Part shown: positions 1 through 64,000 of the stretch, in pieces
How positions within the stretch are numbered: the first letter of the stretch is position 1
How the letters are laid out: each line of letters starts with the position of its first letter
NCBI GenBank assembly: GCA_017395365.1
Contig: JAFPUN010000015.1
Location: 1 to 64,000, forward strand
Direction: 5' to 3'
Length of the DNA: 64,000 bases
DNA from: Bacteroidales bacterium
GTDB lineage: Bacteria; Bacteroidota; Bacteroidia; Bacteroidales; F082
Translations under genes and position numbers: made by a program
The notes under the pieces: generated by a model
Database searches by the model: none
Told to the model about the DNA's origin: nothing
The model's input: the letters and a program-made list of their open reading frames with translations, nothing else

Positions 1-23
1 CCGTCCGGTCGAGGCCGCAGAGA

Positions 24-136
<113 letters not shown>

Positions 137-150
137 ACCCACAACGGAGA

Positions 151-174
151 GCCCGTCAGCACCTGCTGGCGGGC
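151..174 (+). terminator. rRNA operon terminator hairpin
   Basis: GCCCGTCAGC and GCTGGCGGGC form a 10-bp stem (one G-T pair) around an ACCT loop, 15 bases after the 5S gene, followed by TTATCTGTTTTC. Position and shape fit the intrinsic terminator of the rRNA operon. Confidence 0.8.
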
Positions 175-189
175 TTATCTGTTTTCGAG

Positions 190-239
190 CCCCACACTGA
201 GCCGTGTGGGGAAAATAGAATGCCGTGTCTTCGACACGG
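190..239. other. Two further perfect hairpins after the rRNA terminator
   Basis: CCCCACAC (190-197) pairs with GTGTGGGG (204-211) across a 6-base loop. CCGTGTC (223-229) pairs with GACACGG (233-239) across TTC. Together with the 151-174 hairpin they make three stems in a row between the rRNA operon and the porin gene. The first is followed by AAAA rather than a T-run, so it could also end leftward transcripts. Confidence 0.55.
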
Positions 240-347
240 GGCGCTGCAGCACAATAGAGACTCTTCCCTACCCTTCCCCGACCTTTCCACTTTTTAAATC
301 GCTTCATTCCCATTTTTTTTATTACTTTTACCGCCAAATTTGGAAGT

Positions 348-2420
348 ATGGCCCAAAGATTGGCTTTGTTTTTTATCTTGCTGTTTACCAGTTTGTTAGG
401 ATTTTCACAAAATCTTGAGCAAGATAGCATTGCCACAAAAAAAACAACGGTTACCCCTTCCCTGCCCATCGATTCAACCTTCGTCACCTATAACGCCTAC
501 CCCTTCGACAGCATTTTCCTCAACGCTTCGAAAATCGTAGACACCACGACTTTCCATACGGCAGACTTCGATTACTTGCAACGCGGCAACACCATCTATA
601 GCACCTTGAGCAACACAGGGATGGCCCACAAGTCAATGCGATTCAACCACCTGCACCAGGCTGGATTCGATATGACGCTGCCTGCTTTCCCGACCTACCT
701 ACTGAATGAGGGCAACATGGCTTCTTACATGTCCGTCCTACCCTACTCTGAAATCCGTTATCTCATGACCATCGGTGACCTCGAACAGCATTTCCACGCC
801 AGGTTTGGCCGTCAAGTCACCCCTCGCCTGCTCGTGTCGTTCGCATTCGACACCGATTACTCACCCGCTACCTTCAACAACAACAAAACCATCAATAACG
901 CTTTCTGGATCAACGCCAAGTACATCACCAAAAGCGAACGCTACGGCGTGTCGGCCCATTGGTACCGCAACAAACTCGAAATGGGCGAAAACGGTGGCAT
1001 CGTCAACGATGAGGCCTATAGCGAACACCAAGAGACTGACAACACCGTCATCCCTGTCAACCTCACAACTGCCACCAACTTCATCGTTTCCAGTGGGATA
1101 GGTTTAGAACATTATTTCAATCTACTCCCCAAAAAGACCATAACCACGAAAAAAGAAGCGCCTCGTGTCAAGAGCGATTCCATTGCGACATCACCCGTCT
1201 TCAACGACAGCATCCCGATGGACTCCCTACTCATCGACAGCATAAAAAGTATTGATAACCAAGATGTTGTTCAAGAAGTCAAGGTTAGAAAATTCACTCT
1301 TGGCAGGCTTTGTCACAGTTTCAGTTTTTTGAACAACAAACTATACTATAACGAGTCATCGCCTGGCGTTTCGTTCTACCAACCCTTCGACACCTTGATG
1401 AACGCCTCAAAATCGACCGACACCACATTGGTCAGGGCCATCAAGAACACGGTGAAATGGAGCAGTTTGGGCTACCAGAAATACAACGACGACATCCCCT
1501 TCTACCTCTACGCAGGCGTCACGCATGGCTTCTACCAAGTGAAACGCTACGACTATCTTGAGGGCGAGACCGTACTGGCACGCAACTACAACCAACTGAG
1601 TGTGAACGGCGGCATTATTGTCAACCTGTTCAAGTCGACACGCATCACGGGGCAAGCAGAGTTGATTACTTTGGGCTACCAAATCGGTGACTTCGACGTC
1701 AAAGGCCAATGGAAACAGTTTATCGGAACCAGCACCAAGAATTACGGTCAGGCTACCTTCGACATGGAACTCAAACGGCAGAGTGCCAATTGGTTCGAGG
1801 AAAGCTACTACTCCAACCATTTCCGCTGGGAGAACAATTTCAATGCCTCCACCTACCTGACCTTCAACTTGAGATACAGTTACAAGACCTATAGCATCGG
1901 AGTGAAGCAGACCAGCATCGCCAACATGATCTATTTTGGCACCGACGCTCGTCCCACACAAAACGATGGCATGTTTAGCATCCGTGAGGCTTACCTCAGT
2001 TTCTACCAACGCTTGGGTCGTTTCGAGTTGGAGGGATTCGCCAGCCTCCAAAAATCGAGCAACGAAGAGGTCATGCATCTCCCCTTGGTCTTGGGTCAGC
2101 TGAAAGTTGGCTATTCACAGCCCATCTTCCACAAGGCTGCCACGCTGCATCCCAGCATCACGGTACGCTATTTCACCAAATACTACGCTGATGCCTATAT
2201 GCCGGCCACACGTACCTTCTATCTGCAAAACGACGTGGAAATCGGCAACTTCCCCTTCATCGACTTGGCCTTGGCCATCAAGGTGAAGAAAGCCCATATC
2301 TATGCGGCATACAGCAACATGTTCCTGCTGACAGGCGACCACAATTCCTTCATCGCACCACACTACCCCATGCGCGACAGCAAGATATTCATCGGGGTCA
2401 ATTGGAGATTGTTCAACTAA
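348..2420 (+). CDS. Putative outer-membrane porin (Bacteroidota PF14121-like)
   Basis: A 690-residue exported protein. It starts with a signal peptide (MAQRLALFFILLFTSLLGFS, cleaved near Q21). The mature part has alternating hydrophobic/polar strands rich in Tyr, Phe and Asn (for example RYSYKTYSIGVKQTSIAN), typical of a beta-barrel, and ends in ...IGVNWRLFN with the C-terminal aromatic residue favoured by outer-membrane barrels. A Ser/Asp-rich stretch near residues 265-310 interrupts the strands. It resembles the Bacteroidota putative porin family known from genome annotation; substrate is unknown. The antiporter gene starts 12 bases after its stop, so the two may be co-transcribed. The ATG at 348 gives an intact signal peptide and is preferred. 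Confidence 0.8.
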   Translation: MAQRLALFFILLFTSLLGFSQNLEQDSIATKKTTVTPSLPIDSTFVTYNAYPFDSIFLNASKIVDTTTFHTADFDYLQRGNTIYSTLSNTGMAHKSMRFNHLHQAGFDMTLPAFPTYLLNEGNMASYMSVLPYSEIRYLMTIGDLEQHFHARFGRQVTPRLLVSFAFDTDYSPATFNNNKTINNAFWINAKYITKSERYGVSAHWYRNKLEMGENGGIVNDEAYSEHQETDNTVIPVNLTTATNFIVSSGIGLEHYFNLLPKKTITTKKEAPRVKSDSIATSPVFNDSIPMDSLLIDSIKSIDNQDVVQEVKVRKFTLGRLCHSFSFLNNKLYYNESSPGVSFYQPFDTLMNASKSTDTTLVRAIKNTVKWSSLGYQKYNDDIPFYLYAGVTHGFYQVKRYDYLEGETVLARNYNQLSVNGGIIVNLFKSTRITGQAELITLGYQIGDFDVKGQWKQFIGTSTKNYGQATFDMELKRQSANWFEESYYSNHFRWENNFNASTYLTFNLRYSYKTYSIGVKQTSIANMIYFGTDARPTQNDGMFSIREAYLSFYQRLGRFELEGFASLQKSSNEEVMHLPLVLGQLKVGYSQPIFHKAATLHPSITVRYFTKYYADAYMPATRTFYLQNDVEIGNFPFIDLALAIKVKKAHIYAAYSNMFLLTGDHNSFIAPHYPMRDSKIFIGVNWRLFN

Positions 2421-2432
2421 AAAAATGCCACC

Positions 2433-4001
2433 ATGATCCAAAGCACCCTCGTCCCCACAACCAACACATTATCAAGGCATAGCGACACACTCTCGCGGGC
2501 CGTTGACAGCATCGTCAACCAAGGTTCCTTGAACGAAGTGGTAGAGCAAGTGAGCAACAGCAGCTCGTCGCGTCAGATCGGGTTAACCATTGCCATCATT
2601 GGTCTGCTCATCTTCACGGCACACCTGTTCAGCGAAATCTTTAGCCGCAAGCGCATCCCCGACGTGCTGTTCCTCATCATCATCGGCCTACTCATTGGCC
2701 CCGTCTTCCATTGGCTCTCGCCCGACAGTTTGGGCAATGCTGGCAGCTTGTTTTCAGGCATCACCTTGGTGACCATCCTATTTGAGAGCGGTACACAGTT
2801 GAGGTTTAGTGCTTTAAAAGACTCATTTGGAGGAGCCTTAAAACTCACGGCCTTGAACTTTGTGCTGTCGGCTGTCGCCGTTTGGTTAGTAGGATGGTTC
2901 GTGTTGGACCTGGGTCCCATCATCAGCATGATATTAGGTTGCATGTTGGGTGGTACAGCCTCGGCGGTGGTCATTCCTATCGTCAGACAGATGCATATGT
3001 CGGAGAAGCCCGCCATCATGCTCATCCTGGAGGCGGCCATCGGCAATGTGTTCAGTATCGTACTGGCCTTGGCATTGATGCAGGCCATCAAGAGCAAGCA
3101 CCTTGAGTTTGGTGCCATCTTAGGCAACATCTTCTCATCGTTCATCCTCGCCACTGTAATGGGGCTTATCGGTGCTATCTTCTGGGCCTTGATTCTCGAC
3201 CAAATCCGCAACATCAAATACTCCATCCTGACGACCCCTGCCTTCGTGTTCATCATCTACGGCCTCAACGAATGGATGGGCTTCAGTGGTGCTATCGCGG
3301 CTCTGGCTTTCGGTATCGGATTGGCCAACATCGACGCCATCTACAATACTTGGCTCAAGAAATTCATCAAGAAGGTACCGGTCAACCTGAACGAGACCGA
3401 ACGCTCTTTGTTTTCGGAACTGGTGCTTCTGCTGAAGACCTTCTTCTTCATCTATGTCGGTATCTCCATCCAGTTGACCCAATGGGAACCCATCGTCATT
3501 GGATTGGGAATCAGCGCATTGCTATTCATCATTAGGATACCAGCTGTACGTTTCGCCATTTCAAAGCGAGATGGTATCCCCGACAAGGAACTCGCTTTCA
3601 TGTCGGCCCTCAACCCCAAGGGTCTGACCGCCGCCGTGTTGGCCACGCAAGCGCTCATCTACATCCCCAACATGGAAATCGCCATGTTTGCCCGCAACAT
3701 CGTGTTCTCGGTCATTCTTTTCAGCATTGTCATCAACTCTATCCTTATCCCTTTGATTGACAGGGAAAAATTGACCTACCGCATCTACATCAAGTTATTG
3801 AGTTTCAACCAAAAGATGAAAAACATCGTCTCCAAAACCAAGCAAGACGGAGAGAAATGGCACAAGAAACACTCAAGGGCTCATGAGTTTGTCGACGAAA
3901 TGTTTCATTCGGAAGTCATCACCGAAATCATTGAACAACAGGACAAGCCCGGTGCGGTGAGCAACAAAGCCGAGTCAAGCAACATGGACGTGGCGGATTA
4001 A
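2433..4001 (+). CDS. Cation:proton antiporter (CPA/NhaP type)
   Basis: A 522-residue inner-membrane protein. After a polar N-terminus of about 48 residues come roughly 12 hydrophobic segments, beginning with IGLTIAIIGLLIFTAHLFSE and the conserved RKRIPDVLFLIIIGLLIGP. These match the opening helices of monovalent cation/proton exchangers, and MILGCMLGGTASAVVIPIVR fits the family's ion-binding region. The C-terminus (after about residue 440) is charged and cytosolic. The family exchanges Na+ or K+ for H+ in pH and salt homeostasis; the ion cannot be told from sequence. It follows the porin gene closely. Confidence 0.88.
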   Translation: MIQSTLVPTTNTLSRHSDTLSRAVDSIVNQGSLNEVVEQVSNSSSSRQIGLTIAIIGLLIFTAHLFSEIFSRKRIPDVLFLIIIGLLIGPVFHWLSPDSLGNAGSLFSGITLVTILFESGTQLRFSALKDSFGGALKLTALNFVLSAVAVWLVGWFVLDLGPIISMILGCMLGGTASAVVIPIVRQMHMSEKPAIMLILEAAIGNVFSIVLALALMQAIKSKHLEFGAILGNIFSSFILATVMGLIGAIFWALILDQIRNIKYSILTTPAFVFIIYGLNEWMGFSGAIAALAFGIGLANIDAIYNTWLKKFIKKVPVNLNETERSLFSELVLLLKTFFFIYVGISIQLTQWEPIVIGLGISALLFIIRIPAVRFAISKRDGIPDKELAFMSALNPKGLTAAVLATQALIYIPNMEIAMFARNIVFSVILFSIVINSILIPLIDREKLTYRIYIKLLSFNQKMKNIVSKTKQDGEKWHKKHSRAHEFVDEMFHSEVITEIIEQQDKPGAVSNKAESSNMDVAD

Positions 4002-4041
4002 AAAAAGCATGCAGCTTCTTTTCTTTTTGGAAAAAGTGTAT

Positions 4042-4049
4042 TATCTTTG
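4042..4049 (+). promoter_or_regulatory. Bacteroidota -7 element (TATCTTTG)
   Basis: TATCTTTG matches the Bacteroidota -7 consensus TAnnTTTG and lies 20 bases before the kinase-AAA+ start codon. No clear -33 TTTG at the usual spacing was found. Confidence 0.6.
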
Positions 4050-4069
4050 CACATCAATTTTATTCCAAA

Positions 4070-5872
4070 ATGAGTATTTTCAACACTGGTGACTACGTAG
4101 GAGGCTACATAGTACAAAGCCTGATCAAACAAAACGAATACACCGAGACATATAAGACGGTGAATGCCAACGAGCAACCCTATTTCCTAAAGGTGTATAT
4201 CATGAAACGGACCCCTGCCAAGCTGGTCAACAACGACAGCCATGAGGTCCTAGAGATAGCCTTGCTCCAAAAGATACAACACGTCAACGTGGTTTCCCAT
4301 ATTGCCCATGGCAGCTTCAACACTATCGTCGGCGAATGCCAATACTTGGTTACCAACTATTTTACTGGTGAAGTGTTGACCGACAAGATTGCCAGAGAGG
4401 GTCGCATTGAACCAGAAAAAGCCGTGTCTATCTTCATGGGCATCCTTGAAGGCCTAAAGAGTTTGCATGATGCCGGCATCTGCCACAACGACATCACCCC
4501 GAGCAATATCATGTTGTCAGACACGATGGATGGCGCACCTGAAATCATCGACCTAGGCCATGCTTCGCAAGCTTGCGAAGGAACGACGCCCTTCGACAAT
4601 ACCGACCTCGATATCAGATACTGCGCCAACGGCAATTCGGCCAGCGTCTACAATGAGCGTACCGACCTCTTTTCGGCCACCGCCGTATTCTACACCATGC
4701 TTACTGGCCATGCGCCTTGGACCATTGACTTTGCCGAAAGCGACAGCTTTGTAACGAAGATGAACAAGATGAAGCGTTACAGGAAGGAGAATCCCGTCGA
4801 AATCTTGTCACTTCCTATCAATGACACCCTAAAATATATCCTTGAAAAAGGCCTGTCGCTTTCCACCTCAGAGTGCTACCGTTCGGCAAACGACTTGTTG
4901 CGCGACCTCAACGGACAAGGCGGCAGCAAAAAACCCGGAAAGATCAGCGAACACGCACAAGAAGAAGCCAAAGCCTCGGGCAAGAGCCAAGAATCGGAGA
5001 ACGAGCTGAAAATCCCGACCCAGAAAGGCACGGGCCACGGATTCGACGACATCGCCGGCATGCACGAACTGAAAGAGCTGCTGCAGCAGAAAGTCATCTT
5101 CGTGATCCAGAACAAGGAACTGTCAGAACAATACAGGCTGACACCGCCCAACGGCATGCTGCTATACGGACCTCCCGGCTGCGGCAAGTCGTTCTTCGCC
5201 GAGAAATTCGCTGAACAGACACAGTTCAATTTCATCCTCGTGAAGTCGTCCGACTTGGCCAGCATCTATGTGCATGGTAGCCAGGAAAAGATTGGACAAC
5301 TGTTCAAGCAAGCCGAAAAAGACGCTCCCACTGTGCTTTGCTTCGACGAGTTTGATGCCTTTGTGCCCAACCGTTCGTCAGCAGGAAGCGAGCATGTCAG
5401 CGGTGAAGTCAACGAGTTCCTCTCGCAACTCAACAATTGCTCGAAACGCGGCATCTTCGTGGTGGCTACCACCAACCGTCCCGACATGATCGACCCCGCC
5501 GTGTTGCGTACCGGACGACTCGACAAGCATATCTATGTGCCCCTCCCCGACCATGATGCCCGCAAAGAAATGTTTGCCATCCACATGAAAGGCAGACCTT
5601 TTGAGGAAAACAGCATCGACTTCGACCACCTCTCAGACCTGACCGATGGCTACATCGCTTCCGACATCGCCTACATCGTGAACGATGCTGCCATGACCGC
5701 GGCCTTCACCCGTTCAATGATCACCCAGGAATTGCTTGAAAGGGCCATAAGCGAGACCCGCCCCTCTATCAGTAAAGACACCTTGAAAATGTATGACACC
5801 ATCAGAGAAAAAATGGATGGTATAGAAAGAAGCAACCTTTTGCCAAGGATAGGCTTCAGAAAAGACGAATAA
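4070..5872 (+). CDS. Protein kinase-AAA+ ATPase fusion
   Basis: A 600-residue soluble two-domain protein. Residues about 8-280 form a eukaryote-like Ser/Thr kinase: probable beta-3 Lys41 (FLKVYI), catalytic loop HNDITPSN (H139, D141, N146) and a DLG magnesium motif at 161-163. The glycine-rich loop is degenerate. A charged linker (about 283-322) leads to an AAA+ domain: Walker A GPPGCGKS (367-374), Walker B VLCFDEFDA (422-430), sensor ATTNR (466-470) and arginine-finger region LRTGRLD (479-485), most like FtsH/Cdc48-type modules. No membrane segment or peptidase is seen. It has its own -7 element, and a YbjN-like gene follows 34 bases later. The kinase catalytic residues are present, so both halves may be active. 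Targets are unknown; remodelling gated by phosphorylation is an inference. Confidence 0.88.
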   Translation: MSIFNTGDYVGGYIVQSLIKQNEYTETYKTVNANEQPYFLKVYIMKRTPAKLVNNDSHEVLEIALLQKIQHVNVVSHIAHGSFNTIVGECQYLVTNYFTGEVLTDKIAREGRIEPEKAVSIFMGILEGLKSLHDAGICHNDITPSNIMLSDTMDGAPEIIDLGHASQACEGTTPFDNTDLDIRYCANGNSASVYNERTDLFSATAVFYTMLTGHAPWTIDFAESDSFVTKMNKMKRYRKENPVEILSLPINDTLKYILEKGLSLSTSECYRSANDLLRDLNGQGGSKKPGKISEHAQEEAKASGKSQESENELKIPTQKGTGHGFDDIAGMHELKELLQQKVIFVIQNKELSEQYRLTPPNGMLLYGPPGCGKSFFAEKFAEQTQFNFILVKSSDLASIYVHGSQEKIGQLFKQAEKDAPTVLCFDEFDAFVPNRSSAGSEHVSGEVNEFLSQLNNCSKRGIFVVATTNRPDMIDPAVLRTGRLDKHIYVPLPDHDARKEMFAIHMKGRPFEENSIDFDHLSDLTDGYIASDIAYIVNDAAMTAAFTRSMITQELLERAISETRPSISKDTLKMYDTIREKMDGIERSNLLPRIGFRKDE

Positions 5873-5906
5873 TCCACCTTAGTATTAATAATTAAACAAA
5901 ACGACT

Positions 5907-6284
5907 ATGACAACATCAGAAATGGTATTCGAATACCTGAAAAGCCAAGGCCTCATGCCGAAAATCGACGAAGACAATGACATCATCTTCAAGTATCAAA
6001 TGCTGACCTTCATCTACTTCAACAACGATGATGACGAGCAATTCTTCCGCTTGGCCCTGCCCGGCATCTTCGACGTCACCGAAGAAAATCGTGTCACTGT
6101 CCTTGAAGCCATAAACGAAACGAACAAGAGAATGAAAGTGGCCAAGGCCTACATCCCTAGAGACGACGTGTGGGTCGCTGCCGAGATTATGATGGACTCC
6201 ACACCCGTGTTGGACGACATGGTGCCGCGCCTGCTCGGCATCTTGACTGGCGCTCGCAGAGAATTCTACGATCAAATCGGATAA
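5907..6284 (+). CDS. YbjN-like small acidic protein
   Basis: A 125-residue soluble acidic protein without signal peptide. Its alpha/beta pattern (TSEMVFEYLKSQGLMPKIDE, then FKYQMLTFIYFNNDDDEQFF, then VLEAINETNKRMKVAKAY) fits the YbjN / type III secretion chaperone-like fold, which often serves as a small binding partner. It lies 34 bases after the kinase-AAA+ gene and ends at a strong terminator, so the pair forms a two-gene operon. It may be a chaperone or adaptor for the fusion protein. The family call rests on fold pattern only. Confidence 0.65.
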   Translation: MTTSEMVFEYLKSQGLMPKIDEDNDIIFKYQMLTFIYFNNDDDEQFFRLALPGIFDVTEENRVTVLEAINETNKRMKVAKAYIPRDDVWVAAEIMMDSTPVLDDMVPRLLGILTGARREFYDQIG

Positions 6285-6311
6285 TCGCGATACGATAAAT
6301 GCACTTTAAAA

Positions 6312-6345
6312 AATACTGCCAGTTACATGGCAGTATTTTTTTTAT
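6312..6345 (+). terminator. Intrinsic terminator after the YbjN-like gene
   Basis: AATACTGCCA (6312-6321) pairs perfectly with TGGCAGTATT (6328-6337) over a GTTACA loop and runs into a T-tract, ending the kinase-AAA+ operon. Confidence 0.9.
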
Positions 6346-6352
6346 TTATATA

Positions 6353-6367
6353 GTGTATAAATTACAC
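6353..6367. promoter_or_regulatory. Distal palindromic operator of the Nudix regulator gene
   Basis: GTGTATAAATTACAC has the inverted arms GTGTA/TACAC around a 5-base AT centre. The same arm pair recurs 64 bp downstream. Probable binding site of the adjacent NrtR-like regulator, by analogy with autoregulated NrtR genes. Confidence 0.65.
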
Positions 6368-6416
6368 GATTTAAACATCTAACAATCAAAATATTATAGT
6401 TAAATATCTATTAAAG

Positions 6417-6431
6417 GTGTAATTTTTACAC
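6417..6431. promoter_or_regulatory. Proximal palindromic operator of the Nudix regulator gene
   Basis: GTGTAATTTTTACAC carries the same GTGTA-N5-TACAC arms as 6353-6367. It sits 31 bases upstream of the -7 element, where bound protein would overlap the -33 region and block transcription. Confidence 0.65.
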
Positions 6432-6461
6432 ATTTTTTATGGTTACCATACAAAAAAGTTG

Positions 6462-6469
6462 TATTTTTG
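6462..6469 (+). promoter_or_regulatory. -7 element (TATTTTTG)
   Basis: TATTTTTG fits TAnnTTTG and lies 18 bases before the ATG at 6488. This argues against the in-frame TTG at 6467 as a start, since that codon overlaps the element. Confidence 0.65.
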
Positions 6470-6487
6470 CGTCAAAATTACACAATA

Positions 6488-7294
6488 ATGGGAAGACAAA
6501 GATACACTTACGACTATCCCCACCCTGCCGTGACCACCGACTGCGTGGTGTTTGGTTTCGATGGGCATGAGATGAAGATCCTGCTTATCGAGCGTGGCAT
6601 CGAGCCCTACAAAGGAATGTGGGCCTTGCCCGGAGGGTTCATCCGCATGGACGAGACCGCCGAGCAGTGCGCCCAGCGCGAGCTGCAAGAGGAGACAGGC
6701 CTCAATCTTTCCCTCCTTAAACAGTTCATGACCTTCAGCGAAGTGAACCGTGACCCGAGAGAGCGCGTCATCTCAATAGCCTTCTATGCCTTGGCCCGTA
6801 AATCTGACGTAAAAGGCGGCGACGACGCGGCACAGGCCCGATGGTTTGCGCTCAACGAAGCACCACGCTTGGCCTTCGACCATGACTACATCCTGCGCAA
6901 GGCCATGGAGAAACTTCGCGAGGACATCCACTTCGAGCCCATTGGCTTCGACTTGTTGGACAGTGAGTTTACCATGTCGGAACTGCAACGGCTTTACGAG
7001 GCCATCCTGGGCATCCAGTTCGACCGTCGCAACTTCCACAAGAAGATGCTGCAGACCGGTATCATCGAGGAAGCCGACGAAGACGAAACCGTCTTCTTTG
7101 GCAAGAACAGAGAGATGCGTAGCATGAGCATCGATGCCTTGTTTGGAGATAAAGACGAAGAGATGCCACGCCCCTGCCCCACTTCGCCCGACAGCAACAG
7201 CCGCACGACCCGCCGCTGGGGTACCAAGTTCCGCTTCAACAAGCGGCGCTATGACAAGTTTAAGGAAGATAATAACTTTAGACTGGAGTTTTAG
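6488..7294 (+). CDS. NrtR-like Nudix-domain transcriptional regulator
   Basis: A 268-residue protein in two parts. The N-terminal Nudix domain carries a complete Nudix box (GFIRMDE-x7-RELQEETGL, about residues 50-75); the C-terminal part from about residue 145 (FDLLDSEFTMSELQRLYEAI...FDRRNFHKKML) looks like the winged helix of the NrtR family. NrtR proteins sense ADP-ribose or related metabolites and repress NAD- or sugar-related genes. An Arg/Lys-rich tail follows. Two identical-arm palindromes precede the promoter, and the next two genes concern ADP-ribose, so autoregulation plus control of that cluster is likely. Because the Nudix box is intact, hydrolase activity cannot be excluded. Confidence 0.85.
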   Translation: MGRQRYTYDYPHPAVTTDCVVFGFDGHEMKILLIERGIEPYKGMWALPGGFIRMDETAEQCAQRELQEETGLNLSLLKQFMTFSEVNRDPRERVISIAFYALARKSDVKGGDDAAQARWFALNEAPRLAFDHDYILRKAMEKLREDIHFEPIGFDLLDSEFTMSELQRLYEAILGIQFDRRNFHKKMLQTGIIEEADEDETVFFGKNREMRSMSIDALFGDKDEEMPRPCPTSPDSNSRTTRRWGTKFRFNKRRYDKFKEDNNFRLEF

Positions 7295-7295
7295 G

Positions 7296-7344
<49 letters not shown>

Positions 7345-7376
7345 TAAATACTTAAATCACAATAAAACAATAAATT

Positions 7377-8474
7377 ATGGAAACAAACAACACTACCGTA
7401 AAGACGCAGGTCTATAACCTGATTATCCTTGACAAGAGCGGCTCGATGAGCAGCATCGCCAACGCTGCCATCTCGGGCTTCAACGAGACCGTGGGCGGCA
7501 TACGCTCAGCCCAAGAACGCTTCAAAGACACACAAGAGCACTTCGTCTCATTGATGATCTTCTGCAACTGCGAGAAGACTATGGTCTACGACATGGTGCC
7601 CGTCAACGAGGTTAAAGAGCTGACATCCAGGGAATACCGTCCCTGCTGCTGCACGCCCCTCTACGACGCCATGGGCATCAGCATCAACGCCCTGTACAAT
7701 GCCATCAAAGACAAGGAAGATGCCACCGCCGTGGTGACGGTCATCACCGATGGCTATGAGAACGCCTCGAAGGAATACAGCGGCAAAGCCATCAAGGCTT
7801 TGGTGGAGCGCATGAAGAACGAGGAAGGCTGGAACTTTGCCTACATCGGCACCAACCAAGACGTGGAAGCCACAGCCTCCTCGCTCAGCATCGACCACCA
7901 TATGTCGTTCCATGATGATGAGGTTGGCATGGCAGAGGCATGGGAAAAAGAACGGAAATCGAAGATGATGCTATTTGGCCGTTTCTCAGCCGACTTTGCC
8001 GCCACATCCGCCATGCCTTCAGCGATGCGAAAGATGCACCGCTCGCGTTCCAATCGCGAGAACCGCAACTATCACGAGATGAGCGAGTTCAGCAACCGCA
8101 TCACGCCTGAGCATATCACAAGCCTTAAGAGCAACGAGATTTTCGTCTTCGGCAGCAACCTCGCCGGCGCCCATGCTGGTGGTGCAGCCTATCTCGCCTA
8201 CCAGAGATTTGGTGCCGTCATGGGCCAAGGCATTGGCCTGCAAGGACAAAGCTACGCCATCCCGACCATGCAAGGCGACACAAACACCATCCTGCCTTAT
8301 GTAGAGGAATTCATCATCTTTGCCAAGCAACATCCCGAGTTGACCTTCCTGGTCACCAAGATAGGTTGCGGCATTGCCGGCTTCATCCCAGCAGAGATTG
8401 CACCTTTGTTTGCCGGTGCCGTCGAAGTGGAGAATATCCATCTGCCGATGGATTTTTGGAAGGAATTGGTGTAA
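7377..8474 (+). CDS. VWA domain fused to A1S_2505-like (possible ADP-ribose-binding) domain
   Basis: A 365-residue soluble protein. Residues about 10-200 form a von Willebrand A domain with a metal site DKSGSMS near residue 19 and ITDGYENAS near 122. After a Met/Arg-rich linker, residues about 248-365 (EIFVFGSNLAGAHAGGAAY, GQGIGLQGQSYAIPT, FLVTKIGCGIAGF) match the pattern of A1S_2505-type phage-associated proteins, whose Gly-rich loops recall macro domains. The neighbours, a Nudix ADP-ribose sensor and an ADP-ribosylglycohydrolase, support a role in handling ADP-ribose or ADP-ribosylated targets. Exact ligand and activity are unknown. The fusion of these two domains is the notable point. Confidence 0.75.
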   Translation: METNNTTVKTQVYNLIILDKSGSMSSIANAAISGFNETVGGIRSAQERFKDTQEHFVSLMIFCNCEKTMVYDMVPVNEVKELTSREYRPCCCTPLYDAMGISINALYNAIKDKEDATAVVTVITDGYENASKEYSGKAIKALVERMKNEEGWNFAYIGTNQDVEATASSLSIDHHMSFHDDEVGMAEAWEKERKSKMMLFGRFSADFAATSAMPSAMRKMHRSRSNRENRNYHEMSEFSNRITPEHITSLKSNEIFVFGSNLAGAHAGGAAYLAYQRFGAVMGQGIGLQGQSYAIPTMQGDTNTILPYVEEFIIFAKQHPELTFLVTKIGCGIAGFIPAEIAPLFAGAVEVENIHLPMDFWKELV

Positions 8475-8532
8475 TTAGTTGAGAGTTGAGTGTTTAGAGT
8501 TTAGAGTTAAAATTCATATAAAAGAATAAAAT

Positions 8533-9387
8533 ATGTTAGGAGCAATCATTGGAGATACCGTAGGATCGGTATACGAGTTTAACAACATTAAGACCACGGA
8601 TTTTCCGCTGTTCAATTCGCGGTGCAACTACACTGACGACAGCATCATGACCATGGCCGTGGCCGAGTGGCTCTTGACCGACCCACAGCACGGCATGGAC
8701 ACCTTGGAGGCCTCGTTTTTGAACTTCGCCAAGAAGTACCCCTGCCCTATGGGCGGCTATGGCGGCGGCTTCAATCGCTGGCTGTTTCAACCTGAAACCC
8801 TGCACGACTACGAAGACGGCCATCAGGCCGAGACGAGACGCCATCCCTACAACTCGTTCGGCAACGGTGCCGCCATGCGCTGCAGCGCCAACGGCTGGAT
8901 GTTCGACACCTTGGAGGAGACCGAGCGCGTGGCAGGCCTCTCGGCCGCCATCACCCACAACCATCTCGAAGGCATCAAAGGTGCGCAGTCGACGGCGGCA
9001 GCCATCTTTATGGCCCGCAACGGCAAGAGCAAAGCAGAGATAAGGGAATACATCTCAACCAAATACGGCTACAACCTCAACCGCACTTGCGACGAAATCC
9101 GTCCTGTCTACGACTGGGACTCGTCATGCCAGGGCACGGTACCCGAGGCCATGGTGGCTTTCTTCGACAGCACCGATTTCGAGTCATCCATTCGCTTGGC
9201 GGTCTCGTTGGGCGGTGACAGCGACACCCTCGCCTGCATCACAGGCGGCATCGCGGAGGCGTTTTACAAGGAGATTCCGGACGACATCGCCTTGAAGATT
9301 TGGGAACTCATTCCCGAAGACTTCAAGGTTGTATGCAAGAAAATGGAGGCCCAGACGAGCTATCGTTTGCCGAGCATTTTGAAATAA
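8533..9387 (+). CDS. ADP-ribosylglycohydrolase family protein (DraG/ARH type)
   Basis: A 284-residue protein. MLGAIIGDTVGSVYEF at the N-terminus, NYTDDSIMTMAVAEWL near residue 35 and SLGGDSDTLACITGGIAEA near residue 230 are the characteristic metal- and substrate-binding segments of the ADP-ribosyl-hydrolase (DraG) fold; the TDDS and GGDSD Asp residues bind the metal pair. The family removes ADP-ribose from proteins, nucleic acids or small molecules. It follows the VWA gene by 58 bases and ends before a strong terminator, so it closes the ADP-ribose cluster that starts with the Nudix regulator. Confidence 0.9.
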   Translation: MLGAIIGDTVGSVYEFNNIKTTDFPLFNSRCNYTDDSIMTMAVAEWLLTDPQHGMDTLEASFLNFAKKYPCPMGGYGGGFNRWLFQPETLHDYEDGHQAETRRHPYNSFGNGAAMRCSANGWMFDTLEETERVAGLSAAITHNHLEGIKGAQSTAAAIFMARNGKSKAEIREYISTKYGYNLNRTCDEIRPVYDWDSSCQGTVPEAMVAFFDSTDFESSIRLAVSLGGDSDTLACITGGIAEAFYKEIPDDIALKIWELIPEDFKVVCKKMEAQTSYRLPSILK

Positions 9388-9413
9388 TCAAAAGTAATAT
9401 AAAGACTATGTGC

Positions 9414-9448
9414 AGGCTGGAGCCGGAGGGGACCGGTTCCAGCCTTTT
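9414..9448 (+). terminator. Intrinsic terminator after the ADP-ribose cluster
   Basis: AGGCTGGAGCCGG (9414-9426) pairs with CCGGTTCCAGCCT (9433-9445; one G-T) over AGGGGA, followed by TTTT. Confidence 0.9.
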
Positions 9449-9490
9449 AAAAAAATCACCACAAAAACCACCAATTTCCAAAAAAGTTGT

Positions 9491-9498
9491 ATCTTTGC
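9491..9498 (+). promoter_or_regulatory. -7 element of rpsO (TATCTTTG)
   Basis: TATCTTTG fits the Bacteroidota -7 consensus, 43 bases before the rpsO start. Confidence 0.65.
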
Positions 9499-9541
9499 AG
9501 CCCGTTTAGAACAACAAATTTAGTGTAAAAAGAAGAAAATT

Positions 9542-9811
9542 ATGTACTTAACTGCAGAAAAGAAATCAGAGATTTTCAGCCAATACGGCAAGAACGCTGC
9601 CGATACTGGTTCAGCAGAAGGCCAAATCGCTTTGTTCACCTACAGAATTAAGCATTTGACTGAACAGACAAAAGTTCACCACAAGGATGTGGCGGCCAAA
9701 CGTGCGTTGGTTGGCTTGGTAGGTAAGAGAAGAAGACTTCTCGATTATTTGAAGAGAACCGACATCGAAAGATACCGTAACATCATTAAGGAATTGGGCA
9801 TCAGAAAGTAA
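9542..9811 (+). CDS. rpsO: 30S ribosomal protein S15
   Basis: An 89-residue protein of normal S15 length. GSAEGQIALFTYRIKHLTEQ and the basic C-terminal VGKRRRLLDYLKRTDIERYRNIIKELGIRK are family hallmarks; the protein binds 16S rRNA helices in the platform of the small subunit. A terminator-like hairpin separates it from pnp, the common bacterial rpsO-pnp order, so pnp may be read by read-through or from its own promoter. Confidence 0.98.
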   Translation: MYLTAEKKSEIFSQYGKNAADTGSAEGQIALFTYRIKHLTEQTKVHHKDVAAKRALVGLVGKRRRLLDYLKRTDIERYRNIIKELGIRK

Positions 9812-9846
9812 TCCTTTCGCCCGCCTTAAGCGGAACGCAGAAAAAA

Positions 9847-9870
9847 GGCAATGCACATTGCCTTTTTTTT
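9847..9870 (+). terminator. Terminator/attenuator between rpsO and pnp
   Basis: GGCAATG (9847-9853) and CATTGCC (9856-9862), extended by A6/T8 flanks, form a stem followed by a run of eight T. Confidence 0.85.
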
Positions 9871-9938
9871 GCTATTTATCATACCCAATTTTGTACGTAA
9901 AAGAAGCAAAGAGAAAACAGTAAAAAATCATTTGAATT

Positions 9939-12218
9939 ATGGGTCCTCAAGGATTTACACAAACCATCCACATGCCTAACGGTCAAGAGATTACGCTCAA
10001 CACCGGCCGTTATGCCAAGCAAGCCGACGGATCAGTCATGCTCCGCTGCGGCGACACCGTACTCTTAGCCACCGTTTGCTCCGCTACGGAAGTGGCTCCC
10101 GAAACCGATTTCTTCCCCCTGTCAGTTGACTATAGGGAAAAATATTATGCCACGGGCAAATTCCCGGGCGGTTTCTTCAAACGCGAGGCCAAGCCCTCCG
10201 ACTACGAGGTGCTGATTTCACGCCTCATCGACCGCGCCCTGCGCCCGCTGTTCCCCGATGACTACCATGCCGAGACCATCGTCCAGGTCAACCTCCTGTC
10301 GAACGACAAGGACCAGACCCCCGATGCCCTCGCCGCCTTGGCCGCCTCGGCTGCCATCTGCGTGTCCGACATCCCCTTCCATGGCCCGATTTCGGAAGTG
10401 CGCGTGGCCCTCATCGGCGACGAATACGTCATCAACCCGACCTTCGCCCAGATGGAAGACGCCCGCCTCGAACTGATGGTGGCCGCCTCGATGAAAGACA
10501 TCTGCATGGTGGAAGGCGAATGCAAGGAAGTGTCAGAACAAGAGATGCTCGGCGCCCTCAAGGCTGCCCACGAAGCCATCAAGATCCAGTGCCAAGCCCA
10601 AATCGAGCTGATGGAACAAGTCAACAAGGCCAAGCGTGAGTACTGCCACGAGGTGAACGACGAGAACCTCCGCGCCGAAATCGAAGCCAACTGCTACCAG
10701 CCCTGCTACGACTTCGCCCTCACCGGCTGCGCCGACAAGCACCTCCGCGAAGAGACCTTCAGCGGCATCCTTGACAAATATCTTGAAAAATATACCGAAG
10801 AAGAGCTCGAGACCGTCGCTCCGCTCGCCAAGCGTTATTTCCACGACGTGGAACGCTCGGCCGTGCGTAACGCCGTCCTCAACGAGCGCATCCGCCTCGA
10901 CGGCCGTAAGACCAACGAGGTGCGTCCCATCTGGACCGAAGTCGATGTGCTGCCCAAGGCCCATGGCTCGGCCGTGTTCACCCGTGGTGAGACCCAGGCC
11001 CTGGTCACCGTCACCCTCGGCACCAAACTCGACGAGCAGACCCTCGACGGTGCCGTGGTGGAAGGCACCAAAAACTTCACGCTGCACTACAACTTCCCCG
11101 GCTTTGCCACTGGCGAGGCCAAGGCACAGCGCAGCACCAGCCGCCGCGAGATCGGTCACGGCAACCTCGCCGAGCGCGCCCTCAAGACGATGGTGCCTCA
11201 CGACGAGACCATGCCTTACACCATCCGTATCGTGAGCGACATCCTCGAATCCAACGGTTCCTCCTCGATGGCCTCCGTGTGCGGTGGCTGCCTCGCCCTG
11301 ATGGACGCTGGCGTGCCGATGCGCAAGCCCGTCGCTGGCGTGGCTATGGGTATGATCAGCGATAGCGAGACCGGCAAATACGCCATCCTCACCGACATCC
11401 TCGGCGACGAGGACCACCTCGGCGATATGGACTTCAAGGTCACAGGTACCCGCGATGGTATCACCGCCTGCCAGATGGACATCAAGGTCGACGGCCTCTC
11501 CTACGAGGTGCTGACCGAAGCCTTGGAGCAAGCCCGTCAGGGCCGCCTCCACATCCTCGACGAGATGGCCAAGACCATCACCGAGCCGCGTGCCGACTAC
11601 AAGGAGTTCGTGCCTCGCATCGAGACCCTCTATATCCCGAAGGATATGATCGGCGCCGTCATCGGCCCCGGTGGCAAGGTCATCCAAGAGATGCAGAAGC
11701 AGACCAACACCGTCATCGTCATCACCGAAGACGAGCAGAAGGGTATCGTGGAGATCGCTTCGCAGAACAAGGAAGACATCGAGGCCTGCAAGGCCAAGAT
11801 CAAGGCCATCGTCGCTGTGCCTGAGGTCGGCGAGGTCTACCACGGCAAGATCGTCTCCATCATGGCCTTTGGCGCTTTTGTGGAGATCATCCCCAACAAG
11901 GACGGTCTGCTCCACATCTCAGAGATCGACTGGAAGCGTTACGAGACCATGGAAGAGACGGGTCTGAAGGAAGGCGACGAGATCGATGTGAAGCTCATCG
12001 AAATCGACGAGAAGACCGGCAAACTTCGTCTGTCGCGCCGCGCCCTGCTCCCCAAGCCGGAAGGCTATGAAGAGAAGAAGGGCGGCAATGGCCCTCGTCC
12101 TGGTGGTCCGCGTCCCAACGGTGGCAACCATGGCAACGGTGGTCATGGCAATAGCGGTCACGGTGGTGGCCACGGCAATGGCAACCATGGCGGCAATGGC
12201 GGTCCCCGCAGAAAGTAA
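9939..12218 (+). CDS. pnp: Polyribonucleotide nucleotidyltransferase (PNPase)
   Basis: A 759-residue enzyme that degrades RNA 3' to 5' using phosphate. Two RNase PH cores (about 10-230 and 320-540; active-site segment [26 protein letters not shown] in the second, of which the DMDFK region is most diagnostic) are followed by a KH domain ([15 protein letters not shown], about 570-585) and an S1 domain ([20 protein letters not shown], about 630-700). The last 45 residues are an unusual Gly/His/Asn-rich tail. High-GC codon use produces long antisense open frames here that are not genes. It follows rpsO. Confidence 0.98.
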
Positions 12219-12226
12219 AAAAAACC

Positions 12227-12256
12227 GTTGTTGGCGGGTGAAAATCCGCCAACAAC
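12227..12256. other. 11-bp perfect hairpin between pnp and rpoD
   Basis: GTTGTTGGCGG (12227-12237) and CCGCCAACAAC (12246-12256) pair perfectly. An A-run precedes and no T-run follows, so on the + strand it lacks the form of an intrinsic terminator; it may protect the pnp 3' end, or end leftward transcripts. Confidence 0.7.
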
Positions 12257-12286
12257 AAACTATATCAAAGAACTAAACAAACTTAA

Positions 12287-13150
12287 ATGAGGCAGTTAAA
12301 GATTACGAAGCAGGTGACGAACCGTGAGACCGCGTCTCTCGACAAGTACCTGCAAGAGATTGGTAAGGTTGAGCTGATTTCGGCTGAAGAAGAAGTTGAA
12401 TTGGCCCAGCGTATCAAGCAAGGCGACAAGATCGCATTGGAAAAACTCACCAAGGCCAACTTGCGTTTTGTAGTCTCCGTAGCAAAACAGTATCAGAACC
12501 AAGGCCTCAGTCTTCCCGACTTAATCAACGAAGGCAACTTGGGACTGATCAAAGCTGCACAACGTTTCGACGAAACCAGAGGTTTCAAGTTCATCTCCTA
12601 TGCCGTGTGGTGGATTCGTCAGTCCATCCTACAGGCTTTGGCCGAACAATCGCGTATTGTCCGACTCCCTCTCAACAAGATCGGTTCCATCAACAAAATC
12701 AACAAAACTTACGCTAAGTTAGAGCAAGAATTTGAGCGTGAACCCAATGCAGAGGAGATTGCCGAAGTCCTGGAAATCACGGAGCAGGAGGTGAAGGACT
12801 CGATGAAGAATGCCGGACGCCACATCTCGATGGACGCACCGCTCGTGCAGGATGAAGACAACACCATGTACGACGTGCTGAAGAGCGAGGAGGCCCCGAC
12901 GCCCGAGACCGAGCTTCTGTATGAGTCGTTGCGCAAAGAAATCGACCGAGCCATCTCCACCCTGACGCAGCGGGAGCAGGATGTCGTCCGCCTGTATTTC
13001 GGGCTGAACGGCAGCCACCCGATGACCTTAGAGGAGATCGGTGAGAAATTCGACCTGACGCGCGAGCGCGTGCGCCAGATCAAGGAAAAGGCCATACGCC
13101 GGTTGAAACACACCAGCCGAAGCAAGATCCTGAAGAGTTATCTCGGTTAA
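12287..13150 (+). CDS. rpoD: Primary RNA polymerase sigma factor RpoD (short Bacteroidota form)
   Basis: A 287-residue sigma-70 protein. Region 1.2/2.1 ([25 protein letters not shown]) and 2.3-2.4 ([20 protein letters not shown]) for -10 recognition and melting are present. So are region 3 ([19 protein letters not shown]) and region 4.2 with its helix-turn-helix ([29 protein letters not shown]). It lacks the long region 1.1 of proteobacterial RpoD, as usual in Bacteroidota, whose primary sigma recognises TAnnTTTG promoters like those listed here. A clear terminator follows. Confidence 0.97.
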
Positions 13151-13158
13151 TGGAAACA

Positions 13159-13192
13159 AAAAAGCCGCTCAAGAAATTGAGGGGCTTTTTTG
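13159..13192 (+). terminator. rpoD terminator
   Basis: An A-flanked AGCCGCTCAA / TTGAGGGGCT stem over a GAAA loop runs into TTTTTTG. It also separates rpoD from the convergent ATPase gene. Confidence 0.88.
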
Positions 13193-13225
13193 TTGCCCTT
13201 GTGATTATTCATTGACCGCTGTGAT

Positions 13226-14569
13226 TTAGAGCACTATCGCTTTGGGGATATGATGCTCAATAAACATCACATAATAGATGGGCAAATACAAAATCATGCC
13301 TTTCGAATGGACTATGCGTTCGTTTGAAAGCACGATACTTTTTTTTATCTTATAGTCCTCATTGGCCGCAAAAGCATTGAGGGCCCGGTGTATCTGATAA
13401 TCCTTCCCTGATTTCACCTCAATAGGCAATACTGAGAGTTGATCATAGTCATCTACGATGAAGTCCACTTCGCCTTTTGCCTTGTTGTCGTAATAGAACA
13501 GTTCAAACCCATGCGCCTTGAGTTCGGAAGCGACAACCGATTCATATACACTACCAAGATTTACGCTCACCTCGTCCTCCAAGACTGCCGACACATTATA
13601 TTGGTATAGGATATTGGTGAGGATCCCCACATCGTTGAGATACAGCTTGACGAGGTTTTTGCTTGCCGATTCCACCAAAGGGAACGACGGTGAAGCGATA
13701 GCCTTCACATCCAATGCAACACCAGAGCCTATCAGATAGTCTATTTCATCGGCATAGTCCTTCCAGCGCTTGTCGCCGCCCTCGATGTCCTTGTACACGA
13801 CACGCTTCTTCTTGTTTTCCATAAAGGAAGGAAGCATGTCATATACCTTCATTATTTTCAGTTTGTGTTCCTCGTCATATTGCGAAGCATCAAGACCATA
13901 CAAATGGCGGATGTCTTCCTGAATTTTCCTTACTTCAACGATGTTCCTCGACTCAAGGTATTTGTTGACCGCATCCGGCATACCCCCTATCAGCAAATAT
14001 CTCTTAAACAGATCGAGCATACGTTGATGTAAGTTTTCATCAAGAGTTTCTTCAGCCTCATATTTCTTTCTGATTTCATCAATAGCCGATTCCCCAAAGC
14101 CATTTGCCCAAAGAAACTCCTCGAAGTCGAGTTGATACATGTGCATAATTTCAAGGCTTCCAACGGGGATAGACACCGTTTGCCGCAAAGTAACACCCAA
14201 GAGCGATCCGCTGGCAATGTATGTAAAGCGGTCGTCTTCCTTCAGAAACTTGACCAATGTCAGCAGATGGGGATAGGTTTGGATTTCATCCAAGAAAACC
14301 AAGGTATTGGCTTTCTCGTGCATTTTATCGCCTGCTATGGTACTGACCTGGAAGTAAAACTCCTCGACAGTGTTGGCATCCTTGAATACTTGCGGGCCAT
14401 TCTTATCCTTGGCAAAATTCAGTTCGATATAGTTGGGGAACATGCGCTTCCCCACTTCACGAATAATATATGACTTCCCAATTTGTCGTGCTCCATCAAC
14501 AACGAGCATCTTGTTTGAGTCGCTCCTCAAATACTGTTCGATGGCTGCTTGTATCTTCCTCTTCAGCAT
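13226..14569 (-). CDS. AAA ATPase with DUF4143-type C-terminus
   Basis: A 447-residue protein of the AAA_14/DUF4143 type common in multiple copies in Bacteroidales. Walker A GARQIGKS lies near residue 28 and Walker B LVFLDEIQ near residue 90. The C-terminal part has a nuclease-like PDDEXK pattern (GEVDFIVDDYDQLSVLPIEVKSG is the region; key residues E-V-D and E-V-K). The cellular role of the family is unclear. The gene is alone on its strand with its own promoter (14591-14598) and an upstream 33-bp-periodic repeat. It faces rpoD tail to tail. Confidence 0.85.
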   Translation of the reverse strand: MLKRKIQAAIEQYLRSDSNKMLVVDGARQIGKSYIIREVGKRMFPNYIELNFAKDKNGPQVFKDANTVEEFYFQVSTIAGDKMHEKANTLVFLDEIQTYPHLLTLVKFLKEDDRFTYIASGSLLGVTLRQTVSIPVGSLEIMHMYQLDFEEFLWANGFGESAIDEIRKKYEAEETLDENLHQRMLDLFKRYLLIGGMPDAVNKYLESRNIVEVRKIQEDIRHLYGLDASQYDEEHKLKIMKVYDMLPSFMENKKKRVVYKDIEGGDKRWKDYADEIDYLIGSGVALDVKAIASPSFPLVESASKNLVKLYLNDVGILTNILYQYNVSAVLEDEVSVNLGSVYESVVASELKAHGFELFYYDNKAKGEVDFIVDDYDQLSVLPIEVKSGKDYQIHRALNAFAANEDYKIKKSIVLSNERIVHSKGMILYLPIYYVMFIEHHIPKAIVL

Positions 14570-14590
14570 ATTACAACATTTTTACAGCTG

Positions 14591-14598
14591 CAAATATA
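14591..14598 (-). promoter_or_regulatory. -7 element of the DUF4143-type ATPase gene
   Basis: On the - strand this reads TATATTTG, fitting TAnnTTTG, 22 bases before the ATG. It is embedded in the first copy of the repeat listed next. Confidence 0.6.
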
Positions 14599-14675
14599 CG
14601 CTTTTCCATACAATTTCAACTAAAAAACTTACGCTTTTCCAAACTTTATTGATAGAAAAACATACGTTTTTCAAA
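14596..14675. repeat. 33-bp-periodic operator-like repeat upstream of the ATPase gene
   Basis: The word ATACGCTTTTCCA occurs at 14596, as TTACGCTTTTCCA at 14629 and as a weaker ATACGTTTTTCAA at 14662. The TACG core recurs every 33 bp, about three helical turns, which would put bound proteins on one DNA face. A similar three-copy 33-bp array with a different word precedes an orphan promoter at 15451-15538. Confidence 0.7.
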
Positions 14676-14724
14676 GATTTGAGGTTTTTTGTGTACCAGC
14701 TTTAAGTATTACCACTGCTCGTTA

Positions 14725-14781
14725 TCACCATTCCCCTACCCTAATATGAAATGTCTTTGAGGCTCGTTCTATATCAATGGG
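14725..14781 (-). pseudogene. Leftover C-terminal tip of a gene like the one at 15664-16218
   Basis: Read on the - strand this encodes PIDIERASKTFHIRVGEW and a stop. The intact gene at 15664-16218 ends SIDIERGLKTFHIRVGGW and a stop. The DNA match covers about 58 bp and includes bases past the stop. The homology begins within about 5 bases of the stop codon of the 14786-15196 gene. That gene therefore appears to have replaced the body of an older paralogue and left only its last codons. Confidence 0.8.
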
Positions 14782-14785
14782 ATTG

Positions 14786-15196
14786 TTAATGCTTTGTTTT
14801 ACATAGTTTCATCACTATCCCGTACCATTGTTGGTACAATTCGACTGCTTCCTCAATGTGTCTGTTACGGGCCTCTTCTTCAAACTGTTCATAATAATCT
14901 GCCTTGATGACAAGATGGTTGCCAAATCCCAGATAGACAGCCTTCCAGCCTTCAGGTACTTGTTGACCGACGATACCGATTTTGCAGTCTTTCAGAACCG
15001 GCACTATTTCCTTAAGCTGGTCATAGTTTACACCTCTGTAGCAATAATTTGTGTGGTAGGACCATCCCTGCGCATCGATGATCTCAACCCCTCCCGGCTC
15101 CCCCATCGCACCGGGTTGCGCAAATAAAAAGGCGACAATGTCAATCGCACAATAACCCTTGTAGTTGGATTCCGTGATTTCTATAGTATCATCCAT
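14786..15196 (-). CDS. Unknown 136-residue soluble protein
   Basis: No family recognised. The protein is soluble, acidic at the N-terminus (MDDTIEITESNYKGYCAIDI), with several aromatic-rich strands and a helical C-terminus (EAVELYQQWYGIVMKLCKTK). It has no signal peptide or membrane segment. The size and mixed alpha/beta look resemble immunity-type or SMI1-like small proteins, but this is only an impression. It is transcribed from a promoter block (15213-15309) duplicated upstream of the gene at 16331, and abuts the C-terminal tip of a lost paralogue. The upstream block and downstream remnant suggest it arrived by cassette exchange. Confidence 0.6.
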   Translation of the reverse strand: MDDTIEITESNYKGYCAIDIVAFLFAQPGAMGEPGGVEIIDAQGWSYHTNYCYRGVNYDQLKEIVPVLKDCKIGIVGQQVPEGWKAVYLGFGNHLVIKADYYEQFEEEARNRHIEEAVELYQQWYGIVMKLCKTKH

Positions 15197-15212
15197 GTCT
15201 ATTTCCTAAAAA

Positions 15213-15309
15213 TGTTGATAATTAAAATTCGAATCGTTTGTCTTGCGACATTGCAAAGGTAATGATAAAACCATGTTACTCGCAAGAGGTGTTGATAACT
15301 ATTTCCCAA
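15213..15309 (-). promoter_or_regulatory. Promoter block A, duplicated at 16766-16860
   Basis: About 97 bp align with 16766-16860, best over TCGCAAG(A/T)GGTGTTGATAACT and GTTTGTCTTGCGAC versus ATTTGTCTTTCGAC. On the - strand both hold a -7 element (here TACCTTTG at 15254-15261) and a TTGCGAG word about 22 bases upstream of it. The block drives the gene at 14786-15196. Confidence 0.65.
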
Positions 15310-15450
15310 TTCGTCATTATTGTTTTCAGCAAGTAACTATCGGCACCAACGACTAAACACTTCTTCAGCACGTGCAGCATTGGGCGCAGGTGACGCATAG
15401 TTCACCAATACATTTAAAATATCCACAAAATACATATTTTCAACAAATTA

Positions 15451-15538
15451 CAAATCTAAACTGCACTAATCGGAAAGTTTTTCATATCCTAAACTGCACT
15501 AATCGGAAAATTTTACGCCATACAAACTGCACTAATTT
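15451..15538 (-). promoter_or_regulatory. Orphan promoter with three 33-bp repeats
   Basis: TAAACTGCACTAATCGGAAA occurs at 15457-15476 and 15490-15509, with a partial copy at 15522-15538; the AAACTGC core recurs at exactly 33-bp steps (15458, 15491, 15524). On the - strand TAGATTTG (15451-15458) is a -7 element at the leftward edge. The layout copies that of the DUF4143-type ATPase promoter at 14591-14675, yet no ATPase follows, only a 32-codon open frame (15337-15435, - strand, start MYFVDILNVL). Its gene appears to have been lost. The 15197-15663 gap holds nothing else recognisable. Confidence 0.6.
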
Positions 15539-15663
15539 CCTCCTTAAATTCGAAAAGATTCATTACAATCCCCGTTACAGGGAGATTTTTGAAAGAAAAA
15601 GCACTGTTATAGGGAGGTTTTTACAAAATCTATCACTTAAGTATGGATTTCAATTGCTTGTTT

Positions 15664-16218
15664 TCACCATCCCCCTACCCTAATATGGAATGTCTTTAAG
15701 CCTCGTTCTATATCAATGGAAAAACAAATGTCGTCCTTGTTTGATTCGCCTTTGGGTGCTTCTAGTCCGTTGCCCCAGATGGCGCTATAGCTGTATTTGC
15801 CTGGTTCAAAGTTATCGAAATACTCGTCGAGTTTTTTATAGAAATCTTCATCGGGCATTTTCTTGAATTCCAGTGTGAAGTCATAAGTATGTTCCGGAGA
15901 ACGGCCAAAGCACATCCATTCTTCCCCTCGGTCCACCACTTTGTATCTGGGCAGCCTAACGCCTGTGATGTTTTCAACCACACTGCGCCTGACAAAATGT
16001 TGCTGCATATAATGCTCTGAATAGTAATCATAGCCCCAGAATGCTACTACAGCCATAACAACCAGCATCATCGGTGAAACCACAAACAGCACAATCCGCA
16101 GCCATTTCGGCAGCAGTTTCCACCGCCCATCAAGGATGAGCAGGAGTGGCGACAGGGTGAGCCATGAAGCCAAAAGCGCAACGGCTTTAAAAATGTTTTG
16201 TAATGATTTGCTTTTCAT
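15664..16218 (-). CDS. Unknown membrane-anchored protein, 184 aa
   Basis: Family not recognised. Two hydrophobic segments (about residues 10-30 and 41-64) are followed by a soluble domain of about 120 residues (EHYMQQHFVRRSVVENITGV onward) that ends in FHIRVGGW. With both termini probably in the cytosol or the loop exposed, topology is uncertain. A truncated paralogous tip lies at 14725-14781, so the family has been duplicated and partly lost here. It lies in a leftward run of unknown membrane proteins (15.6-19.1 kb). Confidence 0.65.
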   Translation of the reverse strand: MKSKSLQNIFKAVALLASWLTLSPLLLILDGRWKLLPKWLRIVLFVVSPMMLVVMAVVAFWGYDYYSEHYMQQHFVRRSVVENITGVRLPRYKVVDRGEEWMCFGRSPEHTYDFTLEFKKMPDEDFYKKLDEYFDNFEPGKYSYSAIWGNGLEAPKGESNKDDICFSIDIERGLKTFHIRVGGW

Positions 16219-16330
16219 TTCATTTAACTTTTATCGAAGTTTCCAATTCTTAATAAACCAGCAATGGTGCCGCTTTGTAGCCCGACATACAGAACCACTC
16301 CTCTACCCATTCTGATTGCTTGTCCAAATA

Positions 16331-16696
16331 CTATATGTGTAGCCTCCATCTTGCCGCAGAATCCAAACCTTTCATCTTCTCTGCTTTCACAGCCTGCATT
16401 TTATCCATGTAGTAATTCATCGAATCGCTATCAGAATATGACCACTCAGGCGAATGGCTTTTGCCCCAAAAGTCCATGTAACGCATATAGAGCCTTTTGG
16501 ATTCTTTATCATCATCTACAATGTTCCTTAGAGGCAGCTCTCCTAACAAACTGTCATTAAGCCGTTGAAGAGCCTTTTCGTCATAAACCTGTCCGTCAGG
16601 AGTTTGATAATATCGCCTTATCCCAACCACCATACAAAGGACAAAGCAGGCACATACAACACTAAGTATTGCTATTATGACAATTGTTTTTTTCAT
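16331..16696 (-). CDS. Unknown single-pass membrane protein, 121 aa
   Basis: An N-terminal hydrophobic segment (MKKTIVIIAILSVVCACFVLC) serves as anchor or uncleaved signal; a Cys pair within it leaves a lipoprotein possible. The rest is a charged, Asp/Tyr-rich helical domain. No family recognised. It is transcribed from promoter block B, which is homologous to the block before the 14786-15196 gene although the two proteins are unrelated. Confidence 0.6.
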   Translation of the reverse strand: MKKTIVIIAILSVVCACFVLCMVVGIRRYYQTPDGQVYDEKALQRLNDSLLGELPLRNIVDDDKESKRLYMRYMDFWGKSHSPEWSYSDSDSMNYYMDKMQAVKAEKMKGLDSAARWRLHI

Positions 16697-16765
16697 CGCA
16701 ATTCTATACCGTTTTTATCGTCAAGCATAAAATAAGCAATTCTTCAAATTCTTCGTTTGTAAAGT

Positions 16766-16860
16766 ATTGGTAATTAAATATATGTTCATTTGTCTTTCGA
16801 CTACGCAAAGTTAATGCTGAATACCCGCATCTCGCAAGTGGTGTTGATAACTTTTTCCAA
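16766..16860 (-). promoter_or_regulatory. Promoter block B, duplicated at 15213-15309
   Basis: Homologous to block A. The - strand -7 element here is TAACTTTG (16806-16813), with the TTGCGAG word upstream. It lies between the 544-residue gene and the 121-residue gene and drives the latter. Confidence 0.65.
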
Positions 16861-16880
16861 AAAGCGTTGTTGTTTACGAA

Positions 16881-18515
16881 TCAAAACCACATTCCACAAT
16901 GGAACTGGAAAAGGATTTCTTCGTCTCTCGTTTTAGACACAACGCTTCCAGCTTTTATCTTATATGTGACGCGTTCCCTAGCCAACCCCTTCCAATTATT
17001 CCAATAGGTACAATCGACAAAGGCTACATAGCTGTCCTCATCTTCCTTACCAACTTCTACAAAAGGCAACAATTTCTCTTGTTTGATTAGTGCTGTTAAA
17101 TCATGATATTTCAACGGCATAATGTCGTCAACATCCGATTCCTTGAATATGTATTCGCATCTATTGTATCCCCCATGCCAAACCGTTGGCAAAACAGTAT
17201 AATAGTTTTCGAGCAGATACAACTGCCATGCTCCCATTTCGGTAGCATTGACCACTAAATGCTCCGTAAGGTCTTCGGTGGCATTCCCTTCTTCGTCCAC
17301 AATCCTAATATGCGTGATGTCACCGCTCCCTTCATTTGAAGGCATAGTTACTTCAAACCTATAGCCCTCTTCCACTTTTATTTCCGATGGTTGGGGGATT
17401 AGGTTATCCGCGAATGCTTTTCTTACGACTTCCCTCAATTCCGGGACAACCTCATCATCCATAGCATTCTCAAGAAAACTAACACAATCCTCCGAATACA
17501 TCTTTTTCGCATACTCAGAAAAAGCATTGCCTTTGTCGGAATACTTTGAGCCTTCTACCGGCACGTCCTTCTCGTCATCGGATTCCTCGGTTTTCACCTC
17601 CTTGTATTCCACAACTTGGCCACAATGGGGACAGACTGACACCTGTCCAAGTGTCCAGTTCTTATAAAACCATTCTGGAATCCTAATGCTATACCATCTC
17701 AAATCCTGCGATTCCACCCCATAATGCAAGCAGGGTATTCTGTCCGTCAGCGGCATGGGGTTCCCGTCTTTGTCAACGGATTCCTCCAACGGTGCCAGGA
17801 ATTGTTTTATCCGCTTATACTCCATGGGGTAGTTGAGCATGTTGTCGTCAGAGTAGGGCGAAGTCAAACGCTCGGGCAACGAAACGATTTTGACAATCTT
17901 CCCCTCTTCGATTTGGAACATGATCAGTTGAACCTCTTCTATCCTTAAGCAGGCATGGGAATAATAGCGGCTCATAACGATTTCAAGGTGAGTCACATCT
18001 TTGGTCAGCACATACCTATTCCGCCAATCCCACCAGTAAGCCTGCACATCGGTCTTCCCTTTTATGGTCTTCAGCCGATACAATACGGTCTCAACCATCT
18101 CGTCCAGCATGTTCTCAAAGTTGTCAAATGTCCCAAAGATCAAAGCGTCCAGCATAACCTTCGATGCCTGTGTAAAAATGTCATTGGGAAGATTCTCTTC
18201 CATCTTGGCCGTGTACTTCTTCTCTTCCTGCGGCTCTGTTTCTGTTTTCATTTTCTTATTCATTTTATTGTGTTTTAAGGATTTGTCGATTAGGAACACG
18301 ATGATAATGACAGGCATCAAAGGCGGCACCAGAAAAACTATGGCTGCATGCGTGCCAATCCGTTTCCACAGAGAAGGTGTTGTTGTCATCCCAAGTGCCT
18401 TAAAAGCCGCTATCTTGAGACGGTTCTTCTTATCATTGTATGCGCGAATGCAATATGTCGCACCAACAGCCACCGACCAATAAATGGCGATAATAATCCA
18501 AGTCTTCATAATCAT
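16881..18515 (-). CDS. Unknown membrane protein with zinc-ribbon-like CPHCG motif, 544 aa
   Basis: Two N-terminal hydrophobic segments (about residues 4-22 and 52-75) precede a Glu/Lys-rich linker. Then comes an alpha/beta domain (about 105-240) with an NTF2-like look (YRLKTIKGKTDVQAYWWDWRN; HLEIVMSRYYSHACLRIEEV), a CPHCG knuckle near residue 295 without an obvious second pair, and an acidic C-terminal half. No family recognised. It is followed by the 121-residue gene and preceded, 9 bases away, by another two-helix membrane protein, so the two are probably co-transcribed. Confidence 0.6.
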   Translation of the reverse strand: MIMKTWIIIAIYWSVAVGATYCIRAYNDKKNRLKIAAFKALGMTTTPSLWKRIGTHAAIVFLVPPLMPVIIIVFLIDKSLKHNKMNKKMKTETEPQEEKKYTAKMEENLPNDIFTQASKVMLDALIFGTFDNFENMLDEMVETVLYRLKTIKGKTDVQAYWWDWRNRYVLTKDVTHLEIVMSRYYSHACLRIEEVQLIMFQIEEGKIVKIVSLPERLTSPYSDDNMLNYPMEYKRIKQFLAPLEESVDKDGNPMPLTDRIPCLHYGVESQDLRWYSIRIPEWFYKNWTLGQVSVCPHCGQVVEYKEVKTEESDDEKDVPVEGSKYSDKGNAFSEYAKKMYSEDCVSFLENAMDDEVVPELREVVRKAFADNLIPQPSEIKVEEGYRFEVTMPSNEGSGDITHIRIVDEEGNATEDLTEHLVVNATEMGAWQLYLLENYYTVLPTVWHGGYNRCEYIFKESDVDDIMPLKYHDLTALIKQEKLLPFVEVGKEDEDSYVAFVDCTYWNNWKGLARERVTYKIKAGSVVSKTRDEEILFQFHCGMWF

Positions 18516-18524
18516 CCATTTTGC

Positions 18525-19148
18525 TTATTTAAATCCAATAGTTTTACTCTCTGTATTGTTGGGATAATCCCGCTCCAAATAAGGATAAATCTTGCTATAA
18601 TCCTCTAAAGCACCTCCGATGGCCTTATACGCTCTGTCAAATTCTAACATAAAATCACGAGAAGATTCAATAGCACTCTGATAACAACAGCAAAAATGAT
18701 CCGACAGCGCAACAAAAGTAGTGCTGGTATTGTTGAGATTGATAGAATTGGCAACTCTGTTCCAGCCATCACTTGTGACCTTTTCAAAATCGTCGTCTCC
18801 GAAGTCATAAATGATGTAAAGGTGTTTTATTCTTTTATTAATACCATCTGCAAGTTGGACTCGAAAACGATTATCATTCTTTATGACATATAAAGTGCCA
18901 TCTTCCTTTTCATGGCGAAAGCCCTGCCTGTCAAGTTGCTTACAGATGGCTTCTTCTAGATGGTCAACGCTTTTAATCATTCTTAACCAAATAAAGGCAA
19001 AGACTACAATCCCAACGATTATAACCCCTGCTACTCCCGCAATAATAGGAGAACACTGAAACAGATAATACAACGACCAGCCTATTACAGCGCAAATGGC
19101 GAGTACACCCGTGATATAATTAAAAGTGTTGTCTTTTTCGTTTTCCAT
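18525..19148 (-). CDS. Unknown two-helix membrane protein, 207 aa
   Basis: Two adjacent hydrophobic helices (about residues 10-30 and 33-55) act as a hairpin anchor for a cytosolic domain (VDHLEEAICKQLDRQGFRHE, then LHVIYDFGDDDFEKVTS-like strands). No family recognised. It sits directly upstream of the 544-residue protein on the same strand and downstream of a 51-residue acidic gene. Confidence 0.6.
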   Translation of the reverse strand: MENEKDNTFNYITGVLAICAVIGWSLYYLFQCSPIIAGVAGVIIVGIVVFAFIWLRMIKSVDHLEEAICKQLDRQGFRHEKEDGTLYVIKNDNRFRVQLADGINKRIKHLYIIYDFGDDDFEKVTSDGWNRVANSINLNNTSTTFVALSDHFCCCYQSAIESSRDFMLEFDRAYKAIGGALEDYSKIYPYLERDYPNNTESKTIGFK

Positions 19149-19174
19149 TTTTTTGTCTTTTAGTTTATGTTTTA

Positions 19175-19330
19175 TCAGAACCCAAGAAAATCATAATCAA
19201 CACCGGGCCCTGGATAATCGCCATACATTCCATCTGTCAATGCCCACCATGTTTCTTCTCCCCAATCTGGCTGGTCATAATTGCCACAGTCCACATAATC
19301 ATCTTCGTAATAGCCTTCTTGGTTTTCCAT
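19175..19330 (-). CDS. Small acidic, Tyr/Trp-rich protein, 51 aa
   Basis: An open frame of 51 codons with ATG at 19330 and TGA at 19175. It encodes a protein rich in Asp/Glu, Tyr, Trp and Gly (MENQEGYYEDDYVDCGNYDQ at the start, GPGVDYDFLGF at the end) with almost no basic residues. It fills the gap between the 207- and 278-residue genes on the same strand with even spacing. The composition is reminiscent of small nucleic-acid mimics or binding linkers, but no function can be given. Confidence 0.5.
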   Translation of the reverse strand: MENQEGYYEDDYVDCGNYDQPDWGEETWWALTDGMYGDYPGPGVDYDFLGF

Positions 19331-19366
19331 AGCTTCTAATGGTTTTATTTATTCAAAATTTGTTTT

Positions 19367-20203
19367 TCATTTATTGTTTATGATGCCCAGCCTAAAAAAG
19401 TAACCATCTCTGGGAAACTTTTTTTCCTCTGCAGGTGTGGTGTGTCCAATGTGCCATTTCCCACAATGAGCACACTGGTATGCGCTTACAGGTTTCTTGT
19501 CTTCAGGATGCCGGCGCATAAATTCCATGGCGGCTTCTGTAGCTTCCTCATAAGATGAATACTCCATCTTCTTTTTGAAAACCATTCCACCGGCAATTGG
19601 ATCATACATCTTTTTCCAATGTGTACCATTTGTCCTGCAAAGGCCCATAGTACATTCTACTTGACCAAGATTGTGCAACTGGAACGAAGTGGCTCTTTTC
19701 ATATAGTGTCTATCACGGCCTCCATGGTCTTCGTCATTCTTATGCTGCCGATAATAGGCCTGGCACATTCTCTTTTCAACAATGCGTCGAACCTTACGCG
19801 ACGTGGCACCATCCTCCATTGTAATATCAATATCGCGAAGGCTTTCACCATCCATAAAGCGCAACTTTTCATTGTACAGTTTTTTCGTTGTACTGGCAAA
19901 CCGTTTGGCTTGACCATTTGAACTGTTCTTTTTTGACTCTTTCTTCATCCTACCAGCTTCAGCATGATCTAAAATCCTATATGCGCTTTGCACTTTGTTG
20001 AGCAACAAAGAAGCATCGTAAATACCAGAAATGGAGTAGTCGCGGCAATCGCGAATAGCATTTCTGGCTGCATTAGGCTTACCTGACGAAATGAATGTTC
20101 CAAATGTGGCAAAATCGTTGCTGATATTCCATTGATCAACCTTGCCGAAATTGATTAGGGATGATTCCCATCTTTTGAGTGTGCTTTTGACTGTCTGTTC
20201 CAT
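19367..20203 (-). CDS. Unknown protein with C-terminal CxxC-H-H zinc motif, 278 aa
   Basis: A soluble basic protein. The N-terminal half is helical, with the middle rich in Lys/Arg (KKESKKNSSNGQAKRFASTT). Near residue 245 it has YQCAHCGKWHIGH, a zinc knuckle found in several small nucleic-acid-linked proteins of Bacteroidota. It may bind DNA or RNA. It begins the leftward series of unknown genes and is divergent from the sigma factor operon, sharing a 57-107-bp intergenic region. Confidence 0.6.
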   Translation of the reverse strand: MEQTVKSTLKRWESSLINFGKVDQWNISNDFATFGTFISSGKPNAARNAIRDCRDYSISGIYDASLLLNKVQSAYRILDHAEAGRMKKESKKNSSNGQAKRFASTTKKLYNEKLRFMDGESLRDIDITMEDGATSRKVRRIVEKRMCQAYYRQHKNDEDHGGRDRHYMKRATSFQLHNLGQVECTMGLCRTNGTHWKKMYDPIAGGMVFKKKMEYSSYEEATEAAMEFMRRHPEDKKPVSAYQCAHCGKWHIGHTTPAEEKKFPRDGYFFRLGIINNK

Positions 20204-20275
20204 AATATCAAACTTTTATTTGACCTTTATGTCAGCTCTTCACAAAAGGTAATCACTCGTTGACACTAAAATTCA

Positions 20276-20283
20276 TATATTTG
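20276..20283 (+). promoter_or_regulatory. -7 element of the sigma/caspase/CHAT operon (TATATTTG)
   Basis: TATATTTG fits TAnnTTTG and lies 28 bases before the GTG proposed as the sigma-gene start. A TTGACA word sits at 20260-20265, closer than the normal -33 spacing. No other promoter element was seen before the CHAT gene, so the five genes are probably one transcript. Confidence 0.55.
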
Positions 20284-20310
20284 CAGTCTAATCTGGAAAA
20301 CAAGAAAAAG

Positions 20311-21009
20311 GTGGAACTACCTAAAATATTGTCAATCAACAACGAGCCGCGTCTCATCGAAAGGATTTACGAAGGTGACAATCGGGCTTTCTCTACTTTA
20401 TATGAAAAGTATAGGCCCAAATTCTTTGGTTATTTTCAAGGGTCTTTTTCTGGAGAAGAAAAGAACGAACAAATTGCCGACTTATACCAAAATTCCTGCT
20501 TAAAGCTATACAATCAAATCATTACAGGCAAAATGTTTGTTCAAGACAAAAACATCTATATAAGAAGCAGAGAAGGTAAGATAAATGTTTTGTCTGCAAA
20601 ACTTGATACATATCTAATTGGTATCGGCAAGTTTTCTTTTTTGGAAATGCAACGTGGAGAACGCAAGTATGTCAGTTTTGACCCCTTTGTTAATGTGCTA
20701 AGCATAGATGATTATACTCCAGCCGATGATGATACTAACGCTAACCCGCTTCTTGAAATCACTGAAGACCCATATTTTGAAGATGAAGCCAAATTCACTT
20801 TGGTACGTGAGATTGTTGATGCAATGGGAACTCCATGCAAAGAGATTTTCACCTATTTCTATTTCAGTGAAGATGGGAAAAAGAAGACACTCGAAGAAAT
20901 TGCTAAAATAATGCCTAGATATAGTAGCGCCGACTCGGTTAAAAATCAGAAATCTCGTTGTCATAAAAAATTCAAGTACGCTTACGAAAAAGCCTTATCG
21001 GCTCAATAA
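20311..21009 (+). CDS. ECF-like sigma factor
   Basis: About 232 residues. The N-terminal part (RLIERIYEGDNRAFSTLYEKYRPKFF) matches sigma region 2.1, with later segments DLYQNSCLKLYNQI and YLIGIGKFSFLEMQRG as region 2.3-2.4-like. The C-terminus (FYFSEDGKKKTLEEIAKIMP...SADSVKNQKSRCHKKFK) has region-4-like helix-turn-helix spacing. An unusual insert (about residues 70-135) sits between the two. The next gene encodes an anti-sigma-like membrane protein. Start choice: the frame is open back to a TTG at 20260, but that overlaps the promoter, so the GTG at 20311 is preferred; no ATG is available nearby. Confidence 0.8.
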   Translation: MELPKILSINNEPRLIERIYEGDNRAFSTLYEKYRPKFFGYFQGSFSGEEKNEQIADLYQNSCLKLYNQIITGKMFVQDKNIYIRSREGKINVLSAKLDTYLIGIGKFSFLEMQRGERKYVSFDPFVNVLSIDDYTPADDDTNANPLLEITEDPYFEDEAKFTLVREIVDAMGTPCKEIFTYFYFSEDGKKKTLEEIAKIMPRYSSADSVKNQKSRCHKKFKYAYEKALSAQ

Positions 21010-21026
21010 TATGGAGGATAACTATC

Positions 21027-21653
21027 ATGGAAGAATTTGAAAATACCACATTCAATAAAGAAATAGCTGAAAGAGTTGACCGTTTCCTCCGTAAGGAAAT
21101 GACTGAAGAGGAGTCCATAACGTTCATAGAAGAGGTCAAGTCAAATCCAGAATTAAAGGAATACTATCAGCGTCAGTTCAACTTGATGAGAGGCATCAAT
21201 TTTGAACAGATGGGCGAACTCATGAAAACAAAAGAGAAAGAAATAGTCAACAGAACCTCTAGGACTATTACATATAAAATTATTTCATTTGCAGCCGCAG
21301 CGATGCTCTGTATCGTTTTCGCTTCAGATTTCATTGTTTCGATGCGTGTTGGTTCTAATGTGTTAAAACAAGAATTAGCCGTTATACAAAAAGGCGACAA
21401 TGATATTGACAACCTGTTATTAGAAGGCGAATACACGAAAGCCCTTGATGTAATTGATAAAGAGTTAGAGATGGAGTATGAATTAGGCGACGACCACGAA
21501 GCAATCGAGGCATATAATCAATCCATGAATGATTTGAAATACAAAAAAGCACTGGTTTATTTGAAGATGGGCAAGAAGAAAAAAGCGAAAGAAATCCTGC
21601 ATGAACTTAATGATGAAAGATCGCGGGAAGTGCTTGATAAATTGCTATGGTAG
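21027..21653 (+). CDS. Anti-sigma-like membrane protein with C-terminal TPR-like helices
   Basis: A 208-residue protein, 17 bases after the sigma gene. Residues 1-65 (ERVDRFLRKEMTEEESITFIEEVKSNPELKEYY) resemble a zinc-free anti-sigma or FecR N-terminal helix bundle. One membrane helix follows at about 88-108, and the C-terminal half has TPR-like helices (EGEYTKALDVIDKELEM; KKALVYLKMGKKKKAKEI). This is the layout of an anti-sigma factor with an extracytoplasmic sensor domain. In this operon it is the natural candidate substrate of the caspase- or CHAT-type peptidase, which would free the sigma factor. That is an inference. Confidence 0.7.
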   Translation: MEEFENTTFNKEIAERVDRFLRKEMTEEESITFIEEVKSNPELKEYYQRQFNLMRGINFEQMGELMKTKEKEIVNRTSRTITYKIISFAAAAMLCIVFASDFIVSMRVGSNVLKQELAVIQKGDNDIDNLLLEGEYTKALDVIDKELEMEYELGDDHEAIEAYNQSMNDLKYKKALVYLKMGKKKKAKEILHELNDERSREVLDKLLW

Positions 21654-21681
21654 TTATACATAATAAATACGCGTGGCGCAA

Positions 21682-22707
21682 ATGAAGAAACCTATTATAA
21701 TTCTGTTGTGTAGTTTTTTTCTATCCTTTTCGTTGGTTGCCCAAAATAAGGCAATCCTTATAGGCATTTCAGATTATCGACCTGAGAGTGGCTGGCGAAG
21801 TATTAGTGCTCACAATGATATAGAACTACTGAAAGCTTCGTTAGCTCCAGACTGGAACGTTACCACATTGGAAAACGAAAAGGCTACTCATGACGGCATT
21901 ATAAAACTTCTTGAAAATATAGCATCACAAGCAGTTCCTGGTGATACGATATTCATACATTTTTCTTGTCATGGTCAACAAATGATACCAGAGGTTGTGT
22001 CTGATGATGAGCCAGATTGTTTGGATGAAGCGCTCATCCCATATGACGCATTAAAGAATTGGACACAAAACTATAAAGGGCATAATCATATACGGGACAA
22101 CGAATTGGCCTACTACATAAATCTTATACGCAATAGTGTAGGTGAAAACGGCATGGTTATAGTAACGCTTGACGCATGTCACAGCGATGATATGCATAAA
22201 GATGATGGAAACCCTAAAAGCATGGATTCTACCATTTATCGTGGAACATCAGATATTTTTGGCGATCCAAACAGAATAACCGATTCTGTCATAAAAAAAA
22301 GGTATGCCAGGGACACTAGTATTATTGCTGTAAATAGTAATTCTGATGTATTTTATTTAAGCGCATGTCAGGCACATTCTCAAAACGCAGAAATAGTTTC
22401 GCCAAATGGTATCGGCTATGGCTCTCTATCTTATGCTATTGCCAAAACCATGAAAAACGGAGCGTTTAATAACATTCCTGCTTTTCTTGACCAAGTTATC
22501 ATTGAGATGGATTCATTGGTGCCATACCAAACACCTGGCATCCGCGCTTCGTTCAACTACACAATGCCCGTCATTCAAACGAAGAGTGTTATTGAAAAAA
22601 CAACAGAAAAGGAGGGTGCCGAAAAGCCTCATTCAAATACGTTCCTTTACGTCATTGCTTCTATTGCATTACTAACACTTATAATATGGAGAATAGCAAA
22701 GAAATGA
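21682..22707 (+). CDS. Caspase-like peptidase (C14), secreted and membrane-anchored
   Basis: A 341-residue protein. A signal peptide (MKKPIIILLCSFFLSFSLVA) precedes the caspase fold: KAILIGISDYRPESGW opens it. The catalytic His97 lies in HFSCHGQQM and Cys166 in VTLDACHSDD. DDEPDCLDEALIPYDA fits the acidic P1-pocket region of metacaspase/orthocaspase types, which usually cut after Arg or Lys. A C-terminal hydrophobic segment (FLYVIASIALLTLIIWRI) with a basic end anchors it. The ATG at 21682 is chosen over the GTG at 21673. It follows the anti-sigma gene and overlaps the next gene by 22 bp. Confidence 0.9.
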   Translation: MKKPIIILLCSFFLSFSLVAQNKAILIGISDYRPESGWRSISAHNDIELLKASLAPDWNVTTLENEKATHDGIIKLLENIASQAVPGDTIFIHFSCHGQQMIPEVVSDDEPDCLDEALIPYDALKNWTQNYKGHNHIRDNELAYYINLIRNSVGENGMVIVTLDACHSDDMHKDDGNPKSMDSTIYRGTSDIFGDPNRITDSVIKKRYARDTSIIAVNSNSDVFYLSACQAHSQNAEIVSPNGIGYGSLSYAIAKTMKNGAFNNIPAFLDQVIIEMDSLVPYQTPGIRASFNYTMPVIQTKSVIEKTTEKEGAEKPHSNTFLYVIASIALLTLIIWRIAKK

Positions 22708-23765
22708 ATAATAACGACACATTTCAGGATGCAACAAAACCAAGCCTAACCTTTACAGTGTTTTTGGGCATTTTCTTTTGTTATTTGTTTCGCATCACAT
22801 TAGGTGCTATATCACAGTTCTCAAATTGGATTATTCCCGAAATACACCAATCAAACTCTGCTATTGTTTATTCTATATACTACACAGTTTACTTTCTTTG
22901 GATTGTTTTTGGTTTTTGGTCAATCATCCTTGCGCTAAAAGGTGCCAAAAATGCAATTAGCTGTCTCAAACTATGCTTACCTTTCCACTTTGTTTCATTC
23001 TTATTTTCAAGCTTGCCTAAACTATCAGGTGTAAATATTATATCTTTAATAATTCTGCTATTCCCATTAGTTTTTTTCCTTTTTCTCTGTTTTTCAAAAG
23101 ATATTAAAGAAAGGTATCCTAAAAACGAAAGGAAACTTGGCGCCCTTGGTTATATTGGTATCATATTGTATTTGATATTGGCCTTCCTCTTTGTTCGTAG
23201 GGTGGTTGCAGATGTTTCAAAAAGACATTATAGCAAAAAGGTTGACCCAGATAAAATAGAGCTATTTTCTGGAGAATTGACAGATGGTAGGGTTATATTC
23301 AAACCATTGCAGGAATGGTATCTGGATTCTAAATCAGAATTAAACACTGTTCAAGATGCATTTTATTTCCACGACACAATAAGTCAGTCTTCAATAAGTG
23401 TTGTATGCGCCACAGAAGAGTATGAGCCTTTGCGATATAACTACATCTACTCAATTTCTGAGAATCAGCCCTTAGAAACACGTTATTTCATAGAAGAAGC
23501 TGGTTATAAAGAGATAGACACCGCTGACTATATAATATTTATTGACCAATATGTCTATCAAATAGATTCTTCTCTTTTTTATTGGACATACGCCTCGAAA
23601 CTTTGGAAAGACGTTGAGAAAGGGATACGTTTATCTATTTTAGATAAAGATAGTTTAAAAACCTCAATAGATGAAGCTGTTGAGTTTCTTGAAAACACTT
23701 CAATTGACATAAAAGGAAGATCTATTCAAAGAAAAGCGAATAGACCAAAAACACAAGAGCGATAA
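22686..23765 (+). CDS. Unknown polytopic membrane protein, 359 aa
   Basis: Four to five hydrophobic segments in residues 20-180 (LTFTVFLGIFFCYLF; SIYYTVYFLWIVFGFWSII; FLFSSLPKLSGVNIISLIIL; LGYIGIILYLILAFLFV) are followed by a soluble domain of about 180 residues (DKIELFSGELTDGRVIFKPL onward). No family recognised. It overlaps the caspase gene by 22 bp, which implies translational coupling, so it probably works with the peptidases, for instance as membrane platform or substrate. ATG codons at 22686 and 22704 are both possible starts. Confidence 0.75.
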   Translation: MENSKEMNNNDTFQDATKPSLTFTVFLGIFFCYLFRITLGAISQFSNWIIPEIHQSNSAIVYSIYYTVYFLWIVFGFWSIILALKGAKNAISCLKLCLPFHFVSFLFSSLPKLSGVNIISLIILLFPLVFFLFLCFSKDIKERYPKNERKLGALGYIGIILYLILAFLFVRRVVADVSKRHYSKKVDPDKIELFSGELTDGRVIFKPLQEWYLDSKSELNTVQDAFYFHDTISQSSISVVCATEEYEPLRYNYIYSISENQPLETRYFIEEAGYKEIDTADYIIFIDQYVYQIDSSLFYWTYASKLWKDVEKGIRLSILDKDSLKTSIDEAVEFLENTSIDIKGRSIQRKANRPKTQER

Positions 23766-23946
23766 AGCCTATGAGACGAACAATCCATCCAAGCCCTCCT
23801 GGCAATAAAAAGAAAAAGAACCTTTCGGCTAAAGCCTCTTTGAGTTTTTTCTTCATGACCAAGCAATCATAAAGGACAAGAAAGATATAAACCGCAAGTA
23901 AAAGCAGTAAAATCTCCCTAATTATCGGCATCCAAGCATTTTTCAT
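23722..23946 (-). CDS. Possible small two-helix membrane protein, 74 aa
   Basis: On the opposite strand inside the operon, this open frame encodes two plausible membrane helices (IIREILLLLLAVYIFLVLYD; GLGWIVRLIGFIALVFLVYS) with basic loops. A TATTTTTG -7 element (23951-23958, - strand) lies only 4 bases before the ATG, so a transcript would be leaderless. It overlaps the 3' end of the 359-residue gene by 44 bp. It may be real, or a chance frame in AT-rich DNA. Confidence 0.35.
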   Translation of the reverse strand: MKNAWMPIIREILLLLLAVYIFLVLYDCLVMKKKLKEALAERFFFFLLPGGLGWIVRLIGFIALVFLVYSLFFE

Positions 23947-23966
23947 AGCGCAAAAATATCAAAACT

Positions 23967-26555
23967 ATGGCAAGTAACAACAAAGAAAGCAAAAAAAAGA
24001 ACCAACAAGTCAAAGAAGGTATTATAGGAACATTAGGGTGTTGCATAAAACTACTTCTGAGTTTAGTCTGCCTTGTTATCAGCATTTGCTTCCTTTTGTT
24101 TATTGCTAGATTACTTTTTCCAAAAAAAGTCAACCTATTCAATTATCATCTTTCAACTCGAACATTCGTTGAATTGAAAGCAGCTCATAAGTATAAAGCA
24201 GCAGCCGATTTTTATGAACAAAAGAGAGAGATTTTCACGCAACAGGGTGATAAATATATCAACATGACAGAAGTGTTTGATTGCTACAAAAGAATAGGGG
24301 AGTACGAAAAAGCTGAAGCAATTCTAAGAGACATGGATAGCTTAAAATACTTATCAGACAAAGAATTAAAGATGCTTGATAAAGAACCATGGTATTTAGG
24401 CTTCTTTCGATTCAATATAGCAAAAGAATACTTCAATCTATATGAAGAAATGGGCGATGTTGAAGGGCAAAAACACTATTTTGAAATAATGAAAGAGTGT
24501 CTTTCGCCTGATATTAAAAAGAATATTACCGAAAAATTAGGAGAGAAAAGCGTTTGGGCAGTAGATAACACGTTACGTTTATGCGAACTTAAGATGTTGT
24601 ATTTGTCTTCTCCCATGAAAGCAATTGTTGGAATGAATGACTATCTTGACGAAATAACAGATAGTGAGAATCACGGGCCATCCTACATATTAAAATGCGC
24701 AAATCTTTTGAACAATTGGATAATTGAACAAAGGGGTTCTTTGCCTGCATACGAATCAATATGTATTGCAGTGGATTATGCGTTAAATACTGATGTATAC
24801 AATGAAGATAAATCCGAATACGGAACATTGTCTGATATTTGCTATAAAGTTCACGATATCAAGAATAGCAAATGGTTCTATTCAAAATACACCACATTTC
24901 TGGAGGAGAGCACTTCTAAAGACGACCCCTTATATATTGAAAACCAAATAAGAGGATTCCGATACTTGGAAGATGAGCGAAACTGGGCCGAATTAGAGAC
25001 ACAAGTTATCGAATGTTGTACTGGTCTAAGGACTTTGTTGTCTAAAAACATATATACAATGAGCGAATCCCAAAGAGAGCATTTTGTCAATCTTCTTAAT
25101 GGCCCATTCGATTACGCTGCTAATCTATTATATGACCATCCTTCAGAAAAATTGGCATCACTCTGCTTTAAGAATTCCATTTTTATGAAAGGACTTCTTC
25201 TTAGATCAAGTCGTGAAATAGCTAACAAAATAAAGCATAGTGGTGACACCTCTTTGGTCTCAATGTATAACCAATTGCAAGAATATCGTAAAGAGTTGTC
25301 TTATAGAGAAGGATTAGGAGAAATCGGAAATGCAATAAGAATCCATCAACTGCGCAAAGATATTGATGCTTTGGATAAACAACTTGCCGTTTCTTCCAAA
25401 GACTATCGTATTGACCAAGAAAACAATTCTGCTTCAATACGATCTATAAGCAAAAGCTTAACTTCAGTTGATGCCGTCATTGATTATCTTCAGACAGATT
25501 CCGGCAAACTCATCGCACTTATTCTTACTAATTCTGGAAAAGTTGTATCTGTGAATTTAGGTTCAGAAGAGATGGTGCCGATCCATCCAAGCGCAAGGAA
25601 AACTTATTCCAACAAGGCCCTAACAGACTTTATATGGTCACCAATAGAGCCACACCTTAACGGTGTCAAGAATATATACTACTCGACTACTGGTCTCTTC
25701 AATAGTATTTCTTTCCAAGCTCTTGCATTAAGCACAGGCGAACATCTGATTGATAGGTACAATTTTCATCTTCTTTCAAGTATTTCGTGTCTTCTTTCAT
25801 CGCAAAACGATATGTTGGCTCAAAACAGAACAAACATGGCCATTTGGGGTGATGTGGATTATGGAAACAAGGAAACAGCGGCACCAGAAGACACAATCAA
25901 AAGAGATGTTGAAAGAGGCTCGCACCTTAGGCACCTTGTTTATTCCAAAGATGAAATTGATTCAATACGGCAAATTGTAAATGCTTGCAACGCTAACATC
26001 TCCTTTTTTGCTGGAACGGCTGCCACGGAACATTCTTTCCGTTTAAGGTCTGGTATGGGAGATAATATCCTTCATATATCAACTCACGGTTTCTTCGATG
26101 AAGACGATGCACACAGAAAGGACTATAATCCTATGTACAATTCAGGCCTTTTCTTCGCAGGTGCTGATTCAACATGGAATAAAGTTGAAACAGTTTTTGT
26201 TTCTGAATCAATGGAAGATGATGGGATTTTGAGAGCTAATGAAATCCAATATTTGGATTTCTCAGATTGTTCTCTTGTTGTATTGTCTGCATGCAAAACC
26301 GGTCTCGGGAAAAACAAGTCTTCTGAAGGCGTATTTGGTTTACAGCGTGCATTTAAGCTTTCAGGTGTTGAAAAGGTATTGATGAGTCTTTGGAATGTTA
26401 ATGACTATTGGACATCACGATTAATGCAAGAATTCTATCGACAATATTTTATAGAAGGCCTATCAGAAGAAGAAGCTCTTCATGCTGCCCAGGCCGCCCT
26501 CAGGCGAGAGCATCCTTCACCTGAGTATTGGGGTGCATTTGTGCTTCTTAACTAA
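23967..26555 (+). CDS. Membrane-anchored TPR-CHAT peptidase
   Basis: An 862-residue protein. One membrane helix at about 24-50 follows a basic N-terminus; helical TPR-like repeats (ADFYEQKREIFTQQGDKYIN, VFDCYKRIGEYEKAEAILRD and others) span about 60-470. A CHAT domain, a relative of caspases, covers about 500-862, with catalytic His707 in ISTHGFFDED and Cys776 in VVLSACKTGLGK. GVFGLQRAFKLSGVEKVLMS and WGAFVLLN close the domain as in the family. CHAT proteins in other systems cut a partner protein upon a signal sensed by the repeats. It ends the sigma/anti-sigma/caspase operon. Confidence 0.9.
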   Translation: MASNNKESKKKNQQVKEGIIGTLGCCIKLLLSLVCLVISICFLLFIARLLFPKKVNLFNYHLSTRTFVELKAAHKYKAAADFYEQKREIFTQQGDKYINMTEVFDCYKRIGEYEKAEAILRDMDSLKYLSDKELKMLDKEPWYLGFFRFNIAKEYFNLYEEMGDVEGQKHYFEIMKECLSPDIKKNITEKLGEKSVWAVDNTLRLCELKMLYLSSPMKAIVGMNDYLDEITDSENHGPSYILKCANLLNNWIIEQRGSLPAYESICIAVDYALNTDVYNEDKSEYGTLSDICYKVHDIKNSKWFYSKYTTFLEESTSKDDPLYIENQIRGFRYLEDERNWAELETQVIECCTGLRTLLSKNIYTMSESQREHFVNLLNGPFDYAANLLYDHPSEKLASLCFKNSIFMKGLLLRSSREIANKIKHSGDTSLVSMYNQLQEYRKELSYREGLGEIGNAIRIHQLRKDIDALDKQLAVSSKDYRIDQENNSASIRSISKSLTSVDAVIDYLQTDSGKLIALILTNSGKVVSVNLGSEEMVPIHPSARKTYSNKALTDFIWSPIEPHLNGVKNIYYSTTGLFNSISFQALALSTGEHLIDRYNFHLLSSISCLLSSQNDMLAQNRTNMAIWGDVDYGNKETAAPEDTIKRDVERGSHLRHLVYSKDEIDSIRQIVNACNANISFFAGTAATEHSFRLRSGMGDNILHISTHGFFDEDDAHRKDYNPMYNSGLFFAGADSTWNKVETVFVSESMEDDGILRANEIQYLDFSDCSLVVLSACKTGLGKNKSSEGVFGLQRAFKLSGVEKVLMSLWNVNDYWTSRLMQEFYRQYFIEGLSEEEALHAAQAALRREHPSPEYWGAFVLLN

Positions 26556-26560
26556 AAGCC

Positions 26561-27229
26561 TTAGTTCATCGGAATCACATTAGCTACAAGTTTGGAGTGC
26601 CATCCTTGGTGTTCAACACCAAGTGATATGGTCATATAGTATGCATCGCTCCCATTAAGGCTTTCAACATCGTAATCTGCCTTCTCGGAAAAATCAGGAT
26701 CCGTAACAGGCAGGTCGTATTCAACACCATTGTACATGAAGTTCACCCTCAAGCGCTTGTAATCGGTACCGTAACGGTTTTCCATGAAAAAAATGACATC
26801 AGTCGCTTTAATAAGCATCAGCGAATATCCCATTGTCTTATAACTATCTGGATGCACGGCCTTTCCTCTATTACCGAAAAGCAGATTATGGCGCGTATCA
26901 CAGAGCATGTTAAGTGTTTTAATATTCGTATTTAGATGGCCAACCTTTTCTATACCTTCAAAATAATAATTCTCGCTTTGCGCACAATCAGGACATGCTT
27001 CCACACCTGTAAGTTTTACAATATCCATCACTTTACAAGTGCTTGAAAGATGCATCGGTATTTCACCATGCTCTGTTCCTCTTGTTACTGGGCGAACCCA
27101 TTTCGGTGTTCCATTTTCCCTAACAATCATATAAAAACTTTCTTTTGGGTCGGTAGTGACTTCTACGCCACCTATGCAACGTCCTCCGTACTTGTAGGAG
27201 ACTGCCATGCAAACAAAGTATTTATCCAT
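26561..27229 (-). CDS. Unknown protein, possibly dual OB-fold, 222 aa
   Basis: A soluble protein opening MDKYFVCMAVSYKYGGRCIG, then WVRPVTRGTEHGEIPMHLS. This order recalls a small family of dual OB-fold proteins sometimes found near DUF488 genes; the recollection is weak. A CPDC motif lies near residue 78. It lies on the same strand as two DUF488 genes just upstream, but a 13-bp hairpin (27347-27380) and a gap of 117 bases separate them. It converges with the CHAT gene, with five bases between. Confidence 0.5.
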   Translation of the reverse strand: MDKYFVCMAVSYKYGGRCIGGVEVTTDPKESFYMIVRENGTPKWVRPVTRGTEHGEIPMHLSSTCKVMDIVKLTGVEACPDCAQSENYYFEGIEKVGHLNTNIKTLNMLCDTRHNLLFGNRGKAVHPDSYKTMGYSLMLIKATDVIFFMENRYGTDYKRLRVNFMYNGVEYDLPVTDPDFSEKADYDVESLNGSDAYYMTISLGVEHQGWHSKLVANVIPMN

Positions 27230-27346
27230 TTTTCATTACTTTTTTGTTCGACTTATTGGACGCTTCTTTTTTTTTGTCCTTCGTCTCTTTATGACAGTCA
27301 AAACAAAAAGGTAATCATTGGGATAATTTTTTTGGTATTAAAATAG

Positions 27347-27380
27347 TACAAGGGAGACACAAAAGAGTCTCCCTTGTACA
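27347..27380 (-). terminator. 13-bp perfect hairpin ending the DUF488 operon
   Basis: GTACAAGGGAGAC (27347-27359) and GTCTCCCTTGTAC (27368-27380) pair perfectly over an 8-base loop, 20 bases downstream of the 122-residue gene on the - strand. The T-run after it is broken (CTATTTTAA), so termination may be partial. Confidence 0.7.
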
Positions 27381-27400
27381 TTATGCCAACAAAAAGAATC

Positions 27401-27769
27401 TTATATTAAATTTGCTATGATTGCAAGTACAATGGCAAGGAAAAGCTTTGACCAAACGGAAAACCCCGTACCTCCAGAAACATAATTGTAATTTGCTTGA
27501 GTAATTGCCTCAAATAAAAGAGTGAAAAGGGAAAATAGAATGAAAAACGAAGGTATTGCAATCAAAATACACCAATACCAATCAAGGCAAAACAATGCAA
27601 TGAAATCTGACGCAATAGTTCCAAATGAAAGAACCGTAAAAATAATCATCAACAATCTATTTCTCATATATTGAGGAATGTTGATTTCTGCATATAAACG
27701 AATCGAATTATGATGAGCATTCGCCCATAGGCAAACAATAATAGAAATAATGGCCAAAGCTACTTTCAT
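27401..27769 (-). CDS. Unknown membrane protein, 122 aa
   Basis: Four hydrophobic stretches (KVALAIISIIVCLWANAHH; LLMIIFTVLSFGTIASDFIA; WCILIAIPSFFILFSLFTLL; VWSKLFLAIVLAIIANLI) make a small polytopic protein. No family recognised. It lies nine bases downstream of the second DUF488 gene on the same strand, so it is the last gene of that operon. Confidence 0.6.
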   Translation of the reverse strand: MKVALAIISIIVCLWANAHHNSIRLYAEINIPQYMRNRLLMIIFTVLSFGTIASDFIALFCLDWYWCILIAIPSFFILFSLFTLLFEAITQANYNYVSGGTGFSVWSKLFLAIVLAIIANLI

Positions 27770-27778
27770 AATGCTATG

Positions 27779-28237
27779 CTATTTAAGATGAATAATATTA
27801 ATATTCTTTTCGGGATTTGATGATTTCAAATACTCTACAACCAATCTGCGGTGGCACATTTCTGGAGTATCTTCGGTGCAAAGAAAACAGCATTTGTCAA
27901 ATTCCTCAATAGGAAATCTCTCTGCAATATGGCGCTGCTTTAGAAGGTTGTTAAACACAACAGTATAGCCATTCCAATCAATGACTTTGTCTTGATAATC
28001 TTTAAGCAATTCTTTGGTAGGTGCCAAATCTGTAATGTGAACATATTCTGCGTTACAAATCTCTTTCATGAAAAACTCTAAGTCAATGCCTTTTGCAAAG
28101 CCAGCAAGTTGACTTGAATTATTGATGCGAATATCTACAAGTTTCTTGACTCCAGCGTTCTTTAATAGTCCAAAGAATTTCCTTGCGTTCTTCTTTGTAA
28201 ACCCTATAGTATAAAGTGTAATCATATCAAAATTCAT
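27779..28237 (-). CDS. DUF488 family protein (second copy)
   Basis: About 152 residues. LYTIGFTKKNARKFFGLLKN at the start and FLCTEDTPEMCHRRLVVEYL near the end are hallmarks of DUF488, whose function is unsettled; the C-x-E-x4-CHR motif is conserved. It overlaps the end of the first DUF488 gene by about 11 bp if the ATG at 28237 (MNFDMITLYTIG) is used; an ATG at 28225 is also possible. The two copies share the motif but differ widely elsewhere, so they are not a recent duplication. Confidence 0.8.
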   Translation of the reverse strand: MNFDMITLYTIGFTKKNARKFFGLLKNAGVKKLVDIRINNSSQLAGFAKGIDLEFFMKEICNAEYVHITDLAPTKELLKDYQDKVIDWNGYTVVFNNLLKQRHIAERFPIEEFDKCCFLCTEDTPEMCHRRLVVEYLKSSNPEKNINIIHLK

Positions 28238-28850
28238 TTTCGTTTTCTTCACCTGGTTTAAATCCAATAGCTTTGTTCTTCAATCGATAGGCGTCTCTGC
28301 GTTGGTCTTCAGCGGTATAGGTGCCAAACAAAGCATCCACTTCTGGAAGTTTGCTGTTGCGTTTGCGTAGCATACCTTCTATCATTTCATCCTCTAACTC
28401 TTTATGGGTTTTGATTTCCGAAGTATGCAATATATGAAACACATCATATCCGTTGTCATAAAAATAACGAGATACCATAGAAAAACGATGGCAAGCCAAT
28501 GGATCTGCTTCTGAACACATCAAAGCAATATTGTGCCCTTGTTCTACACCGTTTTTTACTCGTTCTACTCCTTTAAGAAACGCCGGTGTCGTTACCGCCT
28601 TTTCAAAATTAACCTGGCCATCAATTATAGCATCGTATCTTCTGGCTCCAAATTCTTCTCCAAAATGCAAGTAATAGATTCCTTTGCTTGACAGGTAGCG
28701 TTTCAAGTTATCTTTGTTGAATTGTGGCGTATATGCACTTGCAGGAACGCTGCGAACATCCACCACACAATCAATCCTTGCTAATGTCAACAATGACAAA
28801 AGCTCTTCTGTAGTGCCATTTGAATGGCCAATTGTGTAAATCTTGTTCAT
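28227..28850 (-). CDS. DUF488 family protein (first copy)
   Basis: A 207-residue protein. IYTIGHSNGTTEELLSLLT, VVDVRSVPASAYTPQFNKD and ALMCSEADPLACHRFSMVS are the conserved DUF488 segments. A charged C-terminal extension of about 50 residues is specific to this copy. It leads a leftward operon with the second DUF488 copy and a membrane protein, from a -7 element at 28893-28900. The family appears in stress and defence islands, but its activity is not established. Confidence 0.85.
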   Translation of the reverse strand: MNKIYTIGHSNGTTEELLSLLTLARIDCVVDVRSVPASAYTPQFNKDNLKRYLSSKGIYYLHFGEEFGARRYDAIIDGQVNFEKAVTTPAFLKGVERVKNGVEQGHNIALMCSEADPLACHRFSMVSRYFYDNGYDVFHILHTSEIKTHKELEDEMIEGMLRKRNSKLPEVDALFGTYTAEDQRRDAYRLKNKAIGFKPGEENENEF

Positions 28851-28892
28851 TTTTCAAAATGCGTTTTCTACAGGTTTATGTCAACTTCAACT

Positions 28893-28900
28893 CAAAAGTA
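28893..28900 (-). promoter_or_regulatory. -7 element of the DUF488 operon
   Basis: On the - strand TACTTTTG fits TAnnTTTG, 43 bases before the first DUF488 start. Confidence 0.45.
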
Positions 28901-29096
28901 ATCTTAAGTAATAGTTTTTTTGTATCCAATGTTCAAATTTCTCTCGATTATAATCGCCTACAAAAATACTACTTTTCTCGGCTTAAAAGCCATACTTCAA
29001 TTATCATCTTCTTTTTGGGAACGGCTGCTTTTACTTATTATCATGCTTCATCAAGCAAAAATCACCTCTTTGAAAATATGGCAAAGTCCCGATTGA

Positions 29097-29340
29097 GAGG
29101 TCCATTTCCTTGCGCACGGCAAGACGGCACATTATATCTATACCAAGCCCATACATGGCACACAAAAGGCCAAATGGATAGACGACCACACCTTAGATGT
29201 TCGAATCAACGTCAAAATTAACACCGAACTGAAGCGCATCCTGCTTTCTTATGTCCCCTACATCACTATCCTTTCCCCGCAGTCGCTGGTCGATTCGCAT
29301 AAGGAGAGTTTGCGGAAAGCTTTGGAGCAGTATAAATGAA
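29097..29340 (+). pseudogene. Frameshifted C-terminal remnant of a WYL-domain regulator
   Basis: After a stop at 29094-29096 the frame reads KPIHGTQKAKWIDDHTLDVR and on to ELKRILLSYVPYITILSP, then needs a shift at the extra C near 29280 to continue QSLVDSHKESLRKALEQYK and a stop. This is the end pattern of WYL-domain transcription regulators (P-x-H-x-SQ...ELLS...V.VLSP..L...). The N-terminal DNA-binding part is absent. The preceding 28901-29094 stretch shows no recognisable gene. Confidence 0.7.
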
Positions 29341-29398
29341 TGGACTTACAACAAGTATTCCCAAAGTATTCTTCCAAAAATATCAAGCAATTCCAATT

Positions 29399-29537
29399 GG
29401 TCAGCAGGTTGCTTGCTTTTTCCGTCAGCAAGTTGCTGACGAATTGCATCACCTAATCCGTCACCAACTTGGTGACGAATTTCGTCAACGACTCGTTGAC
29501 GATTTGCTTTTGATAATTGGTCAACGGGTCGTTGGCC
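29399..29537. repeat. Array of five 19-bp palindromes with covarying arms
   Basis: Units start at 29399, 29423, 29459, 29483 and 29519, spaced 24, 36, 24 and 36 bp. Units 2-4 are perfect: CGTCAGCAA-G-TTGCTGACG, CGTCACCAA-C-TTGGTGACG, CGTCAACGA-C-TCGTTGACG. Unit 5 pairs fully with two G-T pairs; unit 1 is degenerate. Arms differ between units but stay complementary. One frame (29342-29545) translates them as RQQVADEL/RHQLGDEF/RQRLVDDL-like repeats; this peptide weakly recalls a segment of DUF1016-type proteins, so it may be debris of a coding repeat. Confidence 0.85.
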
Positions 29538-29675
29538 TATTATAATCCACTATAACCTCTATTTTCCCTTCCAAAAACCCACTCCACATCCACAAAAAAC
29601 ATGTATCTTTGCCATCGGTTCGCCCCCTAGATAGCAGGGAGCAGCCTCCTATCAGGCAGGGAGCAAGTCCGACAT

Positions 29676-29730
29676 TTCTTCGTTAGTTGTTCGATAGTTC
29701 TCCGATAGATGTTCGATATTTATTCGATAG
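29676..29730. repeat. 11-bp tandem repeat, five copies (TTxTTCGATAG)
   Basis: TTCTTCGTTAG, TTGTTCGATAG, TTCTCCGATAG, ATGTTCGATAT and TTATTCGATAG follow one another without gaps. The 11-bp period is one helical turn, as expected for an operator or a protein-nucleating site. It lies 127 bases before the DUF6266-like gene, with a further related GACTATCGAAG at 29772-29782. Confidence 0.8.
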
Positions 29731-29856
29731 AAAATAGGACAAATAACAAGGATGTAGCGAAAGACTATCGAAGATTTTCCGAACCTGCTACCTGCTTGGT
29801 ACGAAGCAAATACGAGACAAAACAATAATAGCAAACACTTAAATGAGAATGAAACC

Positions 29857-30579
29857 ATGGTAAAAATGAAACCCATAGCTGGCATGCAGATCATAGGCAA
29901 GATCCCTACACTTGGCGTGACCAATTACATCAGAAACGGCTCGGTCGTCACGCGCAAGTCCAATTCAGATGGCAGGCGCAGCAACTCCCGCAAGCAGTTC
30001 ATCCAGCGACAACGCATGCGTCACGCCATGGCGTTATGGAAGGAATTGGCACATTGTCAACCCATGTTCACCGAGGGAAAGACGCACTACCTCGGCTTTA
30101 TCTCCTTAGCCAACCGGATGCCTGCTGTGTTCATACCCAAACGCGGCCCTCTGAGCGGCGCCACGCTGCTGATGCCTAACATCCCTGTGAGCGGTGGCAC
30201 TCTGCAGCCCATCCAACAACAGTTAGGAGAAGTGGATGGTACTCCGGCACTCATCACCAGCCTCAAAGCCAACAACCAAAGGCCTTTTGAGCGGTTTTTG
30301 CTGTATACCGCCGAACAACAGCTCTATGTTGATAACGATTGCCCCGTGGTGGGCTTTCAGGTACGCGAAGTGAAGTACAACGAGTTTACCGAGATGGAAG
30401 GTTGCCTGGCTTTGGTGGACGATGTTTTCTCAGATGAGATGAAAGGTTGGGCTTTGGTACATATCATTGGGCAACGCTGCTCAACGCAAGGCATCGTCAC
30501 CCGTTGCACCTACTATGAGCAATTCACCACAGAAGAAGCCCTTCAAAATGCGGCCAAAAGTTATGGCGGGCTGAAATGA
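29857..30579 (+). CDS. DUF6266-like protein, 240 aa
   Basis: A soluble basic protein. The N-terminus (MKPIAGMQIIGKIPTLGVTN, NGSVVTRKSNSDGRRSNSRK) resembles DUF6266-type proteins of Bacteroidota, which start with a K-G-K-[IV] segment and a short Arg/Asn-rich repeat-like region and often come in several genomic copies; function unknown. The middle is beta-rich and the end is helical (EALQNAAKSYGGL). An 11-bp tandem repeat precedes it, and an rpe gene fragment starts 17 bases after its stop. The ATG at 29857 or at 29866 may be the start. Confidence 0.55.
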   Translation: MVKMKPIAGMQIIGKIPTLGVTNYIRNGSVVTRKSNSDGRRSNSRKQFIQRQRMRHAMALWKELAHCQPMFTEGKTHYLGFISLANRMPAVFIPKRGPLSGATLLMPNIPVSGGTLQPIQQQLGEVDGTPALITSLKANNQRPFERFLLYTAEQQLYVDNDCPVVGFQVREVKYNEFTEMEGCLALVDDVFSDEMKGWALVHIIGQRCSTQGIVTRCTYYEQFTTEEALQNAAKSYGGLK

Positions 30580-30595
30580 TCGTTGGCTCATCTTT

Positions 30596-30652
30596 TTCCT
30601 CAACCTAGAAGCCGACATCGAATTGGTCAACCGCAGTGAGGACGACAAGTAA
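30596..30652 (+). pseudogene. Fragment duplicating the 5' part of rpe
   Basis: The fragment encodes FLNLEADIELVNRSEDDK and a stop. The intact rpe gene at 32098 contains FLNLQADIEMINRSEADW at residues about 12-29. Thirteen of eighteen residues agree, and the DNA match is higher (for example GAAGCCGACATCGA versus CAAGCCGACATCGA). It lies 1.5 kb upstream of rpe on the same strand, with a RhuM remnant and a toxin-antitoxin pair between the two. Confidence 0.75.
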
Positions 30653-30760
30653 TAGAATGAGGGTTAGTCGTTCTTCTATCCAAACATCAATAGTAGTCGG
30701 AATCTCAGAAAAAAATCGCGATTCCGACTACTATTGTTTATTTCTTCGCAAAAAAAACAT

Positions 30761-30768
30761 TATCTTTG
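30761..30768 (+). promoter_or_regulatory. -7 element of the RhuM remnant (TATCTTTG)
   Basis: TATCTTTG fits TAnnTTTG, 18 bases before the ATG at 30787. Confidence 0.6.
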
Positions 30769-30786
30769 CAAAGAAAACAACATGTA

Positions 30787-31192
30787 ATGAGCAAACAACT
30801 CGAAATAAGAAACAGCACTGCGGAGTTCCTTATTTTCCAAGCGGAAGGAAAAGAAGACGGCATCCAAGTGGTTTACAAGGACGAAACCATTTGGTGCACA
30901 CAAAAAGCGATGGCAGCATTGTTTGATGTAGATAGAAGCGTCATCACAAAGCACTTAAAAAACATCTTTGAACTCAACGAACTCAACCAAGATTCAGTAT
31001 GTGCAATTTTTGCACATACTGCAGAAGATGGTAAAACATACAACACCCAATTCTATAATCTCGACGCCATCATCTCCGTTGGTTATCGGGTCAATTCATT
31101 GAGAGCTATTCCAATCCGACTTTGACCGCTTTGCAGAAAACGACATTTTACCGCTTGACTTCAAGGAAATCGAAAGTGGGCAAAACGACTGA
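30787..31192 (+). pseudogene. Truncated RhuM-family gene
   Basis: The N-terminal 113 residues read as RhuM: GIQVVYKDETIWCTQKAMAA, LFDVDRSVITKHLKNIFELN, YNLDAIISVGYRVNSLRA. Intact RhuM continues for about 200 further residues; here the frame ends at 31125, and another frame picks up SDFDRFAENDILPLDFKEIE and stops at 31192. An internal deletion with a frame change explains this. RhuM proteins have unknown function and often lie in genomic islands. Confidence 0.75.
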
Positions 31193-31246
31193 CAATAAAT
31201 GCAAAGCCATAAAGGTTTATATTCACATTACAACAAATAGCTTATC

Positions 31247-31606
31247 TCACCAATCTCCATCAATAATGTTAGCAATGATTTTATCGATCACTTGGTCAAA
31301 ATAGGGTTGGCGCAAGAAACAATTGTGCCTTGAAACCACATCAGCGACGTTGAACGAATTAACAATGTGAGTGACAAAATAAGATGCTTTAGGCATGGGA
31401 GATGACAGCCATTCGGATTGGATGGGAATTGTCAATTCAGGAATGATGTTCTTTGAAGAAACAAGCACAGCATAAAAAAGGCCAGGCTCCATTATTTGCA
31501 AATCATCGCATGAAATAACCAAAGCCGGATGTGGTAACACTTTGCCATCGGGAAGCACAAAAGGCACTTCCACTATTTCACGTTGATATACATTGTTTAA
31601 AGCCAT
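31247..31606 (-). CDS. MazF/PemK-type toxin
   Basis: A 119-residue protein with the beta-barrel pattern of PemK/MazF endoribonucleases: QREIVEVPFVLPDGKVLPHPALVIS at the start (proline-rich strand loop, of which PHPALVIS is diagnostic), PGLFYAVLVSSKNIIPELTI in the middle and a C-terminal helix. The family cuts mRNA, usually when its antitoxin is degraded. It overlaps the antitoxin gene by 10 bp; antitoxin-first order is typical. It converges with the RhuM remnant. Confidence 0.75.
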   Translation of the reverse strand: MALNNVYQREIVEVPFVLPDGKVLPHPALVISCDDLQIMEPGLFYAVLVSSKNIIPELTIPIQSEWLSSPMPKASYFVTHIVNSFNVADVVSRHNCFLRQPYFDQVIDKIIANIIDGDW

Positions 31607-31902
31607 TGCTCCAATCCTTTAGTAAGTTGACCACTGCGAGATTTTAGATATGTGCTATAGTCCTCGGCAGCTAAACTTGGAAAATCGCTTTCCTCAAGCA
31701 GCGGATAATCTTTTAGTCTTTCTGCCAACATTTCATTGGTAAGTTTGCTGTGAGAATGAAACCGTTTCTTTTCGTTTACCTGCGACAACAGCCACTTCTC
31801 GACCTGTTGCTGAAGCCATGTCTGAAACGACTCGTCAATCTGCAAGACCTTTTCAGCCTGCATAACCAAATTCTCGTCTAACGAAATGGGATAGGTGCAC
31901 AT
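31597..31902 (-). CDS. Antitoxin partner of the MazF/PemK-type toxin
   Basis: A 101-residue acidic/helical protein. The N-terminus (MCTYPISLDENLVMQAEKVL, then DESFQTWLQQQVEKWL) looks like a short ribbon-helix-helix DNA-binding part, and the C-terminal half (NEMLAERLKDYPLLEESDFP) is the flexible toxin-binding tail. The frame is open further upstream, but the promoter at 31924-31931 favours the ATG at 31902. Confidence 0.7.
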   Translation of the reverse strand: MCTYPISLDENLVMQAEKVLQIDESFQTWLQQQVEKWLLSQVNEKKRFHSHSKLTNEMLAERLKDYPLLEESDFPSLAAEDYSTYLKSRSGQLTKGLEQWL

Positions 31903-31923
31903 TGTTTTCTTTTTTTGTGATTG

Positions 31924-31931
31924 CAAAAATA
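31924..31931 (-). promoter_or_regulatory. -7 element of the toxin-antitoxin pair (TATTTTTG)
   Basis: On the - strand TATTTTTG fits the consensus, 21 bases before the antitoxin start. Confidence 0.55.
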
Positions 31932-32035
31932 CACAAATTCGGAAATATTGCAACAATAAAGAAAAAACATGGACAAGAATGTCATCTTTTTTCATAATTT
32001 TGCCCCAACAACTGAATAACCAACGACGACATCAC

Positions 32036-32066
32036 TAGACTGCTTCGTTCCTCGCAGTGACGCGAA
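32036..32066. repeat. Dispersed palindromic repeat (GCTTCGTTCCTCGCAGTGACG type)
   Basis: ACTGCTTCGTTCCTCGCAGT is a form of a widespread bacterial intergenic element (ATTGCTTCG...CGCAATGAC). It is followed by CGCGAAGCGAC, then by ACTGAACAACTGACAACTGA, a run of a related simple word up to the rpe start. Confidence 0.6.
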
Positions 32067-32097
32067 GCGACAACTGAACAACTGACAACTGATAACT

Positions 32098-32748
32098 ATG
32101 AACTTGATAGCCCCTTCCCTACTCTCCGCCAACTTCCTCAACCTGCAAGCCGACATCGAGATGATCAACCGCAGCGAGGCCGACTGGTTCCACTGCGACG
32201 TGATGGACGGCCGATTCGTGCCTAATATCTCCTTCGGCATTCCTGTCATCCAAGCCATCAAGAAGAAGGCCCAGAAACCCCTCGATGTCCACCTGATGAT
32301 CGTGGAGCCGGAGAAGTACTTCGAGGCCTTCGCCAAGGCGGGCGCCGACATCATCACCTTCCACTATGAGGCCTGCACCCATATCCACCGCGCCGTGCAA
32401 CAGATCAAGGCCCTCGGCATCCACGCAGGCGTGGTGCTCAACCCGCACACCCCCGTCAGCGTGCTGGAGGATATCCTCGGCGACTTGGACGTGGTGCTCC
32501 TCATGTCGGTCAACCCGGGCTTCGGCGGGCAACAATTCATTGAGCGCACATACGAAAAAATCAAGAAGTTGCGTTTGATGATCGAAGAACAACACGCTAC
32601 CGCACTCATCGAAGTGGACGGCGGCGTCAACACGAAGAACGCCAAGGCTTTGTTCGAGGCTGGTGCCGACGTACTCGTCGCGGGCAATGCGGTGTTCAAG
32701 TCGGAGAATCCGATGGAAACCATCAAGGAACTGAAATTTTTCAAGTAA
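32098..32748 (+). CDS. rpe: Ribulose-phosphate 3-epimerase
   Basis: A 216-residue TIM-barrel enzyme that interconverts ribulose 5-phosphate and xylulose 5-phosphate in the pentose phosphate pathway. IAPSLLSANFLNLQADIEMI, DWFHCDVMDGRFVPNISFG, DVHLMIVEP, LLMSVNPGFGGQQFI and EVDGGVNTKN carry the conserved metal- and phosphate-binding residues, and GADVLVAGNAVF closes the phosphate site. Length is normal. The gene is a single copy here, but a short duplicate of its 5' part lies at 30596-30652. Confidence 0.97.
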   Translation: MNLIAPSLLSANFLNLQADIEMINRSEADWFHCDVMDGRFVPNISFGIPVIQAIKKKAQKPLDVHLMIVEPEKYFEAFAKAGADIITFHYEACTHIHRAVQQIKALGIHAGVVLNPHTPVSVLEDILGDLDVVLLMSVNPGFGGQQFIERTYEKIKKLRLMIEEQHATALIEVDGGVNTKNAKALFEAGADVLVAGNAVFKSENPMETIKELKFFK

Positions 32749-32792
32749 TACTTGCAGGTCTCAAAAAAAAGGCTTTTCTTTGCGGTAAAATA

Positions 32793-32821
32793 GTATTTGA
32801 AAATACGGTATTTGAAAATAC
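32793..32821. promoter_or_regulatory. Two direct copies of a palindromic 14-mer upstream of the DUF234-type ATPase
   Basis: GTATTTGAAAATAC occurs at 32793-32806 and 32808-32821. Each copy is itself an inverted repeat (GTATTT/AAATAC). They end 15 bases before the ATPase ATG, so they could be an operator for the gene product or another repressor. Confidence 0.65.
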
Positions 32822-32836
32822 TATAATTGGACGAAG

Positions 32837-34153
32837 ATGATTTTCTACGACAGAATCAACGAGTTAGACCTTATAAACAAGGTTTTAGAGCGTAGTCGAA
32901 GCGAAGCCCAAATGACGGTATTGATGGGTAGGAGGCGCATCGGAAAGACCGAATTGGCACGACGATGCAACGACAAAACGTTGCTGTATTTCTTCGTTGC
33001 ACGGAAAACCGAAAGCCTTCTCTGCCAAGATTTTGCCCAAGAAGCTGAAGAACGCTTAGGCATTCCCATCGGCTGGCCCACATCATTTTCGGAGCTATTC
33101 CGATATTTGCTTGTGTATGCCGAAACGCATCCCCTCACCTTGGTCATTGACGAGTTCCAAGAGTTCCAAAGGGTGAATCCGTCGATATTCAGCGAGATGC
33201 AACGTGATTGGGACTTGCACAAACAGAAAAGCCACATCAACCTGATTATCAGCGGTTCTGTTTTCTCATTGATGAAACGGATTTTTGAGGATGCCAAAGA
33301 ACCGCTTTTCGGTCGCGCCAACCAAATGTTGCATCTCAAGCCCTTTACGACCGAGGTGTTGAAACAAATCCTTGCCGATCACAACCCTAATCACACTCCT
33401 GATGACATGCTCACTCTTTTTGCAGTTACAGGAGGTGTGCCGTGGTATGTCTCGTTGCTTATGGATAACGGCAAAACAAACAAAGACAGCATTTTGTCAT
33501 ACATGACTGAGGAGAACTCTCCGTTCATCAACGAAGGGAAGAACATCCTCATCGAAGAATTTGGCAACGATTATGCGATGCACTTTTCCATTCTCACCTG
33601 CCTCTCTGGCGGGCAACTGACACGAGGTGAAATTGAAGCCAAGTTGGGAACGACAAACATCGGGAGTTATCTCGCCAGACTGGAGAATTACTACAATCTG
33701 ATTGAAAAACGGTTGCCCATATTTGCCAAAGAAAACGAAAAGAAAGTGCGTTATGCACTGAACGACAGGTTCTTGGATTTTTGGTTCCGCTTTTTCTACA
33801 AATACCAGAGCTATGTGGCCAACAATGCGCTCAGCCAATTGGCTCGCATCATCGAGCGAGACTTCGACACCTATTCTGGGTTCGCACTTGAGCGTTATTT
33901 TGAACAAAAACTGCGCGAAAAAGGCTATTACACACGCATCGGCAAGTTTTGGGACCGCAAAGGCACGAACGAGATTGACCTCATCGCCATCAACGAAATC
34001 GACGGAATTGCCGAGATTTATGAAATAAAACGAGACCGCCAGCGTTACGATGAAAAGGCTTTGAAAGAAAAAACAGAAGTGCTCCTACAAAACTGCAAAG
34101 AGCTGCGTGGAATAGACATCCGGTTGGGAGTGCTTTCAATGGAGGACCTTTGA
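32837..34153 (+). CDS. Archaeal-type ATPase with DUF234-like nuclease-fold tail
   Basis: A 438-residue protein. FYDRINELDLINKVLERSRS leads to Walker A MGRRRIGKTEL (near residue 31) and Walker B LTLVIDEFQEF (near residue 100). The C-terminal quarter (YNLIEKRLPIFAKENEKKVR; FLDFWFRFFYKYQSY; RKGTNEIDLIAINEID; IYEIKRDRQRYDEKAL) has the winged-helix and PDDEXK-like DUF234 pattern with the E-I-D and E-I-K residues present. Role unknown; such ATPases are frequent, mobile-looking single genes in Bacteroidales. Two palindromic 14-mers precede it. Confidence 0.85.
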   Translation: MIFYDRINELDLINKVLERSRSEAQMTVLMGRRRIGKTELARRCNDKTLLYFFVARKTESLLCQDFAQEAEERLGIPIGWPTSFSELFRYLLVYAETHPLTLVIDEFQEFQRVNPSIFSEMQRDWDLHKQKSHINLIISGSVFSLMKRIFEDAKEPLFGRANQMLHLKPFTTEVLKQILADHNPNHTPDDMLTLFAVTGGVPWYVSLLMDNGKTNKDSILSYMTEENSPFINEGKNILIEEFGNDYAMHFSILTCLSGGQLTRGEIEAKLGTTNIGSYLARLENYYNLIEKRLPIFAKENEKKVRYALNDRFLDFWFRFFYKYQSYVANNALSQLARIIERDFDTYSGFALERYFEQKLREKGYYTRIGKFWDRKGTNEIDLIAINEIDGIAEIYEIKRDRQRYDEKALKEKTEVLLQNCKELRGIDIRLGVLSMEDL

Positions 34154-34225
34154 TTAGTTGGGAGTTAAGAGTTGAAAATTTTAAATTTTAAATCTTTGAA
34201 TATTAAATCTTTAAATCAACAAACT

Positions 34226-35989
34226 ATGAGTAATGACATCCTGAAACTCAAGCCGGAAGGCATTTGGAAAGAGTTCAACGGCATCCTCGGTGTGCCGCGT
34301 CCGTCGAAGAAGGAAGCCAAAATGGTGGCTTACCTCGAGCAATGGGCGAAAGACCATAAAATCAGCTACGTCAAGGAAGAGTGCGGCAACATCATCATGA
34401 CTGTACCCGCCACCAAGGGCATGGAAGACCGCCAGACCGTCATCCTGCAAGCTCACATGGACATGGTGTGCGAGAAAAACAGTGACAAGAAGCACGACTT
34501 CGAGAAAGACCCCATCGAGCCGGTCATCAAGGGCGAGTGGCTGCATGCCAACGGCACGACCCTCGGCGCTGACGACGGCATCGGCGTGGCTGCTGCCTTG
34601 GCCGTCATCGCCGACCCGAAGGTGGAACACGGTCCGCTCGAGTGCATCTTCACCGTCGACGAAGAGACGGGCCTCACTGGTGCCATGAAACTCGACCCGG
34701 AAGACTTCACCGGCCGTATCCTTCTCAACCTCGACAGCGAGGACGAAGGCGAGATCTTCATCGGCTGCGCCGGTGGCATGGACACCATCGTCAAGGTGTG
34801 GTACGAGCTGGAGCCTGCTCCTGAGGACAGCACCGCCTACCGCATCACCGTGAGCGGCCTGAAAGGCGGCCACAGCGGCGACGACATCAACAAGAACCTG
34901 GCCAACGCCAACAAACTGCTGACCCGCATCCTGTGGCAAGGCACCAACTGGTTCGACCTCCAACTCTATGACTTCCAAGGCGGCAACCTGCGCAACGCCA
35001 TTGCCCGCGAAGCCACGGCAGTGGCCTTCGTGCCGAACGACAGCATCGAGCACTTCCTGCACTATGTGAACGACATGGAGAAGCACTTCAAACAAGAATA
35101 CCAGGTGACCGAACCCGGACTGAAAGTCACGGCCGAAGTCGCCGAGGTGCAACCCGACGTGGTCATCGACGAGATGGCCCAGTACAACCTGCTCAACGGC
35201 CTCTATGCCTGCCCGCACGGCGTCATCGCCATGTCGCAGACCATCCCGAACTTCGTGGAGACCTCGACCAACCTCGCTTCCTGCAAGAAGAAGGAAGGCT
35301 ATTTCTTCATCCAGACCTCACAGCGTAGCTCCATCGAGTCGTCGAAGCAAGACATCGCCGACATGGTGGAAGCCGTGTGGAGCCTCGCCGATGCCGACGT
35401 GGAGCACACCGACGGCTACCCTGGCTGGGCCCCCAACCCCAACAGCGCCATCTTGGACGTCGCAGTGAACTGCTACAAGAAACGCTTCAAGAAAGATCCT
35501 AAAGTCAGAGCCATCCACGCCGGACTGGAATGTGGCCTCATCGGCGACAAGATTCCGGGCATGGACATGATCAGCTTCGGTCCCACCCTGCGCGGCGTGC
35601 ACTCACCCGACGAGCGCTGCGAAATCGCCACCGTCCAAATGTTCTGGGACTTCATGTGCGACATCCTGAAGAACGTGCCTACGACTGCTGAAATGCCTAA
35701 GCCAAAGAAACAGTCTACCGCTAATAAGGCTGTAGCCAAGAAAGCCCAAAAAGCAGCCAAGAAGGAGACCAAGAAAGCGACAACTAAGAAAGCTGCCGAA
35801 GAAAAGGTTGCTGACGCGAAGGAAGCCCCTGCCAAGAAGAGCGCGCGCACAAAAGCACCCGCCCAAAAGTCCCAAGCCAAGAAAGCCGTTGGCAGCAAGA
35901 AGACCGCGTCAGTCCAGAAAGCCGCTGTCAGCAAGGCCACGGCGAAGCAGGCTGCAGCCAAGAGAAACCCCATGAAGAAAGGCAAATAA
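34226..35989 (+). CDS. pepD: Cytosolic dipeptidase PepD with histone-H1-like tail
   Basis: A 587-residue protein. Residues 1-490 match aminoacyl-histidine dipeptidases of family M20: ILQAHMDMVCEKN, GTTLGADDGIGVAAALAV, VDEETGLTGAMKL and LDSEDEGEIFIGCAGG hold the metal-binding His, Asp and Glu residues and the dimerisation region follows (GLKGGHSGDDINKN). The enzyme cleaves Xaa-His and other dipeptides. The last 97 residues (491-587) are a Lys/Ala/Thr-rich repeat (KKAQKAAKKETKKATTKKAA) like bacterial histone-H1 tails, not part of the family. The ATG at 34226 is preferred; the extra frame upstream lies in AT-rich word repeats. Confidence 0.93.
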   Translation: MSNDILKLKPEGIWKEFNGILGVPRPSKKEAKMVAYLEQWAKDHKISYVKEECGNIIMTVPATKGMEDRQTVILQAHMDMVCEKNSDKKHDFEKDPIEPVIKGEWLHANGTTLGADDGIGVAAALAVIADPKVEHGPLECIFTVDEETGLTGAMKLDPEDFTGRILLNLDSEDEGEIFIGCAGGMDTIVKVWYELEPAPEDSTAYRITVSGLKGGHSGDDINKNLANANKLLTRILWQGTNWFDLQLYDFQGGNLRNAIAREATAVAFVPNDSIEHFLHYVNDMEKHFKQEYQVTEPGLKVTAEVAEVQPDVVIDEMAQYNLLNGLYACPHGVIAMSQTIPNFVETSTNLASCKKKEGYFFIQTSQRSSIESSKQDIADMVEAVWSLADADVEHTDGYPGWAPNPNSAILDVAVNCYKKRFKKDPKVRAIHAGLECGLIGDKIPGMDMISFGPTLRGVHSPDERCEIATVQMFWDFMCDILKNVPTTAEMPKPKKQSTANKAVAKKAQKAAKKETKKATTKKAAEEKVADAKEAPAKKSARTKAPAQKSQAKKAVGSKKTASVQKAAVSKATAKQAAAKRNPMKKGK

Positions 35990-36013
35990 TAGAGGTTTAA
36001 CCTGATTCGAAAG

Positions 36014-36046
36014 AGTCCGTTGGAACTATCCGACGGACTTTTTCTT
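36014..36046 (+). terminator. pepD terminator
   Basis: AGTCCGTTGGA (36014-36024) pairs with TCCGACGGACT (36029-36039; one G-T) over ACTA, then TTTTTCTTT. Confidence 0.88.
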
Positions 36047-36052
36047 TGCAAT

Positions 36053-36434
36053 GCCTCCCGCAATGACTAACCCTAAACCAACGGCGTCATTGCGGACGGC
36101 TGGTGAACCCGTCGAACCTCAACCTTAACCGTCATGGCGGAGGAGCATCCGCCATCTCCCAAGCGCGAAGACCTATTCCGTATGCTTAGGAGATTGCGGG
36201 TCTGCCGCCCGCAATGACTGTTAAGAGTGGGTTTATTGCCCGATTAATACAACCTTCCACCCGCCATGACTTCCAAGAGAAGGTTATGGAAGAGTGCCTC
36301 TCGCAATGTCTAACCCTAAACCGACAGAGTCATTGCGGACTTGATCCGCAATCTCCTAATACATGGGACGAACCATCCGTATAATCAGCGTATCGTTTAG
36401 AGTCGGAGATTGCGAGTCTGCCGCCCTCAATGAT
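36053..36434. repeat. Dispersed palindromic repeat cluster (GCAATGAC/GTCATTGC)
   Basis: The gap 36047-36514 holds no gene. Two 45-bp copies (36053-36097 and 36296-36340, 6 mismatches) are bounded by CGCAATGAC/GTCATTGCG-type arms. Two further copies of another form (36188-36218 and 36403-36434; AGATTGCG-GTCTGCCGCC-CAATGA) lie between. The second form gives the hairpin ATTGCGGG/CCCGCAAT. A related element is at 59386-59430. Confidence 0.8.
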
Positions 36435-36514
36435 TATTTCTCGTATTCAAATCAATTTTTGATGTGAATATTGTAATTTTTCACCTCAATTTATGCTTAT
36501 TTGTAGAATTTTAG

Positions 36515-36522
36515 TATCTTTG
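36515..36522 (+). promoter_or_regulatory. -7 element of the Fic gene (TATCTTTG)
   Basis: TATCTTTG fits TAnnTTTG, 42 bases before the ATG. Confidence 0.6.
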
Positions 36523-36564
36523 CGGCGAAAAACAAGATTATTTGTTTCAAAATTTGAATAATTC

Positions 36565-37674
36565 ATGAAGACACCGCTTTGGATATGGCAATATGCCGAA
36601 TGGCCTCATTTCTGTTGGAGCAACGACAGTGTCATTGGTCCATTGGCACGGGTACGCGAAAAGCAAGGTAGGCTACTTGGACTGATGGACAGCCTCGGTC
36701 TTGACACGCAAAACACCTCATCGCTTGAGGTGATGACCGAAGATGTGTTACGCAATAGTGAAATCGAAGGCTTGCTCCTTAACCCCAATCATGTGCGTTC
36801 ATCGGTGGCTCGTCATCTTGGTCTTGACACTGCCGGCTTGCCCATGCCCGACCATTACACCGAGGGCGTGGTACAGGTGATGTTGGATGCCGTACAACAC
36901 GCCAACGCACCTTTGAACGAGCAACGCCTATTCAACTGGCATGCTGCCCTGTTTCCCTTGGGACGAAGTGGCATCGTTCCCATCACCGTAGCAGCATGGC
37001 GACAAGGCACCGAACCGATGCAGGTGGTAAGCGGTGCCATGGGAAAGGAGACGGTACATTACGAGGCGCCACCTTCAGCGGACGTGCCTCATCAGATGCA
37101 GCTGTTCTTGGACTGGTTCAACAGCGAACCCACCACCGACCCCGTGCTGAAAGCCGCCGTAGCCCATCTTTGGTTTGTCAACATTCACCCGTTTGATGAT
37201 GGCAACGGACGCTTGACACGCACGCTCACCGATATGCTCTTGGCGCGTGCCGATGGCACACCCCAACGCTTCTACAGCATGTCGGCAGCCATCTTGCGCG
37301 ATAAGAAGAACTACTACGATGTGTTGGAATACATGGGCAAGCACGGCTTAGACATCACACAGTGGCTTTTGTGGTTCTTACAGACTATGGAAAGCGCCAT
37401 CGACACCGCCGTTGAAAAGACACATCGAGTGGTGCGCAAATCCTTGTTTTGGCATGAGCATTGTAACATCGCCCTCAACGAGAGACAAATCAAAGTCATC
37501 AACCGCCTTTGGGACGGTTTTGAGGGCAAACTCAACACCAGCAAATGGTCCAAGATGACCAAAACCTCTACTGCAACAGCCTTGCGCGACATACAAGACC
37601 TGGTCGAGAAAGGCATACTTCGCTGCTCTAACGAAGGCGGACGGAGCACGAATTATGAACTAATAGAGGAATAA
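36565..37674 (+). CDS. Fic family protein (putative AMP transferase)
   Basis: A 369-residue protein. A DUF4172-type N-terminus (WIWQYAEWPHFCWSNDSVIG) precedes the Fic fold with the catalytic motif HPFDDGNGR (His208) intact, so AMP transfer or a related modification of a hydroxyl side chain is possible. An NSEIEG segment at 64-69 fits the inhibitory helix motif (xSxIEG) that keeps many Fic proteins inactive. The C-terminus (MTKTSTATALRDIQDLVEKG) has a winged-helix look that would bind DNA. It stands alone between two strong terminators. Confidence 0.92.
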   Translation: MKTPLWIWQYAEWPHFCWSNDSVIGPLARVREKQGRLLGLMDSLGLDTQNTSSLEVMTEDVLRNSEIEGLLLNPNHVRSSVARHLGLDTAGLPMPDHYTEGVVQVMLDAVQHANAPLNEQRLFNWHAALFPLGRSGIVPITVAAWRQGTEPMQVVSGAMGKETVHYEAPPSADVPHQMQLFLDWFNSEPTTDPVLKAAVAHLWFVNIHPFDDGNGRLTRTLTDMLLARADGTPQRFYSMSAAILRDKKNYYDVLEYMGKHGLDITQWLLWFLQTMESAIDTAVEKTHRVVRKSLFWHEHCNIALNERQIKVINRLWDGFEGKLNTSKWSKMTKTSTATALRDIQDLVEKGILRCSNEGGRSTNYELIEE

Positions 37675-37697
37675 ACACGTCATCTATTATTCGCAAG

Positions 37698-37729
37698 AAA
37701 GGCTGTCCCCGATTGAGAGACAGCCTTTT
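37698..37729 (+). terminator. Fic gene terminator
   Basis: AAAGGCTGTC (37698-37707) pairs with GACAGCCTTT (37719-37728), with a T-rich tail. Confidence 0.82.
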
Positions 37730-37782
37730 CAGCTTTTATGCAAGCATTTTTGTTGATATAAAAGGCAGAAGAATTTGGCCTT

Positions 37783-37850
37783 CAGCAGTCAGCCATCAGC
37801 AGTCAGCCTTAGTGCTACAAAGCTGAGAGCTGACGGCTGATTGCTTACAG
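37783..37850. repeat. CAGTCAGC/GCTGAxxGCTGA word repeat
   Basis: CAGCAGTCAGCCATCAGCAGTC, in direct copies at 37783-37808, is followed by GCTGAGAGCTGACGGCTGA at 37821-37839, its inverted counterpart. The two can pair across the gap. No gene lies between 37675 and 37897. Confidence 0.65.
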
Positions 37851-37897
37851 CTAAAGAAGCTTAATTCAGTTTCATTTCGAACAGCCACTTTCTATAT

Positions 37898-40800
37898 TTA
37901 CTTCGTCTTGTCCGGCCAAGCAGGAATTTCTGGAATGTCAGGATAATTCTTCATCTGCTCCAGGATGACTTCGATGGCCTTGTTGAGTTGATCGTCAACA
38001 CCCTCAAACTCGCGGGCAGGATCGTTGTCGATGACGATGTCGGGATCCACGCCATAGCCTTCGATGACCCAGTTGCCTTTCTCGTCGAAAGGAGCAAACT
38101 CGGGACGGGTAAGCGAGCCTCCGTCGATGAAAGGCAGACTTCCACGGATGCCAACCACACCGCCCCAAGAGCGCATTCCGATGGTCGTGCCGATTTTGTG
38201 CTTCTTGAACTGATAGGGGAACAAGTCTCCATCTGAAGCAGAGTACTTGTTGAACAGCAGCACCTTGGGACCCAGCATCATCTTGGTGGGCTTGGTCTCA
38301 GGCTCGCCGTTACGCATTACGTCGTACATCGACAATTCGCGACGCAGGCGCTCCACAATCATCGGGCTGACATTGCCGCCACCGTTGCCACGGTCATCGA
38401 TGATGAGGGCCTTCTTGTCGAGTTGGGGATAGAAATACTTGGCGAACTCGTTCAAGCCTTCCACGCCCATGTCGGGAATGTGGATGTAACCCACCTGTCC
38501 GTTGGTGGCCTTGCTCACCTTCTCCACATTACCTTGCACCCAGTTGTAGTAGTAAAGGCCGGTTTCGTCGGCAATGGGTTTCACCACCACATCGCTGGCG
38601 CCACTCTCCGAAGCTTTGCTATTCAAGGTCAGCAGCACCGCCTTGTCGGCCTTGCCGATGAGAGCGGCATACATGTCCTTCAAGTCCTTGGTGCTCTGTC
38701 CATCGATGGCGATGATGAAGTCGCCTTCCTTGGCATTCACACCCACCTCAGTCAGTGGCGAGCGGGTCTTCTCGTTCCAGTTCTCGCCCTTTAATATCTT
38801 GTCAATCTGATAGTAGCCCGACTTGTCGCGGTGGATGCGGCAGCCCAGCATACCCATGGGGATGCGTTCAGGCTTCACACGGTCGCCTTCACCCACATAA
38901 GCGTGACCGATGTTGATCTCACCAATCAGTTCACCGATAAGGTAGTTCACATCGTTGCGGTCGGCGCAATAAGGCAACAGCTTGCCGTATTTCTCCTTCA
39001 TGGCAGGCCAATCCACGCCATGCATATTGGGCGCATAGAAGAAGTCGCGCATCTGGCGCCAGGCCTCGTTGTAGATCTGCGTCCACTCGGTGCGCAAGTC
39101 GACCCATTTCTTCATGTTCGAGAGGTCGATGACGTCATCGCCTTTGCCGCCTTCACCCGGCTTGCCGCCGCCAGGCGTGGGACCTTTGGGCGCATTGACG
39201 ACCTTATAGCCACGGCCTTCGCGCATAAGCATCTTGCTGCCGTCGGGCGTTAGCTGATAGCCAAAGCCACCGATGGAGGTGCATTTCTTCGACTTGGCAT
39301 CGAAATAGCCGAGGCCACCGCCATTGCGTCCGGCCGCCACATAATACAAGCCGTTTTCCACACCCGTCAGGTTCCAGTATCTACCTGCGTTGACAGGCAG
39401 CACCACTACCCTATTACTGATGCCGTCGAAGTCAATTTTCACTTCTTTTACATCTTTCTTGCCTTCGGGTTTGTCCTCAGGCTTACCCTCTGGTTTTCCC
39501 TTTGGGCTGTCCTTTGGTTCATCTTTCTCTCCCTCCACTTTCACCTCATCATTTTCCGTCAAGAACGGCGACGGTGTGTCTTTCTGCAAGGTAATCAGAT
39601 AGATCTTCGACATGTCGGTATAGACATGGTTCCACTCCAGCCAGCCGTATGTCGGGCGGAAGTCGCGCTCGGAGGTGAAATAGAGGTACTTGCCACTCTT
39701 GTCGAAGGCAGGCGACGAGGAGTTGTACCAACTGTCGGTGACCGTCTCATCCTTCCCTGAATCGACATTGTAGATGTGGATTTGGCTCACGCTGAAGGTG
39801 CTCGGCATGGCATAGGCAATCCAACGGCTGTCGGGCGACCAGCAGAAGTCGTCCATCTCGCCCGCCCTACTGCTGGCCACTTCAGTGACCTTCTTGGAAG
39901 CCACGTCCACCATATTGATGCGGTTCATCTTGTCGTCCCAAAGGATTTTCTTGCTGTCAGGCGACCAAAGCAGGTTATACTTGTATGTATCTGAATTCTT
40001 GGTCAGCTGGATGGCTTCTTCCTTGCCGTCTTGGGCCTGGATGTAAATTTCATCCTCACCCGTGCGGTCGCTGATGTAGGCGATGTATTTGCCGTCGGGC
40101 GACCAAGCCACATTGCGGTCATGGGCATTGTCGCTCTGGGTCAGGTTACGCGTGATACCCGACTTGACCGGCACCGTCCACACGTCACCGCGGGCGCCGA
40201 AGGCCACACGCTTGGCATCAGGTGAGATGCTGCTCGTGTTGATGAAATTGGAGGCGTCCACATACTTGGTGCGCGTCGACTTGTTGTCGTTGGCCATCTG
40301 CACAGGGATGGGATAGACCTTGCCGTCGGCGAGGTTGTAACGGAACAGTTGACCACCATTTTCATAGACGATATCCTTATCACCGAGCGAGGGCCATTTG
40401 ATGTCATAATAGGTGTAGTCGGTCACCTTGGTGGTCTGCTTTGTGCCCCGGTCGTAGCAAAACAGGTTCATCGTGCGGTCGCGGTCGGAACAGAAATAGA
40501 CCTTGTTGCCGACCCACATCGGGAAGATGTCCTGCGCATTGTTGTTGGTGATGTTTTCGATCTTCTTCGACTTGAAGTCATAGGTCCACACATCGTCGGC
40601 CATGCCGCCACGGTAGTATTTCCATGTACGGAACTCACGCATCACGCGGTTGTAGGCAATCTGTTTGCCGTCGGGTGAATACGAGATCCAGCCGCCTTCA
40701 GGCAGGGGCAGTTGCTCGGCCAGGCCACCGTTGATGTTGGCGAGGAAGAGCTGACCCACGAAGTCGTCCCAACTCTCCTTACGCGAGCGGAAGACGATGT

Positions 40801-41197
40801 TCTCGTTGTCCTTCCATGCCATGACGATGTTGTTCGGACCCATGCGGTCGCTGATGTCGTCGCGGCCCAAGGTAGGCGTATAGGTCAGGCGCGTGGGTGT
40901 GCCACACTCGGGATAAGGCATGACATAGACCTCCGTGTTGCCGTCATATTGAGCCGTAAAGGCCAGATGTTTGCCATCAGGCGAGAAACGCGCAAACATC
41001 TCATAGCCGTTGGCATCATTGGTGATTTTGTGGGCAATGCCGCCCTTGATGTCGACGGAATATAGGTCACCGCCATAGCTGAATACCACGTTGTTGCCGT
41101 GGATGGTCGGGAAGCGTAGCATTTTGGCTTCCTCTTGGGCAGTTAGACTATATGCGCCCAAAAGCAAAAAAGACAGAATTAAATGTTTGATTTTCAT
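37898..41197 (-). CDS. Tricorn-like protease (S41 family)
   Basis: A 1099-residue exported protein. A signal peptide (MKIKHLILSFLLLGAYSLTA) precedes TolB/WD-type beta-propeller repeats (about 25-540; ARFSPDGKHLAFTAQYDGNT, WSPDGKYIAYISDRTG) and a Lys/Pro/Glu-rich low-complexity insert (about 545-580; PKGKPEGKPEDKPEGKK). A catalytic-assist His/helical region (YNEAWRQMRDFFYAPNMHGV), a PDZ-like segment and the S41 core (LIIDDRGNGGGNVSPMIVER) follow, with the nucleophile region YSASDGDLFPYQFKK. Tricorn homologues trim oligopeptides. A -7 element lies upstream on the same strand (41239-41246). No partner gene is adjacent. Confidence 0.9.
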   Translation of the reverse strand: MKIKHLILSFLLLGAYSLTAQEEAKMLRFPTIHGNNVVFSYGGDLYSVDIKGGIAHKITNDANGYEMFARFSPDGKHLAFTAQYDGNTEVYVMPYPECGTPTRLTYTPTLGRDDISDRMGPNNIVMAWKDNENIVFRSRKESWDDFVGQLFLANINGGLAEQLPLPEGGWISYSPDGKQIAYNRVMREFRTWKYYRGGMADDVWTYDFKSKKIENITNNNAQDIFPMWVGNKVYFCSDRDRTMNLFCYDRGTKQTTKVTDYTYYDIKWPSLGDKDIVYENGGQLFRYNLADGKVYPIPVQMANDNKSTRTKYVDASNFINTSSISPDAKRVAFGARGDVWTVPVKSGITRNLTQSDNAHDRNVAWSPDGKYIAYISDRTGEDEIYIQAQDGKEEAIQLTKNSDTYKYNLLWSPDSKKILWDDKMNRINMVDVASKKVTEVASSRAGEMDDFCWSPDSRWIAYAMPSTFSVSQIHIYNVDSGKDETVTDSWYNSSSPAFDKSGKYLYFTSERDFRPTYGWLEWNHVYTDMSKIYLITLQKDTPSPFLTENDEVKVEGEKDEPKDSPKGKPEGKPEDKPEGKKDVKEVKIDFDGISNRVVVLPVNAGRYWNLTGVENGLYYVAAGRNGGGLGYFDAKSKKCTSIGGFGYQLTPDGSKMLMREGRGYKVVNAPKGPTPGGGKPGEGGKGDDVIDLSNMKKWVDLRTEWTQIYNEAWRQMRDFFYAPNMHGVDWPAMKEKYGKLLPYCADRNDVNYLIGELIGEINIGHAYVGEGDRVKPERIPMGMLGCRIHRDKSGYYQIDKILKGENWNEKTRSPLTEVGVNAKEGDFIIAIDGQSTKDLKDMYAALIGKADKAVLLTLNSKASESGASDVVVKPIADETGLYYYNWVQGNVEKVSKATNGQVGYIHIPDMGVEGLNEFAKYFYPQLDKKALIIDDRGNGGGNVSPMIVERLRRELSMYDVMRNGEPETKPTKMMLGPKVLLFNKYSASDGDLFPYQFKKHKIGTTIGMRSWGGVVGIRGSLPFIDGGSLTRPEFAPFDEKGNWVIEGYGVDPDIVIDNDPAREFEGVDDQLNKAIEVILEQMKNYPDIPEIPAWPDKTK

Positions 41198-41238
41198 AAA
41201 AGGAAGTGTTTGAATTTGTCTATAGTTTCAATTTTTGG

Positions 41239-41246
41239 CAAAGATA
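41239..41246 (-). promoter_or_regulatory. -7 element of the tricorn-like gene (TATCTTTG)
   Basis: The - strand reads TATCTTTG, 41 bases before the start. Confidence 0.6.
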
Positions 41247-41390
41247 ATGAGATTTTTCATAGGGACAAAAATCGTTTTGATTTTTTTATAAAATAATAAC
41301 ATTCAATAAAATACAGAAATACAAGTCAGAAAAAGCATGGACAAAACGAGACGCCAACCTATCAACCACTTGACATGTTCACAAATTGAT

Positions 41391-41398
41391 TAACTTTG
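41391..41398 (+). promoter_or_regulatory. -7 element of the LRR lipoprotein gene (TAACTTTG)
   Basis: TAACTTTG fits TAnnTTTG with a TTGACA 18 bases upstream (from 41370), a near-normal -33 spacing. It lies 72 bases before the ATG at 41471. Confidence 0.65.
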
Positions 41399-41470
41399 CC
41401 ATCAATTTATAGCAGATGTATATGGGAACATAGCAGCGAGACGCTAATACAAGAATTAAAACCTACTTTT

Positions 41471-42436
41471 ATGAAAAAGACGACAACCACAATTATCATG
41501 ATGATTTGCATCCTGATGGTATCTATTTCTGGATGCCGGAAAACAGAAGCCGACATTCTGGGAATCGTTTCCACCGAAAAGGTCGAAAACCTTTTTGGCA
41601 CTACCGTCAAGGTGCACTATTCCAACAGCACGAAGATGTATTTCCATTTGCTTTCTGACACGACTGCCGAGGTGGTCAATTCGCGCTGGTTTTATACCGA
41701 AGAAGGCGAAACGGCACCTTGGGTTTATCGCGGTGATGTCGTTGTCCCAGACCGTTTTGTCCACGGTGGCAAGATGTTCAAGGTGACTTGCATCGGGGAA
41801 GGCTGTTTTTGGGAAAGCACAGGTCCTGACGGAATCGTCAATCTGATTTCTTCTGTTGAATTGCCCAACACCATCGACACGATTCGCAAAAACGCTTTCT
41901 ATACTTGTAAAAACATGACTTCCATTACAATTCCCAATTCGGTGCGATATATCGGAGAGAATGCTTTCTGCGAGTCAGGCTTGACCTCCTTAACGCTTCC
42001 CGAGTCAGTAGAATATGTTGGTAAAGGCGCTTTTTGCAATACCGATTTGACCACATTTGAACTGCCCCAATCCTTCGAAAAGATTCCTGCTTCTATGTTT
42101 TGGGGATGTGTTGATATGACTTCGGTAAAACTGCACGACCGTCTTACTAATATCGGCGATTATGCCTTTAGTTGGACTGGGGTCAGTAGTTTCGAGATCC
42201 CTGCTTCTGTGAAAGAGTTAGGGATGGGGGTTTTGTATGATTCCCGTTCGCTGAAAACTTTGGTGTGCCTTCCTGTTGTGCCTCCCATGAAAGATCCCAA
42301 TAGCAATTATCCAGAGGATTACCTCATCATTTGCGATTCGCTCGAAACCGTATATGTCCCAATGCAAAGCGTTGAAGCGTATAAGGAATCCCCGCAATGG
42401 CGGCTGTACAAGGACATTATTGTCGGAATGCAATAA
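41471..42436 (+). CDS. BspA-like leucine-rich-repeat lipoprotein
   Basis: About 321 residues. A signal peptide with lipobox (ILMVSISGC near residue 21) tethers it to a membrane. The mature part has LRR_5 (BspA) repeats, for example IPNSVRYIGENAFCESGLTS, LPESVEYVGKGAFCNTDLTT and LHDRLTNIGDYAFSWTGVSS, about 23 residues each. The N-terminal domain has an ITTE-free beta pattern. BspA-type proteins bind host or matrix proteins in other Bacteroidota. The upstream ATG at 41396 gives no signal peptide and is not used. The next gene encodes a paralogue. Confidence 0.85.
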   Translation: MKKTTTTIIMMICILMVSISGCRKTEADILGIVSTEKVENLFGTTVKVHYSNSTKMYFHLLSDTTAEVVNSRWFYTEEGETAPWVYRGDVVVPDRFVHGGKMFKVTCIGEGCFWESTGPDGIVNLISSVELPNTIDTIRKNAFYTCKNMTSITIPNSVRYIGENAFCESGLTSLTLPESVEYVGKGAFCNTDLTTFELPQSFEKIPASMFWGCVDMTSVKLHDRLTNIGDYAFSWTGVSSFEIPASVKELGMGVLYDSRSLKTLVCLPVVPPMKDPNSNYPEDYLIICDSLETVYVPMQSVEAYKESPQWRLYKDIIVGMQ

Positions 42437-42458
42437 ACTTGGTTGAACTTGAATTTTG

Positions 42459-43187
42459 ATGAATATGAAAACAAATAATATATGGAAAGGCTTATTGGCC
42501 ATCGTTTTAGGTGTTGTCATGACTGCTTGCCAAAAAGATGACAACGAACCGATGAAAATCATTTCCACCCAAGAAGTGGTTCGCGAAGGCAAAGTGATTG
42601 TAGAAGCCAGTTATCAAAACGAACTGAAGAAGATGTATTTCATCCTCGTTTCGCCCAATACCGCTGTCGTTACCCGAGCGACGGACTTCAATCCCGAGTT
42701 GGTCAATCGGCAGTATTACGGGAAAGAAGTCATTCCGTCCGAGTTCACCCATCTTGGACAGAGCTATACAGTGGTTGGAATCAACGATGGGGCTTTCAAT
42801 GGATGCAACAAGTTGACTTCCGTAGTCATGCCCAATACGGTGACCACAATAGGCAGGTATGTATTCATGGAATGCACGGCCTTGAAGAACATCACTTTTT
42901 CAAACACCTTGGAGTCGATTGGCTACGAATCGTTTGTGCAATGCAGTCAAATCACTTCAATGGATTTTCCTGCTTCCCTTCAAGAGTTTTGGACTGATGT
43001 CTTCAAGGATTGTTCTTCTATGACTTCGATGACTTGTCGGGCAACGACTCCTCCCCATATCATTGGGTCGACATGGGAAATGAACAATCAGATTATCCAA
43101 GAAATCAAGGTGCCGCAAGCCAGTGTCGAGGCCTATAAGGCTGCACCAGTTTGGAGTATTTTTGCTGATAGAATAGTGGGGTACTAA
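42459..43187 (+). CDS. BspA-like leucine-rich-repeat lipoprotein, paralogue
   Basis: About 242 residues. Signal peptide with lipobox (LGVVMTAC), then the same N-terminal domain plan as the upstream paralogue (KVIVEASYQNELKKMYFILV here; VKVHYSNSTKMYFHLLSDTT there) and two to three LRR_5 repeats (MPNTVTTIGRYVFMECTALK, FSNTLESIGYESFVQCSQIT). Both end with a matching VEAYKxxxxWxxxxDxIVG motif. It follows its paralogue by 22 bases and is followed 37 bases later by a different LRR protein. The two probably arose by tandem duplication. Confidence 0.85.
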   Translation: MNMKTNNIWKGLLAIVLGVVMTACQKDDNEPMKIISTQEVVREGKVIVEASYQNELKKMYFILVSPNTAVVTRATDFNPELVNRQYYGKEVIPSEFTHLGQSYTVVGINDGAFNGCNKLTSVVMPNTVTTIGRYVFMECTALKNITFSNTLESIGYESFVQCSQITSMDFPASLQEFWTDVFKDCSSMTSMTCRATTPPHIIGSTWEMNNQIIQEIKVPQASVEAYKAAPVWSIFADRIVGY

Positions 43188-43224
43188 TATACTGAAAAAC
43201 AAAACACTACAAAAACGTTAAAAA

Positions 43225-43941
43225 ATGAAAAAGACCTCTCTCATCCTCCTTCTTGCTGCCTTTTTGCTCCTTGGCGGCAACGCCCAAGCACAGGGCAAGA
43301 AGAAAATCCGCATTACCTACCGCAGCGCCAAACGCCTGGTGGAGAAAATCAATGCCAATCCCAATGCCGAGACACTCTACCTCTTCCGCAATGGTCTCGA
43401 CTCGCTGCCCGAGGAAATCGGCCAACTCAAGCACCTCAAGAAATTGGTGGTCAGTTCCAACCGCCTCACATACATTCCACCCGTCATCGGCGAACTCACC
43501 GAACTGGAATACATCTCCTTCAAGCACAACGACATCAAGACATTGCCACCAGAGATAGGCCAACTCAAAAACCTGGAGCACCTGGAATTGGACTACAACG
43601 ACCTCGAGACATTGCCCGAAGCGTTGTGCGAATTGAAGAAACTGGAGCACCTCTCCGTCACGCACAACGCACTCCATCACCTACCCAATAACATCGGGCA
43701 ACTGGAATCGTTGGAGTTCCTATATATAGGCACTAACCTATTGCAGGAACTGCCTGTCAGTTTGGCCCAACTCACCGAGTTAGTGGAACTCAATGTGGCG
43801 GGCAGCGGTGGCATGCTGGTCATCCCTGACCTAAGCAATTGCCGTCGATTGGAGCGGCTTTATATCGATAGCACCACATTGATTGATGCATCCTTTAACC
43901 CACGCACTATTCCACACTTGGAAGTGTATATGGTTAGATGA
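43225..43941 (+). CDS. Secreted leucine-rich-repeat protein (LxxLxLxxNxL type)
   Basis: A 238-residue protein. Signal peptide (MKKTSLILLLAAFLLLGGNA) and seven to eight canonical LRRs of 23 residues: LPEEIGQLKHLKKLVVSSNR, IPPVIGELTELEYISFKHND, LPPEIGQLKNLEHLELDYND and similar. These are of the plant/bacterial intracellular type, unlike the LRR_5 of the two genes upstream. An N-terminal basic region (KKKIRITYRSAKRLVEKINA) precedes the repeats. The role is probably protein binding in the envelope. The terminator-promoter hairpin behind it separates it from folP. Confidence 0.85.
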   Translation: MKKTSLILLLAAFLLLGGNAQAQGKKKIRITYRSAKRLVEKINANPNAETLYLFRNGLDSLPEEIGQLKHLKKLVVSSNRLTYIPPVIGELTELEYISFKHNDIKTLPPEIGQLKNLEHLELDYNDLETLPEALCELKKLEHLSVTHNALHHLPNNIGQLESLEFLYIGTNLLQELPVSLAQLTELVELNVAGSGGMLVIPDLSNCRRLERLYIDSTTLIDASFNPRTIPHLEVYMVR

Positions 43942-43946
43942 AATGT

Positions 43947-43975
43947 AGGTAGTGTCAGGAAAAACACTACCTTTG
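43947..43975 (+). promoter_or_regulatory. Hairpin overlapping the folP -7 element
   Basis: AGGTAGTGT (43947-43955) pairs with ACACTACCT (43964-43972). The -7 element TACCTTTG (43968-43975) begins inside the second arm. The hairpin may end the LRR transcript while the DNA serves as the folP promoter. Confidence 0.6.
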
Positions 43976-43989
43976 CAGAAAAAACCAAG

Positions 43990-44838
43990 ATGTTTCAACT
44001 GAAAACCCAGAATAAAAGCATCGTCTTCGACCGTCCCGCCCTCATGGGCATCCTCAATGTAACCCCCGACTCGTTCTCCGATGGCGGACGTTACAACGAG
44101 ATGGACCATGCCTTGCAACACTGCGAGCAGATGCTTTCAGAGGGTGCCGACATCATCGACATCGGAGGTTGCTCCACCCGACCTAACAATGCCATCGCCA
44201 CCGAAAACGAGGAGATGGAACGCGTCATCCCCATTTTGAAAGCCGTCAGAAAACATTTCCCCGAGGCATTGGTGTCCATCGACACTTTCCGTAAAAACGT
44301 TGCCGAAGCCTGTGTCGCCGAAGGTGCCGACATCATCAACGACATCTCGGGCGGACTATTCGACACGGAGATGCTGCCTTACATCGGGCAGAACCACCTA
44401 CCTTATATATTAATGCACTGCGTCGGCACGCCCGAGACCATGCACCAATATGCCTTGGATGGCGACATCCACCAAACCGTGCGTGACTTCTTTGCGCAGC
44501 AATGCCAAGTATTGGAGGCCTATGGCGAACAGCAAATCATCCTTGACCCTGGCATCGGATTCGGCAAGAGTCTTGAAGCCAATTACCAGTTGCTCAACGA
44601 TTTGAATCGTTATCGCTACAACAGCCTTCCCATACTCATAGGCATTTCTAGAAAGTCTTTAATAAACAAGGTGTTGGGCACGACGCCACAGGACGCCGAA
44701 AACGGCACGACGGTCTTGAACACCATCGCCTTGCTCAAAGGCGCCGACCTCTTGCGTGTCCATAATGTGAAAAATGCACGCGAGGCCATCGAATTGGCAG
44801 GGACTTTTTGTAATTTTGCAGCAAAATTAGAATCATGA
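43990..44838 (+). CDS. folP: Dihydropteroate synthase
   Basis: A 282-residue TIM-barrel enzyme that joins p-aminobenzoate to dihydropterin pyrophosphate in folate synthesis; target of sulfonamides. MGILNVTPDSFSDGGRYNEM, EGADIIDIGGCSTRPNNA, SIDTFRKNVAEACVAEGADI and IILDPGIGFGKSLEANYQLL carry the pterin and pyrophosphate sites. Its end overlaps the start of cdaA by 4 bp (ATGA), a conserved arrangement in Bacteroidota. Confidence 0.97.
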   Translation: MFQLKTQNKSIVFDRPALMGILNVTPDSFSDGGRYNEMDHALQHCEQMLSEGADIIDIGGCSTRPNNAIATENEEMERVIPILKAVRKHFPEALVSIDTFRKNVAEACVAEGADIINDISGGLFDTEMLPYIGQNHLPYILMHCVGTPETMHQYALDGDIHQTVRDFFAQQCQVLEAYGEQQIILDPGIGFGKSLEANYQLLNDLNRYRYNSLPILIGISRKSLINKVLGTTPQDAENGTTVLNTIALLKGADLLRVHNVKNAREAIELAGTFCNFAAKLES

Positions 44839-45608
44839 TTGACCTCTTCATACAAGTCCGCGTTTTCGACATCATCGACATCATCCTTGTCGCTGCGTTG
44901 TTCTACGGCCTCTTCCGCCTGCTGAAAGGCACCTCGGCCATGAGCATCTTCATCGGTATTGTGGCTATCTTCGTCATCTGGCAGTTGGTGAAGGCCTTGC
45001 AGATGGAGATGTTGACCGCCATATTAGGCGCCTTCGTCAGCGTGGGCTTCATCGCGCTCATCATCATTTTCCAGCCCGAGATACGACGGTTTTTGTTCAC
45101 TATTGGCGCGCAAGCCCAAGAGGGCAAACTAGCCCGAAAATTCAAGTTTTTGAAGGTAAGGAGCAACATCGACTTGGACGTCGATTCGCTCACCAAGGCT
45201 TGCCTCAACATGTCGGGAATCAAGCAAGGCGCACTCATCCTGCTGACGCGCAAGAACAACTTGGACGACATCGTCTCGACTGGTGTTACCATCAATGCCG
45301 ACATCAGCCACTCCTTGATCGAGAACATCTTCTTCAAGAACAGCCCATTGCACGACGGCGCCATGGTCATCCGCCACAACCGCATCACGGCCGCGCGTTG
45401 CATCCTGCCCGTCACGCAAAAGACCAACATCCCAGGACATTATGGCCTTCGTCACCGTGCCGCCATCGGCGTGACAGAAGACAACGACTGCATCGCCTTG
45501 GTTGTCTCGGAAGAGACGGGCAACATCAGCATGGTGACCAACGGCGAGATTCAGACCATCAAGCCATCGGAATTGAAAGAAATGATTGAGAAGGAACTGA
45601 AGGGGTAA
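44835..45608 (+). CDS. cdaA: Diadenylate cyclase CdaA
   Basis: A 257-residue membrane protein that makes cyclic di-AMP from two ATP. Three N-terminal helices (about residues 10-30, 35-50, 58-75) are followed by the DAC domain with LHDGAMVIRHNRITAARCIL and the RHRAAIG motif (DGA and RHR catalytic residues). Length is normal. Its start overlaps folP by 4 bp, so the two genes are translated together. Confidence 0.95.
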   Translation: MIDLFIQVRVFDIIDIILVAALFYGLFRLLKGTSAMSIFIGIVAIFVIWQLVKALQMEMLTAILGAFVSVGFIALIIIFQPEIRRFLFTIGAQAQEGKLARKFKFLKVRSNIDLDVDSLTKACLNMSGIKQGALILLTRKNNLDDIVSTGVTINADISHSLIENIFFKNSPLHDGAMVIRHNRITAARCILPVTQKTNIPGHYGLRHRAAIGVTEDNDCIALVVSEETGNISMVTNGEIQTIKPSELKEMIEKELKG

Positions 45609-45626
45609 CTAAGAAAGAAGGCTTAC

Positions 45627-46409
45627 TCACTCCTTGATTTCCACAAACCCATCCCCGTCCTCTGCATAGCGCAGCTGTTTCTTATACGGGTCGTAGCGCA
45701 GCGGGAAACGGTTCCAGTAATCCATGTTCTGCTTCTTCAATTCGGCGTCGACATAACCATTCATCATGTAGTCATAGGTGTAGCCCGCATAAAGCTTACC
45801 CAGATACACGGCATAGTTATAGACGTCCTTAAGCTCAAGCGTGTCAATGGTGTAGTTGTAGTCGATCTTGTTCTCCCAGAAGGAATAATCGGTCGTCGAG
45901 TTGAAGCCGTCAATCAAGTTATGCTCACAGAACTGGACGGGATGCCAAGTCCCGTCGTTGATCTCGAACCACGAGGCCACATTGACGGTATTGAGCGGGT
46001 GCTTGTAGCTGTATTCGTCAGTATCGCTGAAGAGATAGTCTTCATACTCCGTGATGCGTCCCGACACCTCCATCCGCGAAAGCATCACCAGCCAATGCAC
46101 CGAGTCGACCGGCACATTGTCGATGTCTTCAGGGACATAGACGGTCACGCCATAGTCCTGCATGGCATCGGCATAGGCGTTATAAGCGAGATCCAGGAAT
46201 AAGTCCTGACTGAAGCCGTTCAACACCTCGGTTTGCCTGCCGTATTGGGTGTTAAATTCCACCTTCACCTCGGCCTGCTCCGGAAAATAGACGGCGGCTT
46301 GAATGCCTGTACGCTCCGCGACGTACGCCTTGGCCAATTTCAGGTCGGTACGACAACTTGACATGGCCAAAATGCACAATAATCCTATGAAATATTTCAG
46401 TTTCTTCAT
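45627..46409 (-). CDS. Unknown lipoprotein, 260 aa
   Basis: MKKLKYFIGLLCILAMSSC is a signal peptide with lipobox, cleaved before the Cys near residue 19. The mature part is acidic, beta-rich with several Tyr-rich turns (DEYSYKHPLNTVNVASWFEI; YAVYLGKLYAGYTYDYMMNG). No named family recognised, though it looks conserved next to parC. Its start overlaps the parC stop by 4 bp on the same strand. Confidence 0.7.
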   Translation of the reverse strand: MKKLKYFIGLLCILAMSSCRTDLKLAKAYVAERTGIQAAVYFPEQAEVKVEFNTQYGRQTEVLNGFSQDLFLDLAYNAYADAMQDYGVTVYVPEDIDNVPVDSVHWLVMLSRMEVSGRITEYEDYLFSDTDEYSYKHPLNTVNVASWFEINDGTWHPVQFCEHNLIDGFNSTTDYSFWENKIDYNYTIDTLELKDVYNYAVYLGKLYAGYTYDYMMNGYVDAELKKQNMDYWNRFPLRYDPYKKQLRYAEDGDGFVEIKE

Positions 46410-49144
46410 TGCATATCATCTCCAAACAAATCCATTTGCACGCCGTCGCCCTTGGGTTCCACAATCTCCAGCGGCACGTCGGCTGGATTGACGGTTATCT
46501 TTTCCGTTACTTCTTCTTCTTCATTAGGTTCGCCCTTGTCATCAGGTTCCTCGGGCTCATCTTCAGACGGCTCGGGCTGATAAGGCTCCAAGAACTGCCA
46601 TTCGTCAATCTCACGCGTCGACAGGCGTTTGCCCTTCGCCTTGTAACTCTTGATACCGATGAATTCCTCCACGTTGATTTCGTCGTCGGGGAAGCTGTTG
46701 CCTGCATCGCTCACCTTGTAGCTCAACCGCAAGCGAGGCAGTTCGTCGGAACTCATGCCCAAGTACTTGGCATCAGGATGCTCGCCGATGAAGGAAGCGC
46801 GTGTGTTCAACTTGGTCTCGGCCTCGATGCTGAAACGTTTCAGGTAGTGCTTCTGCGTCTCGCCTTCGATGTAGATGACGGAGAAGACTTCATCGGGATC
46901 GAACTTGCGGATGTCCACCATGTCGTCATCGAAGTGGGTGTTGAGGTCGAAACCCGAAATCTTGAACTCGCCATTGGAGAAGATTTGAAGAATTCGGTCC
47001 TCGCCCTCGAAGGCACCAAGGTACTGCCCTCGTTTGTCGGCGTTGAGGCGACGAACGGTGTCGTCGTACCAGATGTCGCGGGCGTTGAGGGTCGACACGC
47101 CTTCCCCACTCTTCTTGATCTCCTTGACCTCGTATTTCGTGAGCAGGTTGCCGCGCACGCCACGACCTTTCACGGCCAGACCAGCGAAGTCATAGTCGAC
47201 GGTCTTCTGCTTCTTGTTGAACAACAAAAGCGTCACCTTGATGACTTCTGCCTCGCCGTTGGGATTCGACGAGAAATAGCGCACCTTCGAGCCAGGCTTG
47301 CCCTGCGTGACATCGTATTCCTTGTCGCGGGTGACGCCCATCACAGCGAAACGTTTCACATAGTGCGGTGCTCCGTTCTTGCCATCGCGATACACCACAT
47401 TATAGGTCGTACGGTCGTCGTTCTTGTGGAACACATCGACATGGATGATCTTCTGCCCCACAAAGAGTTTCGGCTGGAGCTTCGTCACCATGTACTTGCC
47501 ATCCTCATGGAAGACGATGATGTCGTCCATGTCGGAGCAGTCGCACACATAGGCATAAGCTTCCTTGTTCTTTTCGCGTTTCAGGCCTTCGCCTGTGCAC
47601 ACGAAACCTTCCTCCTTGTTGACATAGAGTTTCTCATTATTGGCAGCCACAGCCACGGCCGAGATGTTATCGAAGTTACGAATCTCCGTCTTGCGTTCGC
47701 GGCCTTCGCCATATTTCTCTTTAATATGCAAGAAATAGTCGATGGTAAAGTCGACGATATGGTCGAGGTTATAGCGGGCCTCCTCCATGCGTTGTTCGAG
47801 GTCGGCCAGTTGCTCGTCGGCTTTCTTGATGTCGAATCTCGAAATCTTGCGGACGGGTTTCTCACACAACTTCTCCACATCCTCTCGCGTCACTTCGCGC
47901 CTCAACAACTTGCGATACTTGTCGAAACGGCGTTCAATGCCCGTGTAGAGTTCGTCCCAATCGGCATATTCCTTGTTTTCCAATTCTTTATAGATACCCT
48001 TTTCGAAGAATATCTTCTCCAACGACACCCAGTGCCAACTGTTTTCCAACTCATCGATTAAGATCCGTAACTCAAGGCTGAGGAGCTCCATGGTGCGGTC
48101 AGTGCTGTGTTTGAGAATCTCGCTGACGCCCATGAAGGCCGGATGCTTGTTGACGATGACGCAGGCATTGGGAGAAATCGACACCTCGCAATCGGTGAAG
48201 GCATAGAGGGCGTCGATGGTTTGGTCGGGCGACACACCGGGATTGAGGTAGATGACAATCTCGCACTGCTCGGCGGTGTTGTCGTCGATCTTCTTGATCT
48301 TGATCTTACCCTTGTCGTTGCACTTCACGATGCTCTCGATGACGCTGCCCGTGGTGGTGCCGTAGGGTATCTCGCTGATGACAAGCGTTTTCTTATCCTG
48401 TTGACTGATTCTCGCACGAATGCGCACCTTGCCGCCACGCAGACCGTCGTTGTAGTTGGTCACATCCATCAGGCCTCCCGTCGGAAAGTCGGGATAGAGG
48501 GTGAAAGGCTCATCGCGCAGATAGGCGATGGAGGCGTCAATCAGTTCGTTAAAGTTATGGGGCAGGAACTTGGACGCCAAGCCTACGGCGATGCCTTCGG
48601 TGCCTTGTGCCAGCAACAATGGGAACTTGACCGGCAACGACACGGGCTCAGCGTTACGGTTGTCGTAGGAACGGGTCCAATCGGTGGTCTTATGGTTGAA
48701 GACGACCTCCTTGGCAAACTTCGAGAGGCGCGCCTCGATATAACGAGGTGCTGCGGCATCGTCACCCGTGAGGATGTTGCCGAAGTTACCCTGTGTGTCC
48801 ATCAGCAGGTCCTTCTGTGCCAGTTGCACAAGGGCGTCGCCGATGGACGCATCGCCATGAGGGTGGTATTTCATCGTGTTACCCACGATGTTGGCCACCT
48901 TGTTGAAACGGCCGTCATCCAATTCGTCCATCGAATGCAGGATGCGGCGTTGCACAGGCTTCAGACCGTCCTCGATAGCGGGCACGGCGCGTTCCAAGAT
49001 GACATAAGAGGCATAGTCGAGAAACCAGTTCTCGAACATGCCCTTAAGGGGTATCACATGATAATCGTCTTCGTGAGCCTGGGCGTCTTCCACGCCTTCC
49101 AAAGTCTCATCAAGCGGTTGTTCCTCTTCCCTTTCGTTATCCAT
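46406..49144 (-). CDS. parC: DNA topoisomerase IV subunit A
   Basis: A 912-residue subunit that makes the transient double-strand break. The winged-helix breakage domain includes YHPHGDASIGDALV, LLMDTQGNFGNIL and the catalytic Tyr in AAAPRYIEARLS. A C-terminal gyrase-like beta-propeller has degenerate repeats (for example GVRGNLLTKYEVKEIKKSGE). The tail is strongly acidic. The absence of a GyrA-box and its order next to dnaN favour ParC over GyrA, although the propeller is unusual. It is transcribed leftward with the lipoprotein gene downstream. Confidence 0.9.
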   Translation of the reverse strand: MDNEREEEQPLDETLEGVEDAQAHEDDYHVIPLKGMFENWFLDYASYVILERAVPAIEDGLKPVQRRILHSMDELDDGRFNKVANIVGNTMKYHPHGDASIGDALVQLAQKDLLMDTQGNFGNILTGDDAAAPRYIEARLSKFAKEVVFNHKTTDWTRSYDNRNAEPVSLPVKFPLLLAQGTEGIAVGLASKFLPHNFNELIDASIAYLRDEPFTLYPDFPTGGLMDVTNYNDGLRGGKVRIRARISQQDKKTLVISEIPYGTTTGSVIESIVKCNDKGKIKIKKIDDNTAEQCEIVIYLNPGVSPDQTIDALYAFTDCEVSISPNACVIVNKHPAFMGVSEILKHSTDRTMELLSLELRILIDELENSWHWVSLEKIFFEKGIYKELENKEYADWDELYTGIERRFDKYRKLLRREVTREDVEKLCEKPVRKISRFDIKKADEQLADLEQRMEEARYNLDHIVDFTIDYFLHIKEKYGEGRERKTEIRNFDNISAVAVAANNEKLYVNKEEGFVCTGEGLKREKNKEAYAYVCDCSDMDDIIVFHEDGKYMVTKLQPKLFVGQKIIHVDVFHKNDDRTTYNVVYRDGKNGAPHYVKRFAVMGVTRDKEYDVTQGKPGSKVRYFSSNPNGEAEVIKVTLLLFNKKQKTVDYDFAGLAVKGRGVRGNLLTKYEVKEIKKSGEGVSTLNARDIWYDDTVRRLNADKRGQYLGAFEGEDRILQIFSNGEFKISGFDLNTHFDDDMVDIRKFDPDEVFSVIYIEGETQKHYLKRFSIEAETKLNTRASFIGEHPDAKYLGMSSDELPRLRLSYKVSDAGNSFPDDEINVEEFIGIKSYKAKGKRLSTREIDEWQFLEPYQPEPSEDEPEEPDDKGEPNEEEEVTEKITVNPADVPLEIVEPKGDGVQMDLFGDDMQ

Positions 49145-49177
49145 CAGTCTTCGCTATCTTCTCTCGTCAAATAAACT

Positions 49178-50305
49178 TTAGGCGTTGAGCATGACAGGCA
49201 TGAGCAGCATAAGCAGGTCCTCGGCTTCATTCTCATTCTCGCTGGGGATGATGATACCGGCACGGTTGGGGGCCGACATCTCAATCTTCACCATCTCGGA
49301 GTCGAAGTTGGCAAGCATCTCTTGCAGGAAGCGCGAGTTGAAGCCAATCTCCATATCATCGCCCTGATAGCTGCAGGTGAGGCGCTCCTTGGCTTCGTTG
49401 TAGAAGTCGATATCTTCAGCGGTCAAGGTAAGCTCTTGGCCAGCGATGCGGAAACGCACCTGGTGCGTGGCCTTGCTGGAGAACACAGCCACACGACGGA
49501 TGGCCGACAAGAAGGTCTGACGGTCGATGGTCAGCTGGTTGGGGTTGTTCTTCGGGATGACGGCGTCATAGTTGGGATAGCGGCCTTCGATGAGGCGGCA
49601 GATCAACACATAGTCGCCAAAGACGAACGAGGCGTTGGTCTTGTTGAACTCGATACGCACCGGCTCGTCGGCAAGGGTGGCCAGGATGTTCTTCAACTGG
49701 TTGATGGGTTTCTTGGGCATGATGAACGAAGCCACCATGTCAGACTTGACATCCATCCTTCTGTAACGCACCAGCTTGTGGGCATCGGTGGCGACGAAGG
49801 TGAGGAAATTCTCGTTCATCTCCATGAGCACGCCCGACATGATAGGACGAATCTCATCCACACCCGTGGCGAAGACGGTCTTCTCGAAGCCCTTGGCCAA
49901 GACATCGGCGGGAATCTCCCAAGTCGAGGTGTCGGTCATGGCGGGCAGTTGCGGGAACTCGTCGCTCTTGTGACCTGCCAGTTTGTAGCGACCTTCACCA
50001 GCGATCAGCTCGACGGCAAGGGTGTTGTTGTCGATGGCAATGGTGATCGGCACATCGGGGAAGTTCTTCATGATTTCGAGCAACAGGCGTGCGGGAATCG
50101 TCACCTCACCCGTGCCGTCCACCATGTCGGGCACCATGCTGACCGACATCGTCACATCGAGGTCGGAGGTCGTGATTTTCAGTTCGTTTTCAGTCAACTG
50201 GAACAGGAAGTCATCCAAAATCGGCAAGGTGTTCTTTGAACCGATAACGCCACTCAAGGCCTGGAGATTCTTCAAAAGCTTAAGGCTTGATACTATGAAT
50301 TTCAT
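49178..50305 (-). CDS. dnaN: DNA polymerase III beta subunit (sliding clamp)
   Basis: A 375-residue protein of normal length, three clamp domains in tandem. MKFIVSSLKLLKNLQALSGV, GEGRYKLAGHKSDEFPQLPA and LVRYRRMDVKSDMVASFIMP fit the family, and LPILDDFLFQLTENELKITT the first domain. It encircles DNA and tethers polymerase. It lies 33 bases upstream of parC on the same strand, so the two may be one operon. Confidence 0.97.
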   Translation of the reverse strand: MKFIVSSLKLLKNLQALSGVIGSKNTLPILDDFLFQLTENELKITTSDLDVTMSVSMVPDMVDGTGEVTIPARLLLEIMKNFPDVPITIAIDNNTLAVELIAGEGRYKLAGHKSDEFPQLPAMTDTSTWEIPADVLAKGFEKTVFATGVDEIRPIMSGVLMEMNENFLTFVATDAHKLVRYRRMDVKSDMVASFIMPKKPINQLKNILATLADEPVRIEFNKTNASFVFGDYVLICRLIEGRYPNYDAVIPKNNPNQLTIDRQTFLSAIRRVAVFSSKATHQVRFRIAGQELTLTAEDIDFYNEAKERLTCSYQGDDMEIGFNSRFLQEMLANFDSEMVKIEMSAPNRAGIIIPSENENEAEDLLMLLMPVMLNA

Positions 50306-50400
50306 ATCGTTAGGTTTTTATTAATCTTTCTTTTTTGAATCGGTAAAAATACGAATAAAAATGGAATACGCAGGACTATTTTTCGAAAAAAACTGAATTT

Positions 50401-53400
50401 TTATAGGCCGCCCACGGTCAGTCCGGCATATTTCAGCCGGTTCAGGAAGTCGAGCATCGACTCGTAGGGCACCGCCACATATTGGAAGTGCTTGTCATCC
50501 TTGGTGCGCGTACGGACTTTCTCCTTGGTGTCGTACATCTTCTGGTTGATATCGCCATAGGTGGCATGCACCTGAAGCTGTCCATCGCCGCTGTTGTAGT
50601 TAATATAGGTCTGGAACATGTCGTTCTGGAAATAATAGGTGATATTACCCAAACGACGGTCGAAGACCACGCAGCCGTCCACATACTTGTTGACGATATG
50701 GTTGCCGAAGCTACCCAGACCGATCTTGCCCACCGAGACGAAGGCATGCATCTTGTCGTTCCACACCATCTTCAAGTCAGGGATAACGATGGTATTGCAG
50801 TAGAAGTCGGACGATTCCATGGGGGGATAGCCTGCCAGCTCTATATTCGTCTTCAGCTCTTGTGTCTTCTCCTCTGTGTTTTCGGAACGGAAATAGTCGA
50901 GATAACCCGTTTGGGTCAAATCGATGGAAGCTCCTTCCATATTGGCGTAGACATCAGCCATGGCCGCCATCACGTCGTCGTCGAAGACGGGGGCATTGAA
51001 CACATTGACGCCCTGCAAGACAAGGCTATCGTTCGGGTATTGCGTATAGTCGCCAAAGACGATGAATTTGGCCAAAGGCGTGTCGAAGCCCAAGTCGGTG
51101 GTGCAGTGGCCGTTGATGACGCCACGCGAATCGAGTTCGAGACGGGCATCATATTGCGTCGTATCGGTCACCACGAAGCGCAGGCTGTCGGCATTGAACC
51201 AAAGTATGCCATTGCTCGGGGCGGCATCGTCGAGGTCTTTCCTACCCGCAAGCGGCGTGAGGAACGAGCCAAAGTAGCCGCCATCGATAGCCAACTCATA
51301 ATAAAGGCCGTTGCACATGTTAGGTTCACTCTCGCGGATACGGTCGATGTCGATGGGGATGCGGATATCCGCCGGATTGACATGCGTCGCCGAAGCAAAC
51401 CAATGGTTGAGCGAAGCAATGGTGTCTTGCTCAGTCTCCAAACCCCATCTTGGGTCGCCCGGACCGAAATCGTCAAGATTCAAAAACGTCGAGTCATTCT
51501 GATCCTCTTCTCCATCGATGAGTTCAGGCTCCTGGACCACAATGGTTATAGGTTTAGGTTCCTCAAAGGCGAGCATGGCATATTGGCCGTCGAAATAGCC
51601 CAACTTCTCGGTAGCTTCCAAAATGAGACGGCCTTGGAAACCGAATTGCGTGCTCAACTTAAATTCAGCAGTGTCCGCGATATGGGCATAGCCATGCGTG
51701 ACGCCCCCGACAGGCACGATGGTGTCGACTTTGACAGGTGTGTTTACACCTCCGGCATCGGTGTAGTCCCATGTACCTTGCGCATCATAGTAGTTGCGGC
51801 TGTGGATGTTGACGACCGCATCTTTATAAAGGTGGAAACGGTTGAGCGTGTCGGCCAACAGGTCGCCGTTCACAGGTTCCAGTTTCGACTCAGCGTTGAT
51901 GTCAACATCATGCGTATAAGGGAACACTGCGGCATCGGCCACACGGATGATCTTCACGTCGTGAGCGTGGATGATGTAGTTGGTCATGTCATACTCTGCA
52001 TTCATGCTGTAGAACTGCAGCGAGTCCTGATCAGGCACCAACGAGATGAACTTGGACGCGTTGTTGTGGATGGCAAGCAGTTCCTCGTGGGTGGTGGCGG
52101 TGGCATAGTCGCCGAAGGTCTCCACGGGGTTGTAGAGATGCAGGTTGTTGGTGGCCATATCCCACTCGGCTTCTTTCAGCGAACAGATGTATTGGTTCAT
52201 CGGGAAGTCGAGGCTACTGTTCTGGTCAAGATAGTCGTATTTCACTTTTTGTGCGTCGAAGTCGACATTGGCGCGGTAGTTTGTGGCGGCGAAGGCCACA
52301 TTGGCCGTATCGGCCGAATAGAGCAGGAAGTTGGCAGAGTCGGCCACAAAGGTCCTGGAGTCCAAGGCGAAATGGTCGGAGTCGAACTCCGTCAAGCCGA
52401 AGCGCAGCTTACCATCAGCGGAATAGCCGTCGGGAGCCAGCACTGTCTTACCCGTGAAGTAGGTGTCGCCATACATGCAGATGGGGTTGTCGATGGTCTC
52501 GGTGGTCAACTCGGGCGCACGCACATCCCATTTCAGTCGTAAGGCATCGGCCGAGGCCATGGGGAAGCCTGTACCGTCTTCTCTCGGCACCATCTTGAAC
52601 TGGTTGGTGATGGCAGTCACCGAATCGAGGTAAAACATGAACTGATCCGACTTGAAGGCAGAGGTCTGGTAGTCGAGCTTACCCTCGCCAAAGAACCCGC
52701 TTCCTGAGAGGAACACCTTGTTATGGAAACGTCCCAAGTCGCCGTACAAGGGATACGACTGCGTCTCATCCTCACCAATCTGGTGGATGAAGCCCAGCGA
52801 GAAGTCCTCCATGACGACAAGCGGCTGTACGATGTTGGGCATGATGCCGCCCGACACCAACTCGCCTTCAAACTTCACCCGCTTCATCGAGAGGTCGTTC
52901 AGGCTATCCACCTCGAAAGGATACACCGTATAGAAGAACTTGCCTTCGAGGTCGTCAGCCGTCATCACCGAGTCGACAGCCCCGGGATGGAACACGCCGC
53001 CGTTGATTTTCCGGTAGAACTTGAAGCCCTCGGCATCGCTGTGGAAGATGGGATAGTCAGGCGTCTCATAACGGCTCGACTTGTTGTCGCCATGGTCGAT
53101 GTCCAAACGTCCCTTCAGTCGTTCCAAGGTGCCATCGACGGGAATCACGTGGTTGTCGTAGCGGGCATAGAAACGCAACGAGTCGATCTTCTTCATATCG
53201 ATCGAAAAGTTCTCATAATTGAACTCACTGTCTTTGGTAAAGAACTCAAACATACCCGCCAAGATGCCGCCCGAGAACCTGAAGTTCTGGTCTTTGGTGA
53301 AGGTGATGCGAGCCAAGTCGGGCGCGATGACCACACGCTTGCGGTCGCTCAATGAAATGGCGGCACCCTCGTAGCCATCGATTTGGCTCGTGATGCCATA

Positions 53401-55092
53401 AACCAACAAGTCGTTGGTGTGGAGGTCAAGACGAAGGTTGGGCTGACGGTTGGTGGTGACGGTGTGTATCTTGATGACATCGTAGTCGATGGTCTCACGG
53501 TACGAGTCGACCACATCGAAAAAACGCGGCAAAGCCGTGGCCCATTTGGTCTCGGAGTCATACTCCACATAACCTTCTGCCTGCAGTCGGAGCAACAACG
53601 AGATAACCTGCTCGATGGGATAGTGGAGGTAGGAAGCCAAGTCGCCCACGGCGAACTTCACCTGCCGGTCCACATTGTCGAAACCTTGTAGGAATTTCTC
53701 GATACGAATCATCGGATGCGACGCGTCAAGTCCTTGCAACCGCTTGAAGTCGTCGTGACGGAAATAGTTGACCGACACCACGTCGCCCTCACTCGTCGGG
53801 TTGACGCCCTCCATCCTCCTAAAGTCCACCTGGTTGCCGTCAATGTCCCAATACATGGCCTCGACGAAGATGTCGACACCATGGAAATAGTCGTGGAACG
53901 GCCCGTCGCCGAAGTCCTTCTCGGAGCGGAAGATCATCATCTTACGGGTCTTATTGTCGTAGCGGAAGCCCAAGTCGTTGTGATAGATGGAGTCCCATTG
54001 CGCACCTGGCACCGTGTCTTGCAGATAGAGGCGCATGGCCGCATTGTCGGAGACCAAGAGTTCGTCCATCGACATAAGGAAGCGCGGGGCTTGCACCCTC
54101 ACGACTTCCCTACCCTCTTGACGAAAATGGAAGACGGCCTTGTTGTTGACGCCACCAAACACATCGACCTGGTTGCCCATCATACCGATGCCGCCCTCAA
54201 AGTCGATGTTGCGCATCAGGTTCTTGATCTCATAGTCACTACGATACGACTTCACCCGAGGGAACATGGTCTTCTCGTTAGGCGCATTCACCAGCACCTT
54301 ATCCTCATAGCGGCACAAGATGTCCTGATCGAAATGCTGGCGCTCGTGGAAGATGACCGAGTCGATGGCATATTCCGAGCGGTTGAGATCGAGGCGATAA
54401 AAGTCGGGCAAGGTGACATAGACCTTGTCGGCCGGGATGTCGAAACGCGACCAATCGGCGCGACCGCCCATGCCCTCCCAATGGTTGTCGTCCAGATAAT
54501 AGACACCTTTGGTATTCTTGAGTAGCGACTCGTCTTTTTGCGACATCAAGGCCAAGGTACCATCGATGCTCAACTCGAAACGCTCCTTCGAAGGAAAACT
54601 CCACAAGGCATCGCGCACGGTCCACTTGGAGTTGCCTTTGGCCGACAGCACCTTGTCGACGAAGATGTTGCGACATGAAGCCAGATACTTGTCCATGCCG
54701 TTCATCGACTTCTGCGCCTTCGCGTTGGTAAAGGTCAGCCAGTTGCTCACATCGGAATGCGTCAGTCCGCCCGTAGGAATCCTCTGCAACACCTCCACCA
54801 GGTTGAAGATGTTGGCATAACCCTTGCCTCCACTCTTGGCATGCAACAGGTTGCAAAGCCCGATGATGGTATTGGCCTCGCTATCGGAATAATAGCTATT
54901 CCATACCCCTCCAAAACCCTTCATGATGACAGCGGCTTCCTCTCGGTCCTGCTTCGAAGTAGAAGAGTTAAGATAGGTGGACAACTCGCCGACAAAGGCA
55001 CTCTTGTCCGTCGAGAAATGACCCTGCGCGAAGGCTGAAGTCAGCCCAAAAAACAGGGTCAAGGCAATGATAAGGATTCCTTTTTTCATCAC
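50401..55092 (-). CDS. Large exported protein of unknown function, 1563 aa
   Basis: MMKKGILIIALTLFFGLTSAFAQ contains a signal peptide (the last six residues mark the cleavage site). The N-terminal 200 residues are helical (FVGELSTYLNSSTSKQDREE; LLHAKSGGKGYANIFNLVEV). The remaining 1300 are beta-rich with repeating segments of Asp/Asn-Ser and Tyr/Phe (FKFYRKINGGVFHPGAVDSV; LLYSADTANVAFAATNYRAN), resembling a stacked beta-solenoid or a scaffold, without a clear barrel-type C-terminus. No catalytic motif recognised. It lies just upstream of dnaN, and prmA lies 20 bases upstream of it on the same strand. Length and single signal peptide suggest an envelope or surface protein, perhaps one of the large conserved Bacteroidales unknowns. 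Confidence 0.75.
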   Translation of the reverse strand: MMKKGILIIALTLFFGLTSAFAQGHFSTDKSAFVGELSTYLNSSTSKQDREEAAVIMKGFGGVWNSYYSDSEANTIIGLCNLLHAKSGGKGYANIFNLVEVLQRIPTGGLTHSDVSNWLTFTNAKAQKSMNGMDKYLASCRNIFVDKVLSAKGNSKWTVRDALWSFPSKERFELSIDGTLALMSQKDESLLKNTKGVYYLDDNHWEGMGGRADWSRFDIPADKVYVTLPDFYRLDLNRSEYAIDSVIFHERQHFDQDILCRYEDKVLVNAPNEKTMFPRVKSYRSDYEIKNLMRNIDFEGGIGMMGNQVDVFGGVNNKAVFHFRQEGREVVRVQAPRFLMSMDELLVSDNAAMRLYLQDTVPGAQWDSIYHNDLGFRYDNKTRKMMIFRSEKDFGDGPFHDYFHGVDIFVEAMYWDIDGNQVDFRRMEGVNPTSEGDVVSVNYFRHDDFKRLQGLDASHPMIRIEKFLQGFDNVDRQVKFAVGDLASYLHYPIEQVISLLLRLQAEGYVEYDSETKWATALPRFFDVVDSYRETIDYDVIKIHTVTTNRQPNLRLDLHTNDLLVYGITSQIDGYEGAAISLSDRKRVVIAPDLARITFTKDQNFRFSGGILAGMFEFFTKDSEFNYENFSIDMKKIDSLRFYARYDNHVIPVDGTLERLKGRLDIDHGDNKSSRYETPDYPIFHSDAEGFKFYRKINGGVFHPGAVDSVMTADDLEGKFFYTVYPFEVDSLNDLSMKRVKFEGELVSGGIMPNIVQPLVVMEDFSLGFIHQIGEDETQSYPLYGDLGRFHNKVFLSGSGFFGEGKLDYQTSAFKSDQFMFYLDSVTAITNQFKMVPREDGTGFPMASADALRLKWDVRAPELTTETIDNPICMYGDTYFTGKTVLAPDGYSADGKLRFGLTEFDSDHFALDSRTFVADSANFLLYSADTANVAFAATNYRANVDFDAQKVKYDYLDQNSSLDFPMNQYICSLKEAEWDMATNNLHLYNPVETFGDYATATTHEELLAIHNNASKFISLVPDQDSLQFYSMNAEYDMTNYIIHAHDVKIIRVADAAVFPYTHDVDINAESKLEPVNGDLLADTLNRFHLYKDAVVNIHSRNYYDAQGTWDYTDAGGVNTPVKVDTIVPVGGVTHGYAHIADTAEFKLSTQFGFQGRLILEATEKLGYFDGQYAMLAFEEPKPITIVVQEPELIDGEEDQNDSTFLNLDDFGPGDPRWGLETEQDTIASLNHWFASATHVNPADIRIPIDIDRIRESEPNMCNGLYYELAIDGGYFGSFLTPLAGRKDLDDAAPSNGILWFNADSLRFVVTDTTQYDARLELDSRGVINGHCTTDLGFDTPLAKFIVFGDYTQYPNDSLVLQGVNVFNAPVFDDDVMAAMADVYANMEGASIDLTQTGYLDYFRSENTEEKTQELKTNIELAGYPPMESSDFYCNTIVIPDLKMVWNDKMHAFVSVGKIGLGSFGNHIVNKYVDGCVVFDRRLGNITYYFQNDMFQTYINYNSGDGQLQVHATYGDINQKMYDTKEKVRTRTKDDKHFQYVAVPYESMLDFLNRLKYAGLTVGGL

Positions 55093-55112
55093 TTCATAAT
55101 ATTACAAACCCA

Positions 55113-55940
55113 TTATTTAACAAATTCAGCAGCCACCCAATTGTTGCGACTCAAATGACGGCAATAACGCAGGCCCAAACGGGCTGCCTCGTCTTGAATC
55201 GACGGCAGGTCTTCGGTATAGAAGCCGCTGAAAAAGATGTGCGCGCCTAGGTTCATCGCATCATAATAATAATGCATGTCGCGCAAGAGGATGTTGCGGT
55301 TGATATTGGCCAAAACGACATCGAATTTCCCGTTGATGGCCAAAGCATCACCGAGCACGATTTCGATGTCGGAGATGCCATTCAACTCGCAGTTGGTAAA
55401 GGCGTTACGATAGGCCCACTCGTCATTGTCGATGGCCACGGTATGGGCTGCGCCAAGTTTCTTGGCGAGGATGGCCAACACCGCCGTACCGCTACCCATA
55501 TCAAGCACCGATTTCCCTTGGAAGTCGGTCTCCAGCATCAGCTGGATGATCTGGGCGGTCGTTTCGTGGTTGGCCGTGCCAAACGACATCTTGGGTTCGA
55601 TGACCAGGTCGAACTCGAAGCTCGGGTCGGGCTCATGGAAGGGAGCACGCACACGGCAGCGCTCGTTGACCACCACGGGTTGGTAGGAAGCCTCCCACAA
55701 CTCATTCCAGTCCTTGTCGGGCATCTCCTCCACATTCAGCAGCTGGACGCCAACAAAAGCGGGGTCAGTGAGCAGGTCCTCCACCGTGATGTCATCACGA
55801 TGCTCTACCGTGCAATAGGCTTTCATCACATGTGCCTCGTCCATGAACGAGTCGAAGCCTATCTCGGCCAGCATGGTCACCAGCATGTCGTGCTGAATGT
55901 CGGATGACGGCGCCGTAAAACTGTATTCAAGTGTTTTCAT
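55113..55940 (-). CDS. prmA: Ribosomal protein L11 methyltransferase
   Basis: A 275-residue SAM-dependent enzyme that methylates L11 lysines. MSFGTANHETTAQIIQLMLE and SVLDMGSGTAVLAILAKKLG form the SAM-binding site, DNDEWAYRNAFTNCELNGIS binds the adenosine, and VVLANINRNILL is the family's catalytic NxxxN-like segment. The N-terminal substrate-recognition domain (about residues 1-75) is present. Its start overlaps the tpiA stop by 4 bp. Confidence 0.93.
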   Translation of the reverse strand: MKTLEYSFTAPSSDIQHDMLVTMLAEIGFDSFMDEAHVMKAYCTVEHRDDITVEDLLTDPAFVGVQLLNVEEMPDKDWNELWEASYQPVVVNERCRVRAPFHEPDPSFEFDLVIEPKMSFGTANHETTAQIIQLMLETDFQGKSVLDMGSGTAVLAILAKKLGAAHTVAIDNDEWAYRNAFTNCELNGISDIEIVLGDALAINGKFDVVLANINRNILLRDMHYYYDAMNLGAHIFFSGFYTEDLPSIQDEAARLGLRYCRHLSRNNWVAAEFVK

Positions 55941-56716
55941 TCTTCGCCGATATGTGAGGCTTGGTTGCAGATGGAGACGAAGTCTTCAGCCTTCAAGGAG
56001 GCGCCACCAATCAGGCCGCCGTCGACATCAGGTTGCGAGAAGAGCTCGGTGGCGTTCTTGGCATTGCAGCTGCCACCATAGAGGATACGGATTTCGTCGG
56101 CAGTGGCCTCATCGTAATGCTCCTTGATGAGTGAGCGGATGTAGGCATGCATCTCCTGTGCCTGCTCGGGGGTAGCGGTCTTGCCTGTGCCGATGGCCCA
56201 GACGGGTTCGTAAGCGATGATGGCGTCGTAGATGGCGTCGCCGTCAAGGTGGAACAATCCTTTTTCCAGTTGTTCCTTGACCACTTCAAAATGGCGACCG
56301 GCCTCACGCTCCTCAAGCACCTCGCCGACGCAATAGATGGGCGACATATTATTCTCGATCACGCGGTTGATCTTCTCGGCCAGAATCTCGTTGGTCTCGC
56401 CAAAATATTTCCTGCGCTCGCTGTGTCCCACAATGCAATAGTCCACATCGATGGACTTCAACATCTTGGCCGACACCTCGCCCGTGTAGGCGCCCTTGTC
56501 GAATGCGCTGCAGTTCTGTGCGCCCACATTGAAGCGCTGCTCGTCAAATTCAAAATCGGTAAGCAATTCAAGATAAGGGAATGGCGGGCAGATGATGACT
56601 TCACAATTCAGTTCATCCTGTTCGTCAAGGCGGTCGAGGATATCGTCGACCAAGGTCTGGGCCTCATCAAATGTGAGGTTCATTTTCCAGTTTCCTGCTA
56701 CAATCTTACTTCTCAT
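55937..56716 (-). CDS. tpiA: Triosephosphate isomerase
   Basis: A 259-residue TIM barrel. RSKIVAGNWKMNLTFDEAQT contains the catalytic Lys; CIVGHSERRKYFGE the catalytic His; YEPVWAIGTGKTATPEQAQE the catalytic Glu and the flexible loop 6. It interconverts dihydroxyacetone phosphate and glyceraldehyde 3-phosphate in glycolysis. It overlaps prmA by 4 bp and has a clear TATCTTTG promoter upstream. Confidence 0.97.
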   Translation of the reverse strand: MRSKIVAGNWKMNLTFDEAQTLVDDILDRLDEQDELNCEVIICPPFPYLELLTDFEFDEQRFNVGAQNCSAFDKGAYTGEVSAKMLKSIDVDYCIVGHSERRKYFGETNEILAEKINRVIENNMSPIYCVGEVLEEREAGRHFEVVKEQLEKGLFHLDGDAIYDAIIAYEPVWAIGTGKTATPEQAQEMHAYIRSLIKEHYDEATADEIRILYGGSCNAKNATELFSQPDVDGGLIGGASLKAEDFVSICNQASHIGEE

Positions 56717-56746
56717 GGTGCTTTTTTTATGAATGTTTTAAAACTA

Positions 56747-56754
56747 CAAAGATA
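56747..56754 (-). promoter_or_regulatory. -7 element of tpiA (TATCTTTG)
   Basis: The - strand reads TATCTTTG, 30 bases before the tpiA ATG. It is divergent from the + strand promoter 31 bases away. Confidence 0.65.
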
Positions 56755-56784
56755 CAATTTTTTCTATTACTCAACGATTTTTTC

Positions 56785-56792
56785 TACCTTTG
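56785..56792 (+). promoter_or_regulatory. -7 element of the outer-membrane protein gene (TACCTTTG)
   Basis: TACCTTTG fits TAnnTTTG, 25 bases before the ATG at 56818. Confidence 0.6.
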
Positions 56793-56817
56793 CATTTCAA
56801 ATCAAAAACACTTCGAA

Positions 56818-57573
56818 ATGAAAAATGCATTGGTTCTATTTGTCGCTGTTATGTTGGCCAATCTATGTCACGCCCAAGACGAGCTCCCCGCCCTCGTCCC
56901 CGACCGCCCAGGCATGAGTTGGGGCGCCGAAGTGACGCCTCACCATAAAGTCATCTGGGACAACGGCTTCGGCTATGAGAAGTCTACCGATGGGGCAAAA
57001 ACTATCAAGCTCAGCAGCGCCATGTTCCGCTATGGCCTGTTCGAAAATATGGAGCTACGCGTCGGTTCCGAATTCCTGTTGAATAAGGAAGACGGCACCC
57101 AAAAGCCGACCTTTGGCATTGCACCTCTGGCCATAGGCGCAAAAATCAAGCTCTACGAAGGCTCGGGCATCCTGCCATCAGTAGGCGTGCTGGCCGAATT
57201 CCGTTCTCCGCATGTCGGGACAAAAGACCAACTCCCCTCCTATCTTGCCCCGTCAGCCTATCTGCTCTTCGAGCACAGCATCGGCGAGCGTTTCTGGCTT
57301 TGCTACAACGCCGGACTAGAATGGGATGGCGAGACAGCCGAACCCACAACATTCCTTGCCTTGGCCATAGGATGCAACATCACGGAAGGTCTCGGAACCT
57401 ATATAGAAAGCTACAACTACCTCAATGCGGAAGGGAGCCAACACATGGCCGAAATAGGTTTCACTTGGCTGGTGTCGCGCCGTGTTCAGCTCGACATTGA
57501 AACCGACCTCGACCTGTTGAATCTGGGGAAATACTATAGCGTAGGCTGCGGTGTCTCTTGGCTCATCAACTAA
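56818..57573 (+). CDS. Outer-membrane transporter-like protein (PF13557 type)
   Basis: A 251-residue exported protein. Signal peptide MKNALVLFVAVMLANLCHA is followed by DELPALVPDRPGMSWGAEVT, the N-terminal pattern of the 'MetA-pathway of phenol degradation' barrel family. Alternating beta strands run to a short C-terminus (YYSVGCGVSWLIN). Substrate unknown. It is the only rightward gene among the leftward genes here, converging with the esterase gene (3 bases apart). Confidence 0.75.
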   Translation: MKNALVLFVAVMLANLCHAQDELPALVPDRPGMSWGAEVTPHHKVIWDNGFGYEKSTDGAKTIKLSSAMFRYGLFENMELRVGSEFLLNKEDGTQKPTFGIAPLAIGAKIKLYEGSGILPSVGVLAEFRSPHVGTKDQLPSYLAPSAYLLFEHSIGERFWLCYNAGLEWDGETAEPTTFLALAIGCNITEGLGTYIESYNYLNAEGSQHMAEIGFTWLVSRRVQLDIETDLDLLNLGKYYSVGCGVSWLIN

Positions 57574-57576
57574 ACC

Positions 57577-58536
57577 TCATTTCACCCGGATCTTCCTACC
57601 CTTCCACAACTTGGTGGTTTTCTTGAATTTGTTGAGTTTGCACAAGATGGATACCGTGGTGTAGTTCTCCACCGCGATGGAGGCTAATGTGTCCCCCTTC
57701 TTGACCACATAGTATTTCTTCCGCTCCCGAAGTGGAGGATAGACCGCCTCTACGATGTTCACGGTAAAATTGGGGTCAAAGCCTTCATAGGCCAACTCCA
57801 GCAACTCATTGGTCATGAAATATGACCTATTGACCCGCCGGTCTTTGTCTTTCAGTGAGTGGGAGAACAGCCACTCGTAGGTCTGGTCGAGGTAAAACAC
57901 CCGTGCCAAGCGCGAATGGTTCACGCCTTCGAGACGGTCGTAAATGAGACGGGTAGTGTCGCCGCACGCTCGTATGGAGTCGACCACACGGTCGGAGCAT
58001 TGCACCGGCACCAGATTATCGGCCGTGCCATGAATGATCCATAGCGGTAAAGTGGTCAAGCTACACAGTTCCTTGCCCGAAGCACCACCACACATCGCCA
58101 TGACAGCAGCCACCCGTTCGGGATAAGCCGTCGCCACATCCAAGGCACCATAGCCACCCATACTCATGCCCAACACATAGAAACGGTTGGTATCGACCTT
58201 GTAATGGTCGTCAACCCAGTCGTACAAGGCCATCACCCTATTGGGTTCCCAGGCTTGCTGGGCTTGAGGCGCCACCACGATGGCATTGATGGGGCGACCC
58301 TTCATCAAGGCATGGATACTGCCATAGCGAAGTACCATCTCCAACGAGTCGCCACTCAAGCTCTTGCCGTGCAAGAACATCACCAAGGGCAACTCCTCCG
58401 CCTTGTTATAATTGTCGGGAAGATAAAGCCAGAAATCGTACCCTTCCTCAACGAAACCACGGCATGCCATCAACTGGGCCATCGAAGTCAACGGCAGCAT
58501 GAGCAGCATCAATATGAGGAAGAGCAGCTTTTTCAT
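57577..58536 (-). CDS. Exported esterase/hydrolase with C-terminal LysM domain
   Basis: A 319-residue exported protein. Signal peptide MKKLLFLILMLLMLPLTSMA. The alpha/beta-hydrolase core has VMFLHGKS (oxyanion), LGMSMGGYGALD (nucleophile elbow G-M-S-M-G), IIHGTADNLVPVQ (acid) and GVNHSRLAR (His), so the triad looks complete; it is closest to Est-type PhoPQ/feruloyl-like esterases. A LysM module (YYVVKKGDTLASIAVENYTT, about residues 275-315) binds peptidoglycan or chitin. The esterase-LysM order is uncommon and suggests a cell-wall-tethered esterase. Confidence 0.88.
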   Translation of the reverse strand: MKKLLFLILMLLMLPLTSMAQLMACRGFVEEGYDFWLYLPDNYNKAEELPLVMFLHGKSLSGDSLEMVLRYGSIHALMKGRPINAIVVAPQAQQAWEPNRVMALYDWVDDHYKVDTNRFYVLGMSMGGYGALDVATAYPERVAAVMAMCGGASGKELCSLTTLPLWIIHGTADNLVPVQCSDRVVDSIRACGDTTRLIYDRLEGVNHSRLARVFYLDQTYEWLFSHSLKDKDRRVNRSYFMTNELLELAYEGFDPNFTVNIVEAVYPPLRERKKYYVVKKGDTLASIAVENYTTVSILCKLNKFKKTTKLWKGRKIRVK

Positions 58537-58544
58537 AACTTACC

Positions 58545-59312
58545 CTATGATTTACCATCTACAAACAGCAACTTGCATCGACACACCTCGGCCTGGACGC
58601 CCGCCGCAGGATCACTCTTGACCAAACGCACACAAAACTCACCCTCGCCGGTCTGTTCCTGATAAAAATCCAGCAAGTCGCCCTGGTGTGCCTCGGCCAC
58701 ATAGGCAATCTCGAAGCGTTTCAGGTGATGTTCACGATACCAATCGATATCCCAGAGGTCGAGCACATGCTCGATGTACTTCACCGAGTTGACATGGCCG
58801 TTGATGTCGATATCGTTGTAGTTGACGCCAATAGTGCACACCAAATCGTCGTTCCCCGACATCTTCACGCGCCCACCTTTCTCGATGGGGCACGGCTTGT
58901 CGTCCACAATCCACGCGTTGATGGCACCGTTGTCGATGCTGTAGATGTCGGTAGGTTGCCTCGTCTCGGTATCGATCATGGCCCAGATGGAACGACCGTA
59001 GCCGTACACCTTCCCATTGCCGTCCGACACGCAGAAGTTACGGCTGGTGAAGAACTTCATGGCACCCTCCACCCATGTCTCGATGGTGTAATGCTCGTGT
59101 TGCGACGGCATCTCCTCCATCTCGATGGCCAGCCGCGACAGCACCCACGAACGGTTGATCGTCATCAGGTATTTCATCCCAAAGCCACGGTCGGTGGAAT
59201 GGAAGTCGGCGGCATTGAGCATCTGGTTGCCCAAATGCCCCAAGAACATCCTTCCCGAAAAATCGCAATGGAAGGGTTCTGCAACAAACTCGTATTTTCC
59301 TATTTTATTCAT
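58545..59312 (-). CDS. Acyl-ACP thioesterase
   Basis: A 255-residue double hot-dog enzyme that releases fatty acids from acyl carrier protein. The N-terminal half has WVLSRLAIEMEEMPSQHEHY and IETWVEGAMKFFTSRNFCVS; the second half has VNYNDIDINGHVNSVKYIEH, which holds the catalytic Asn-His pair of FatA/FatB-like proteins. No signal peptide. It lies 8 bases upstream of the esterase gene on the same strand. Confidence 0.92.
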   Translation of the reverse strand: MNKIGKYEFVAEPFHCDFSGRMFLGHLGNQMLNAADFHSTDRGFGMKYLMTINRSWVLSRLAIEMEEMPSQHEHYTIETWVEGAMKFFTSRNFCVSDGNGKVYGYGRSIWAMIDTETRQPTDIYSIDNGAINAWIVDDKPCPIEKGGRVKMSGNDDLVCTIGVNYNDIDINGHVNSVKYIEHVLDLWDIDWYREHHLKRFEIAYVAEAHQGDLLDFYQEQTGEGEFCVRLVKSDPAAGVQAEVCRCKLLFVDGKS

Positions 59313-59385
59313 TCAACAATTCAGAATTTCAAGATTAAAAATTGGCCACCAAAACAAGCAACTGGAAGCCTCTCCTCCGTTATAG

Positions 59386-59430
59386 GAGATTGCGGTTTCC
59401 ACATTCCGCGAATGCGGAACCGCAATGACG
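59386..59430. repeat. Dispersed palindromic repeat (GATTGCGG...CCGCAATGAC)
   Basis: GAGATTGCGGTTTCC and GGAACCGCAATGAC form a long stem around the inner palindrome TTCCGC-GAAT-GCGGAA. It belongs to the same family as the 36053-36434 elements. Confidence 0.75.
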
Positions 59431-59447
59431 CTTTAGGTAGAGTCTTC

Positions 59448-59529
59448 AGTTGCCAGAAGCCAGAGGCCAGAAGCCAGAAGCAATTCTACATTCTACATTC
59501 TACATTCCTCATTCCGCATTCCTCATTCC
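59448..59529. repeat. Simple word repeats CCAGAAG and TACATTC/TCATTCC
   Basis: Degenerate direct copies of GCCAGAAGCCAGAGG and then of TACATTC and TCATTCC fill the gap up to the ABC permease stop. No protein or structure seen. Confidence 0.7.
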
Positions 59530-60596
59530 TAACTAATCCTCACCCTAGGATCAATAATCCCATAAATAATATCCACCACAATATTCACAATAATCAACAT
59601 GACCGCGATGAGCAGCACCGCACCCATGATGACTGGGAAATCGTATTTGTCCAACGCATCGACCACCACCACGCCGATGCCCTTCCAGTCGAAGACATAC
59701 TCGACGAAGACCGCACCTGCCAACAGTGAGGCGAACCAGCCCGACACCGCCGTCACCACGGGGTTCAAGGCATTGCGCAGCGCATGGACGCAGATGACAC
59801 GCCAAGGCTTCAAGCCTTTGGCACGCGCCGTGCGCACATAGTCCATCGACATGGCCTCGAGCAAAGAGGTGCGTGTCAACTCTGTCACCACGGCCAAAGG
59901 GCGCATACCCAGGGTCAAAGCGGGCAAGATAAGGTTGTGCAAACTCAAGAACTCTCCTCTGCCGTATTCGTCGACGGTGTAAAGACTGCCCGTCATGCTC
60001 AAGCCCGTATAATGCTCAAGCAAGAAGCCGAAGATCCACGCCATCAAGATGGCCGCGAAGAACGAGGGCAGCGACATGCCTATCGTCGTGATAAACAAGG
60101 TCAGCTTATTGAGGAACTTGGTATTGATGACAGCGGCCAAGATGCCAATCATCAAGCCCAACACCATGGCGATGGAGATGGACACCGCCGCCAGCAACAA
60201 GGTATTGGGGAAGGCCTCGCCCAGGACATCAGACACCTTGCGTTTGCTTTGGTACGATATCCGAAGATAGGGCGGCTTCAGCACTACGGCCGTCGAACCC
60301 AGAGTGGCAATCTTGGCATAACGGCCTATCTTTTCAAGTTTTTGTGTGCCTTCCGAAACGTCATAGAACGAAATCGGGACCAAGTCATTGAGGTAATCCA
60401 CATATTGTTTCCCAAGACTTTGATTGAGCCCCAACTCTTCGCGGATGGCATTCACCGAGGCTTCGTCGGCCCGCTGGCCGAGCATCATCTGGGCAGGGTC
60501 GCCGGGCAGGATATTGAAAAGGAAAAAAACCAGCGTCGCGACGCCCCATAGCACCGCGATGCCGTAAAGCAATTTCCTTATGATATAACTGCCCAT
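59529..60596 (-). CDS. Peptide/nickel-type ABC transporter permease (DppB-like)
   Basis: A 355-residue membrane protein. YIIRKLLYGIAVLWGVATLV and LFNILPGDPAQMMLGQRADE form the typical DppB N-terminus, and the core has five to six hydrophobic segments with the ATPase-coupling EAA-like loop YVRTARAKGLKPWRVICVHA. FDWKGIGVVVVDALDKYDFP fits the family's end. A second permease (DppC) and an ATPase would be expected but are not adjacent; they may lie elsewhere. It follows the DoxX-like gene by 4 bases. Confidence 0.9.
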   Translation of the reverse strand: MGSYIIRKLLYGIAVLWGVATLVFFLFNILPGDPAQMMLGQRADEASVNAIREELGLNQSLGKQYVDYLNDLVPISFYDVSEGTQKLEKIGRYAKIATLGSTAVVLKPPYLRISYQSKRKVSDVLGEAFPNTLLLAAVSISIAMVLGLMIGILAAVINTKFLNKLTLFITTIGMSLPSFFAAILMAWIFGFLLEHYTGLSMTGSLYTVDEYGRGEFLSLHNLILPALTLGMRPLAVVTELTRTSLLEAMSMDYVRTARAKGLKPWRVICVHALRNALNPVVTAVSGWFASLLAGAVFVEYVFDWKGIGVVVVDALDKYDFPVIMGAVLLIAVMLIIVNIVVDIIYGIIDPRVRIS

Positions 60597-60600
60597 GGCT

Positions 60601-61836
60601 TCAGAAGGCCTTCAAGGCTTTTGAGAAGTCGAACACGCTCCACTTATCTTTCACCAAGCCGTTGTCGAGCCAAATCAGTCCAGGGTTGGAGCGCACTATC
60701 GTCTTGATTTCCAGTTCATCAGCAAGATAGACATCGTAAACGAAGTCATATTTCGCACGCAGCGAGTCCACCACCTCAGGTTCGGCAGCAACAGTCCATA
60801 GCACCACGAAGTCCTTCTTTGCTGCCGCTTCCGTGATCTCGCGCATTTTCTCCCATTCCTCCTCGGTCACCTTGCTCAAGTCGTGCGAAGTGAACATCAA
60901 CAGATTCTCCGTATTGAGCACCAGGTCGGTCACATCGTTACCGTCTTCGTCCAAGGCAGTGAAGCCGAGATAGTCGGCACCACCTTCCATACGCTGGTCG
61001 ACGAACTCCCATTCCGACATCCACACCGAGTCGTTCCACGGATAGTCGGGCGACAGGTATTCTTGTGTCTTACCGGTGACTTTGTTCCTATAGGTGACAT
61101 ACACTTTGCTGGCCGCCGCAGGTTCAGCATTCAGTTGCTTACCCACCTTCCAGTTCATGAAGTCGATGACGGGCAGATGACGGTAGTTGTAGATCTCAAA
61201 GCCCAAAAATGCCGCGGCGAAGGCGAATCCGATGACAAACTGAAGTCCCTTACCAAAATGGTTTTCAAGATGCTTGTTGTTCATAATCAAAGGAATGAGC
61301 ACAGCATCGATGACAAGATTCTTATAGAAGGTCTGCCAATTGGTCATCTTGATGGCCGAGCCGAAACAACCACAGTCGGGGACGAGGTTGTAGAGGGCAT
61401 CGAAAAGCGTCGTGCCCGTAAAGAATAGCATGAGCAGCGTGGCTCCCAACACGGCCAACCGAGGGAATATCTTCGTTATCAGACAGATGCCGACAAGGAA
61501 CTCGGCCAAAATCATCAACATGGCCAGCACCATGGCGGCACCATTAAGCCAGGTCATGCCATAGGCCGAGAGATAGTCGAGCACTTTATATTTCGTGCCC
61601 AACGGGTCGACACCTTTCGTGAAGCTGCTGAAGATGAACAGCGCGCCCACCAACAGGCGGCAGATGGTCAAAGCCGACTTGCTGTAGCGTTTGCTGAAAA
61701 CCAACGAAACCAGAAGGTTGAGCAGCAAAACAGCCAGAAACCACAGATGATAATCCGGCAGAAAATATATGCCCACGGCCGAGGCCAGTGCAACGAGGAT
61801 GCTAATCCAGGGCAAGGTTGAGGTTTTCTTTTTCAT
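60601..61836 (-). CDS. DoxX-like membrane protein with C-terminal thioredoxin-like domain
   Basis: A 411-residue protein of the BT_3928 type. Four N-terminal hydrophobic helices (about 7-160), with RLLVGALFIFSSFTKGVDPL as a DoxX-like helix pair, then NLVPDCGCFGSAIKMTNWQT with a CGC motif as in MauE-type proteins. The soluble half (about 210-411) has a thioredoxin-like pattern (FVVLWTVAAEPEVVDSLRAK) but no CxxC. Role probably in envelope redox or stress; family function is not established. It neighbours DUF1599, as in other Bacteroidales. Confidence 0.8.
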   Translation of the reverse strand: MKKKTSTLPWISILVALASAVGIYFLPDYHLWFLAVLLLNLLVSLVFSKRYSKSALTICRLLVGALFIFSSFTKGVDPLGTKYKVLDYLSAYGMTWLNGAAMVLAMLMILAEFLVGICLITKIFPRLAVLGATLLMLFFTGTTLFDALYNLVPDCGCFGSAIKMTNWQTFYKNLVIDAVLIPLIMNNKHLENHFGKGLQFVIGFAFAAAFLGFEIYNYRHLPVIDFMNWKVGKQLNAEPAAASKVYVTYRNKVTGKTQEYLSPDYPWNDSVWMSEWEFVDQRMEGGADYLGFTALDEDGNDVTDLVLNTENLLMFTSHDLSKVTEEEWEKMREITEAAAKKDFVVLWTVAAEPEVVDSLRAKYDFVYDVYLADELEIKTIVRSNPGLIWLDNGLVKDKWSVFDFSKALKAF

Positions 61837-61857
61837 GGCGAATCGTTTTGCGCAGCA

Positions 61858-62403
61858 TCATTCGCCCAACAGGATGAGGGCAAACACCGCGTAGTTGATC
61901 ATATCGTAATAATTGGCATCAAGGCCCTCCGACACCAGTGTCTTGCCGCCGTGGTCCTCAATCGACTTGGTGCGAAGCACCTTGCTCATAATCAGGTCGG
62001 TGATGGAGCTGACGCGCATGTCGCGCCAAGCCTCGTCATAGTCGTGGTTCTTGCGGTTCATGAGTTCGTAGGCCTCGTTGGTCACCTTGTCGAACAAGGC
62101 CGTGGCCTCCTCCGAAGTCAGGTCCGGTTGGTCGACAACACCTAGCTGCAATTGGATAACGCCCATCGTGGCATAGTTGACAATGCCAATGAACTCTGGC
62201 TCAATGCCTTCATCTACAAGTCGTTCATTGGTCGTTTGTATCGTCCTAATCCTCTTTACCTTAATAAAAATCTGGTCGGTGATGGAAGGCGTGCGAAGGA
62301 TGCGCCATGCCGGGCCATAGTCCTTCATCTTGTCGACGAACAACTTGCGGCATTGAGCCAAAACCGACTGAAACTGGGCTTTCGTATCTTTTTTTTCTTG
62401 CAT
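61858..62403 (-). CDS. DUF1599 domain protein
   Basis: About 181 residues. Two copies of the same motif in tandem: DKMKDYGPAWRILRTPSITD (about residues 24-43) and RKNHDYDEAWRDMRVSSITD (about 114-133), which define DUF1599. The duplication and the all-alpha look recall MazG-like nucleotide pyrophosphatases, but activity is not established. The start at 62403 (MQEKKDTKAQ) is preferred since the -7 element TATTTTTG lies 20 bases upstream. Confidence 0.88.
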   Translation of the reverse strand: MQEKKDTKAQFQSVLAQCRKLFVDKMKDYGPAWRILRTPSITDQIFIKVKRIRTIQTTNERLVDEGIEPEFIGIVNYATMGVIQLQLGVVDQPDLTSEEATALFDKVTNEAYELMNRKNHDYDEAWRDMRVSSITDLIMSKVLRTKSIEDHGGKTLVSEGLDANYYDMINYAVFALILLGE

Positions 62404-62423
62404 TGTGCTAGGTTTTGATTCTG

Positions 62424-62431
62424 CAAAAATA
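62424..62431 (-). promoter_or_regulatory. -7 element of the DUF1599 gene (TATTTTTG)
   Basis: The - strand reads TATTTTTG, 20 bases before the DUF1599 start. It probably drives the DUF1599/DoxX-like/permease genes. Confidence 0.6.
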
Positions 62432-62469
62432 AAACAATTTGGCAAACCGAAGAAAAATAATTGACTTGA

Positions 62470-64000
62470 TCACCTAGCTAACACCAACCGCTTCGCCGTT
62501 CTTCCGCGATTCGTGGTTATCTCAAGCACATAAACGCCTTTTCGCATACGGCTGATATCCAGTCGGACAGCATCCGTCGGCACATAATCCTTCTTCAGGG
62601 CCACCTGACCCATGATGTCGATGATGCGCAGACACACGATTCCTTCCGACTGCACCGTCACTTCATTTTGGGCGGGATTGGGGAAAACCACGACAGGAAC
62701 ACCCTCATTCTCATCCAAATCAAACCATGTCGCATTGATTTCGACACTGTACACCGTATCGCAATCGTGGTCGGTTCGGGCTATCAGCGTGCCTTGACCG
62801 ATGTTGGTTACCAACAGATGACAATGGTATCGGTTCTCGCTTGGGCTAACCATCCAGTCAGGGTGCGTGCAACTCCAGTTGAGCGTATTGGGAGCAATGG
62901 ACAAGGAGTCGGGAACATAATAGTCATAATCGGCAAAAATCAAGTTAGTCGCAGCGGCCACCTGCGTCGGTCCTTGAAGGGCTCGTTGCAAGGACTCTTG
63001 ATTGACTGTAAGGTGTAGGGTAACAAGACTATCACAGCCCAAAGCGGTTTGGAACAATTGTTCGTAGTCGCCCGATGAATCATAAGTACGTCCATGCCAA
63101 GTAAATCCGCCACATGAGCTAGCCGTAGTGTCGGAGCTCATCACAGGTTCTATGTTGAGATGGAGCCTGATAATGCTGTCGCATCCCATCGCCGTTCTTA
63201 AGACATGTTCATATTGCCCCGATTCATGATAGGTCTGTCCGTACCATGTAAACGCCCTGCAAGTGGAGACCATGGTATCCGTTTCCACAGGTGTGCTGAT
63301 GGTCAGATGAAGCCTTACGATGCTATCACAGCCCATCGTCGTCTGAAGCGTGTGCTCGTATTGTCCCGATTCATGATAGGTCTGTCCGTACCATTTAAAC
63401 GAGTTGCAAACAGTAGCCAAGGTATCCGTCTCCACGGCATGACCAATGGTCAAATGAAGCCTAACGATACTATCACATCCCATAGTGCTCTGCATGACAT
63501 GATCAAACTGACCAGAGTCCTGATAGGTCTGGCCATACCAAGTAAATGTCTCACAAGCCTCGGCCACGGTATCGGTCAAAATATAATCGCCAAACGTAAG
63601 ATGCAGCGTCACAATGCTATCGCAACCCATATACGACTCCAAGGTATCAGTGTATATGCCAGGTTCGGTGAGTTGCTGCCCATGCCAGAGATAAGGCACA
63701 CCATAGCAGGTGAAGGCCTCTTCGCTACCATATTTTGACCTGACTTCAATGACTTTAGAAAGATAAATCGAATCCATTGCCCGATGCGGATTGTACAACA
63801 CATTCGTCACCTCATAGAAACCGTCCTCGGCATAGGCATGCTGCACATGTAGCCCCTGTGCCGAAGTGCCATCACCAAAATACCATTTCACATTATCATA
63901 GCTCCATGTCGTCTCCGTCTCGAAGTCGATGAGGCGATTGGTGCAAAATTGGTATCCTTCAGGGATTTCCAAATAATACATTCCATCCAATAACATGGCA
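62470..64000 (-). CDS. T9SS type A-sorted repeat protein (5' end outside window)
   Basis: The last 508 residues of a larger exported protein. A PKD-like part (VKWYFGDGTSAQGLHVQHAY) is followed by five repeats of about 45 residues with TFTWYGQTYHESGQYEH, then TMGCDSIVRLHLTI. The C-terminus (VFPNPAQNEVTVQSEGIVCL; ISRMRKGVYVLEITTNRGRT) is a type IX secretion signal of type A, so the protein is carried to the surface. The GCDSIVxLHLT repeats are common in Bacteroidota surface proteins. The reading frame runs off the window, so its start and total length are unknown. Confidence 0.85.
   Translation of the reverse strand, partial: AMLLDGMYYLEIPEGYQFCTNRLIDFETETTWSYDNVKWYFGDGTSAQGLHVQHAYAEDGFYEVTNVLYNPHRAMDSIYLSKVIEVRSKYGSEEAFTCYGVPYLWHGQQLTEPGIYTDTLESYMGCDSIVTLHLTFGDYILTDTVAEACETFTWYGQTYQDSGQFDHVMQSTMGCDSIVRLHLTIGHAVETDTLATVCNSFKWYGQTYHESGQYEHTLQTTMGCDSIVRLHLTISTPVETDTMVSTCRAFTWYGQTYHESGQYEHVLRTAMGCDSIIRLHLNIEPVMSSDTTASSCGGFTWHGRTYDSSGDYEQLFQTALGCDSLVTLHLTVNQESLQRALQGPTQVAAATNLIFADYDYYVPDSLSIAPNTLNWSCTHPDWMVSPSENRYHCHLLVTNIGQGTLIARTDHDCDTVYSVEINATWFDLDENEGVPVVVFPNPAQNEVTVQSEGIVCLRIIDIMGQVALKKDYVPTDAVRLDISRMRKGVYVLEITTNRGRTAKRLVLAR

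Follow-up and report, generated by a model that had tools for sequence, protein, structure and literature searches.

The RseA anti-sigma factor of the RseA/DegS/RseP sigma-E pathway carries an RseB-binding domain. Here, we describe a locus of Bacteroidales that resembles this pathway in that a periplasmic protease would be expected to cut a single-pass anti-sigma factor, a gene for an M50 protease is present in the genome (E-value 6.1e-39) and some of the related loci contain trypsin-like peptidases. It differs from the pathway in having a predicted periplasmic TPR part where RseA has the RseB-binding domain, and in that the site-1 role is proposed for caspase-fold cysteine peptidases.

A second comparison is with Craspase/DiCASP of type III-E CRISPR (Cas7-11, Csx29, Csx30 and CASP-sigma), in which, according to the accessible part of the source, a TPR-CHAT peptidase, an ECF sigma factor and a sigma inhibitor are encoded in one locus and inhibition is relieved by a protease (PMC10028731). 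The same trio was found here on the level of protein type rather than of homology to Csx29 or Csx30, and our locus departs from Craspase in that its peptidases are predicted to be exported, its anti-sigma factor spans the membrane and a second peptidase is present. A plain Craspase relative could be ruled out: a sequence comparison of the CHAT domain with PDB chains gave no Csx29 at E-values up to 1; no match to RAMP (the Cas7-11 effector, PF03787) was found in the own genome, a 72.6% complete draft, although searches of this kind can give false negatives, as one with PF00656 did for the caspase of this very locus; and no array-like direct repeats were detected at the settings used in the 64-kb stretch of DNA analysed (hereafter the window; contig JAFPUN010000015.1).

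ECF/anti-sigma pairs that answer envelope attack have been described in Bacteroides and Phocaeicola, namely EcfO/Reo and dual-membrane-spanning anti-sigma factors; Reo, unlike the present anti-sigma factor, has an outer-membrane barrel, and the word caspase is absent from the accessible text of both reports (PMC9308784, PMC13114119). Caspase or CHAT genes are also found beside sigma genes in the metacaspase-sigma-70 operons of Myxococcus and others, which are named from Deltaproteobacteria, Ralstonia and Fibrobacter (PMC3501461), and in ECF54, which has CHAT or subtilase neighbours and is said to be without an anti-sigma factor (PMC8999054). Neither account, as far as its text is accessible, includes the set of caspase, CHAT and anti-sigma factor or a periplasmic placement. 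Finally, EACC2-caspase systems combine a caspase, an ECF sigma factor and a DUF1822 TPR protein, according to the accessible text (PMC8195603). The window caspase matches the caspase model NF047832 in its N-terminal part only (residues 26-103; 30.6 bits versus a cut-off of 140), and this general profile scan showed no EACC domain.

Organization of the locus

The original prediction, made from the window alone, had placed genes for a sigma factor, an anti-sigma factor, a caspase, a membrane protein and a TPR-CHAT peptidase in one operon (Table 1). All five genes are real and lie where they had been placed. The caspase and membrane protein genes overlap, by 22 bp, both catalytic pairs are intact, and the region is AT-rich as described, with a GC content of 0.36-0.38 at 20-28 kb versus 0.46-0.60 outside about 14-32 kb. 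A single operon is doubtful because a conserved antisense gene, absent from the earlier annotation, separates the membrane protein gene from the CHAT gene. Compared with one related locus (L064), its substitutions fall 16/7/39 by codon position and 52 of 74 residues are identical; another locus (L065) behaves alike, and a third (L067) has a positional counterpart.

Table 1. Features of the locus (window coordinates).
Feature	Position	Strand	Basis
AAAGGTAAT element upstream of sigma gene, possible regulatory box	20245..20253	+	AAAGGTAA counts
ECF-type sigma factor	20260..21009	+	TIGR02937, E 6.4e-6 (below the curated cut-off); family profile versus SigH, SigW and RpoE structures
TATATTTG, Bacteroidota -7-like box	20276..20283	+	Upstream motif comparison
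Single-pass anti-sigma factor: cytoplasmic N-terminal part, TM about 81-99, periplasmic linker with K122-G123, TPR C-terminal part (predicted)	21027..21653	+	Profiles, hydropathy, alignment
Codons of K122-G123, candidate site-1 cleavage position	21390..21395	+	Linker column and [RK][GS] counts
Caspase (Peptidase_C14), export-type N-terminus, extra C-terminal TM	21673..22707	+	PF00656, E 5.7e-13; TM 7-25 and 324-342
Polytopic membrane protein, soluble C-terminal part of about 190 aa	22686..23765	+	No Pfam match over cut-off
Antisense gene, 74-aa two-TM protein	23722..23946	-	Codon-position substitutions
TPR-CHAT peptidase, N-terminal TM anchor, predicted periplasmic body	23967..26555	+	PF12770, E 1.5e-50; TM 29-47

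The genes neighbouring the locus match the candidate defence set PDC-M45. No tRNA marking an island end was found in the window, no plasmid origin in a near-identity comparison with plasmids, and no viral origin among viral contigs searched with CHAT only.

Comparison with the near relative L064 shows that the caspase-membrane protein-CHAT cassette has been exchanged: the sigma factors are 98.8% identical, whereas the three cassette proteins share only 60-66%, and the membrane protein and CHAT of L064 are closer to those of L065 (74% each) than to those of the window (60 and 66%).

Recurrence in Bacteroidales

Related loci were fetched by the caspase alone, and the best 80 of 176 confirmed ones were analysed, which therefore lean towards the window's caspase. 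Full flanks were available for 43 of them, and 33 of these carry sigma factor, anti-sigma factor and CHAT within 6 kb, their order differing between loci. Thus, chance neighbours could be ruled out, and the scattering of homologous clusters that would have spoken against the predicted set was not observed. The order caspase, sigma, anti-sigma and CHAT occurs in 31 of 79 loci when unlabelled genes are ignored, with several other orders in the rest. Five profile-building loci recur in this sample (L018=L064, L019=L070, L020=L081, L021=L119 and L022=L128), and near-duplicates (e.g. L118/L119 and L127/L129) were collapsed only in the upstream-motif counts. Two of the organisms (L077 and L130) bear strain names and are apparently cultured.

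In an order-wide sample, CHAT was near all eight small caspases with usable flanks, an anti-sigma factor near six (one of them, in G144, assigned by position at first and then not confirmed by BLAST) and a detected sigma factor near four; three further small caspases on short contigs or at contig ends (G108, G552 and G640:C696) were left out. At least one partner was also present at 4 of 14 long-caspase loci (L150, L151, L159 and L162), and the association thus extends in part beyond the small caspases. A trypsin-like gene lies within 2 kb of the caspase in 6 of the best 80 loci, and the three proteins scanned (L127, L086 and L025) were Trypsin_2. Relatives of the membrane protein, which has no known family in Pfam over the cut-off, occur in only four of these 80 loci.

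The sigma factor and its upstream region

ECF homology of sigma2-sigma4 type is assigned to the window sigma factor through its family, its own match to TIGR02937 being below the cut-off: nine of ten family members match this model, and the profile of the family finds solved ECF structures, SigH, SigW and RpoE among them. None of 60 sigma factors has a hydrophobic N-terminus by hydropathy. Translation probably begins downstream of TTG 20260, with GTG 20311 and TTG 20329 as candidate starts, because this TTG precedes TATATTTG, which we take to be the -7 box of the principal promoter type in Bacteroidota. Among 69 non-redundant operon upstreams, TANNTTTG was present in 48, compared with 6-13 in ten shuffles, and AAAGGTAA in nine (shuffle mean 0.7), the latter confined to some lineages; no clear sigma-specific promoter motif emerged from these comparisons.

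The two peptidases

The window caspase has the p20 domain and His-Cys dyad of Peptidase C14, and its sequence matches in the PDB are GSU0716 and metacaspases. With ATG 21682 as the likely start, the dyad is H97/C166 (H100/C169 in GTG numbering) and is invariant in 11 of 11 sequences. Hydropathy predicts a hydrophobic export-type N-terminus in 77 of 79 caspases from the best 80 of 176 loci. An Arg-Gly motif is found within 76 of 79 caspases; it is also shared by 10 of 16 long caspases with the Cys motif and is therefore a family trait, not specific to the present system. Orthocaspases cleave after positively charged residues, according to the accessible part of PMC6426788.

The CHAT domain with its dyad (H707/C776) is likewise assigned from the sequence, the two residues being invariant in nine of nine; TPR repeats are weak in the window protein (E-value 0.72) and clear in the family profile. 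In the same best 80 loci, 52 of 59 CHATs of at least 700 aa have a hydrophobic export-type N-terminus by hydropathy, and seven lack a clear hydrophobic segment at either end. The Cys motif as searched was missing from 5 of these 59. In a set seeded by the anti-sigma factor (see below), it was missing from 6 of 24 long CHATs, of which 22 begin with a hydrophobic segment and 21 have a TM at the C-terminus. Both motifs as searched were missing from five short CHATs of 413-450 aa (L074, L083, L089, L100 and L138). PorU (T9SS) was suspected for weak CHAT matches of 1000-1140 aa, and both proteins scanned (L180 and L202) turned out to be true CHATs.

A conserved basic position in the anti-sigma linker

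The window anti-sigma factor matches NF047528 (E-value 1.8e-5, below the cut-off) in addition to TPR, and 17 of 50 relatives match NF052375 ('antisigma'). Simple hydropathy predicts a single TM and an inward N-terminus, as in RseA, with the TPR part outside: Lys and Arg are more frequent before than after the TM in 59 of 63 proteins. About 24 residues past the TM, one linker column is occupied by Arg, Lys or His in 45, 4 and 1 of 50 proteins (Lys in the window), and Gly (42) or Ser (6) follows in 48. The linker is otherwise variable, with an entropy of about 3 bits in most neighbouring columns, except for a fairly conserved Tyr five residues upstream (37/50). [RK][GS] is present in 58 of 63 linkers versus 14.4 after shuffling, and RG in 47 versus 3.8; no excess of [RK][GS] was observed in 52 other TM proteins from the same loci (13 versus 11.5). 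We consider this basic residue with Gly/Ser a candidate cleavage site.

To complement the caspase-based sample, 40 control regions were seeded by the anti-sigma factor, with known caspase loci left out beforehand. They cover 41 of the best 47 matches; four matches at known small-caspase loci, one at L151 (long caspase) and a second place on contig G581:C18 were omitted. None of the regions shows a caspase; within 6 kb, 37 contain a sigma factor and 26 a CHAT, and 35 of the 40 linkers keep R[GS] (5.6 after shuffling). Thus, the caspase is not a universal or essential cutter. The comparison indicates that the core consists of sigma factor, anti-sigma factor and TPR-CHAT, and that the caspase is an addition. 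On the other hand, 14 of the 40, some of them on short contigs, have no CHAT detected within 6 kb; since Arg-Gly/Ser is kept there and where the caspase is missing, the motif may have a structural role or be used by another protease.

Proposed mechanism and alternatives

A chain leading from protease to anti-sigma factor to sigma factor, as in the original prediction, is still the best reading of this recurrent gene set, the prediction as a whole being partly supported. It drew on Craspase, which is cytoplasmic, without assigning a compartment; here, the peptidases are predicted to be exported or tethered outside and the anti-sigma factor spans the membrane. We give somewhat better than even chances to an envelope-facing proteolytic switch, in which exported caspase-fold peptidases would cut the anti-sigma factor and release the sigma factor. 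The sigma factor would be held at the inner membrane by the single-pass anti-sigma factor with its periplasmic TPR domain, while TPR-CHAT and caspase would be exported and, in the window's subtype, tethered to the membrane. Upon an envelope insult, such as adsorbing phage, an antibacterial toxin or damage to the outer membrane, TPR-CHAT would act as sensor and initiator and, directly or via the caspase, cause the juxtamembrane linker to be cut behind its conserved basic residue; the resident M50 (RseP-type) protease would then complete cleavage and free the sigma factor. This proposal builds on what can be read from the sequences, namely the genes and their linkage, catalytic residues, hydrophobic N-termini, anti-sigma orientation, the near-invariant [R/K][G/S], the M50 gene and cassette exchange; from these we infer export, cleavage and its order, trigger, regulon and a protective outcome. 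A stricter two-step version, in which exported TPR-CHAT senses attack and fires an exported Arg/Lys-specific caspase that cuts the Arg/Lys-Gly bond to free the sigma factor, the cassette being exchanged among strains in the manner of immune systems, is a tentative one that we rather doubt.

The caspase-free loci, 26 with CHAT and 35 with R[GS], would equally suit CHAT alone as the site-1 protease, with the caspase as an output effector of the same envelope response (e.g. one that cleaves surface proteins or kills the cell). This alternative, which agrees with the switch on CHAT and differs on the caspase, is possible at a similarly low level of confidence. It is opposed by distances between proteins in 52 four-gene caspase loci, which, with species phylogeny left in, correlate best for sigma-caspase (0.70) and worst for sigma-CHAT (0.21), making the caspase the closer partner of the sigma factor there. 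It is unlikely that the linker motif serves structure or binding only and that regulation is non-proteolytic, through TPR-TPR binding between anti-sigma factor and CHAT: TPRs are present on both and the position is kept with and without the caspase and where CHAT was not found nearby, but the highly variable flanking columns would be unusual for a folded element, the Tyr notwithstanding, and the peptidases mostly retain their catalytic residues. Equally improbable, in our view, is a death or defence role in which the peptidases would have other targets, such as PPC-like lipoproteins, the two-TM protein of 74 aa or the polytopic membrane protein, with the sigma/anti-sigma pair only setting expression. 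The effector-like cassette exchange, including the affinity of L064 to L065, the PDC-M45 neighbourhood and a motif of RGA-GGP type, carried by 7 of 11 PPC-like lipoproteins, are consistent with such a role; the rarity of the membrane protein in the best 80 loci, where sigma and anti-sigma factors are common partners, and the failure of profile searches to recognise a toxin family among the five genes argue against them.

Implications

These data suggest an undescribed envelope alarm in gut and rumen Bacteroidales, whereby a protease on the outer side of the inner membrane would free a gene switch on its inner side. Substrates are known, to our knowledge, for few bacterial caspases and CHAT peptidases; for the peptidase family described here, which occurs in many gut and rumen Bacteroidales, we predict a short conserved position within a defined partner. 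If true, periplasmic caspase-fold proteases would be a further route of sigma release besides the DegS and Craspase types, and a large uncharted class would be added to the means by which Bacteroidales sense their envelope.

Gene content of the locus

All five genes of the original prediction (sigma factor, anti-sigma, caspase, membrane protein and TPR-CHAT) were borne out, and the His-Cys pairs are kept in both caspase and CHAT, as had been claimed. The sigma factor is divergent (TIGR02937, E 6.4e-6, under the curated cut-off), and solved ECF factors were matched by its family profile. The N-terminal part of the anti-sigma matched NF047528 at an E-value of 1.8e-5, also under the cut-off, and is followed by one transmembrane segment (TM) and by TPR at the C-terminus; NF052375 ('antisigma') was matched in 17 of 50 relatives. 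For the membrane protein, a Pfam scan gave nothing over cut-off.

The original prediction had placed all five genes in one operon and had missed an antisense gene for a 74-aa protein with two TMs. Compared with L064, the corresponding locus of a same-genus genome, it shows a coding-like pattern of substitutions (16/7/39 by codon position); it is alike in L064 and a further relative's locus, L065, and has a positional counterpart in a third, L067. Because this gene sits between the membrane protein gene and CHAT, it is doubtful that one transcript extends through CHAT.

Among the open-access papers listed, none described the set of caspase, CHAT, sigma and anti-sigma, as judged by titles, abstract beginnings and passages. 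The nearest described systems, judged by passages, are Craspase, ECF54 with CHAT, EACC2, EcfO/Reo and the metacaspase-sigma operons, whose hosts belong to other phyla.

Features of the window and of related loci (L numbers are fetched loci of relatives)
Feature	Coordinates	Strand	Remark
74-aa two-TM gene	23722-23946	-	between membrane protein gene and CHAT
DuOB and two DUF488 genes	26561-28850	-	PADLOC candidate models PDC-M45A, M45C, M45B
302-311-aa protein with N-terminal hydrophobic segment	L064:8087-9013; L065:8078-9013; L067:8093-9001		just before caspase, same subtype; absent from window
Trypsin_2 proteins	L127:7831-8979; L086:11797-13059; L025:8531-9763
AAAGGTAATCA	window 20245, 27307; L064 6676, 14659		before sigma gene, and second site in locus
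Two 26-nt direct repeats	15456-15514		starts 33 nt apart; near left edge of low-GC region

Recurrence of the gene set

With the caspase as sole query, matches were found in 14 of 149 genomes of relatives, several of which had caspase, sigma, anti-sigma and CHAT adjoining one another. Scanning species genomes with a caspase alignment confirmed 176 places, of which the best 80 were kept; 79 of these yielded a caspase ORF. Among the 43 of these best 80 with 6 kb on both sides, a sigma factor (36), an anti-sigma (39) and a CHAT (39) lay within 6 kb of the caspase, all three together in 33; only one locus, L121, lacked all of them within that distance. The most frequent gene order, ignoring intervening unlabelled genes, was caspase-sigma-anti-sigma-CHAT (31/79), and rarer orders included sigma-anti-sigma-caspase-CHAT (5/79), CHAT-caspase-sigma-anti-sigma (4/79), CHAT on the opposite strand and others; in 5 of 79 the caspase had no labelled partner. 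That the association outlasts rearrangement argues for a functional link between the genes.

An order-wide draw covered 295 genomes, of which 91 gave at least one caspase hit; eight small-caspase loci had usable flanks, with nearby CHAT in all eight, anti-sigma in six and sigma in four. Ten of 14 long-caspase loci had no sigma, anti-sigma or CHAT in the fetched stretch, and the others (L150, L151, L159 and L162) had at least one. Distance correlations across 52 four-gene loci still include species kinship. The highest was that of sigma-caspase (0.70), followed by sigma-anti-sigma (0.58), caspase-CHAT (0.32) and sigma-CHAT (0.21). On this reading, the caspase may be more tightly coupled to the switch, and CHAT may be a more exchangeable sensor.

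Accessory genes were also present. A trypsin-like gene lay within 2 kb of the caspase in 6 of the best 80 loci, and the three such proteins scanned were Trypsin_2; these peptidases have export-type N-termini and stand directly before the caspase in some loci. A PPC-like lipoprotein occurred in 11 of the 80 fetched stretches (the one scanned matched PPC weakly, E 0.029), and SIR2_2 was over cut-off in L127 and just under it in L025. The sequence TANNTTTG, which we take to be the box of the main sigma factor, occurred in 48 of 69 upstream regions, against 6-13 in shuffled ones, so basal expression is probably driven by this factor. AAAGGTAATCA is possibly a shared regulatory box.

Cassette exchange

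The window and L064 (also fetched as L018) have 16758-28987 in common; outside it, the compared DNA (about 2 to 3.5 kb per side) was unaligned except for one 390-column piece. Within it, the sigma factors are 98.8% identical at the protein level, but identity falls to 60-66% for the caspase, membrane protein and CHAT. DNA identity drops sharply near 21.64 kb and stays low, unevenly, to about 27.8 kb, DuOB nonetheless being 86% identical. The L064 sigma is 99% identical to that of the window and 73% to that of L065, whereas its membrane protein and CHAT are closer to L065 (74 and 74%) than to the window (60 and 66%); its caspase is equally distant from both (61%). A 308-aa gene common to L064 and L065 is missing from the window. 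These opposite affinities fit recombination of a caspase-membrane protein-CHAT cassette. Its setting is defence-like, judging by the adjoining matches to PDC-M45A, M45C and M45B.

Predicted compartment and candidate cleavage position

By simple hydropathy, hydrophobic N-termini were found in 77/79 caspases, 62/77 CHAT ORFs (52/59 of those of at least 700 aa) and 0/60 sigma factors, compared with 279/623 unlabelled ORFs; many are closed by an ...AQ-type region. Lysine and arginine were more numerous before than after the anti-sigma TM in 59 of 63 proteins and fewer in one. From these features, both peptidases and the anti-sigma TPR part are predicted to lie on the periplasmic side. An extra C-terminal TM of the caspase occurs in the window and, among the 80 loci, only in L064-L067; in this subtype, the N-terminal TM of CHAT probably stays uncleaved.

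Across 50 aligned anti-sigmas, with a mean column identity of 23%, the residues of the periplasmic linker vary greatly except at one strongly conserved pair, K122-G123 in the window. Its first residue is R in 45, K in four and H in one, its second G in 42 and S in six, at a median of 24 residues past the TM end. [RK][GS] was present in the linker of 58 of 63 anti-sigmas, where shuffling gave 14.4, and for RG the figures were 47 and 3.8; 52 other TM proteins of the same loci had no excess of [RK][GS] (13 versus 11.5). According to a passage of PMC6426788, orthocaspases cut after positively charged residues. The K122-G123 position is a candidate cleavage site.

Loci without a caspase

An anti-sigma alignment matched 146 of 198 genomes of the order, and 40 of the top loci were fetched, known caspase loci having been left out beforehand. 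Within 6 kb, 37 had a sigma factor, 26 a CHAT and none a caspase. TPR-CHAT was on the strand opposite to the sigma/anti-sigma pair in 23 of 25 pairs counted. R[GS] was kept at the linker position in 35 of the 40, against 5.6 when shuffled (RG alone, nine against 1.9), which disfavours the caspase as simple, sole cutter.

Either CHAT is the general cutter of the linker, or the site is used by several proteases, or it is structural. Of the CHATs in these loci, the two scanned were true CHAT proteins. Among 24 long ones, a hydrophobic N-terminus was seen in 22, a C-terminal TM in 21 and the Cys motif, in the form searched, in 18. No CHAT lay within 6 kb in 14 of the 40 loci, some of them on short contigs. 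We infer that the older core would consist of sigma factor, TPR anti-sigma and exported TPR-CHAT, to which the caspase would be an addition.
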